Shown in pieces: positions 1 through 41,347 of a stretch of DNA of 41,347 bases (the stretch's first letter is position 1; each line of letters opens with the position of its first letter). The notes under the pieces are model-generated. The model saw only the letters and a list, made by a program, of their open reading frames with translations. It was not told where the DNA came from and searched no databases. The DNA is from Candidatus Berkelbacteria bacterium (GTDB lineage Bacteria; Patescibacteriota; UBA1384; XYA2-FULL-43-10; 1-14-0-10-43-13). The translations under genes were made by a program, and so were the position numbers. The stretch is from the NCBI GenBank assembly GCA_026397135.1, contig JAPLVL010000020.1, positions 17,679-59,025 of the forward strand. The letters run 5' to 3'.

Positions 1-90
1 CTTCTTACTTCTTACTTCTTTCTTCTTTCTTCTTTCCTCTTTCTTCTATCCTACCGCCCCTTACTTCTTACTTCTTACTAATAAAGTTAC
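1..90. repeat. degenerate heptanucleotide/polypyrimidine tract (TTACTTC-type)
   Basis: CTTCTTACTTCTTACTTCTTTCTTCTTTC... and TTACTTCTTACTTCTTAC overlapping the rsmI 3' end. Confidence 0.8.
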
Positions 91-738
91 CTCCCCTTTC
101 AATTGATGACTGGGAAGATCAGAAATTAGATCAGATACCGTACCGCCCCAATACTCTTCAAATATCTTCGTCATTTCTCGAGCAATGAAAACTTCTACAT
201 TGTCACCGAAATAGCCCTTAATTTCCCCCAGAGTCTTTTCTAAGCGCATTGCGGATTCGTAGATGATAATTGGGCAGTCCAAGGAAATTAATTGCTTAAA
301 TTTGGTCTGGCGGCCTTTTTTCTTGGGCATGAATCCGGCAAAATAAAATTCCTTCTCGATCATCCCACTCACGCTGGCCGCTGCCGCCACTGCACTCACC
401 CCCGGAATCGGAATCACCTTTATTCTTTCTTCTTCCTTCTTTATTCTTCCGATCAATTCCTGCCCAGGATCACTAATCCCAGGTGTTCCAGCATCCGTGA
501 CAAGTGCAATATCTTTTCCAGTCTGCAATTCTTCGATAATGTATTCTATCTTTGACAATTTAGAATGCTGAAAATACGAGACAACTGGCTTCTTTATGTC
601 AAAATGTTTCAACAAATTACCAGTTACTCTAGTGTCTTCGCAAGCAATCAAATCAACAGATTTCAGGGTTTCGATCGCGCGGAAAGTGATGTCGCCTAGA
701 TTCCCAATCGGAGTCGCCACGATAAACAAGGTCCCCAT
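61..738 (-). CDS. rsmI: 16S rRNA (cytidine-2'-O)-methyltransferase RsmI; ORF extends to 849 with a repeat-derived N-terminal extension
   Basis: GTLFIVATPIGNLGDITFRAIETL...CEDTR...VTDAGTPGISDPG...PIPGVSA motifs. Alternative start at 849 is preceded by AGGATAATT, so the true start is ambiguous. Confidence 0.93.
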   Translation of the reverse strand: MGTLFIVATPIGNLGDITFRAIETLKSVDLIACEDTRVTGNLLKHFDIKKPVVSYFQHSKLSKIEYIIEELQTGKDIALVTDAGTPGISDPGQELIGRIKKEEERIKVIPIPGVSAVAAAASVSGMIEKEFYFAGFMPKKKGRQTKFKQLISLDCPIIIYESAMRLEKTLGEIKGYFGDNVEVFIAREMTKIFEEYWGGTVSDLISDLPSHQLKGEVTLLVRSKK

Positions 739-1007
739 TTTGTTCTCATCCCCGCGCGCTTTGTTGCCATTTCCACCCTTTTTATTGCCATTCCCACTCT
801 CTTTGTTGTCATTCCCGCGAAAGCGGGAATCCATTCCAATATCTTTCATAATTATCCTATAACTATTCGCCTTAATTCTGGATTCTTAATTCTGAATCCT
901 TAATTCTGAATTCTTACTTCTTACTTCTTGCTTCTTGCTATTTACTTCCCACAACTAAATTTATCACAATTTTGCGATATTATCCACAGCGAGGAGCCAA
1001 AATATCA

Positions 1008-1036
1008 TTGACTACACTAACATATAGTTGTATAAT
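1008..1036 (+). promoter_or_regulatory. sigma70-like promoter TTGACT-N17-TATAAT
   Basis: direct match upstream of CDS 1070. Confidence 0.7.
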
Positions 1037-1069
1037 TATAAACAACACTCTGGTTCTGGAGGATTTGTA

Positions 1070-1399
1070 ATGAAAAGCGATGAGTCAGATGTAGCTGAGC
1101 TGATCCTACACTTCATGCCGCCACGGGGCGAAAAGGATCCCGACCCGGATTCTCGGATCACCTTTCTAGTCGAGATGACCATCTCGCAGAGTTCAAACGG
1201 AACGAAATTCATTCCGAAGATCGTCAATCCTCGTCCAGTCGGTCTGGAATGGATTGAATTCGATTTCCAGCCAAATATTTCCACCAATGGAATCATTTGG
1301 CTTCGCCACCATGGCGAATTACTGAGATTTCAGTTCGTCGCCCTGATTATGAGAAACAGGAAGAACAAAAAGCACACACATAGCCCGATCCCCCAATAG
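1070..1399 (+). CDS. hypothetical protein (~109 aa)
   Basis: GGAGG SD 7 nt before ATG; promoter upstream; terminator downstream. Confidence 0.75.
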   Translation: MKSDESDVAELILHFMPPRGEKDPDPDSRITFLVEMTISQSSNGTKFIPKIVNPRPVGLEWIEFDFQPNISTNGIIWLRHHGELLRFQFVALIMRNRKNKKHTHSPIPQ

Positions 1400-1417
1400 G
1401 GGCTCGGGCTAATTTTT
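1380..1417 (+). terminator. intrinsic terminator
   Basis: AGCCCGATCCCCCAATAGGGGCTCGGGCT then TTTTTT. Confidence 0.85.
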
Positions 1418-1445
1418 TGTATTGTTTAGTAACCCTGAATAAATG

Positions 1446-1483
1446 AAAAACGAGGCTGCACGTCATGTGCAACCTCGCCTCGG
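1446..1483 (-). terminator. intrinsic terminator (minus)
   Basis: GAGGTTGCACATGACGTGCAGCCTC followed by GTTTTT on the minus strand. Confidence 0.75.
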
Positions 1484-1484
1484 T

Positions 1485-1640
1485 TTATTTCTTTTGAAAC
1501 TTTTTGACTGTCTGATCTATAGCCGACACTACCAGCTCCAAGCCGACCAAGACCAGTCCCGCTGTCGCCCATCCTGAACCGGCGGGGTGATTGGCATGCG
1601 CCCACAATATCAGAGCGATACCAAATAGTATTGTTTTCAT
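1485..1640 (-). CDS. small membrane protein, 51 aa (MKTILFGIALILWAHANHPAGSGWATAGLVLVGLELVVSAIDQTVKKFQKK)
   Basis: below the ORF-track cutoff; AGGGAGG SD upstream, hydrophobic segments, terminator directly after the stop. Confidence 0.7.
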   Translation of the reverse strand: MKTILFGIALILWAHANHPAGSGWATAGLVLVGLELVVSAIDQTVKKFQKK

Positions 1641-1757
1641 CTTTCCCTCCCTAGGTTGGCGGACAAGTTTTCCGCATCAACCTCATAACCAAATTCAAAT
1701 TCATGTCTTCAACTTTTCGCTTTTAGCTTATAGCTAATTTGAATCTGCTTATGAGGT

Positions 1758-1780
1758 GGGAACGCCTCCGTGGCGTTCCC
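1758..1780. repeat. 23-bp palindrome copy 1, GGGAACGCCTCCGTGGCGTTCCC
   Basis: perfect 9-bp arms; identical to the copy at 1970-1992. Confidence 0.9.
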
Positions 1781-1969
1781 TTGCTCCTTTGATCCTCTTG
1801 TCCCCCCACGTTTGGCTAATCCTCGCCGCACAAGGGTTGTTGGGCAGGCACCCTACCTTTCCATAGCTTCGCAGTCAAATTCCATTTCGACTGTTTGGGA
1901 TGTGCTACTCCTGCCCTCAATGAACTCTGCTTCTGAACTCATTTATATTTCTGAGCCCAGGAGTGAGTC

Positions 1970-1992
1970 GGGAACGCCTCCGTGGCGTTCCC
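1970..1992. repeat. 23-bp palindrome copy 2, GGGAACGCCTCCGTGGCGTTCCC
   Basis: identical to the copy at 1758-1780. Confidence 0.9.
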
Positions 1993-2000
1993 GAGTGTGT

Positions 2001-2540
2001 TTAGTCGGCCGGTAATTTGAACGGTGCCACGACAATTCGTGGCTCGATGTAAACCGGCTTTACATCTTTTCCGTGCGGATCCTTCAGAAGGACCCATGTC
2101 CCCTCCGCTGAAGAGGGAGAGAAAAGTCCGTTCGGATCGGCTTGCGGTAGCACCACATAACCACTGTGATACTCCGCCTTTTGGGGGTTCGTAAATTGGG
2201 TGGCATATGGTATGCCATACCCAATCGATTCGCCCATGAAAGTCAATTTTCCTCCCAACGCCGTTTTCCCTTTCACAGGAGACGGGCTGAGATTCTCGAT
2301 GTAGGTGTAGGTTGCGAGACCGTCTTGGTCTCGCAACTCCAGGATGTCTTTTAAAAGCTTCCGTTCCCGAAAGTTTTTAATAGAAGGCATTCCTGTTTGG
2401 GCTGTTCCTTCAGCCAAAATTTTCTCTTGCGCTTCGCGCTGGGTTTCATCACTGGTTGGTTCGCAACCGGATGCACCCATCAGAAAGATGCACATTGCAC
2501 CCAATGCGGCGACAACGGCGATTTTTGCGTAGATGTTCAC
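2001..2540 (-). CDS. putative lipoprotein/secreted hypothetical protein
   Basis: signal peptide with possible lipobox (LMGASGC). Confidence 0.7.
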   Translation of the reverse strand: MNIYAKIAVVAALGAMCIFLMGASGCEPTSDETQREAQEKILAEGTAQTGMPSIKNFRERKLLKDILELRDQDGLATYTYIENLSPSPVKGKTALGGKLTFMGESIGYGIPYATQFTNPQKAEYHSGYVVLPQADPNGLFSPSSAEGTWVLLKDPHGKDVKPVYIEPRIVVAPFKLPAD

Positions 2541-2550
2541 TACTCTCTCC

Positions 2551-2898
2551 TTAGCGACCGAGCTCGCGGTCGCGTTTCAATCCTCGGATAAAGTCGCGTA
2601 AATCCGCGGGCATTTTATCTTCGGGGTAGTCGGCACTTCTGTGCAAGATGATCGATGCCAACGCTTCCTTGTGGGATTTGTCAGCTTGGATGTACTGATA
2701 CTGCATGTTCTGTAGCTCTTGTATCATCCCATGGTTATAGGATCTGGTCTGCTCGAAGGTTTCCCTTCGGACCTGCTCATACTTCGGCGCGAACGCCTTG
2801 TATAAGAAGAAATCATTCCCCTGGAGTATCCAGGCTAGCGCCAAAATCAGCGCTAGGATTCCAAGACAAGCGCCAATCGCCTGCATTGTTTCCTTCAT
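2551..2898 (-). CDS. hypothetical single-pass membrane protein
   Basis: N-terminal TM segment; short gap to CDS 2540, likely co-transcribed. Confidence 0.7.
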   Translation of the reverse strand: MKETMQAIGACLGILALILALAWILQGNDFFLYKAFAPKYEQVRRETFEQTRSYNHGMIQELQNMQYQYIQADKSHKEALASIILHRSADYPEDKMPADLRDFIRGLKRDRELGR

Positions 2899-2964
2899 TT
2901 ACGTTTCTCCCTTGTCAATGTGCTCCGCCTTGTCCGTTAATTCCGTCCTCAGCGTGCAAGAGAC

Positions 2965-2993
2965 ATTATACAAAATAGTGATGATTTTGTCAA
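2965..2993 (-). promoter_or_regulatory. perfect sigma70-like promoter TTGACA-N17-TATAAT (minus)
   Basis: reverse complement of ATTATA(2965-2970)...TGTCAA(2988-2993). Confidence 0.85.
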
Positions 2994-3131
2994 TCATATT
3001 TGACACAAATTGCTGACTATTTTCTGCTTTGATTTAACTTTTGAAAAACGGGATTTTATGCTTATTATGCCTGCTAAAACCAATAATTTAGTGTGTAAAA
3101 ATAGTTAAAATGTTGTAATTATCAATATTTA

Positions 3132-3160
3132 TTGACAATTATATTGAATTTTGATACACT
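3132..3160 (+). promoter_or_regulatory. sigma70-like promoter TTGACA-N17-TACACT
   Basis: upstream of the TrmB-like CDS. Confidence 0.65.
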
Positions 3161-3179
3161 TTTACCAAAAGGAGATCAA

Positions 3180-4001
3180 ATGTCTATTTCAAAAAAGGAC
3201 AGCCAAGCCAAATATAGTCAACTTTTGGTTGACCTAGGACTGACCGAAAAAGAGGCCAAAATTTATGAAACACTGCTCGACACAGGCCAGCAAGGCATCA
3301 AGAAATTACTAGAGTCCACCCCCTACAAACGCGGTGACCTATACAATATTCTCTATTCTTTGCGCGACAAAGGCATTATTGAACAAACACTCAGGAACCG
3401 GCGGATTGAATTCCGCGCTTTACACCCCCAAACTCTTATCAACTTTCTCAACCGCAAGAAGGAAAACATCAAAACAGCCGAGGTTTCACTGGAAGCTCAG
3501 ATGGCAAACTTGATAACTGATTATTCTCTCTTCGCTACCAAACCAACCGTCAGCTATTTTGAGGGGATCGAGGGTCTGGAAAAGATATATACTCTTCTCA
3601 ACACCTCCTGCAGGAAGGATATACTTCTCATACGATCTATTTACGATGACGATACCAAAGAAGAAATCGAATTGATTGGGAGTCAATTCAAGAAGCAAAT
3701 CAAACTCGGGATCAAGACAAAAGCTTTGACCCCCAAAGATGAGAATGCTCTAGAGACATATTGGCAAAACGACAAGAAATATTTGATCGAACGCCGGATT
3801 GTCGAGCGCTACAAATTTTCCCTACCTGCTCAAATCATGGTTTGGGGCAACTCTGTCGCCATTTGCTCAATGCGCAAAACCGGAGTATCCACTCTAATAG
3901 AGGACAAGGATATCGCCCAAACCTTCAAAATTATTTTTGAATACATCTGGGACAGTACCGAAAAATATCACGAGAAAAAATATGAGCGAACTGGCAAATA
4001 A
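3180..4001 (+). CDS. TrmB-family transcriptional regulator
   Basis: winged-helix LVDLGLTEKEAKIYETLLDTGQQGIKKLLESTPYKRGDLYNILYSLRDKGII; AAGGAG SD. Confidence 0.85.
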   Translation: MSISKKDSQAKYSQLLVDLGLTEKEAKIYETLLDTGQQGIKKLLESTPYKRGDLYNILYSLRDKGIIEQTLRNRRIEFRALHPQTLINFLNRKKENIKTAEVSLEAQMANLITDYSLFATKPTVSYFEGIEGLEKIYTLLNTSCRKDILLIRSIYDDDTKEEIELIGSQFKKQIKLGIKTKALTPKDENALETYWQNDKKYLIERRIVERYKFSLPAQIMVWGNSVAICSMRKTGVSTLIEDKDIAQTFKIIFEYIWDSTEKYHEKKYERTGK

Positions 4002-4087
4002 TATTAGATAAAAATAGTCCAAACTTTAATTTGTAACTCCACAGAAGCGAATATTACGCAAAGAATGAGCCATTTTGAATATTTAGT

Positions 4088-5464
4088 CTATCCAAAGAAT
4101 GAATAAATCGTGGCTATGCCGGCGATAGTCATCAGAGCGACACAGAGCCAGCCCAGAATCTTCGAAAAAGCGCCACTTGTGTATTGCCCCATAACTTTCT
4201 TGTTACTCGAGAGAAGCACAATCACAATCAGAAGTAGTGGCGCAGCTAGACCGTTGGCAACAGCTGAATAGATCAGAGCTTTGATTGGGTCGAGACCAAT
4301 GAAGTTAAAACCCAATCCCAGTACAGTTGCGATAATAATTACACCGTAGAAAGCACTGGCCTGTTTCAGCTTGAAATTCAAACCCTCTTTCCAATTAAAT
4401 GCCTCCGACAAAGCATACGAAATCGAGCCGGCTAGCACCGGAATAGCGAGGAGGCCAATACCGATGACTCCCGCAGCAAATAGCAAATAAGCGTTGTCAC
4501 CTGCGATTGGCCGGAGTGCATTTGCCGCATCAGCAGCAGAACCAATATTTGTAATCCCAACTTTGTGCAAGACCGTAGCACAAACAGAAACAATGAAGAA
4601 CATCACCAGGTTGGAATAAAACATTCCCGACCAGACATCCGTCTTCATATGACCAATTTGTTCCGAAGTAATATTTTGCTGGCGCAGCTTCACGCTTGAA
4701 TCACCCTGCTCAATCCGATCCTCTACCTCCTGTGATGCCTGCCAGAAGAACAGGTAAGGAGAAATGGTAGTGCCAAGAATTCCACAAATCAAAATTATCT
4801 GATCTTTGTCAAGCGACAGTGACGGTATAACCAAACCTTTGAATGCAGCATGCCAATCCATCGCGACCGCCGGAATAAATGCCGTGAAAATGTAAGCAAG
4901 TAGTGCAAAGGAGAGGTATTTGAGATATTTCGAATAAACTCGATAACTAACAAAGATTTGTAGAGCCAAAGTGATGATAGTGAAAATAATCGCAAGTGAA
5001 GTAAAACTATGATTTGGCAAAAGTAGTTTTGCCGATGCAGCCATTGCGCCAAGATCAGCCCCGATGTTGAAAAGGTTCGCCCCAAGAAGGAGCAAGGTGG
5101 CAGCAATCAAAACCCATCTGGGAAAATATCGCTTGATATTAGAGCCAAGGCCACGACCTGTGACCAATCCTATTCTGGCGCACATTTCCTGTACTCCGGC
5201 CATCAATGGGAAGGTGAAGAGAGCAAGCCAATTGAGCTGAAAGCCATATTTTGCCCCCTGCTGAGAGTAGGTAGCAATACCAGAACAATCATCATCTGCT
5301 GCTCCCGTAGTAAGTCCCGGTCCCAAAAGATCCCAGTATTCCTTCGCCTTTTTGACTGGCTCGCCAGCATGAACAAACTCCCCGACCTCCTTGGTGGCTT
5401 CAATTGTCTTATCCAAGACAACGGCTGGAGACTCCACAATTTTCTCTACTACGTCTTTCGGCAT
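4088..5464 (-). CDS. NRAMP-family divalent metal/cation transporter, non-canonical binding motifs
   Basis: GPGLTTGAADDDCSGIATYSQQGAKYG and multiple TMs; TM6 region GTTISPYLFFWQASQE. Confidence 0.85.
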   Translation of the reverse strand: MPKDVVEKIVESPAVVLDKTIEATKEVGEFVHAGEPVKKAKEYWDLLGPGLTTGAADDDCSGIATYSQQGAKYGFQLNWLALFTFPLMAGVQEMCARIGLVTGRGLGSNIKRYFPRWVLIAATLLLLGANLFNIGADLGAMAASAKLLLPNHSFTSLAIIFTIITLALQIFVSYRVYSKYLKYLSFALLAYIFTAFIPAVAMDWHAAFKGLVIPSLSLDKDQIILICGILGTTISPYLFFWQASQEVEDRIEQGDSSVKLRQQNITSEQIGHMKTDVWSGMFYSNLVMFFIVSVCATVLHKVGITNIGSAADAANALRPIAGDNAYLLFAAGVIGIGLLAIPVLAGSISYALSEAFNWKEGLNFKLKQASAFYGVIIIATVLGLGFNFIGLDPIKALIYSAVANGLAAPLLLIVIVLLSSNKKVMGQYTSGAFSKILGWLCVALMTIAGIATIYSFFG

Positions 5465-5560
5465 ATTTCCCTCCCTAAGATTTGAATTAAGAATGACGAA
5501 TTATAAATAAGGGTTCTACCCCACCGGGCAGAGCACGGACCTTTGGGTGGCGCCTAATTT

Positions 5561-6487
5561 TTAATTCCTAATTCCTAATTCTTCTAACAGTCTTGACCAT
5601 TCATCCAAGCTCAACTCCTGTGCTCGAACACTTTCATTCAAACCGATTGATTTTATTATATCTGCTGCCAGATTTTTATCAATATGGAAACCAGCACTCA
5701 GATTATTTGCCAGAGTTTTGCGTTTACTAGCAAAACCAATGTGAACAAGATGAAAAAAAGCTTTTTCGTCAACCTTAATTCTTTCTTCTTCCTTCTTTAT
5801 TCTTATTCTCAGTATCGCCGAGTCAACTTCTGGAGCTGGGAAAAATGATTCCTTTGGCACAATATCAATTATCCCAGGATCGCCATAATACTGAATTGAG
5901 ATTGCGAGCACCGACATATCACCAGGCATTGAGCAAATTCGCTCTGCTACTTCCTTCTGTACCAACATTACTATCACGTCTGGCTTATTTTTTGACTCCA
6001 GGAATAGTCGCAATATCTTCGAAGTGATATAGTACGGGATATTTGCCACTACTTTATACTTCTGATTTCCAATCAGTTCTGGAATATTTACAGTCAGAAT
6101 ATCGGAATTAAGGACCGTAAGCGTGTCATTTCGACCCGCCTCGGCAGCAGGCAGGCCACTCGACTTGTCGAGGCTGGAGAAATCTTTTGAAAGATCTCTC
6201 GGCTCCGGTTGGTCGGTCGAGATAACAGAAGATAGAATACTAGCCAATTTCTCATCCTTCTCAATCGCAATCACCTTGCCAACGCGTGAAACTAATTCGG
6301 TCGTCAATGCTCCTAAGCCTGGTCCAACCTCAACCACGGTATCGTTAGGCCCTAATTCTGCAGACTGAATAATTTTTTCCAAAACATCTCTTGAAATCAA
6401 AAAATTCTGCCCCAAACTGTGCTTGGCCCAGAGATTATTTGCCTTCAAATATATAATCAATTGTGATTTATCGGTTAAGTCTACCAT
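5561..6487 (-). CDS. rsmA: 16S rRNA (adenine1518/1519-N6)-dimethyltransferase RsmA/KsgA
   Basis: KHSLGQNFLISRDVLEKII, VVEVGPGLGALTTEL, VANIPYYITSKIL; in-frame repeat inserts. Confidence 0.95.
   Translation of the reverse strand: MVDLTDKSQLIIYLKANNLWAKHSLGQNFLISRDVLEKIIQSAELGPNDTVVEVGPGLGALTTELVSRVGKVIAIEKDEKLASILSSVISTDQPEPRDLSKDFSSLDKSSGLPAAEAGRNDTLTVLNSDILTVNIPELIGNQKYKVVANIPYYITSKILRLFLESKNKPDVIVMLVQKEVAERICSMPGDMSVLAISIQYYGDPGIIDIVPKESFFPAPEVDSAILRIRIKKEEERIKVDEKAFFHLVHIGFASKRKTLANNLSAGFHIDKNLAADIIKSIGLNESVRAQELSLDEWSRLLEELGIRN
6123..6232. repeat. dispersed palindromic repeat inserted in frame in rsmA
   Basis: GTCATTTCGACC...GAGAAATCTTTTGAAAGATCTCTCGG...GGTCGGTCGAGATAAC; encodes DQPEPRDLSKDFSSLDKSSGLPAAEAGRNDT, not typical of RsmA. 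Confidence 0.7.
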
Positions 6488-6595
6488 TTTTATATTTATA
6501 ATTTATTTCCAATACACCATTGTTTTGCATATTAAATCATTGACTACAAGACTTCTCCACCCTCAGGGGCGATATGATAAATCGAAAATTCAAAT

Positions 6596-7603
6596 TTACT
6601 TCCAAGTTCCTGGCCAGCGACCTGAGTATCCGTGAGTGACAGCCCAAGCAGTAACATAAATCTGGGCTTTTGGGTCTAGAACACTTGCGCCAGTATACCC
6701 AGCTTTCGCCGAGACCGTAGCCCACAGCCCATCAGTATATTGGAAAAGACCACTATATGGCCCATCAGGGTTCACCGAATCGGCATGACCATAACTCTCG
6801 ACTTTCATCAAATTACAAATGCGATCAGGATCTACTCCGTTTTTGATTGAAGCGTCCAGCACCCAATCATTGTACTTGCACCAACCGGTTATGACAGGTT
6901 TGGTCCCTATAATCAAGATCTGATCAACTGGCTGCTTCGTCACAGTCGTATCGATCAATTTGCGTGATACCTCGACTCCATCTTCTCGCCTGACCTCGTA
7001 TGTCAAAACCTTTTCGCCTTTTGCCCCAGCTTGGTCAATTCGCGTTTTGCCTTTGTCCAGAGTATTATCGTTCTTCTGAATGATCTTGAAATCAATCGAG
7101 AGTGTCTTCTTGGCCTGAGTTATGGCAACTCTGGTAATTTTAACAGACATTCCACTAGATAATTCCGTCGCCAGGGGAATATCGGTTTTATCATTTGGCA
7201 ACAACTCTATTTGCTGCTCGTCGAACAGATCAGAGACTGTCTTGGCCCAACTTCTAACCGGAATTTTCTTCTTGCCGTCATAAATCGTTATTTCTGGAGC
7301 TCGATATAGCGAAATTCTCGAACCGATACCCATCTTGATATCAGGAAATTCTTTGAATCTATCCTCGACAAACGGATTTGCTCCCAAATCCTGTGACACA
7401 TCAAAAGCCGTATTACCACCACTGACCCCTGTAATTTCATTTACTTCAGTACCAGAAGCATCAAAGGTAACTACAACATACGGCCGACTAATTTCTGTCG
7501 GTGAATTACTTGCCGAAACAGCTGGACTGCTCGTCGTAAGTACCGAAGCAAACCCAACCGGCAAGACAAGACTTGCTAGTATTAGTTTTAAATTCAATCT
7601 CAT
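6596..7603 (-). CDS. RpfB/YabE-like secreted cell-wall enzyme (DUF348/G5-like region plus C-terminal transglycosylase-like domain)
   Basis: signal peptide MRLNLKLILASLVLPVGFA; ubiquitin-like DUF348-like segment; VEVSRKLIDTTVTKQPVDQILIIGTK G5-type; CNLMKVESYGHADSVNPDGPYSGLFQY lysozyme-like. Confidence 0.8.
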   Translation of the reverse strand: MRLNLKLILASLVLPVGFASVLTTSSPAVSASNSPTEISRPYVVVTFDASGTEVNEITGVSGGNTAFDVSQDLGANPFVEDRFKEFPDIKMGIGSRISLYRAPEITIYDGKKKIPVRSWAKTVSDLFDEQQIELLPNDKTDIPLATELSSGMSVKITRVAITQAKKTLSIDFKIIQKNDNTLDKGKTRIDQAGAKGEKVLTYEVRREDGVEVSRKLIDTTVTKQPVDQILIIGTKPVITGWCKYNDWVLDASIKNGVDPDRICNLMKVESYGHADSVNPDGPYSGLFQYTDGLWATVSAKAGYTGASVLDPKAQIYVTAWAVTHGYSGRWPGTWK

Positions 7604-7636
7604 GGTATTGAGCAAACACTTGGATTGCTCAATACC
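7604..7636. promoter_or_regulatory. perfect 12-bp inverted repeat at the rpf-like start codon
   Basis: GGTATTGAGCAA-N9-TTGCTCAATACC. Confidence 0.85.
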
Positions 7637-7669
7637 ATTTTACCGCCACCAATGGCAAAGTCAATGGAC

Positions 7670-7702
7670 AAAAAACAGGAGATAGGAATAGTCCTATCTC
7701 CT
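7670..7702 (-). terminator. intrinsic terminator (minus)
   Basis: AGGAGATAGGA-N4-TCCTATCTCCT, T-tract on the minus strand. Confidence 0.85.
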
Positions 7703-7707
7703 TGAAG

Positions 7708-7896
7708 TTAGTATTCTCGGTACAGACCAAGCGCTTTCTCGAGATTACTCGAAGAGTTGGGTCGGTATATCGGCTCTGGTTTTTGCGCAATCCGAGGAAA
7801 ACGCAACAGGAAGTTGAGAGTTCCAGCCAATCCATTTCGGAAAAGGGAGGAAACAGTAGAAAACGAAATAAATTCTCGCTTTTCATTCTTACCCAT
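7708..7896 (-). CDS. small hypothetical protein, 62 aa
   Basis: GGGGG SD, TTGACA-N16-TATAAT promoter, dedicated terminator. Confidence 0.7.
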   Translation of the reverse strand: MGKNEKREFISFSTVSSLFRNGLAGTLNFLLRFPRIAQKPEPIYRPNSSSNLEKALGLYREY

Positions 7897-7925
7897 ATTT
7901 CCCCCAGGAACACCGGATAAGAATT

Positions 7926-7953
7926 ATTATAGACCGCTCTCAACAATTGTCAA
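7926..7953 (-). promoter_or_regulatory. sigma70-like promoter TTGACA-N16-TATAAT (minus)
   Basis: ATTATA(7926-7931)/TGTCAA(7948-7953). Confidence 0.8.
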
Positions 7954-8064
7954 AAATGTGATAATCGGTATCCTCAAAATCAGGCTTCCAAGAAGAACTT
8001 AATACTTAATCCTGACTTCTAACTTCTGATTATTTGTTTCGTAATCCTAACCGAAGCTGCACAA

Positions 8065-8133
8065 TGTCATGCTGAACTTGTTTCAGCATCTGTCTATAAT
8101 ATACAAAGATCCCGAAACGAGTTCGGGATGACA
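8065..8133. repeat. dispersed palindromic repeat
   Basis: TGTCATGCTGAACTTGTTTCAGCATCT...AGATCCCGAAACGAGTTCGGGATGACA. Confidence 0.75.
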
Positions 8134-8517
8134 ATATTAGATGAATTGTGTAACAGTGGCAACTTTATAACTTGATGAATTTGATAAACTTCTTATAAAC
8201 AAAATAGTCGCCTTCCAGTTCATGCATTCTATTAAAATAGGATGCAATCCATTTAACAGTTACCTAAAATATAGAATCAAACCTGTCATTGCAAAACCAA
8301 TAGGTTCGTAACAAGTCAATTCCGCTACAATCGTACTGCGACCAAGATCAGAAAATCAGAGTTTTGTGCTTTTGAATAGGATATAAAATTTGACCACCCC
8401 ATAAGCACTAGAGACATTTCAGACTGACGCATTGAAAGAATACTTCAGGTACCACCATCGCTAGGAAAGCAATTTCCAAATAATGCTATTAGATATATTG
8501 TACCAGTCAATGACTTT

Positions 8518-8582
8518 CTATCCAAACAGTTATCCCCAAGCAACAAATATAAAATGGAAAGTTTTCCACAGACTTATTCACA
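8518..8582 (+). other. cluster of DnaA-box-like 9-mers in a long noncoding region
   Basis: TTATCCCCA (8530), TTTTCCACA (8562), TTATTCACA (8574), each one mismatch from TTATCCACA. Confidence 0.35.
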
Positions 8583-8967
8583 GTTTTGAAACACAAAATA
8601 GGTTTCCGTCCTAAGCTTGAAACTTCTAAAATAAGTAACAAGCCAATAGATAGTCCACAAAAAGAACCCAGTTATTGGCCGCCAATTGGCTAGCCGGGTA
8701 AATAATCGATGTGTCCCCTCCGGGTCTGAGTCAGAGTTCGGTTCAGAAAAAGGTAATCACTTACACTTCTATCCTTCAAGCTTATCGATGTATCTCGCGA
8801 CAAATCGATAGTTTTAATACTCTTGAAAAAAATTCATGCAAGCAAAATTCAAGATAACCAGGTTCTAAAATTGCTACCATCATAAGGCAGGTAACCCCTC
8901 CATAGATGCTATTGACAATAGTTTATCAGGAAATCAGTTAATATGTAAACAAGTAAAGAGTTAGCTA

Positions 8968-9008
8968 CAAAAAAAATAGTCCGCTTCTAGCATTCGCAAG
9001 AAACGGAC
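8968..9008 (-). terminator. intrinsic terminator (minus) after the cupin gene
   Basis: GTCCGTTTCTTGCGAATGCTAGAAGCGGAC followed by TATTTTTTTT on minus. Confidence 0.75.
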
Positions 9009-9036
9009 AGTGAGTAAGATGTAAGCAGAAATAAAA

Positions 9037-9402
9037 TTAGTGGTTGCGGCCGCCGCTGAAGACACACCAGCAAACTAGGTCGCCCTCGCCATCGTTGAAG
9101 AGTGTGTGCCGAATGTTCACCGGCACAAGCACAATCATGCCCCGCTTAACATGGACGACCAGCTTATCTGGATCATCGTCTTCGCCCAGCTGCATACGGC
9201 CGACGCCGGCGAGGAACTGGTAGATTTCGTCTTTGTCGTCATGGACATGTCCATTGGTTCGTTGACCTGCATGCAATTCGGTCATCGAGACGGTCAGGTA
9301 CTCCATTTTCTCATCGGTCAGCCGATATTGATCGGTGTCCTTAACCGTTTCGCCGACACTGGGAAAATCTTCCAATTGAAACGTTTCGATTTTCTTCATC
9401 AT
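9037..9402 (-). CDS. cupin-domain protein
   Basis: HAGQRTNGHVHDDKDEIYQFLAGVGRMQLGEDD...GMIVLVPVNIRHTLFNDGE; GGGGGCG SD. Confidence 0.85.
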   Translation of the reverse strand: MMKKIETFQLEDFPSVGETVKDTDQYRLTDEKMEYLTVSMTELHAGQRTNGHVHDDKDEIYQFLAGVGRMQLGEDDDPDKLVVHVKRGMIVLVPVNIRHTLFNDGEGDLVCWCVFSGGRNH

Positions 9403-9428
9403 CTCGCGCCCCCTTGACGCTTGAGTGA

Positions 9429-9457
9429 TATTTATCACCAACTCACCAGAATGTCAA
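9429..9457 (-). promoter_or_regulatory. sigma70-like promoter TTGACA-N17-TAAATA (minus)
   Basis: upstream of the cupin CDS. Confidence 0.55.
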
Positions 9458-9464
9458 ATAATCG

Positions 9465-11594
9465 CTATATAATATCCAGTAAGTGTTCGGGGATATTTTC
9501 GATAAATCGAGATTTTGGATTGCATTGAAAGCGACCATAAATATTGCGCTCGCGAGCATATATTAAATACAATCTCTCCTTTGCACGAGTAATACCGACA
9601 TAAGCCAGCCGTCGCTCCTCTTCCATCTCACTTTGATCCATCAGAGCGCGGCTGTGCGGGAATAGACCTTCTTCGACACCAATGATAAATACAGTATTAA
9701 ATTCCAACCCCTTAGCGGAATGTAGAGTCATGAGCGTCACGACACCTTCATTGTCTGCAATCTGATCAGTATCCTGAACTAGTGCAACTTGCTGAAGAAA
9801 CAGCTCAAGCGGACTTTCGGAATTAGAGTTTTCTGCGTCGCCGGTTTCGGTTTCAATTTGTTCTGCTACAGTTACCAACTCCTGGATATTCTCCCACCTC
9901 GCCTCTCCCTCTGGAGTACCGTCAAGTAAATAATGCTTGAACCCTGTCCTTGTGGCAATTTCCAAAATAAGTTGATCAAGCGAATGAGTCGCAGAATAGT
10001 CTGAAAACCCTTTCAATAATTTGAAAAAAACAGTCACTTTGGGCGGAAAATTCTTACATAATTGCTCGATTATTTCATTGTCCAAACATCCCATTTTGTC
10101 ATCCTCGAGACCAGCGGTGTTCTTGAGAGTGGTGCCCGGGGATCCATGCGGTGTTTCCTGGATTCCCGCCTCCGCGGGAATGACAGAAGTAGTCGAAATG
10201 ACAGAGCGTAAAAATTCAACAATCTTCTGAATCGTTTTCTCGCCAATCCCGCGCACTGGCACTTGGATGCAACGCTCTAGTGCTTCAAAATCTTTGGGGT
10301 TGGCAATCACTCTCAAATAGGCAATCAGATCCTTGATCTCCTTGCGCTCATAGAAGCGCAAACCTCCGACAACCTTATATGGAATCTTGAACCGTAGAAA
10401 AGCTTCTTCAACTGCTCGGGATTGCGCATTTGTGCGGTACAATACTGCAAAATTCCCGTAGCACCTCTCACTTTCATCATTATGGACTTTTAGACTTTGA
10501 ACTAATGACCTTATCTCCATCGTTGTAAACTCAGCCTCATCTTTTTCATTTAGCGCTTCATATACAGTAATCAGTCTCCCTTCGGGATTCTCGGTCCAAA
10601 GTTTCTTGTCTGTTTTGTTTTCGTTGTATTTAATAACTTCATTTGCAGCCTCAAGCACTGTCTTGGTTGAACGATAATTTTGCTCGAGTTTGATTACGAC
10701 CGCATTCTTGTAATCCCGCTCAAAATTCAAAATATTTTTGAAATTTGCCCCTCTCCAGCTGTAAATCGACTGGTAATCATCGCCAACAACCATAATATTT
10801 TTGTTCTTCTCTGCCAATAATTTCGCCCAGAGATACTGCGCCTGGTTTGTATCCTGGTACTCGTCAACCAAAATGTATTTAAATGAATTTTGGTATTTTT
10901 CCAAAATCGAAGGATTTTTCTGAAAGAGAACAACACACTGCATTATCAAGTCGTCAAAATCCATTGCGTTCGCCTGTCGCAAATATCTCTCGTATTTTTC
11001 ATACACTTTGGCCGTGTTCGCCTCAAATGGGGAATTAACGTATTTTTTGTATTCAGTCGGTCCAATCAATTCGTTCTTGGCGCCAGATATGAAATAGGCG
11101 ATCGAGTTTGGATTGAAGTTCTTCGGATCAATGCTCAGTTCTTTCATAATCTTTTTGATTACCGAGAGAGAATCTTGCGAATCATAAATTGTAAAACTCC
11201 TAGTATATCCGACAAAATCCGCCTCACGGCGAAGTATCCTGACACAGATAGAATGAAAGGTTCCAAGCCATGGCAATTTTAATAGTCCAGTCCCAGAGAG
11301 GCCGCCTTCAGGCTTTCGACTTTCGGCCTGCCTTGCCGTCAGGCAGACTTTCGACTTTGAGCTTGCGAGCAAATGGCTGACTCGATCAGACATTTCTCGT
11401 GCTGCCTTATTTGTAAATGTCACTGCCAAAATCTGATACGGTGAAACATGTTTTTCTTCGATCAAATAGGCAATTCGATGCGTCAGGGCTTTGGTCTTGC
11501 CCGAACCGGCTCCAGCCAAAACCAAAACAGGCCCTTCTGTGGCCAGAACTGCCTTTTCCTGCTCTTTGTTTAGATTATCTAGTAATTTGTCCAT
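9465..11594 (-). CDS. pcrA: UvrD/PcrA-type DNA helicase
   Basis: LNKEQEKAVLATEGPVLVLAGAGSGKTKALTHRIAYL, VDEYQDTNQAQYLWA, VTLMTLHSAKGLEF, RRLAYVGITRAKERLYL; two repeat-derived inserts. Confidence 0.95.
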   Translation of the reverse strand: MDKLLDNLNKEQEKAVLATEGPVLVLAGAGSGKTKALTHRIAYLIEEKHVSPYQILAVTFTNKAAREMSDRVSHLLASSKSKVCLTARQAESRKPEGGLSGTGLLKLPWLGTFHSICVRILRREADFVGYTRSFTIYDSQDSLSVIKKIMKELSIDPKNFNPNSIAYFISGAKNELIGPTEYKKYVNSPFEANTAKVYEKYERYLRQANAMDFDDLIMQCVVLFQKNPSILEKYQNSFKYILVDEYQDTNQAQYLWAKLLAEKNKNIMVVGDDYQSIYSWRGANFKNILNFERDYKNAVVIKLEQNYRSTKTVLEAANEVIKYNENKTDKKLWTENPEGRLITVYEALNEKDEAEFTTMEIRSLVQSLKVHNDESERCYGNFAVLYRTNAQSRAVEEAFLRFKIPYKVVGGLRFYERKEIKDLIAYLRVIANPKDFEALERCIQVPVRGIGEKTIQKIVEFLRSVISTTSVIPAEAGIQETPHGSPGTTLKNTAGLEDDKMGCLDNEIIEQLCKNFPPKVTVFFKLLKGFSDYSATHSLDQLILEIATRTGFKHYLLDGTPEGEARWENIQELVTVAEQIETETGDAENSNSESPLELFLQQVALVQDTDQIADNEGVVTLMTLHSAKGLEFNTVFIIGVEEGLFPHSRALMDQSEMEEERRLAYVGITRAKERLYLIYARERNIYGRFQCNPKSRFIENIPEHLLDII
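10130..10203. repeat. dispersed palindromic repeat in frame in pcrA
   Basis: GGATTCCCGCCTCCGCGGGAATGACA; encodes SVISTTSVIPAEAGIQETPHGSPG. Confidence 0.8.
11290..11365. repeat. second palindromic repeat insert in pcrA
   Basis: encodes KSKVCLTARQAESRKPEGGLSG; GCCTGCCTTGCCGTCAGGCAG. Confidence 0.65.
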
Positions 11595-11623
11595 CTTTGT
11601 GAAATAAACTCCTTAGATTCAGT

Positions 11624-11690
11624 TCTATTGACTAACTGACTTATTGATCTACTTACTCACTGACTCACTGACTTACTGACTTACTGATCA
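11624..11690. repeat. 4/8-nt simple-sequence repeat (ACTGACTT type)
   Basis: GACTAACTGACTTATTGATCTACTTACTCACTGACTCACTGACTTACTGACTTACTGATC. Confidence 0.85.
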
Positions 11691-11740
11691 ACTAGTGAAT
11701 TTTAACATCATAATCTGGATATTGGAAGCAGCCAAAAGCA

Positions 11741-11769
11741 TTGCCAAATCGGCAATTTTAGGTTATAGT
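11741..11769 (+). promoter_or_regulatory. sigma70-like promoter TTGCCA-N17-TATAGT
   Basis: lies inside the N-terminal part of ORF 11695. Confidence 0.55.
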
Positions 11770-11802
11770 CAGCAAATCCTACTCGCGAAGGGATTGTTTC
11801 AG

Positions 11803-12531
11803 ATGCAAAGACAATTATTGCCCGGAATAACGACGACTCCGGGATCAGACTGGCACTCAATGTTGGAAGTTGAACTTCCAGCTCTTGGCCTCACAGAGGT
11901 ATCTGTCTTCATGACGGGCCTGAAAAGCAGAGAGAAACGGAGCAGCTTTTACGATCAGTTCCTCCAAATTGGCAAGAAACAGAAGATTACCGTGCCCTTC
12001 GTCCATGCTGTCGCCGAAATGGAAAGCAGCGAATATTTGTTTTGGATGTATCATTTCAAAACAGAATATTTCGTTCTTCATTCGGAGTTACAGTACAAGC
12101 GCAATTCGGAATCAACAAACTTCCTCGAAGGTCAAATCCTAATCGAAAACTCGATTCCCTGGATCGATGACGAGGAAGCAGAGAGACATGCCGGATATTG
12201 CTTCGATTTTGCCCACGGCGCAACAGATCGCTTGACCAGACCACATGTCTATGCGCAAAGCGTCAAGCACGCGCTGACTGCGGCCAGCAAGGGGACGCTC
12301 TGCAACCACATTAGTGGTTTTAGTGGCGCGAACTATTTCATTCACAAGCCCACTGGGTTGATCAGGTACGATCTTCACCATCTCAGATCACTCCGCGACC
12401 TGGATTACCTGCAAGGGTTCGGCTCCGAACTCTTCGGAAAGTTTCTAGCACTCGAGGTTGAGGATAGTCTTACTCGACAGCTGGAAGCAATTGAGTACAT
12501 CAAGTATCTTCTGCCACACATTTTTCCATAG
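11803..12531 (+). CDS. putative TIM-barrel (sugar phosphate isomerase/AP endonuclease 2-like) protein
   Basis: ILIENS, GYCFDFAHG, NHISGF, LALEVEDSLTRQLEAIEYIKYLL pattern; start moved because of the internal promoter. Confidence 0.5.
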   Translation: MQRQLLPGITTTPGSDWHSMLEVELPALGLTEVSVFMTGLKSREKRSSFYDQFLQIGKKQKITVPFVHAVAEMESSEYLFWMYHFKTEYFVLHSELQYKRNSESTNFLEGQILIENSIPWIDDEEAERHAGYCFDFAHGATDRLTRPHVYAQSVKHALTAASKGTLCNHISGFSGANYFIHKPTGLIRYDLHHLRSLRDLDYLQGFGSELFGKFLALEVEDSLTRQLEAIEYIKYLLPHIFP

Positions 12532-12667
12532 ATCAGTCCCAAGCCGGTTTGAATTCAAACCGGCTTTAAATTTGTCAGCGTTCTTCCGGTTCTTGCAGCG
12601 GATTGCATTTCGTGTTTGCTTTTGTTAATCTGACCCAGAAGTTTACTTCGTACGAGGGGGAAGAAAC

Positions 12668-13447
12668 ATGCGATACCTTTTGCTTTTGCTGGCCATATTT
12701 TGGCTGATACCAATCCGAGCCAAAGATTTGGCGGTTACGAAACAGGAAGTCCAAATTGATCCCGGCAAATCCGCTGTTTACTGCGGCGAAGCCAACGGAC
12801 GCTTGATTTGGATCAAGGAGAAAGTTGCAACTCAAAGATCTGCGATTTCACCAAGGCTCACCTACGAAGAGGGTGGACTTATCTTCGGTCAAATCAATCC
12901 GGAAGGCAACAACCCTCTGCTTACTCAGATCGGCTACGCTTTTTCCGACATCGACCCGATGATCGATGGCAAGGAAATTTGTCTCTTCTACAAGAAAAAG
13001 CAAGCTCAATCTGGATCGTCCTTTTACGCCGCCAGAATCTACCACTGGCAAGCCAGCGAGAAAATCTACAAGTATTACTGGACTTATTGCAGCAAGACCG
13101 CCCTAGCGAACAATAATTACCGCAATGCCATCTTGGCTGAAATCCGAAATGCTGATCATAATTTCATCCGAGAGTCTCTGAAAATCGCCGATTTTATTGC
13201 TGCGATTCGTCTGGGTCACTGGAGCGACGTTCGAAACAAGCTCAACACGCAAAATGGCATGACGATTGATCGAATGAAGAATATAGACGACTCAATCACC
13301 TATTTACCGCCACCCCGTGACTGGGAACGCCACTCCGTGTCTGAAGACAGTCGGAAATTTATTTTCATTTCTGCCTTTGACGGCAAGACATGGTATCTCG
13401 TCATCAAAAACGACAAGATTACCGTCTATCAAGCCGGTCGCCAATAA
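12668..13447 (+). CDS. secreted hypothetical protein, paralogue A
   Basis: signal peptide; GAGGGGG SD; resembles CDS 13553. Confidence 0.75.
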   Translation: MRYLLLLLAIFWLIPIRAKDLAVTKQEVQIDPGKSAVYCGEANGRLIWIKEKVATQRSAISPRLTYEEGGLIFGQINPEGNNPLLTQIGYAFSDIDPMIDGKEICLFYKKKQAQSGSSFYAARIYHWQASEKIYKYYWTYCSKTALANNNYRNAILAEIRNADHNFIRESLKIADFIAAIRLGHWSDVRNKLNTQNGMTIDRMKNIDDSITYLPPPRDWERHSVSEDSRKFIFISAFDGKTWYLVIKNDKITVYQAGRQ

Positions 13448-13452
13448 TCCCC

Positions 13453-13482
13453 CGCCCCGACACAATCGGGGCAACTTTTTTG
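13453..13482 (+). terminator. intrinsic terminator
   Basis: GCCCCGACACAATCGGGGC then TTTTTT. Confidence 0.85.
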
Positions 13483-13552
13483 TCAATTTGCATTTTCAAA
13501 AATGCTATGATAGGTTGACTTTACGATTCTGAAAACGGGGAGGGCACGCTCA

Positions 13553-14302
13553 ATGCGCTGGTTTATCGGATGTCTCCTGCTTTTCTTCGCAAGCGTTTGC
13601 TTCGGAAAGCCGACAGTCAAAATCTCGACTTCCGACATAAACGGAGACGGTGAAATCGAATCGATTTCCGAAATCACCGACACCGCCACAATGGGACTCG
13701 AGGTCAGCAAAGGTGGGAAGAACCTCTTTGCTCGTTACTATCTTCCAGTCGAAAATTCCGGCTTCAAGATAGAAGACCTTGATCTGAACTTTGGTGGTAA
13801 GGAAATCTGCGCTTTCCTACCATCCTGGAAACAAGATACGACAGTATCAGCTGGCCAGCTCAAATACCAAGTCGAGGTTAGCCGCTGGAATCAAAAAGAA
13901 AAACGCTACACTCTCTATTGGGTGTACGAGACACACAAACCGTACAAAGTCGGCGATTTCGACAATATTCTGGTCCAGATGAATGCCGACATCAACCGTT
14001 TTTACGACTCGATGATTCCGGTCTGGAAATTTCGCCAGCTTATAGCAGACAACAAGTGGGATGGTGTCGAGAAGCAAATCGGCAAAACAGCCGGCTTCGA
14101 CACAACCATCGCCAAAATTATGCTGAACCGCGCCGCGTTCGTCTGCATGCCCGATAGCAAAGACTGGCGGATGTTTTCCTCTGATAGCTCACCCGAAGTC
14201 ATCTTCTACAGTTTTGAAACCTCCGGCGAGACCTACACTGTCGCTGTCATTCCGGACAAAGACGGCACGAAATTCGCCTTCAAGATCGGCGGCCCCAATT
14301 AA
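13553..14302 (+). CDS. secreted hypothetical protein, paralogue B, with DINGDGEIE loop
   Basis: signal peptide; shares the GKEIC-F...EK-Y--YW-Y pattern with CDS 12668. Confidence 0.75.
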   Translation: MRWFIGCLLLFFASVCFGKPTVKISTSDINGDGEIESISEITDTATMGLEVSKGGKNLFARYYLPVENSGFKIEDLDLNFGGKEICAFLPSWKQDTTVSAGQLKYQVEVSRWNQKEKRYTLYWVYETHKPYKVGDFDNILVQMNADINRFYDSMIPVWKFRQLIADNKWDGVEKQIGKTAGFDTTIAKIMLNRAAFVCMPDSKDWRMFSSDSSPEVIFYSFETSGETYTVAVIPDKDGTKFAFKIGGPN

Positions 14303-14309
14303 ACATTCC

Positions 14310-14343
14310 CCCGCTCTGATATTCAATCAGGGCGGTCTTTTTG
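14310..14343 (+). terminator. intrinsic terminator
   Basis: CCGCTCTGATATTCAATCAGGGCGG then TTTTT. Confidence 0.75.
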
Positions 14344-14390
14344 TATAAAAAATATGGTGCCCGACAAATGCCGAACACCAAGAATAAATA

Positions 14391-15440
14391 TCAATTTGAT
14401 GCAATCTTTGCATCACCAGAACCGGAAATTTTTTTCACTACATCGATTTTGATATCCCCTAACACCGACAAGACGATACCATCTCGAAGATCTCTTTCGT
14501 AAATAGGATAATCAAATGCGCTAATTTCAATGAGATTATCCCCATTCACTCCAGCAATGATTCTGCGTTCAAATTCTGCACTGCCACGCTTTGAAATCTC
14601 TCGCTTGATCACATCTTTGGCGTATTGATTGACCGCAATTTCCAATGGATTCTGATTTAATCTGCCTTGATCATTAGCAAGAAATGTAGGCCAGTTGCTG
14701 TCAAATCCATCAACTTTGACCGTGCATAAGTACTTAATCAAGAAGTCGACCCCATCCTTGGTTCTGACCCGGATTTTGTCGGCAACACTGGGATAGGTAT
14801 TGTAAATCTCGATCCTATGTTTCCAAGGAAGCAATTTAACCTCGTTTCTGACCTCATACTTTCGATCAAGAATTAGCTTCTGAAACACACTGAAAGGTGG
14901 ATTGAGTGTACAAATACAAGAGTTGACAATACAACAATAAATTCCGATTCCCGTGACCCAGAACATCGTGTGGCCATATCGCCTCTCGATCGCAAACGCC
15001 CACCAGATATCGAGCAAGATGAAGGCCAGCAATCCAAACATCGTATCGAGGGCAATATCAGACATATCTGCAGTACCCCACACAACATTGCCATAGATGA
15101 GAAGTCCTGTCCCCAAAACCAATATTCCGAGAGCCAAAAACCAGAAAAAACGTTTCTCGATCCCCTCTGGTTCCGCCGTCAGAAATCTCTTGAACCTTGC
15201 TCGAACTTTTCGCCAATCAATTTTTTCTCGGGATTTTGATTGGACTTTGATCGGGACTTGCATGTTTGCAAGAACTCCGAGAAGTTCCTCTAGCTCGAGC
15301 AGATTCCTTTCCCAAGTATGAATCTTCCGTGTCAAAAAGAACAAATGCAAACGTTTTTGCGCCGATTTTGGCGAAAAAACGTTCGCAAGACGAGTAAACA
15401 TTTTCTTAGCAGAAGAATACATTGATCCCCTCCTCCTCAT
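14391..15440 (-). CDS. membrane protein with possible SPFH/band-7-like C-terminal domain
   Basis: two TM segments, then RVRTKDGVDFLIKYLCTVKVDGFD...INQYAKDVIKREISKRGSAEFE-type pattern. Confidence 0.5.
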   Translation of the reverse strand: MRRRGSMYSSAKKMFTRLANVFSPKSAQKRLHLFFLTRKIHTWERNLLELEELLGVLANMQVPIKVQSKSREKIDWRKVRARFKRFLTAEPEGIEKRFFWFLALGILVLGTGLLIYGNVVWGTADMSDIALDTMFGLLAFILLDIWWAFAIERRYGHTMFWVTGIGIYCCIVNSCICTLNPPFSVFQKLILDRKYEVRNEVKLLPWKHRIEIYNTYPSVADKIRVRTKDGVDFLIKYLCTVKVDGFDSNWPTFLANDQGRLNQNPLEIAVNQYAKDVIKREISKRGSAEFERRIIAGVNGDNLIEISAFDYPIYERDLRDGIVLSVLGDIKIDVVKKISGSGDAKIASN

Positions 15441-15556
15441 ACTTCCAAGACCATATGTATCACATATTTCGCAAATTTTAAATATTGGGAATTAAAATCA
15501 AAAAATCCCATTCAATTTCTTGTTTGGGATTTTTTGGGTTGGGCAAAAACGATTTG

Positions 15557-15601
15557 AAGGACTATTCGAGCAATATGTTTTTTAATATATGACTCGGCCT
15601 T
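15557..15601 (-). repeat. ncRNA hairpin module copy B
   Basis: AAGGCCGAGTCATATATTAAAAAACATATTGCTCGAATAGTCCTT. Confidence 0.7.
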
Positions 15602-15723
15602 ACCGTTTGTGCCCTCTTTAAGAGGTTTTGATTATTTGTCCGCCTTGAGATATACATCCCGAAGAAGACGAATCGCTGCCTCTTACTGTCCACTTTGTTA
15701 TAGTGGTTATTTGGAATATCTTT

Positions 15724-15774
15724 GGTTTTAGGCTATTCGAGTGTTGTTTGTTTTAATTCAAACTCGGCTAAACC
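15724..15774 (-). repeat. ncRNA hairpin module copy A
   Basis: GGTTTAGCCGAGTTTGAATTAAAACAAACAACACTCGAATAGCCTAAAACC. Confidence 0.7.
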
Positions 15775-16141
15775 GAAATTTATTCTCTGAAACTTTTCTT
15801 CATTTTCCTTAATAAATTTGCATTTAGTTTAAAGATAAATTGATAGGTTTCTTTTGTTTTTATTCTTGTCCTTTGGCAAGAATGAGATGGGGAGGAATTT
15901 AATTGCCGATTCACATTTAGTGACTTTGCAATATTGTATAATCACATATTTTATAGATTATTATTTCCTCCTAAGAAAAGTGGGGAGCTTTTCTAATTCC
16001 ATCTCGCTCTTGCCAAGACGTTAAAAAACGTCTACCGAAGGGTGACGTATTAACTCGTTTCCCTCCGAGGTGCTTGCTGCAAAAACTATTATTTGTCCTG
16101 CAGCTGTTAAATTGTTAAATTACTTTTTTAATGATTAAATC

Positions 16142-16170
16142 ATTGTACCAATTACAACACTTCTTGTCAA
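16142..16170 (-). promoter_or_regulatory. sigma70-like promoter TTGACA-N17-TACAAT (minus) for the ncRNA
   Basis: ATTGTA(16142-16147)/TGTCAA(16165-16170). Confidence 0.75.
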
Positions 16171-16207
16171 TAGAGTTGTACCCCCACTTGACACTCTGTG
16201 TTGTAAT
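16151..16207. promoter_or_regulatory. inverted repeat TTGACA-N4-GTGTTGTAAT, possible operator
   Basis: same 16 bases on opposite strands at 16151-16170 and 16188-16207. Confidence 0.6.
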
Positions 16208-16236
16208 AATTGTCTCCAGGATTGTATATTTTGTAT

Positions 16237-16264
16237 AAAAAAAGGTGGCCATCCATGGCCGCCT
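16237..16264 (-). terminator. intrinsic terminator (minus)
   Basis: GGCGGCCATGGATGGCCACC then TTTTTTT on minus. Confidence 0.85.
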
Positions 16265-16270
16265 AGGCTG

Positions 16271-16708
16271 TTACGCCGCTTCTTCGATCCCTTCGAAATT
16301 ACCACCTCGGCTCTCACCGAAAGTTTTGCGGTACATCCGCCGGTATGTTGTCCGCGCCATTTCCAGCCACTCCTCAGATTTGTTGATGTCTACCTCGTCC
16401 ATCTCGATTGCTTCGTAAGCATAGTAACAAGCCATAGCCCAATCGGGAATATCAGAGAGATCTTCCCTTGTCCCAAGCTTGGCTCGAAGCTCAGTCACAA
16501 ATTCGAGGAACGTACCCATAAGTATTGGCGGACCCTGTCCACCTCGTAACCCTCCATCCGCTGCCCGAATTCTGACGAAGGCAGCAGAGAGGCAATCAAA
16601 CGGCGTCTCACCCTGGAAAATTTCCTCTTCGATACCGATAATTGCCATCACAGACTGAACGCTCAAAAGAGCATCCCTGATTCCCGAGAAACACTTTGCC
16701 CAGTTCAT
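16271..16708 (-). CDS. hypothetical protein
   Basis: GGGGG SD, dedicated terminator. Confidence 0.65.
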   Translation of the reverse strand: MNWAKCFSGIRDALLSVQSVMAIIGIEEEIFQGETPFDCLSAAFVRIRAADGGLRGGQGPPILMGTFLEFVTELRAKLGTREDLSDIPDWAMACYYAYEAIEMDEVDINKSEEWLEMARTTYRRMYRKTFGESRGGNFEGIEEAA

Positions 16709-16884
16709 AAGCTGGCCCCCTTTGTCTCGTGCACAATCTTTCGATTGTTGCTAGCCCGAAAATATCACAAAAGCAAAATTTTTGCAACAAAAAACAAGCG
16801 ATCAGGATCAAGAATTAAGAATTAAGCCAATAGTATTGTCGAATCCTGACTACTGTCTGCTAACTTCAATATCCTGAATTCTGT

Positions 16885-17316
16885 CTACTCTTCCTTATCG
16901 TACTGACCAAATGAATTTCTATTTTCGTACTGACCCTTTTTCGGCATTAGTTTGACTGAGATTTTAAACTTTCTAGCAATTCCACTCGCGTCCGGAATCT
17001 CATCAGTATTGTTTTCTTGATAATATTGTGTCAACTCGGCAGAGAGAATATCACGAAGTGTTGTAATCTCGTCAGTATTCGATTTGATGTTGGCCAAAAC
17101 TTCTTGATTTGGTCCCTTACCCAAGATTTCGTCCTTGATTTGTTTTCTTTTCTGAGTTGCGCCTTTGACCTCCTCAGTTGCCTGAAGATAAGTCTCCTCA
17201 TTTTCAAGTTCACCCTTCAGCATCTCCTTCGAGATTCTAACTTCCTCACTCAGCTTCTCCATCTGGTCAATTCTTTTTTGAATTGTTGGCAAATCCATCT
17301 CTCTCCTTTTCTCCAA
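16885..17316 (-). CDS. coiled-coil hypothetical protein
   Basis: heptad-rich charged sequence; long ORF. Confidence 0.6.
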   Translation of the reverse strand: MEKRREMDLPTIQKRIDQMEKLSEEVRISKEMLKGELENEETYLQATEEVKGATQKRKQIKDEILGKGPNQEVLANIKSNTDEITTLRDILSAELTQYYQENNTDEIPDASGIARKFKISVKLMPKKGQYENRNSFGQYDKEE

Positions 17317-17336
17317 TAAACTATATTGCTTAATAC

Positions 17337-18350
17337 TTAATTCTTACTGCCTAATTCTTGCCTTCCTGCCAGCTGCCCGCATGCGCCGGCTATTTCCTCG
17401 CCGAGACTTACACGCAAGGTGACAGGGATGCGATTCTCCAGCAAGACAGTCTTGAATCTCTCAATCTGGTTCCGACTACTGGCCCGAAATCCCGATCCTG
17501 GAATTTCGTTGAAAGATATCAAATTGACCAAGGCAAGCCTGCCTTTCAGAAGCTCAGCTAATTTGTAGGCATGATCTATACTATCATTCTCACCCTTTAA
17601 CATCAAATATTCATAGGTCACCTTCTTGTTCGTCTTGGACACAAATTGATCCAGGACATGCATCAACTCCGAGAGAGGATTAACCTTTGCAATCGGCATT
17701 AATTTTTCTCTCAATTTCTGGTCTGCCGCGTGCAGACTGATCGCCAATGTTGTGCCGGTATCAGACTCAATGAATTGCAAAAGCGGTTTAATGGGGCCGC
17801 AGGTCGAAACGGTAATATGACGACGACCCAGATTGAAGTAATCAGGATTGTTTAATTCACCAATCGCAAATAAAACATTTTGTAGATTAAACAACGGTTC
17901 GCCCATGCCCATGAAAACAACATTCGTCAGCTTTCCGCCTTTGGCTTTTAACTTCCGACTTACAAATAAAACCTGTGAAACAATTTCCCAGGCAGTCAAA
18001 TTGCGTTTGAATCCAATCTGACCAGTAGCGCAAAAAACGCAGCCGGAAGCACAGCCGACCTGAGATGAAACGCAGACAGTATTGCGACCATCGCGAAATT
18101 GCAACAGGACAGTTTCAATAACACAGCCGTCAACCAATACTAGCGCCCACTTGGTCGAACCGTCTTTGGAGACCTGTTCTGATTTGGTTGTGAAGGGTAC
18201 AAGATTGGTCTCTTTCTCAATCATTCCCCTCTCGTATTTGGAAAAAGTGGTCAAGTCCTCCGCCCTTTCGACCAGGTTCACAAAAATGGCAGTCCTAAGC
18301 TGCTTTTGGCGAAGTGATGTCAAATTTTTCAAATATTCATAAAAATCCAC
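17337..18350 (-). CDS. rlmN: 23S rRNA (adenine2503-C2)-methyltransferase RlmN
   Basis: CVSSQVGCASGCVFCATGQIGFKRNLTAWEI, NVVFMGMGEPLFN, VSLGEEIAGACGQLA. Confidence 0.95.
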   Translation of the reverse strand: MDFYEYLKNLTSLRQKQLRTAIFVNLVERAEDLTTFSKYERGMIEKETNLVPFTTKSEQVSKDGSTKWALVLVDGCVIETVLLQFRDGRNTVCVSSQVGCASGCVFCATGQIGFKRNLTAWEIVSQVLFVSRKLKAKGGKLTNVVFMGMGEPLFNLQNVLFAIGELNNPDYFNLGRRHITVSTCGPIKPLLQFIESDTGTTLAISLHAADQKLREKLMPIAKVNPLSELMHVLDQFVSKTNKKVTYEYLMLKGENDSIDHAYKLAELLKGRLALVNLISFNEIPGSGFRASSRNQIERFKTVLLENRIPVTLRVSLGEEIAGACGQLAGRQELGSKN

Positions 18351-18356
18351 AAACGT

Positions 18357-18422
18357 TTACCCTTACTCCTTACTCCTTACTTCTTACTTCTTACTTCTGA
18401 ATCCTTGCTGCTTAATCTTGAT
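18357..18422. repeat. heptanucleotide repeat tract (GAAGTAA/GGAGTAA)
   Basis: minus strand: GATTAA GCAGCAA GGATTCA GAAGTAA GAAGTAA GAAGTAA GGAGTAA GGAGTAA. Confidence 0.85.
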
Positions 18423-19818
18423 CCGTTCTCTGTTTTTCCAAATCATTGAATCTCATTTGACTTGGGTTGAAGAAAAGCTCAACATTAGCAGTTGGACCAT
18501 TTCTATGCTTGCGAAGTAACACTTCCGTAATTCCTTTGCGATCAGTTTCAGCATTGTAATACTCGTCACGATAGAGAAACATCACAATATCAGCGTCCTG
18601 CTCAATAGAGCCAGATTCACGAAGGTCAGAGAGCTGTGGCCGTTTGTCGTCTCGATGTTCAACCGCACGAGAAAGCTGTGACAGTGCAATCACTGGAACA
18701 TTTAGTTCACGCGCCAGACCCTTCAAACCCCGTGAAATTTCCGAAATTTCCTGAACACGATTTCCGTCGCTACTTCGGGAGTGACCAGACATGAGCTGGA
18801 GATAGTCAATAATAATTAAACCAAGTCCGTGCTCCATTTGCAAACGACGAGCTTTGGCACGGATCTCCATCACATTTGCACTCGGAGTGTCATCGATGAA
18901 AATTGGCGCTTCAGAGAGTACACCCATAGCGTAGCCAATCTTGGGAAAATCATCATCGGAAAGATTTCCAGTTCGCAATTTCCAGGAGTCAACTGCCGCC
19001 TGCGACGCAAGCAAACGGTCAACCAACTGATCTTTGCTCATCTCCAGAGAGAAAACCGCCACAGGAACTTTGTTATCGATAGCCGCATTCTCAGCCAAAT
19101 TCAAAGCGAAGGAGGTTTTACCCATTGCAGGACGAGCAGCCAGAATTATAAGATCAGAGGGATTGAAACCGGCAGTAATTTTGTCCAAGTCACGGAAGCC
19201 AGAGCTGACGCCACGAATTGCCCCTTTGTCTTTGTCCTTGTGAATCTTGTCGATACGGTCGAAAGCATCAGTCAAGATATCCTTGATCGGAATAAATTTG
19301 TTTTTTTGTGAGCTCTGCGAAACAGAAAAAAGCCGTTGCTCCGCCTTGTCCAATGTCTCCGCTACATTTCCTTCTTCGTCGTAGCCAAACTCAGTAATAT
19401 CAGCTCCGGCAGATACGAGACGACGCAATAGCGCTTTTTCCCGAACTATTTGCGAGTAATAGACGATATTGGCCGCTGATGGCGTCGAGTTGACAATGTC
19501 AGCCAGATAACTGGAGCCACCAACTTCCTCGATCTGGTTCGCACTCTCCAAAACCTCAGACAGGGTCACAATATCGATAGGCATCCGCTTCTCGAAAAGC
19601 ATTGCCATAGCATTATAAATCAAGCCGTTGCGATTGTCGTAGAAATCGTCAGCCTGAATAATGTCTGCCATTTTGATAATAGCGTCCTTGTCGATCAAAA
19701 TAGCGCCGAGAATACTTCTCTCAGCCTCAACATTTTGTGGCGGCATTCGCAAAGTCGAGGTCGCAGACCCGCCCTCATGTTTCTTCTCAAATTGTGATTT
19801 TTTTTCTTGACGAGGCAT
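18412..19818 (-). CDS. dnaB: replicative DNA helicase DnaB
   Basis: PPQNVEAERSILGAIL, AARPAMGKTSFALNLAENAA, IIIDYLQLM, LSQLSRAVE. Confidence 0.96.
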   Translation of the reverse strand: MPRQEKKSQFEKKHEGGSATSTLRMPPQNVEAERSILGAILIDKDAIIKMADIIQADDFYDNRNGLIYNAMAMLFEKRMPIDIVTLSEVLESANQIEEVGGSSYLADIVNSTPSAANIVYYSQIVREKALLRRLVSAGADITEFGYDEEGNVAETLDKAEQRLFSVSQSSQKNKFIPIKDILTDAFDRIDKIHKDKDKGAIRGVSSGFRDLDKITAGFNPSDLIILAARPAMGKTSFALNLAENAAIDNKVPVAVFSLEMSKDQLVDRLLASQAAVDSWKLRTGNLSDDDFPKIGYAMGVLSEAPIFIDDTPSANVMEIRAKARRLQMEHGLGLIIIDYLQLMSGHSRSSDGNRVQEISEISRGLKGLARELNVPVIALSQLSRAVEHRDDKRPQLSDLRESGSIEQDADIVMFLYRDEYYNAETDRKGITEVLLRKHRNGPTANVELFFNPSQMRFNDLEKQRTDQD

Positions 19819-19821
19819 TTA

Positions 19822-19925
19822 TACAGGATTAAGAATTAAGGATTAAGGATTAAGAATTAAGAAGTAAGGATTCAGAATCAAGAATTAAGAAGCAAGAAGT
19901 AAGCAGTAAGTATTATGGATTAGGC
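19822..19925. repeat. degenerate heptanucleotide tandem array (GRATTAA/GAAGTAA)
   Basis: GGATTAA GAATTAA GGATTAA GGATTAA GAATTAA GAAGTAA GGATTCA GAATCAA GAATTAA GAAGCAA GAAGTAA GCAGTAA. Confidence 0.9.
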
Positions 19926-19973
19926 GTCCAATTTGAACCTGAATTCTGATTTCTGAATACTGAATCCCGAATT

Positions 19974-20135
19974 CTAAACTTCAAAGACTTCGCCAACCGC
20001 CTTTTCCAGTTCTGTCGGATCAACTTCTTTGCCTTTTGGCTTCTCGTTCGCGATAATGCAAATGACTCGATGAGGACTACCCATCAAATTGCCAACAGTT
20101 TTCTCCAGGATATCAAGATTTTTCTTCTCTGAAAT
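19974..20135 (-). CDS. DnaX-like C-terminal segment in the -1 frame relative to dnaX
   Basis: ISEKKNLDILEKTVGNLMGSPHRVICIIANEKPKGKEVDPTELEKAVGEVFEV*; open only from 20135. Confidence 0.6.
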   Translation of the reverse strand: MSEKKNLDILEKTVGNLMGSPHRVICIIANEKPKGKEVDPTELEKAVGEVFEV

Positions 20136-21445
20136 TTAACCGGCACAGGTACAGATTCAATACACTCTTGGGCTAACGAATCTTCGGAGACTTGAACTGG
20201 TTCGTCCATGACGGGAACAGCCGCCTCCTTTTTCGTGGTTTCCGGGATCGGACTTTCGAGAACAGCCGCCGCTGATCTGCTGACAGATTTAGAAACGACA
20301 ACCTGGCCGGAGTTTGCTTGCACGTTCACCGGCTGCGGCTTGACACTCTCGCCTGCCGTCGCTTCGATCAGTGCAATCTCTATTGGCAAGACCGGATAAG
20401 CTACATCCTTCAGCATTTTTCCCGACTGCACGAAAATATCAATCATCCGCAAAATCGTGTCTCGATCGGCCTTTTGGCTAAGAGCTTTGATCTCAGCACG
20501 ATCATCCTTGGGCAAATCTTCACTGCTCTTGCCAGTAACCTCGGCAATCAAAATCTGTCGCAATGTTTCGATAACCCGACGATTGAATTCACTCATGTCA
20601 AAGCCTTTGTCAAAAAGTTCGTGGGCGATTTTTAATCCCTCCTCCGGAAAGTTATCAAAAATCGCCCCCACAAACTTAATTACTGACAATGTTTCGGCAA
20701 TTCCCAGAATTTCTCTCGTAATATCAGAAGTCACCTTGTCGCCTTTTTGGGATGAAACTTGTTCGAGCAAAGAGAGTGCATCTCTGTGCCCACCGGCAGC
20801 CGATAACGCAATCAGCTCGAGTGAAGCATCATCAATTTCAATTTTCTCAGCTACTGCCACTCTCTTCAGGTTTTCAATCAAATCAGCCTTGTCTGCGCGG
20901 CGAAAATCATAACGCTGAGCCCGTGACAGGATAGTGGCCGGAATTTTGTGTGATTCTGTCGTAGCCAAGATAAAAACAACATGCAGAGGCGGCTCCTCCA
21001 GTGTTTTGAGTAGTGCATTGAAAGCACTCTTCGATAGCATATGAACTTCATCAATGATATAAACCTTTTTCGACATTCTGGTCGGCTGAAGTTTGGCTTT
21101 TTCGATCAAATCTCTGACATCATCAACTCCAGTATGCGAGGCCGCATCGATTTCAATTACATCAATCGCCCGCCCCTCGTTTATGGCAATACAATTCTCA
21201 CACTCGTTACAAGGTTCACCACTGTATTCAGTCTTGTTTTTCCTGGCTTCAACAGTCTTCTCGCAATTGATTGCCTTGGCCAAAAGACGAGCAGTCGAAG
21301 TCTTGCCGATCCCACGCGGCCCAGTCAGCAGATACGCATGAACTAGACGGTCGGCTTTGATGCTGTTCAACAAAGTTAGAACAACATGTTTCTGCCCAAC
21401 CATCTCGCCAAATGTCTTTGCCCTGTATTTTTGATAAAACGCCAT
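20084..21445 (-). CDS. dnaX: DNA polymerase III subunit gamma/tau, zero-frame product
   Basis: MAFYQKYRAKTFGEMVGQKHV, LLTGPRGIGKTSTARLLAKAINC, zinc-binding CNECENC, VYIIDEVHMLSKSAFNALLKTLEEPP. Confidence 0.93.
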   Translation of the reverse strand: MAFYQKYRAKTFGEMVGQKHVVLTLLNSIKADRLVHAYLLTGPRGIGKTSTARLLAKAINCEKTVEARKNKTEYSGEPCNECENCIAINEGRAIDVIEIDAASHTGVDDVRDLIEKAKLQPTRMSKKVYIIDEVHMLSKSAFNALLKTLEEPPLHVVFILATTESHKIPATILSRAQRYDFRRADKADLIENLKRVAVAEKIEIDDASLELIALSAAGGHRDALSLLEQVSSQKGDKVTSDITREILGIAETLSVIKFVGAIFDNFPEEGLKIAHELFDKGFDMSEFNRRVIETLRQILIAEVTGKSSEDLPKDDRAEIKALSQKADRDTILRMIDIFVQSGKMLKDVAYPVLPIEIALIEATAGESVKPQPVNVQANSGQVVVSKSVSRSAAAVLESPIPETTKKEAAVPVMDEPVQVSEDSLAQECIESVPVPVKFQRRKILISWRKLLAI

Positions 21446-21772
21446 AACACCAGAATTAAGAATAAAGAAGTAAGAAGCAAGCAAATGTTCGTCTGATACT
21501 TACTGCTTGCTCATTATAAGTTGATTTCAAGGGAGAAAAAATGCCTTGCGAGAAGTATCAAATTTATCAAGTCCCACACTGATAACTAAAAACTAATTAC
21601 CAAAAACCGTCCTGTTATCCCCAGCCAATCCCCAGAGTTGTGAACAAGCAGACCCAGCGAAATAGCTTGATTCTTAATCCTTAATTCTAAGCACTAGTGA
21701 TTTATTTCCGCTTTTTTCGGATCTTTATTGCCTTTTTCCGGCACTAAATATATAATAAAATAAAAGGAGAAA

Positions 21773-23929
21773 ATGAATCGCGAAGAACTTGCAAAGGCAA
21801 TCGCCAAAAAGGCAAAAATCGGCACCAAGACAGCTGACCGTATTATCGGCGCTTTTGGCGAAGCAATCACCGAAGCTCTGAAAAAGAAAGACCGCGTCAT
21901 TTACTCAAACTTTGGAGCCTTCTATACAGTTCACTATCCATCCAAAGTAATTTTGCACCCCACCCTTGGCGAGAAAAAGAAAATGATTATGCCGCCAACC
22001 GATGTCGTCAAATGGATGCCATCAGGAAACATCAAAGAGCTAGTAAGCGGTACTGCCAAACTTGAGCACATTACCAGTTTTGGCTCAGCCAAACGTCTCT
22101 ACGAAAGCCAGGATCCCGAGACCAGAATCGCAAAATCACACGAAGTAGACGATCAACCCACTTTGAAAAAGTCAGCTCCAGAAGACGAGACTTATGATAT
22201 TCCGATCAAGGTTAAGTCCCCAAATTCCGTTCAGAACCATCAAAGTGTCTTTGGCGACGCAGAAGAAGTAAATCCGGATGAGGAAGTCGCTATTCCGATT
22301 CACCTGATGAGGAAGAAACCCTCCGATATTATTCCTATCCCTGATCTCGATGAAGAGCCTGATCACAATTCAGAAGACAACATTTCAGATGAAGAAGGCG
22401 ATCTCGTCGCTGTCTCCAAATCTACGCCTGCCTTTATTGATTTACAGAATTATATTATTCCACACCAAATCTTGGCCCTAATGCCTGAACTCTTCGCCAG
22501 ACATTTCAAGATTGTACCGATCGGCGGAGACGAACATGAACTAATCGTTGCAATGACAGACCCTGACGACAAGGAGACAATCGAGCTGGTCCGTCGTCTC
22601 ACAGGCAAGAAGATATCAGTTCACCTGACAGACGAAGTTGGCCTGCAATCCATCTATGAGCAATACCAAAGCCTCAACAATCGTGAACAGACAGTCTGGG
22701 AGCATGCCTTTGACAACGAAATGATCTCGAACAAGACAAGCAAAACCGCCCCGATAATCCGAATCGCCGCATCTCTCGTCAAAAACGCCATCCGCGATCA
22801 TGCAACCGAAATTCACGTCGAGCCGCAAGGTAGCGAGATTCAAATTAGATTTCGAATCGAAGGAATACTGAAGAAGAACTCTGCATTCCCCAAAGAGATA
22901 GGCTTGACCTTAGTCAAAGTACTGAAAGATCTCTCCGGACTCAAGGGCAACGCCGAAGGACTTCCCCAAGACGGACAACTTCGTTTCCGTCTTGGCAACG
23001 AGGAATTCGATTTTCTAACCCATTCGATTCCGACGGCAGAGGGCGAGAAATTGTATCTCAAGATGATCAGCAAACTCCCGAAGCTTTACTCTCTTGAGGA
23101 CCTCGGGCTAGAAGAGGCTGATTATCAACTCATCCAACAAAATTTACGCAAAACTACCGGCCTAGTGTTAATAATCGGCTCAAAAAATTCAGGCAAGACA
23201 AGCACGGTTTACTCCTTTTTGCGAAGTCTCTTGGCCAATGTCATCAACATCTCGACAATCGAAGACCCGATCGAGGCTAAAATTCCTGGAATCAACCAAA
23301 GTCAAGTCAATACTTCTATCGGTTTTGATTTGCGCTTAGGCCTCGACACAATAATTAAGCAGTCCCCCGACGTTTTGTATATCAGTAGCCTCACCGACAA
23401 GAAAATTGCAGAGCAGGCTCTTCTAGTCTCCCAAGACTGCCTAGTCATAACTACTTTGGAAGCTGCCACCGTACCCGAAGCACTAACCAAAATGATAAAT
23501 TGGGGAATCGATCCTCTACTTTTGGAAAGTTGCCTAAACCTAATCACTCTCGAACATCTAGTGCGCCGAAACTGTGAAAGCTGCAAGAAAGAAATGACCC
23601 CGAGCGATCTCGAGGTCAAATCAATTCGCGATGAAGTTGCCAAAATGTCCTCCCGAGACCAATCCTTTATTCACAAGATGAGACTCCATTTTTTCAAAAG
23701 CGAAGGCTGCTCCGAATGTGGAAAATCCGGATACCGCGGACGCTTTGCCGCCTTTGAGATAATCGAGCCTACTCATGAGTTTATCGAAATGGCCCTAAAC
23801 CATAAATCACCGGGACTTTTCTGCGATTATTATCGTACGCACAACCTCAAATCCTTGCGACAAGATGCACTACTCAAAGCTCTCACAGGCTATACTTCAC
23901 TTGCAGAAGTCTGGAAGATACCTGAATAG
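21773..23929 (+). CDS. HU-like DNA-binding domain fused to PilB/GspE-type ATPase
   Basis: MNREELAKAIAKKAKIGTKTADRIIGAFGEAITEALKKKDRVIYSNFGAF then HVEP, IGSKNSGKTSTVYSF, ISTIEDPIE, CESCK...CSECGKSGYRGR; AAGGAG SD. Confidence 0.88.
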   Translation: MNREELAKAIAKKAKIGTKTADRIIGAFGEAITEALKKKDRVIYSNFGAFYTVHYPSKVILHPTLGEKKKMIMPPTDVVKWMPSGNIKELVSGTAKLEHITSFGSAKRLYESQDPETRIAKSHEVDDQPTLKKSAPEDETYDIPIKVKSPNSVQNHQSVFGDAEEVNPDEEVAIPIHLMRKKPSDIIPIPDLDEEPDHNSEDNISDEEGDLVAVSKSTPAFIDLQNYIIPHQILALMPELFARHFKIVPIGGDEHELIVAMTDPDDKETIELVRRLTGKKISVHLTDEVGLQSIYEQYQSLNNREQTVWEHAFDNEMISNKTSKTAPIIRIAASLVKNAIRDHATEIHVEPQGSEIQIRFRIEGILKKNSAFPKEIGLTLVKVLKDLSGLKGNAEGLPQDGQLRFRLGNEEFDFLTHSIPTAEGEKLYLKMISKLPKLYSLEDLGLEEADYQLIQQNLRKTTGLVLIIGSKNSGKTSTVYSFLRSLLANVINISTIEDPIEAKIPGINQSQVNTSIGFDLRLGLDTIIKQSPDVLYISSLTDKKIAEQALLVSQDCLVITTLEAATVPEALTKMINWGIDPLLLESCLNLITLEHLVRRNCESCKKEMTPSDLEVKSIRDEVAKMSSRDQSFIHKMRLHFFKSEGCSECGKSGYRGRFAAFEIIEPTHEFIEMALNHKSPGLFCDYYRTHNLKSLRQDALLKALTGYTSLAEVWKIPE

Positions 23930-23962
23930 CAAAAAGCTCCGATTTTCGGAGCTTTTTGCTTA
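23929..23962. terminator. bidirectional intrinsic terminator
   Basis: AAAAAGCTCCGATTTTCGGAGCTTTTT. Confidence 0.9.
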
Positions 23963-23972
23963 TACTTTTGAA

Positions 23973-24371
23973 CTATTTCTTCACATGACTCAAGCTTAGA
24001 GATTTTTCGATCGCCTCGATCAGATTTACTGGAACAATTTCGCTTTTGACCAAATATTGATCTTGGTCACTCATCAAACTCTTCAGCTTATTGATTTCCT
24101 GAACGAGCGCTGTCAAGAGAATAATAGGGATACCTGATATTTCCTTGTCGCTATTCTCACGAACACGCTTCATGACATCGATTCCATTCATCTTGGGCAT
24201 CATAATATCCAAGATTATGATATCCGGTTTTTCTTTTTCTGCTTTTTCCAGTGCCTCTTCTCCGTCAAATGCATTTACAATCGAATAACCTTCAGCCCCA
24301 AGACGCTCTGCATACATTTCATGCAAGGTTATATCGTCGTCAACAACAAGCACCTTGGCCGATTTTGCCAT
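23973..24371 (-). CDS. response regulator receiver protein
   Basis: KVLVVDDDITLHEMYAERLGAEGY, PDIIILDIMMPKMNG, IPIILLTAL. Confidence 0.9.
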   Translation of the reverse strand: MAKSAKVLVVDDDITLHEMYAERLGAEGYSIVNAFDGEEALEKAEKEKPDIIILDIMMPKMNGIDVMKRVRENSDKEISGIPIILLTALVQEINKLKSLMSDQDQYLVKSEIVPVNLIEAIEKSLSLSHVKK

Positions 24372-24490
24372 ATTCCTCCTCAATTTAAAATACTCGTAGT
24401 TCAAGCTTCAGCTTGTTGGTTCTATTCGCATCTTGTCGCAAAGGATACAAACTAAAGTTTGAACTCCGCTCTTGGGTGAAATCTTAATTG

Positions 24491-25522
24491 TTATTGTCCG
24501 GCATTGTAAATCACGAATTTATAAAGATCATACATTGTCCCACTCTTGCGGTCAATTTTTGCCTGCATCGTCCGAAGTGTGCCACCAAAATAGCCTGTCG
24601 AATTGATAGTGGTAAAAGGCCCCGGCACAACAGTTTGATTTGTCATATCACAAGCAGTATTCTGACATTTTGTTGAAATCAGCCCGAACTGGACATCATA
24701 ATAAATAGGCGTAATCTTTAGCGTTATTTCACTCCCAAGTGGAACTCCTAGAGGATACAGTCCAGTCAGAATCTGAGTCAAGGAAAAACTCCGGTTTGCA
24801 ATGCTTGCGTCGACAGTGCTGAAATTATCAGGATTTCCATCAGAATTGAAAACTACATTCTTCCGAGAAGACATCCCGCTCGAATCGATAGCTTCGACAA
24901 TGACTCTGGCATTGGCAGTTAAGTCAGCTGAATCAATCGCGGAATCATATTTGAAAAATGCACTTAAATCATTTGACACATTCACGAAAGTTGACGGCAA
25001 TCTCACCGTCAGAGTTTGGTCATGATCAATCTTGAGTATAGGTTTGTTCACGCCATAACTAGTGTCGAGGATATCTCCGATCAATAAATTCTCATCGCTA
25101 TTAATATCTTGCCCGTAAAACGGGGATTCGTCGATTCCATTGCCGAGATAACCCATCCGGAGATCGTAATATTGTTTCGAAGGATCACTAATCGTGCTTG
25201 TATTCTTGTTTATACCTTTAAAATCAATTATCGAGCTGCCGGTTATTTCAATTTCGCCCGCAAGATCGGCTCGAAAAACGGAGGAGTTGTCCTTCAGTTT
25301 CCAAGTATCGAAGGGCACCGACGAAAAATCGGAATATCGATAGCGCAAAAGCCCTTCCTCGATCCCAGATTCAGCCGCATAGTATGAGCCGACACCATTT
25401 TCATAGACCGAAGCGTTATTCGCCTCCAGAATTAAAATACGGCCAAAAGAAAAAGCGATCGTGCCGATTGCCGTCACCAACAAAATTGCGATAATTATTG
25501 CGGAGCCTCGCTCTCTCTTCAA
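24491..25522 (-). CDS. PilX-like pseudopilin/minor pilus protein
   Basis: RERGSAIIIAILLVTAIGTIAFSFGRILILEANNASVYENGVGSYYAAESGIEEGL. Confidence 0.7.
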   Translation of the reverse strand: MKRERGSAIIIAILLVTAIGTIAFSFGRILILEANNASVYENGVGSYYAAESGIEEGLLRYRYSDFSSVPFDTWKLKDNSSVFRADLAGEIEITGSSIIDFKGINKNTSTISDPSKQYYDLRMGYLGNGIDESPFYGQDINSDENLLIGDILDTSYGVNKPILKIDHDQTLTVRLPSTFVNVSNDLSAFFKYDSAIDSADLTANARVIVEAIDSSGMSSRKNVVFNSDGNPDNFSTVDASIANRSFSLTQILTGLYPLGVPLGSEITLKITPIYYDVQFGLISTKCQNTACDMTNQTVVPGPFTTINSTGYFGGTLRTMQAKIDRKSGTMYDLYKFVIYNAGQ

Positions 25523-25644
25523 AAACCCTCCACTTCAGAAATGAACTTATGACAATATTATAATGCATTTTTATCTTTTGCAAAACCCCTTGATAATTGC
25601 TAATCTCCAGCTTTTTTGCTATTATAGGCACTGGTTCTATGTTT

Positions 25645-25721
25645 GCCGCGTTCGTCTAGTGGTCCAGGACATCGCCCTCTCACGGCGGAGATCATGGGTT
25701 CGACTCCCATACGCGGTACCA
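25645..25721 (+). tRNA. tRNA-Glu (anticodon CUC), CCA encoded
   Basis: GCCGCGTTCGTCTAGTGG...CCCTCTCACGGCGG...GGGTTCGACTCCCATACGCGGTACCA. Confidence 0.93.
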
Positions 25722-25750
25722 AGAAACTTGCATGCAAGTTTCTTTTTTTT
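25722..25750 (+). terminator. intrinsic terminator
   Basis: AGAAACTTGCATGCAAGTTTCTTTTTTTT. Confidence 0.9.
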
Positions 25751-25751
25751 G

Positions 25752-25780
25752 TTGACAAATATTTAAATAATGCTTATAAT
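25752..25780 (+). promoter_or_regulatory. perfect sigma70-like promoter TTGACA-N17-TATAAT
   Basis: direct match upstream of CDS 25813. Confidence 0.88.
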
Positions 25781-25812
25781 AAGCTGTCCGTCTATGGAAA
25801 AGGAGGTGAAAA

Positions 25813-26364
25813 GTGAACTGGCTTCTGTATTTGGTCGGCAAAGAACTAGGTAAATTAGCCGACTGGTCAATTAAACATAGCAAGCAAGAACTGTCACTCG
25901 AAGAACCTAATAACACTACCCCGTTTTTTGCGCTAACCTGGACGAAGGACAGCAACAAGGAAAAAGCAAAAGCCCATATTGACGCGTATTATACTGCGCG
26001 AAGTATTGGAAATGCAAAACAGGAGACTCTCCACAAGATGGAAGTCTTCAGAATTTCATTCGAAGATTATTGCCACAGTGTCAATCTGGAATGCACGAGC
26101 TTATCCCTTCGACCATTCGGCTGGTGTGACACAGGTGTATACCAGGTAGATAATCGGCTAATCACAATGAACCCGCTTGTCGAAAGTAATGTTTGTCTAC
26201 CAAACGATGCACTGTGTGCCGTGCAAAAGATTCTCAACTCAAAGTATCGTGACTCGGTTGTCATCAAAATCCTACGGTCAAATCATGACGAGATCGGATT
26301 AATTGCAGAATTTTTGGGCACAAACTACCACATTTGGGGTTGGCCGATACAGTCAACCCAATAA
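25813..26364 (+). CDS. hypothetical protein, 183 aa (GTG start)
   Basis: AAGGAGGTGA SD, perfect promoter, terminator. Confidence 0.8.
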   Translation: MNWLLYLVGKELGKLADWSIKHSKQELSLEEPNNTTPFFALTWTKDSNKEKAKAHIDAYYTARSIGNAKQETLHKMEVFRISFEDYCHSVNLECTSLSLRPFGWCDTGVYQVDNRLITMNPLVESNVCLPNDALCAVQKILNSKYRDSVVIKILRSNHDEIGLIAEFLGTNYHIWGWPIQSTQ

Positions 26365-26398
26365 AAGCCTATGAACAAAAACTGTAATCACTGCCCAC

Positions 26399-26436
26399 AC
26401 CTCCCAGCTCATAAATTGAGACGGGAGGTATTTTTT
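26399..26436 (+). terminator. intrinsic terminator
   Basis: ACCTCCC...GGGAGGT then ATTTTTT. Confidence 0.8.
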
Positions 26437-26953
26437 ATTTTATAATCATTTCCACGATCTTCATTCCGAAAATATCAGCGGATGGTACACCGTCTGCCGT
26501 GACAATATTGCCATCGACAGTCACGCCTTCTTTCGTGTACACAATTCCACGAGAAATTAGTTCCTCTTTGGCCCCCGGCCAAATCGTCGCCTTCTTGCCG
26601 TCCAAGATACCTGAGCGTGCCAGGACAGCAACAGCCCAGCAAATCGCTGCCACAATTTTACCAGCTTTGAAAAAATCACGAGCGAGCGAAAGGGCCGATT
26701 CTTCCACCAAAATTTGTGGTGTTCCTGGACCGCCAACGAAAACAACCGCCTGATAATCCTCAGCATTGATCTGTGATAACTCGAAATCAACTTCGACACT
26801 TTGCCCGGACGCTCCATAGCACTCCCCAATCGTTGTCGAAGCGATCGTAACTCCAATCCCTTCGTCATCAAAAGCTTGTTTCGTCTGAAACAACTCCTCC
26901 TCACGAAAATTACTCGGCGCAATCACCATCAATACATTACTTTCCGATCCCAT
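26435..26953 (-). CDS. DJ-1/PfpI family protein
   Basis: VLMVIAPSNFREEELFQTKQAFDDEG, AVVFVGGPGT, AAICWAVAVLARSGILDGKKAT. Confidence 0.88.
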   Translation of the reverse strand: MGSESNVLMVIAPSNFREEELFQTKQAFDDEGIGVTIASTTIGECYGASGQSVEVDFELSQINAEDYQAVVFVGGPGTPQILVEESALSLARDFFKAGKIVAAICWAVAVLARSGILDGKKATIWPGAKEELISRGIVYTKEGVTVDGNIVTADGVPSADIFGMKIVEMIIK

Positions 26954-26994
26954 AATTCCTCCAGCCAAGAATGGATAACTAATTTTACTAATCA

Positions 26995-27375
26995 CTAATA
27001 ATAATTTGGTATTCTTTTAATCTTAACACCATCTCTCGTGAAACGTACTATCAGGCCAAGCTTCAGCTGAGAAGTTTTTAAATATTCAAAGAGCTGATAA
27101 CAAGAATTTTTATATTCTCTGTCCCCGACCTTAACTTCAATAACAATTTTATCATCAACCAAAAAATCAAAAAACCTCTTGGCCAAAGTTTTTCCTTCAT
27201 TTTTTATCGGATAATAAACTTCCCGCTTGAACAAGTTGGTTTCTCTTTTTAAAAGTTCTTCAAAAGCATCAGCGTAAATTTTTTCACGATGCCCATAACC
27301 AATTTTGTTGTCTATCTCATATGCTAGTCCAACAAGCCTGTAGGACAGATCTTTGTAAAGTAATTCTCTATGCAT
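26995..27375 (-). CDS. GxxExxY family protein
   Basis: VGLAYEIDNKIGYGHREKIYADAFEELLK, KIVIEVKVGDREY, QLFEYLKTSQLKLGLIVRF. Confidence 0.88.
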   Translation of the reverse strand: MHRELLYKDLSYRLVGLAYEIDNKIGYGHREKIYADAFEELLKRETNLFKREVYYPIKNEGKTLAKRFFDFLVDDKIVIEVKVGDREYKNSCYQLFEYLKTSQLKLGLIVRFTRDGVKIKRIPNYY

Positions 27376-27388
27376 TTATTATTCGTGA

Positions 27389-28753
27389 TTAGTTTAATTT
27401 GCGATCCATTTCTGGAACAACGCGGAGGCGTTGTTCTATCATTTCCCAGCTCTCTTCACCCTTAAACAAACCGTACTTTTGCCAGACTTTTTCTCGCTCA
27501 CGATATTTATCGTCGTAAATGGCGTAGGATTTGCAATATTTCTCCGGAGTCAAGTTGAACATCAGTGCGTTTGCTCCGGCAAGCAAACCGAGATGGCGAC
27601 CCTCCAGATCAAGTGTTTCAAGCGCAGTTGTAACCGGTATTTTAATCTCCGGCATCAAAAACCGGGCAATCGCAATATATTTCAAAGTCAATTCCAAAAG
27701 AGTTTCTCTCGTCATTCCCGACCCGATCGGGAATCCATCAGAAATATTGGATCCCCAGGTCATGGCTTCGCCTGCCCGAGGATGACAAGATAGCGGAGTA
27801 TTCTTTGCTAATAAAAAGGGCCCGGCCGAGAGCATCGGTGCCTTCAAACTTTTCATAAAAATCAGATCATCAGCAATACCTCCAATCGTTTGGCCAGGTA
27901 GTCCGAATAGGCTACCTGTCGCCACATAGTAGCCCGTTTTAATTAATTCCTGAATTAGCCTTTTTCGATCATCAAATTTATGACCTGGCCGCATCTTGGC
28001 ATACAATTTTTGGTTGGATATCTCAAAGCGAATTAGTGCACCAGTCGCTCCAGATTCATACGCTTCTTTGTAAAAATCAACACTTCTCTCACCAACCGAC
28101 AGAAATATGAAAACTCTCATTTTCTTTTTGATCTCTCTTACCAGCTGGATCAATTCTGAATCAGAATAATTCTCATCTTCTCCGCTTTGCAAAACGAGAA
28201 GTTTATAACCTTCGTTTTCGACAGCATTCCCGGCGACTTCGACGATCTCCTCAACGCCAAGCCGGTATCGATCAATCCCCTGGTTGTCCTTCCTAATCCC
28301 GCAATAGAGGCAATTGTTCTTGCAGTAATTTGAGAATTCAATAATTCCATGAATACAAACAAAATCTTTGATCCGCTCCTTGCGCAGAGTGTTCGCCTCG
28401 GCATAGAGAGTTTCGAGATTATTCTTGCCTTTCAGACTAAATAAATAAATTATCTCGTCCTTGGTTAAATTTGAATCACCACTTCTGACTTTGTAGATAA
28501 TTTTCTTGAATTTGAGAGAGAGGCGACTGACATCGACTGGGTTATATTTGTCTTCCAACAATGAAATAATTTCCTTGGCGTCTTCCTCCGATATGGCCTT
28601 CACTGCCCTGTTTGTGGCGTAAAGTATCCAATCCCCGGGTTTCACATCAAAAACAAGCGAGAGGTCAATCTGTGCCCTCTCGCGATGAGATATGACAGTT
28701 GCCACACCCTTACTATCTATACTTTCGATTTTTCCAGGAATTGTTAAACACAT
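27389..28753 (-). CDS. HypC-like domain fused to HydE/PylB/BioB-type radical SAM protein
   Basis: MCLTIPGKIESIDSKG...KPGDWILYATNRAVKAISEEDAKEI; IEFSNYCKNNCLYCGIRKDN. Confidence 0.82.
   Translation of the reverse strand: MCLTIPGKIESIDSKGVATVISHRERAQIDLSLVFDVKPGDWILYATNRAVKAISEEDAKEIISLLEDKYNPVDVSRLSLKFKKIIYKVRSGDSNLTKDEIIYLFSLKGKNNLETLYAEANTLRKERIKDFVCIHGIIEFSNYCKNNCLYCGIRKDNQGIDRYRLGVEEIVEVAGNAVENEGYKLLVLQSGEDENYSDSELIQLVREIKKKMRVFIFLSVGERSVDFYKEAYESGATGALIRFEISNQKLYAKMRPGHKFDDRKRLIQELIKTGYYVATGSLFGLPGQTIGGIADDLIFMKSLKAPMLSAGPFLLAKNTPLSCHPRAGEAMTWGSNISDGFPIGSGMTRETLLELTLKYIAIARFLMPEIKIPVTTALETLDLEGRHLGLLAGANALMFNLTPEKYCKSYAIYDDKYREREKVWQKYGLFKGEESWEMIEQRLRVVPEMDRKLN
27711..27795. repeat. dispersed palindromic repeat in frame in the radical SAM gene
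   Basis: GTCATTCCCGACCCGATCGGGAATCCATC...CCCGAGGATGACA; encodes SCHPRAGEAMTWGSNISDGFPIGSGMT. Confidence 0.8.
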
Positions 28754-28797
28754 ACACAAAAGTTAAATGTTAAAAGTTAAATGTTAAAAATTAAAGA

Positions 28798-29379
28798 CTA
28801 GAGGTCAGGAGCAAAATTATAAATTGATTTATTTTTGAGATAATTCTCAAACTCGCCAATATTATGCACACCACCATTCAAAACAGCTTCATAGATCACA
28901 GTACTAGAGAAACGCCAGCCCTTGGCTTTCTTGTAATCTTTCAATGTCAAAATAAGGATTCGAGTTGCTTCATCAATTTTCATAAGCTGACTTGTAAACT
29001 TTTTGCCACTAGCTGAGTCTTCCACAATAAACCAGAGATCAATTTTCCAATTCCGGTCAACGCTCTGGAGACCAAGATAATAACCTCTCGGAAAATCTGG
29101 AAAGCGAACATCAGGATAATCTACAAAATTGTCCAGCTTAAACGAACGAAAATAATTCTGTTCGATTAGCTTCCCCATTATTTCGAATATATCCGACTTC
29201 TTCAGATCTTTAACAAAAATATGGATGTCAATATCTTTGGCCACCATCAGATCGTAACTATAGCTGCCAGTAATTTCGACTCTGCCATATTGCCGGAGCA
29301 ATTCCAAAAGTGCTGAATCGTCCAGCATCTTCTCCGCTTCTCTCTTCAGTTCTCCGCTTTGTTCAATAAATTTGTGCAT
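28798..29379 (-). CDS. nucleotidyltransferase-fold protein
   Basis: VEITGSYSYDLMVAKDIDIHIFV. Confidence 0.65.
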   Translation of the reverse strand: MHKFIEQSGELKREAEKMLDDSALLELLRQYGRVEITGSYSYDLMVAKDIDIHIFVKDLKKSDIFEIMGKLIEQNYFRSFKLDNFVDYPDVRFPDFPRGYYLGLQSVDRNWKIDLWFIVEDSASGKKFTSQLMKIDEATRILILTLKDYKKAKGWRFSSTVIYEAVLNGGVHNIGEFENYLKNKSIYNFAPDL

Positions 29380-29432
29380 AGAAAACGATTAATTATAAAA
29401 TCAAACCAATTGTACCCTGATTTAACTTATGA

Positions 29433-29464
29433 AAAAAGCCCAACTCAAAAGTTTGGCTTTTTTC
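29433..29464 (-). terminator. intrinsic terminator
   Basis: AAAAAAGCCCAACTCAAAAGTTTGGCTTTTTT. Confidence 0.8.
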
Positions 29465-29465
29465 T

Positions 29466-29539
29466 TGGTTCCGAGACTAGGATTCGAACCTAGGTAAGCA
29501 GATCCAGAATCTGCTGTCCTGCCACTAGACGATCTCGGA
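29466..29539 (-). tRNA. tRNA-Gln (anticodon CUG), CCA encoded
   Basis: TCCGAGATCGTCTAGTGG...AGCAGATTCTGGATCTGCT...GGTTCGAATCCTAGTCTCGGAACCA. Confidence 0.93.
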
Positions 29540-29609
29540 ATAACCTTTTGAGAGTATAGCATTTCCGATTCAATTTCTCAAGAATCGATATTACCCAATA
29601 CTCCACATC

Positions 29610-29638
29610 TTGACAAAGTGACCTTGATTTGATATATT
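29610..29638 (+). promoter_or_regulatory. sigma70-like promoter TTGACA-N17-TATATT
   Basis: upstream of the HelD-like CDS. Confidence 0.75.
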
Positions 29639-29680
29639 GTGTACACAATAGTTAATGCAAATTAACTTTCATACAAATTT

Positions 29681-29723
29681 CAAGTCCCGGCCACAGTACT
29701 ACTAGTCTACGGGCTTATTTTTT
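29681..29723 (+). terminator. terminator/attenuator-like hairpin in the HelD leader
   Basis: AAGTCCCG...CGGGCTT then ATTTTTT, between promoter and ATG. Confidence 0.6.
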
Positions 29724-29756
29724 CTGTGTATATGAAATTAAATACAAAGGAAGGAA

Positions 29757-31574
29757 ATGGACAAAGACAAGATCTTGAGAGAGTCAAGGCAGCACGTTGT
29801 CTCGACTTGTCGGGTATTAGAGGAAAAACAGCAAGAGACCAAAACCAAGCTGGAGAATTACAAAAGCAAGTTCAAAAGGAGCTCAGAGGAAGACAAGATT
29901 GTCGAGAGTAGCGTTATTAAATTTGAGATGAAGAAGGTCGATGAGCTGGAATATCTCAAAGGCTCTCCCTACTTCGTACGCTGCGAGGTAAAGCTTGAAG
30001 ATGAGCCGAAAGTTTCAAGCCTCTACTTCGGCAAATTCGGTTCTGATACTGAATCAATCTACTCCTGGGTTGTACCAGCAGCCGTGATACGATTTGACGC
30101 GCCAGGTGAAGTCCTCTATGAATGCCCAGATGGCTCGATTGCCCACGGCATGCTATTGCGCAAAGATCAATTTATGATCACCGATGGCGAAATTAAATTT
30201 CTCTCAAGCGAAAACCTCGACGAAAAGAGAGAACTCATTTATCAAGAATATTTTTCCTCTCGCAAATCCGGATTTGTCCTGCCGGAAATCGTAGCAGAAA
30301 TGGAGAAGAGCCAGGATGCCGTCATCCGTGCTCACCACATCGGACCATTTCTAATCTCTGGTCCGGCTGGCAGCGGCAAAACCACACTGGCACTCCATCG
30401 CGTCGCTTATTTGCTTCAGTCTCCCGACCTATCTGAGACATACACAAGCGACAAAATTATCGTCTTCGTTCAGGATACTGGCACGAAGGCTTACTTCTCC
30501 GAACTATTACCTCAGCTTGGCATTGATGATGTTACCATCACTACTTTTTCCGATTGGGCAATGCAAATTTTGGGTATCGATCTGAACTTCACCGAACATT
30601 TTGGCAGTACCGAGGAAATTCATGATCTCTACGAATCGGCCAAGATCAGTGCCTTGCGCCAAAACAGAAATCACTCCTTCAAAAATCAGAATGTCTTCGC
30701 ATACCTTGGTGAAATTTACAAAAGCTTTTTTACAACTGACCAGAACCACTTGTTCGACTTGCAGAGAGAAAATAACAATCTAGATCGCATCGATTTGACC
30801 CTGCTTCTACTCGGAAAAATGGCAACTGATCAGAATTTGCAAATTATCAAAGATTATTATATTGAGCAAAAGAATGGTCAGTACAAGAAGAGAACAGGCC
30901 CCGTTCCAGTCAAATATTCACTAGCAATCGTCGACGAATTTCAAAATTATCTGCCAGAACAATTACAGATCTTCAATACTTGCATGGATAGCAAATTGAA
31001 ATCAATTATTTATGTTGGTGACCTAGCACAACAAGTTCGGCTTGGTACGATCCGCCAATTTTCCGACATCAATACTTCTCTACTACCCGAACGCCAAGTC
31101 GTCTTACAAAAAGTTTACCGCAATACAGCAAATATTTTGAAATATATCCAGTCGCTTGGCTACAATGTTTCGATTCCAGACAAGATCGCCTCTGGTTCTG
31201 AAGTTGTTGAAATTGCCAAGATAAATTCAGAAACAGAAATTGACATAATCAAAAATGCTTTGGAAAAAGCCGATTACTCATCTGTCGGAATCTTGGCCAA
31301 AGACGAAAACTACCTGACCAATTTTCAGGCCGATTTTGAAAACAATAAGAAAATTCATCTCCTTTCCTTCAGCGAGGCGCAGGGCGTTGAGTTTGATATT
31401 GTCTTTATGGTCGGAATCAGAAAAGATCAGTTTGAAATAAACCAGGATCTCCCGCCAGAGCTTCGAGGCGAGAAACGCAAAATTAACAGGGATCTTCTCT
31501 ATGTTGCTCTCTCTAGAGCAATCAAAGAACTCTTCGTCTTGGGTCAGGACAAATTGTCAGATATTTTGAAATAA
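29757..31574 (+). CDS. HelD-like UvrD-family helicase
   Basis: coiled N-terminus, FLISGPAGSGKTTLALHRVAYLL, LAIVDEFQNYLPEQ, YRNTANILKY, LLYVALSRAIKELFVLG. Confidence 0.82.
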   Translation: MDKDKILRESRQHVVSTCRVLEEKQQETKTKLENYKSKFKRSSEEDKIVESSVIKFEMKKVDELEYLKGSPYFVRCEVKLEDEPKVSSLYFGKFGSDTESIYSWVVPAAVIRFDAPGEVLYECPDGSIAHGMLLRKDQFMITDGEIKFLSSENLDEKRELIYQEYFSSRKSGFVLPEIVAEMEKSQDAVIRAHHIGPFLISGPAGSGKTTLALHRVAYLLQSPDLSETYTSDKIIVFVQDTGTKAYFSELLPQLGIDDVTITTFSDWAMQILGIDLNFTEHFGSTEEIHDLYESAKISALRQNRNHSFKNQNVFAYLGEIYKSFFTTDQNHLFDLQRENNNLDRIDLTLLLLGKMATDQNLQIIKDYYIEQKNGQYKKRTGPVPVKYSLAIVDEFQNYLPEQLQIFNTCMDSKLKSIIYVGDLAQQVRLGTIRQFSDINTSLLPERQVVLQKVYRNTANILKYIQSLGYNVSIPDKIASGSEVVEIAKINSETEIDIIKNALEKADYSSVGILAKDENYLTNFQADFENNKKIHLLSFSEAQGVEFDIVFMVGIRKDQFEINQDLPPELRGEKRKINRDLLYVALSRAIKELFVLGQDKLSDILK

Positions 31575-31577
31575 TCC

Positions 31578-34079
31578 TTAGTTTTTCAATTCAGCAGTCG
31601 CACTCGGACCCAGCGGTTTCATCACGGCTTGGCCTTGTTGCAGAATATTTTCGATATCCTTTTTGTACAATTCACGATATGCCGAATCATTTACGATTCG
31701 ATCAGGACTCCAGTAAGTTTTGCCCTTGATGAAGAGAAAACCGTCACGATGTGCCATCCAGCCTTCACGAACTTCGCCAGTATTCGAAGGAGAATAATCA
31801 GGTTTCGAATCAGCACTCGGCAGGATCCACTTCCACTCCTTGCTGTGACTCAAATCACGCAAGAAATTTTTGTTGTCGAGATAATCATGCAATCGCTGCA
31901 GTTTATCAGACTGGCCCTTCTCCAACATCGAAACGATGTGGTCCCTGAATCCTTGCATCTCAGGCTGATTATTGTTCTCGAAATTATAATCATGACCAAT
32001 CTCAGAAGCATGCACCGCAACAGGTGTTTCGGGAACATGAGCCGCGTCAGCAGAGGTATGTTCAGCGACATTCCCGTGATCAGTTTGATGTGGAGCTTCA
32101 AGCCAACCCTCGCGAACCATCGTGCCACTATCCTTGTCCGTCTGAACGAAATCTTTGTTCCCTTCGTAGGTATGTGCGTCACCCAAACCTTCACGCTCAA
32201 GTAGTGGGTTAGTGTCACCGACTCTTCCACCACTCTTAGTTTCGTATGTGGTGCCGCCTGGTTTTGGCTCCTCTGGTGTTGCCTTCATCTCTCTTGGCAG
32301 CTCATCTGGACGAGTGTCGTGAGATGAAATAATATGACCCATTTCTTGGTGGTCAGTGACCTGTGGTGTAGAAATATCAGCGTTTGCTTCAGGAGTGACA
32401 CGATCAGCGAAAGGAATTCTCTCAAGCAGTGATTCAGTTGGTGTCAAATGAGTTCCGTCCGGCAAAACCCCCTGCTCAGGACTATCCATTTTGATATCTC
32501 GCGACATATTATCAGCGTATTCAGGTAATGTTGAAGGCGCAGCAGGACTCTGGTCCGGCTCTATCACATGAAGGTCAGTATTGCTAACATCCAGTGGAGT
32601 CGTTGCATTGTCTGAGCTTAAATCCAGCGGACGCTCATTGTCATTTCCCGGAACAAAATCATGTGATTCAGATGTGTCAGTTGGCACAGCTTCGGAAGTA
32701 GTATGGTCCGGCTTCACCGTCACAGGTATCACTCGTGATTCATCTACCGGTTTTGCTGCTGATACTTCGGGATGTTCTGGCTCTTTTGCTACTACATGCT
32801 TTTCTGTGTGGGCGTGTGATGGATTCTCATGATGAGCAGTATGCTCAATATAAGTTCGGCTAGCCGTGTGATGTTCGGTCGGAGCTGCTGGATGATGAGC
32901 ATGGCTAGCTTCAGAAGTTGATGCTATATGTTCAACATGTGAAGGGCTTGGCGAACCTTGTATTTCATTTGTCGGCTCACTGCCCGTAATTCCAGGCACA
33001 ATTTGCCTGCCAGGTTCCGCGACATGACCAGACGAAATATGAGGAGCCTCGGAATGATGGCCCGGTTCGACAACGGTGCTTGAGCCAGTCAGATAGTCAT
33101 GCGCTTCAGCTCTTCCGGCGAAGAGCAGTGCCGAAGCTCCAACAGCCACAGTAGATCCGAAGGCAACCGAACGCTGTTTTTCTCTCTTGGCATCATATTT
33201 GGCCAAAATGTACAGCTCTGCTACTTTGTTTGGTGCAATTTTACCCTGTTCCACTCTCCTCATCAGTTCATCTTGCATCGTTTTGACTAAATCAGAATGT
33301 TCATAGCCTTCTCGTGCATACATCCGTCTCGTGCCGAGGACACCCAGGCCAAGAGCGGCGGCCGCTCCAACTACAGGCATCGTGATTCCCAAACCAAGAG
33401 TAGCTAGAGGAACACACACTTTCAAATATTTCGGCATGCTGGCAAAGGCTTCACGCGCTTTTTCCAGATTTCGGCTAAACCAATTTCCTGCCTCTTTTTC
33501 TGTAATCTTGGCAATCGTTTCTTTGTCCTTGTCTGCCAGGACTTCGCTGATAGCCAAACCTCTGGCAGTCGCGATCTCTGTCAGCCGAACAATGCTGGAG
33601 ACAAGTTCTTTTTCATCAACACCAGCAAGGGCAGATGCATCAATTTTTCCGTCAGAACCTGAGATTTTGTCCAGGACTGATTTTTCGGTCTTCAGTGCAT
33701 ATTGAGCTTCTCCTGCACTTCCTCCACCAATCGCGCCGAGTCCAGTTCGCAACACCTGAGAGGCAACGCCAACGCCAGGAGCGACCGCAGCTACCATCGA
33801 AGCGCCAACACCAGTTACCAATCTTGCCGTATTATTTCTCTTGAACTTGGCAAACCAGCCTCTCCATCCGGTGAGATTTCGCTCGGCTCTGATATTGGCT
33901 ATCTCCATATTCGTATCTAGATATTTTTGACATTCGCTCCGTCTCGTTTCCAGCGCTTCAGCCGAAACTTCCGGACTTTCTAGTTCACCCGTAAAATCTG
34001 GCTCCGCCGATGGAGTCAAAATTTCGCCTGCACTTCCCCCCTCCAAGGACGGATCTGGAGATGTTTCATGTTCTGCCAT
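31578..34079 (-). CDS. large membrane-anchored His-rich, low-complexity protein
   Basis: TM segments and a long region rich in H/E/P/S/T (e.g. SHAHHPAAPTEHHTASRTYIEHTAHHENPSHAHTEKH). Confidence 0.75.
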   Translation of the reverse strand: MAEHETSPDPSLEGGSAGEILTPSAEPDFTGELESPEVSAEALETRRSECQKYLDTNMEIANIRAERNLTGWRGWFAKFKRNNTARLVTGVGASMVAAVAPGVGVASQVLRTGLGAIGGGSAGEAQYALKTEKSVLDKISGSDGKIDASALAGVDEKELVSSIVRLTEIATARGLAISEVLADKDKETIAKITEKEAGNWFSRNLEKAREAFASMPKYLKVCVPLATLGLGITMPVVGAAAALGLGVLGTRRMYAREGYEHSDLVKTMQDELMRRVEQGKIAPNKVAELYILAKYDAKREKQRSVAFGSTVAVGASALLFAGRAEAHDYLTGSSTVVEPGHHSEAPHISSGHVAEPGRQIVPGITGSEPTNEIQGSPSPSHVEHIASTSEASHAHHPAAPTEHHTASRTYIEHTAHHENPSHAHTEKHVVAKEPEHPEVSAAKPVDESRVIPVTVKPDHTTSEAVPTDTSESHDFVPGNDNERPLDLSSDNATTPLDVSNTDLHVIEPDQSPAAPSTLPEYADNMSRDIKMDSPEQGVLPDGTHLTPTESLLERIPFADRVTPEANADISTPQVTDHQEMGHIISSHDTRPDELPREMKATPEEPKPGGTTYETKSGGRVGDTNPLLEREGLGDAHTYEGNKDFVQTDKDSGTMVREGWLEAPHQTDHGNVAEHTSADAAHVPETPVAVHASEIGHDYNFENNNQPEMQGFRDHIVSMLEKGQSDKLQRLHDYLDNKNFLRDLSHSKEWKWILPSADSKPDYSPSNTGEVREGWMAHRDGFLFIKGKTYWSPDRIVNDSAYRELYKKDIENILQQGQAVMKPLGPSATAELKN

Positions 34080-34087
34080 CTGTCCTC

Positions 34088-34390
34088 CTATTTCGAGAAT
34101 TTAATAATCAGTTCTTCGCGCAGTTTTCTTGATTCGTTTTCAAAAATTTCAGGATATTCAGGGAAATTCTTGTCCAGATAGGCTTGCATCTCATCTGCTG
34201 GTTGACCGTCGTTTATGACTGCTTCCAGTTCCTCGCGCTGGCTCTCTGTCGCTTTGTCAGTAATTTCAGCAATCACTCTAGTCTGAATCAAATCAAGCAT
34301 CTGTAGAAACAGAGCTGCCTTTTGTTCGTCCGTCAAATCCTTCATCCCGATCGCACTAAACAATTCTTCGCTCACGCTTTTTTCAGTCAT
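34088..34390 (-). CDS. DUF5663-like small protein
   Basis: LTDEQKAALFLQMLDLIQTRVIAEI. Confidence 0.6.
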   Translation of the reverse strand: MTEKSVSEELFSAIGMKDLTDEQKAALFLQMLDLIQTRVIAEITDKATESQREELEAVINDGQPADEMQAYLDKNFPEYPEIFENESRKLREELIIKFSK

Positions 34391-34460
34391 ATCTCCTCCA
34401 AAAATTATAGTCTGTCATCTCGGATAACTCCGAGATCCAAACGCTGTTTTATTTAAATTC

Positions 34461-34895
34461 TCAATTTGACTCTTCGGCCATCATCGCAGCCATTATCCCG
34501 TCAGCCAGGAAGAATTCCTCCGCATCCGCTCTCTTGCCAAAGGATGAATATCGTAGCAAAAGCTTTTTGAAATAATTTTCTTCTTCTGGCGAAATAATCA
34601 GAATCTCAATCTTTGCCCTCTTCCTGCTTTCCGATTGCAATTCCTTAAGCTGATCATCTGATAATTCTCGAAAAATACCAGTCGCAAATGCCTCGACGGA
34701 ATAATTGAAATAATTTGCATTGACCCTCTCAAGCAACCGAATCAAACCTTCTTCGTCATTGAAATTAAGCCCGCGATTGGGAGAATAATTCTTCTTGAAT
34801 TGAAATTCCTTCTCCAGCACTAATTCACTTTGATCGTCTTCATATTTGTGAACACGCACAACTGAAGATCCTATTTCGACAATCACTTTCTTCAT
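34461..34895 (-). CDS. short Ppx/GppA-like N-terminal-domain protein
   Basis: VIVEIGSSVVRVHKYE and ATGIFRELSDDQLKEL...KIEILIISPEEENYF pattern. Confidence 0.5.
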   Translation of the reverse strand: MKKVIVEIGSSVVRVHKYEDDQSELVLEKEFQFKKNYSPNRGLNFNDEEGLIRLLERVNANYFNYSVEAFATGIFRELSDDQLKELQSESRKRAKIEILIISPEEENYFKKLLLRYSSFGKRADAEEFFLADGIMAAMMAEESN

Positions 34896-36023
34896 CTATC
34901 CCACCAATATTAAATAAATTTCTTCAATTTTCTTTACGATATTTTTCCAGCTATATGCCTTGGCCTTGGCCAATCCCCGCCTCTTGAGCGAAGCCGCAAA
35001 AGCAGGATGCTCAATAAGTTCGATCACCGCCTTGGCAATTTCTTCTGGGGCTCCACTGGAAACAAGAATTCCTTCTTGTCGATTTTCAATTATATCAGGA
35101 ATCCCCCCGACATTGGAAGCAACGACAGGAACGCCAGCTGCTAGGGCTTCGAGAGCGGCGATTCCAAATGTTTCGGACTTGGATGACAATACAAACACGT
35201 CCCACTTGCGCAAATATTCGACGACATCAGATTTACGACCGAGAAAAGCGACATTTCGACTAATCTTCAATCTTAAGGCAAGTTCTTTTAATTCCTGTTT
35301 CAGATTGCCCTCACCAACAATTTCAAGTCGAGCCAGAGGATATCGTTTCACAATTGTTGCAAAGGCTGTGATCAGATCAGATTGCGACTTCTCCTTATTC
35401 AGAGAACCGACAGTCCCGATTACCGGCGTCAGATTAGTAGTTTTGATCTTTTTTGTCTTGCTTTGGAATTTCGCCAAATCAATTCCATTTGGCACCACGA
35501 CGACGCGATCTTCGGGAAGCAAACTTGTTTGAACCAGAAATGATTTGACTGAGCTGGAGACAGCCAGCACCAAATTATTTCGTTTGTAGCAAAACGACAT
35601 TAGCTTTTTTTGCACAAAATTATTAAACCAGGATTTCAACCGATAATCATAGTTGTAAATATGCTCGGTGTACAATTTGATTGCCAAATTCGGTGCGGAA
35701 ATAGCCACAAATAAATTTGCCCTCGGACCATGACTGTGGATAATCATCGGACCGAAGGGATCGCCCGATGCCTCAATTTGTTCGAGAATTTTCTTCAGAG
35801 AAAAAATTGAGACGAGATCGAACTTTGACTTCATCGGTATATTAAAAACCTGAAGACCAGAGATTTTCTTGGCCTCCTTCGAGAGATATCCCGATGGACA
35901 AATTAGAGAGATTTCAAATTTTGTGAAGTCAAGATTTTGGAGCAAACCCAAAATATGACTTGACCCGCCTCCAACTGCAGCATCAGCCGTCACTTGCACT
36001 AATTTTATTTTCTTTTGGTGCAT
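34896..36023 (-). CDS. glycosyltransferase family 4
   Basis: VGTVGSLNKEKSQSDLITAF, LEIVGEGNLKQELKEL, SETFGIAALEALAAGVPVVASNVGGIPDII. Confidence 0.93.
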   Translation of the reverse strand: MHQKKIKLVQVTADAAVGGGSSHILGLLQNLDFTKFEISLICPSGYLSKEAKKISGLQVFNIPMKSKFDLVSIFSLKKILEQIEASGDPFGPMIIHSHGPRANLFVAISAPNLAIKLYTEHIYNYDYRLKSWFNNFVQKKLMSFCYKRNNLVLAVSSSVKSFLVQTSLLPEDRVVVVPNGIDLAKFQSKTKKIKTTNLTPVIGTVGSLNKEKSQSDLITAFATIVKRYPLARLEIVGEGNLKQELKELALRLKISRNVAFLGRKSDVVEYLRKWDVFVLSSKSETFGIAALEALAAGVPVVASNVGGIPDIIENRQEGILVSSGAPEEIAKAVIELIEHPAFAASLKRRGLAKAKAYSWKNIVKKIEEIYLILVG

Positions 36024-36087
36024 TATTGTTATTTTAGCAAGAAATTAAAACAATGACAAAAAATAAAAAAGTTGATAAACTTGTAGT

Positions 36088-36837
36088 ATGAGCAAAATAA
36101 AAAATTCTCTTCTGAGTTTGAATAATCTTCGTAAAGCTTTTGGTAATTCCCTCGTTTTCGAGGCGGTCAAATCAGACTTGAAGTTGGAAATTATTCACAA
36201 GTTCGAAGCCAAAAACATTCTCATCCTCTCCCCTCACCCCGACGATGATGTCTTTGGCTGTGGCGGAACTATCGCACTCGCCAAAGAGTCAGGAGCCAAG
36301 ATCACCACCCTTTATCTGACCAATGGTCACAATTATCAGAGAGTCGAGGAGGCCAAGAAAGCGGCATTCAAGATCGGAGTTGACGATGTCTTCTTCTGGA
36401 AATTTGCAAATGGCAAACTCGAGGCAAATGATGAGACGATCGATATGCTGGACGATATTGTAAGAACTACCAAGCCAGACATCATTTTCACACCCAATTT
36501 TAGTGATCCTCACCACGATCACACAGAGACAACTAGGCTCTTGGCCCAATATCTGGCCGACGACGAAATGGCAAAATTTATAGATTGTTCAGTCTGGCAA
36601 TACGAAATTTGGCAACCAGTATATGCCAACCGTCTTGTCGTCATAGATCAAAAGATTGACTTAAAAAAGGAAGCGATTTTACTCCACAAGTCACAGCTCA
36701 AGGATCGACACTATCTAGAAGCTACTCTCGGACTCAATCAATATCGCGCCGGTATGTACGACGCCGACACATTTGCCGAAGGATTCTTCGCCGCAAACAA
36801 AAAACTATTTTTGAAGCAATCTCAAATATTTATTTGA
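36088..36837 (+). CDS. PIG-L/LmbE-family deacetylase
   Basis: NILILSPHPDDDVFGCGGTIALAKESGAKITTLYLTNGH, HHDHTET. Confidence 0.93.
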   Translation: MSKIKNSLLSLNNLRKAFGNSLVFEAVKSDLKLEIIHKFEAKNILILSPHPDDDVFGCGGTIALAKESGAKITTLYLTNGHNYQRVEEAKKAAFKIGVDDVFFWKFANGKLEANDETIDMLDDIVRTTKPDIIFTPNFSDPHHDHTETTRLLAQYLADDEMAKFIDCSVWQYEIWQPVYANRLVVIDQKIDLKKEAILLHKSQLKDRHYLEATLGLNQYRAGMYDADTFAEGFFAANKKLFLKQSQIFI

Positions 36838-36839
36838 TA

Positions 36840-36868
36840 CAAAACACCACTTTACAGGTGGTGTTTTG
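36840..36868. terminator. intrinsic terminator
   Basis: CAAAACACCACTTTACAGGTGGTGTTTTG. Confidence 0.85.
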
Positions 36869-36887
36869 GTAGGACTCAATAAATATT

Positions 36888-38291
36888 TTAGTTCAGTTTG
36901 CTAATAGCCTTTTTAACGCGCTTGAGAGACTCATCCTTGCCCAAGGCAACAGCGAGTTCGACGGGCGAGGGCGATTTTTCTGCTCCAGAGAGTGCGACCC
37001 TGACAGGCCAGAAGACATCACCATTTGTCAGTGAGTTTTCGATTACGACATATTCGAGCGCTTTCTGGACATTAAATGTACTCCACTCTTCCTCGGACTC
37101 AAATTTATCTGCAACTGCTCGTAAGGCTAAGAGAGTGCTTTTCTTTTCCGATCGTTTGAAGACGAGCATAGTAGCGGGATAATCAGGTTCCTTTCGCAAT
37201 TCCAAAATATAATCAGCCGCCCCTTTCAAGGTACTAAATCCACCCCGGCCAATCAGATCTAACTCATCGTCGGAAATATCCTTAAGAATATTTTTGATCT
37301 GGCTTCTGACTTCCGACTTCTGATTCCTGACCAACTCAGTAATGTAGTGAGTGTTGATGCTATTCAATTTTTGAATATCGAAGATCGCCGGCGCCTTGTT
37401 TAAATTCTCAATCTTAAATTCTTGTTCCAATTCGGCCAGAGAAAATATTTCTCGATCCGTCTTTGGATTCCAACCCAAAAGAGCGACAAAATTAATCAAT
37501 GCTTCTGGCAAATAACCTTCGCTGCGAAATTGCTCGACAGAAGTTGCGCCATGTCGTTTTGAGAGTTTACTTCTGTCAGGTGCCAAGATCATCGAAAAAT
37601 GACCAAATTGAGGCAATTCCCAGCCAAAAGCCTGATATAGGATGATGTGTTTTGGTGTTGACGATAGCCATTCTTCGGCTCGTAAAACTGAATTGATGCC
37701 CATCTCATGGTCATCGACGACCGATGCCAAATGATAGGTCGGGAAACCATCGGATTTCAATAAAACCTGGTCATCGAGCAAGGACAGATCAAATTCAATG
37801 TCTCCGCGCACAATGTCATGGACGACAATCTTACCGGTCTTGGGCATTTTCAGGCGGACAACGTATTCGCCCTCTTTGACATCATCAATATTTATCCTCG
37901 CTTCACGACAATGACCGGCATATCTTGGAGGTACACCCGCTTTTTCCATCTCTGCCCGATCAGCATCCAGTTTTTCTTTGGAACAAACGCAAATATACGC
38001 CTGCCCCTTTTCTACTAATTCTAGAGCGAACTTTTTGTACATTTCTAATCGTTTTGACTGGAAAACTATCTCGCCTTTATTATCAGGAATTAAGTTTAGC
38101 CAATTCATCGCTTCAATCAAGCGCTGATCTGAACCCTCGACATAGCGAGTACGGTCAGTATCTTCAATCCGCAAGAAAAACTTGCCACCAGTACTACGCG
38201 CTGCCAAATAGGCAAAAAGCGCAGTCCTAGCACTGCCAATATGCAATTCTCCGGTCGGACTCGGAGCAAAACGAGTAATAATTGATTTCAT
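36888..38291 (-). CDS. gltX: glutamyl-tRNA synthetase
   Basis: TRFAPSPTGELHIGSARTALFAYLAARSTGGKFFLRIEDTDRTR, KLSKRHGATSVEQF. Confidence 0.96.
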   Translation of the reverse strand: MKSIITRFAPSPTGELHIGSARTALFAYLAARSTGGKFFLRIEDTDRTRYVEGSDQRLIEAMNWLNLIPDNKGEIVFQSKRLEMYKKFALELVEKGQAYICVCSKEKLDADRAEMEKAGVPPRYAGHCREARINIDDVKEGEYVVRLKMPKTGKIVVHDIVRGDIEFDLSLLDDQVLLKSDGFPTYHLASVVDDHEMGINSVLRAEEWLSSTPKHIILYQAFGWELPQFGHFSMILAPDRSKLSKRHGATSVEQFRSEGYLPEALINFVALLGWNPKTDREIFSLAELEQEFKIENLNKAPAIFDIQKLNSINTHYITELVRNQKSEVRSQIKNILKDISDDELDLIGRGGFSTLKGAADYILELRKEPDYPATMLVFKRSEKKSTLLALRAVADKFESEEEWSTFNVQKALEYVVIENSLTNGDVFWPVRVALSGAEKSPSPVELAVALGKDESLKRVKKAISKLN

Positions 38292-38334
38292 AAATTAAAA
38301 CTAACACAAATAGATGAGAAAATAAATATTAAAT

Positions 38335-38364
38335 TCGCCCTCACTCCGTTTGGAGTGAGGGCGA
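38335..38364 (-). terminator. strong terminator-like hairpin
   Basis: CGCCCTCACTCC-GTTT-GGAGTGAGGGCG. Confidence 0.75.
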
Positions 38365-38370
38365 TACGAT

Positions 38371-38784
38371 TTATTTCTTGGCCAGGTATTGGTCTGCGTC
38401 GGGCTTAATGTCTTTCTTGTTGAAATAGACAAGATCCAGAAGCATTGATTCCTTGTCAAATTCAAAAATATCAATGCAACCGCCTTCGGTGCGGGCTATT
38501 ATTACTAACCCCAACCCTTGTACGGCTTCTTTACGACTGAATATAACTCCACTTATGATTGTGAAATATTCAATCTGCAGCGTCTTCGCCTTGTCTGGCA
38601 GGAAGATGTGCCCGAATACCGGACCGGTTGCCAACCGATACAGCTGACAGAGATCCATGCATGTCACCACAGCAGATGCCGTGCCACTGGCGAAGGCATG
38701 ACCGGAATGGACTGAATTGCTGAGTCCACAGACCAGCTCAACATCAGTCCGAGGCAAAGTGATCGGGATCCGATAAACTGCCAT
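38371..38784 (-). CDS. hypothetical protein, 137 aa
   Basis: AAAGGAGG SD, near-consensus promoter, terminator. Confidence 0.75.
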   Translation of the reverse strand: MAVYRIPITLPRTDVELVCGLSNSVHSGHAFASGTASAVVTCMDLCQLYRLATGPVFGHIFLPDKAKTLQIEYFTIISGVIFSRKEAVQGLGLVIIARTEGGCIDIFEFDKESMLLDLVYFNKKDIKPDADQYLAKK

Positions 38785-38816
38785 ATTGTCCTCCTTTGGC
38801 AGAGTATTCTATCTGT

Positions 38817-38845
38817 ATTTTAGCATTTTTTACTATTTTTGTCAA
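38817..38845 (-). promoter_or_regulatory. sigma70-like promoter TTGACA-N17-TAAAAT (minus)
   Basis: ATTTTA(38817-38822)/TGTCAA(38840-38845). Confidence 0.8.
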
Positions 38846-38917
38846 CGCAGCTCAACTCTTTCAGACTTCTTTGAACTATTTAGGACTGTGCCCTTTTCGC
38901 TTTTAGCATATATTTAA

Positions 38918-39280
38918 CTATCCCTCGACCGCATTCTCAATATGTTCGATCCTTGGGACATGCTGTGAATAATCGACACCAATTACATCAATTCTGATTG
39001 CTCTGCCTGAATATTTTTGCTCAATCGCCCTGGCCAGCAATCTCAATTTGTTTTGCTTGGCAAATCGAACCAAATCTTGAGCCAGGCCAAATCCGCTGCC
39101 TTTCACAGTTTTGACCTCTACTATCACGACAACCTTCTGTTTCTCGGCCAAAATATCAATCTCGCCAAACGGAAAAGATAAATTCCGTCCCAAAATCTTA
39201 TAGCCTTTTTGAAGCAGGTAGCTAGTTGCGTAATCTTCACCAGCATTGCCAGTGACCTTGTTATCTTTTTTGTTATACAT
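38918..39280 (-). CDS. YraN/UPF0102 family nuclease-like protein
   Basis: GNAGEDYATSYLLQKGYKILGRNLSFPFGEIDILAEKQKVVVIVEVKT. Confidence 0.9.
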   Translation of the reverse strand: MYNKKDNKVTGNAGEDYATSYLLQKGYKILGRNLSFPFGEIDILAEKQKVVVIVEVKTVKGSGFGLAQDLVRFAKQNKLRLLARAIEQKYSGRAIRIDVIGVDYSQHVPRIEHIENAVEG

Positions 39281-39357
39281 AATAAATTTATAATTTGTTT
39301 TGATCTAGTATTATTATGCGTTATTTGATAACATGCGTCAAAGAGGAGGACACCACA

Positions 39358-39777
39358 ATGCCCGAGATGGATTTTGAGATTTGGCTTATTGACGATACCG
39401 ACTTTATCCTCTCGCTACTTGAGAGGAATATCAAATACAATTTCCCGAGTTGCAGCACACTGACCTTTGAAACTGCTGCAGCTGCTCTCGAAAAATTGCA
39501 CGAGCGGGCGAGAAATGGCCAGAAACGACCTGATTACATAGTTATCGACGGTCAACTCTCCAAAGACGACCAGGAATTAGCAAGAGGAGAAAATGTCGTA
39601 GTCCGAATACGGGCTGACAATGACAATTCGTCAATATTCCTGATTGCCTTCAGCTCCAACCCAAACTCGTGCTTCGCCATGTTGAAAGCTGGCGCCAATT
39701 TACAAGTACACAAGCCCTGTTACGATCAAATCTTTGTCGCAATCGAACGCCAAACAACCAGCGGGAACTCAACATGA
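39358..39777 (+). CDS. receiver-domain-like protein
   Basis: IWLIDDTDFILSLLERNIK, DYIVIDGQL, LKAGANLQVHKP; GAGGAGG SD. Confidence 0.75.
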   Translation: MPEMDFEIWLIDDTDFILSLLERNIKYNFPSCSTLTFETAAAALEKLHERARNGQKRPDYIVIDGQLSKDDQELARGENVVVRIRADNDNSSIFLIAFSSNPNSCFAMLKAGANLQVHKPCYDQIFVAIERQTTSGNST

Positions 39778-39793
39778 GTTCCCGCAATTTTTA
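39761..39793 (+). terminator. intrinsic terminator
   Basis: GCGGGAACTCAACATGAGTTCCCGC then AATTTTT. Confidence 0.85.
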
Positions 39794-39894
39794 GCTACAA
39801 AAAAATGCCCATAAACTTTCGTCTGGACATTTTTTCGTGCTTACCGTCCGTAACTTTATACGAAGGACGGAACTCTATATAAAGCTTGGTAACT

Positions 39895-40407
39895 TTATTC
39901 TTTTTCTTCTTTTTCGACTACTCTGTCCCCCGCAACAGCTTCAACTTTGGCGGCCAATTCAGCCTCCTCAGCAGCTTTGGCGGCGGCATGAGCTTCGGCC
40001 TCGGCAGCTTTTTCTGATTCGATCTTGGCCAATTCTTCCTCAGCACCCTTCTCTTCCCAAATCTTGTTATCACGATTCAGTTCCTTGAGACGAGCATTCT
40101 TACCGGAAAGTTCGCGCATATAATACAGTTTGCTGCGACGAATCTTCGACTGTTTGATTCTCTCAACCTTCACAATGCGTGGACTGTGGAGAGGGAAAAC
40201 GCGTTCTACTCCGATGCCAAATGATTCTTTTCTGACTGTGAATGTACCATCGAGAGTCGAACCATGTTTTGTTGCGATGACAAGGCCCTCAAAAGCCTGA
40301 ATACGCTCCTTGGCACCTTCCTTGACAATAATTGAAACTTTGACAGTGTCCCCTGTCCGAATATCGGGAACATTCTTCTTCAGATATTTTTTTAGTACTT
40401 TTTCCAT
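39895..40407 (-). CDS. rplS: 50S ribosomal protein L19 with Ala/Glu-rich C-terminal extension
   Basis: VPDIRTGDTVKVSIIVKEGAKERIQAFEGLVIATKHG, YYMRELSGKNARLKE. Confidence 0.95.
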   Translation of the reverse strand: MEKVLKKYLKKNVPDIRTGDTVKVSIIVKEGAKERIQAFEGLVIATKHGSTLDGTFTVRKESFGIGVERVFPLHSPRIVKVERIKQSKIRRSKLYYMRELSGKNARLKELNRDNKIWEEKGAEEELAKIESEKAAEAEAHAAAKAAEEAELAAKVEAVAGDRVVEKEEKE

Positions 40408-40745
40408 TATTTACCTGCCTTTTTTACCTCGAGCACAGTCGAGGAGTCAGCCTCGGTTGTCTCAACCTTAGACGAATCAACATGAACAAAAGTTCTTTTG
40501 TCCTTGTTGCCGTTGAAAGCAATAACGCGCTTCTCTTGAAATCTAACGATACCGTCGATCAATGAATAAATCGTAAAATCGTCACCCATACCGACATTTT
40601 TGCCTGGGTGAAATCTGGTACCATGTTGGCGAATGATAATTCCACCAGCAGTAACAGCCTGAGCGCCAAAAACTTTGACTCCAAGACGCTTGGAGACTGA
40701 GTCTCGGCCAAGCCTAGTACTACCGGCAGCCTTCTTATGTGCCAT
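40407..40745 (-). CDS. rpmA: 50S ribosomal protein L27
   Basis: [54 protein letters not shown]. Confidence 0.96.
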
Positions 40746-40841
40746 TGTGAACTCCTCTTTTAATTAAACAAAACCATATCGGACATCAATTTCGTCTTAT
40801 TTGTCCCGAGCGAGAGCCGAGGGACCTTCTGAACGAAGTGA

Positions 40842-41347
40842 TTAATATTCCGCGATGGTTAGCAGGGCGATTTCTCGCTTCACTACTTGATAGTCCCGAC
40901 CATATATTAGCGGTGACTGAGGGATAGTATAACCAATTTTTTTGATTTCGTCAACACACTCACGATAAAGAGAAAAACGCTTGCCATCGGCGGTTTCAAT
41001 CAGAGGGAAAACAATCGCAAGTGAGCAAGTTGGCAAGTGAGCAAGTTGCAAGTTCCGAAAGAAATTAAGATACAATTCCTTGATTTTAACGTATTCGCCC
41101 TGAGCCGCTTTGAGACTGGGTTTGAATTTCTTCGGCTCTCCCAGGTACGGCTCGGTTACAACAATTGTTGATTGTTGGCAGTTGGCAGAAAGTAATAATT
41201 TTTTGAAATCGATAGAGGTTGCATCAGCCTGAAAAATATTTATCACTGAATTCTGACTCCTAAATCCTGTATTCTGGCTTAGCCAATCAACATTTTCTTG
41301 ACTGTCTTTGACTGCTCTTTCCGAATTATCACTGGCAAAGACATCAA
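40842..41347 (-). CDS. partial SAM-dependent (TRM11-like) methyltransferase, continues past the window edge
   Basis: in-frame upstream DVFASDNSERAVKDSQENVDWL; IVVTEPYLGEPKKF; ORF-track start at 41246 is internal. Confidence 0.7.
   Translation of the reverse strand, partial: DVFASDNSERAVKDSQENVDWLSQNTGFRSQNSVINIFQADATSIDFKKLLLSANCQQSTIVVTEPYLGEPKKFKPSLKAAQGEYVKIKELYLNFFRNLQLAHLPTCSLAIVFPLIETADGKRFSLYRECVDEIKKIGYTIPQSPLIYGRDYQVVKREIALLTIAEY

Follow-up and report, generated by a model that had tools for sequence, protein, structure and literature searches.

The window analysed here, a stretch of 41,347 nucleotides, carries divergently from dnaX a gene whose product joins an HU-type domain to a type IV pilus (T4P) assembly ATPase, an arrangement that we call HU-PilB (Table 1). 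An earlier note on this DNA had described one reading frame of 718 amino acids with its own Shine-Dalgarno sequence, beginning with an HU/IHF-like domain and continuing as a PilB/GspE-like ATPase, and all of these features were recovered: the frame is unbroken, it is preceded by AAGGAG, and its domains were recognised by profile as well as by fold. In Pfam, the HU profile PF00216 matched residues 1–91 (E 2e-15, 57.2 bits against a cut-off of 22.4), MshEN residues 221–300 (E 3e-12, 46.9 bits) and T2SSE (PF00437) residues 323–713 (E 2e-66, 224.5 bits against a cut-off of 24.9). The solved structures nearest by sequence were those of PilF/PilB, and the N-terminus was matched by standalone HU proteins. 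An AlphaFold2 model of the protein, built from a six-sequence input (mean pLDDT 69), showed HU topology over residues 1–91, with two N-terminal helices, a beta saddle with an arm and a C-terminal helix (pLDDT about 56–85), disorder between residues 93 and 217, and a core whose best structural matches were Thermus PilF and Geobacter PilB (E 3e-40).

The locus is shared with the relatives. In what follows, f1 is the GTDB family of the window, represented by the window genome (G000), G001 and G002, and the other numbered families belong to the same GTDB class, a group of ultra-small (CPR) bacteria that includes Ca. Berkelbacteria. On the 3' side of HU-PilB lie a receiver gene, also found at the locus in G001, G002, G009 and G045, and a gene that had no match in Pfam and was identified as PilX-like by its N-terminal segment and position; these two genes are leftovers of a pilus operon. 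No pilC adjoins HU-PilB at any of the f1 loci, the window included.

Table 1. Features of the HU-PilB locus and repeat arrays, in window coordinates.
Feature	Position	Strand	Remarks
dnaB	18412..19818	-	adjoins dnaX in the conserved locus
dnaX	20084..21484	-	divergent neighbour, conserved in relatives
Shine-Dalgarno AAGGAG	21764..21769	+	from sequence
HU-PilB pseudo-ATPase gene (predicted)	21773..23929	+	718 aa, single uninterrupted ORF
HU/IHF domain, residues 1–91	21773..22045	+	Pfam, AlphaFold2 model, alignment, charge
Disordered linker, residues 92–220	22046..22432	+	pLDDT <50 for residues 93–217; two short IPI-K/H motifs by motif scan
N1D/MshEN-like domain, residues 221–300	22433..22672	+	Pfam
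N2D of PilB core	22739..23068	+	Pfam and fold match; both arginine-finger positions replaced
RecA-like ATPase domain	23069..23917	+	predicted catalytically dead; motifs and fold match
Walker A GSKNSGKTST, residues 469–478	23177..23206	+	retained; lost in G001 and G002
Asp box TIEDPIE, residues 495–501	23255..23275	+	Mg-coordinating Glu retained
Degenerate Walker B/catalytic site ISSLTD	23381..23398	+	GEIRD elsewhere
Degenerate His box TTLEAATV	23450..23473	+	STLHTNDA elsewhere
Tetra-cysteine zinc site, CESC 601–604 and CSEC 646–649	23573..23719	+	retained
Hairpin terminator AAAAAGCTCCGATTTTCGGAGCTTTTT	23931..23957	+	from sequence; directly 3' of the HU-PilB ORF
Single-domain response-regulator receiver	23973..24404	-	Pfam
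PilX-like pseudopilin, pilus-operon remnant	24491..25522	-	N-terminal pilin-type segment and position
Heptamer arrays	4–84, 416–448, 864–958, 5753–5805, 7998–8050, 17315–17367, 18348–18414, 19810–19924, 21437–21474		CTTA[AC]TT

Active-site motifs and the HU domain

The motifs of the motor half were as the note had read them, with Walker A, the Asp box and the CxxC pair present and Walker B and the His box degenerate; the loss goes further, to both arginine-finger positions. In the window protein the catalytic Glu after Walker B is replaced by Ser539 (GEIRD to SSLTD), the His of the His box by Glu (LHTND to LEAAT), and the equivalents of R271 and R286, the arginine fingers, by Gln402 and Leu415, while the Lys and Thr of Walker A are still in place. 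The roles of the PilB residues, the arginine fingers included, which are invariant in the family, were taken from PMC5424180. On the strength of the lost residues the motor half is predicted to be a non-hydrolysing pseudo-ATPase. In the other two f1 members Walker A is also gone, and the four zinc cysteines are kept in all three. With Geobacter PilB (5TSH) and Thermus PilF (5OIU) the window protein shares N1D, N2D, the RecA-like fold, Walker A, the Asp-box Glu and the tetra-cysteine zinc site, at 29–32% identity; unlike the PilB/GspE ATPases, it carries the HU domain and a disordered linker of about 125 residues in front, and has neither the catalytic Glu, the arginine fingers and the His box nor a PilC partner gene.

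With the HU/IHF nucleoid proteins the N-terminal domain shares PF00216, the topology of helical body and arm, and Pro63, which by comparison by eye with HU of B. stearothermophilus was equated with the canonical intercalating proline, and which is invariant across six aligned members of f1, f3 and f4. It differs from standalone HU in being fused to a PilB core and in the arm, which has the motif YPSK..xHP and is poorer in arginine than canonical HU. The net charge of the window HU is +8, within a range of +7 to +11 in f1, and both arms and basic charge are kept in f1–f4 and f18–f21. The f6 domains have a reduced arm or none at all, with a net charge of −7 in one member, and in f25 the match to the fold is partial; thus, the fold can persist without DNA binding. 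A linker motif, IP[IV][KR], was set aside as a conserved element, as it occurs only in f1, f8, f9 and one member of f23.

HU-PilB and its losses across the class

The survey of the architecture proposed in the note found the fusion in the two other f1 genomes and in many genomes of the same class. A pilB paralogue divergent from dnaX-dnaB, with HU and an intact core, is present in f3, f4, f5, f6, f9, f18, f19, f20, f21 and f25, and the profile search gave 21 genomes outside f1, in about ten families, with HU-bearing intact homologues; the tested representatives of f5, f6, f9 and f18–f21, and G053 of f25, passed the Pfam gathering cut-off, which G054 of f25 did not reach. Outside the class, none of the HU matches listed (E to about 7e-10) lay in an open frame of more than 148 aa, among 380 genomes that sample the phylum evenly and with a profile search that a very divergent HU-PilB could escape. 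The note had allowed that the N-terminus might not match HU profiles or that the fusion might be an assembly artefact absent from relatives; PF00216 is passed, and the recurrence of the architecture across many genomes rules out an assembly fusion. We found no description of HU-PilB, or of any pilus or secretion assembly ATPase with a nucleoid-protein domain, in the open-access literature searched. One short contig of G009 (L048, C27) holds two tandem PilB-like matches, at about 5.7 and 7.0 kb.

Outside f1 every checked catalytic residue was kept in all the canonical homologues (24/24), and pilC lies directly 3' of pilB in 23 of them, the remaining one running off its contig; pilins and pilM or pilMNO follow where the sequence extends far enough. 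Since the ATPase is normally intact across the class, the pseudo-ATPase is a derived state of f1, and the idea that the fusion as such defines a pseudo-ATPase was discarded. The PilBs of the dnaX locus form one clade in the ATPase tree (support 0.94), in which the f1 sequences reach root-to-tip distances of 1.88–2.78 against 0.37–0.77 in all other members. None of the three f1 members has kept the catalytic Glu, the His-box His or either arginine finger. In f2, and separately in f22/f23, the RecA-like domain is deleted and HU and N2D are left, in proteins of 249–312 aa that stop where N2D would give way to the RecA-like domain; the C-terminal part was clearly assigned to N2D in f2 (41.2, against 27.7 for the best of 100 column shuffles) and more weakly in f22/f23 (26.6 against 23.5). 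An AlphaFold model of this HU+N2D form, based on few sequences, had a pLDDT of 40 and was set aside. At all ten HU+N2D loci pilC is absent next door.

The organism tree, made from two genes (DnaX+DnaB) with FastTree supports, placed f1 as sister to the canonical f4 (0.99) and f2 as sister to f1+f4 (0.99), with f22/f23 remote. From this topology, motor death in f1, the deletion in f2 and that in f22/f23 were three separate events. The opposite loss is seen in f8, sister to f22/f23, where HU is lost and the motor is intact: in two genomes (G025, L132; G026, L133) a dnaX-linked pilB-pilC operon without HU is present, and the sister lineage kept HU and lost the motor. These reciprocal losses, which show the roles of the two halves to be separable, amount to a natural dissection of the purpose of the DNA-binding-type domain. 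DnaB itself bears inteins at the same locus in G046 (L091:2939-5575) and G005 (L040:9570-11396), one with a LAGLIDADG endonuclease and one a mini-intein, and split dnaB matches in G006, G043 and G050 suggest further ones.

HU has been retained under constraint. Among the intact motors of f3/f4 identity is 41–58% for HU and 63–74% for the core, and in comparisons within f1 and of f1 with f3/f4 this order is inverted, with 39–66% for HU and 23–47% for the core. Between the two f2 copies compared by YN00, a method in which dS was saturated for most pairs, dN was 0.17–0.25 outside the linker, against a saturated dS.

Possible roles of the protein

The window genome (1.14 Mb, 98% complete) encodes a canonical T4P on contigs C47/C34, comprising PilT, PilC, pilins, a prepilin peptidase and a PilB that is divided between two contig ends, and a further canonical PilB on C35, near rnpA-dnaA, which answers the note's question about a second canonical PilB. 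Given this separate pilus with PilT and the other canonical PilB, the window protein is not the only extension motor of the cell, and most likely not an active one. A PF00216 search of the same genome found no HU besides the fusion. The suggestion that this is its only HU was dropped, as G000 lacks, besides the standalone HU gene (hup), also the genes for RNase Y (rny) and YmdB, which lie next to hup in G001, G008 and G009; a missing block, through an assembly gap or loss, explains the absent hup.

The protein goes back to a second T4P operon, one without PilT (pilB-pilC-pilins-pilMNO beside dnaX-dnaB), whose assembly ATPase had HU joined to it through a long flexible linker. A plausible analogue is T4P-2 of TM7x, a cultivated member of the Saccharibacteria (pilB2/pilC2/pilMNO2, no pilT), like the operon of the relatives a second pilus of a CPR bacterium without a retraction ATPase, which serves host binding and is dispensable for motility and competence; in the accessible part of its description (PMC12206443) neither an HU domain nor linkage to dnaX is mentioned, and in the window lineage the operon is dismantled. 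The fact that the motor is dead or deleted and HU kept in three lineages suggests that the protein gained a job beyond pilus building. We propose, with confidence evenly balanced, that this HU-tagged motor was retained as a scaffold for DNA binding or regulation through HU. In the family of the window the pilus operon was lost, and the protein would have stayed on as a non-hydrolysing, putatively oligomeric scaffold. Its PilB core, possibly still ATP-binding in the window genome only, would keep several HU domains in one assembly; so grouped, these may attach to DNA and bridge it, which would make the protein an architectural or regulatory factor whose action ATP binding possibly tunes. A non-motor role has a precedent in Myxococcus, in which regulation is still exerted by a PilB variant with defects in both ATP hydrolysis and pilus assembly (PMC5544727), although that variant is an artificial mutant with no DNA-binding domain and the window protein is a naturally dead motor with HU. 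Against the scaffold count the arm arginines, below those of canonical HU, the arm-less or partial HU of f6 and f25, and the loss of HU with the motor kept in f8. The subject also touches on the control of multiple pilus systems in CPR bacteria, whose regulators are few and whose contact with the host depends on T4P.

The HU fold could instead be a module for dimerisation or docking, through which PilB subunits pair up or another protein, such as the neighbouring receiver, is brought in. This is possible but somewhat unlikely, and such a non-DNA role is kept in play mainly by the missing or reduced arm of f6 and its acidic member. HU is found in all but a few members of the class even so, the receiver gene accompanies the locus in five genomes, and Pfam domains of the CCDC81 HU-fold type match these HU domains weakly (with the window protein, the CCDC81 HU profile gave 17.3 bits, below its cut-off of 26); the arms and basic charge described above, and the intercalating proline position kept in f1, f3 and f4, argue against it. 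It is unlikely that HU-PilB serves as a chromosome-tethered pilus motor, in whose active form six HU domains on flexible tethers would link the pilus base to DNA and whose DNA-bound half would be useful alone; if so, the position or activity of the pilus would be coupled to the nucleoid, and the HU half would have outlived three motor losses as a chromosome-associated regulator.

That the gene is a decaying pseudogene of the lost operon, in which HU has lasted by mere chance, seems very improbable to us. The disappearance of pilC and most pilus genes, and the ATPase motifs more eroded in G001 and G002, would fit such decay, but the three f1 frames (690–718 aa) have stayed open in two genera at 1.9–2.8 substitutions per site, HU conservation is normal, the zinc cysteines are kept, the f2 copies compared show the dN given above against a saturated dS, and HU was retained in each of the three independent motor-loss lineages. 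Hardly credible is a part in DNA uptake, HU receiving or pulling transforming DNA at a competence pilus: T4P commonly serve competence and the window genome has comEC, but comEC occurs in 48 of the 55 genomes of the class whatever their HU-PilB state and so does not discriminate, no com gene was found among the window genes or at the relatives' HU-PilB loci, the window copy has no pilC, PilB lies on the cytoplasmic side, the cell has a separate complete T4P with PilT, and the second pilus of TM7x can be spared for competence. The pilus or DNA-uptake link drawn in the note therefore holds for descent from a pilus operon, which relatives with pilC, pilins and pilMNO next door support, and not for uptake.

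Repeats and other open reading frames of the window

Arrays of the heptamer CTTA[AC]TT, mostly intergenic, are frequent in the window genome and all but lacking at the loci of the relatives; they were considered as HU targets, for which we found no evidence. Two further frames, both on the minus strand, were noted. The UvrD-type helicase ORF at 9465–11594 contains in frame the sequence VIPAEAGIQETPHGSPGT, resembling dispersed palindromic repeats entering coding sequence. At 27389–28759, a HypC/HupF chaperone domain is fused in frame to a radical-SAM enzyme (biotin-synthase/HydE-like) according to Pfam, and the same frame also holds a repeat-like insert (...CHPRAGEAMTWGSNISDGFPIGSGMTRE...).
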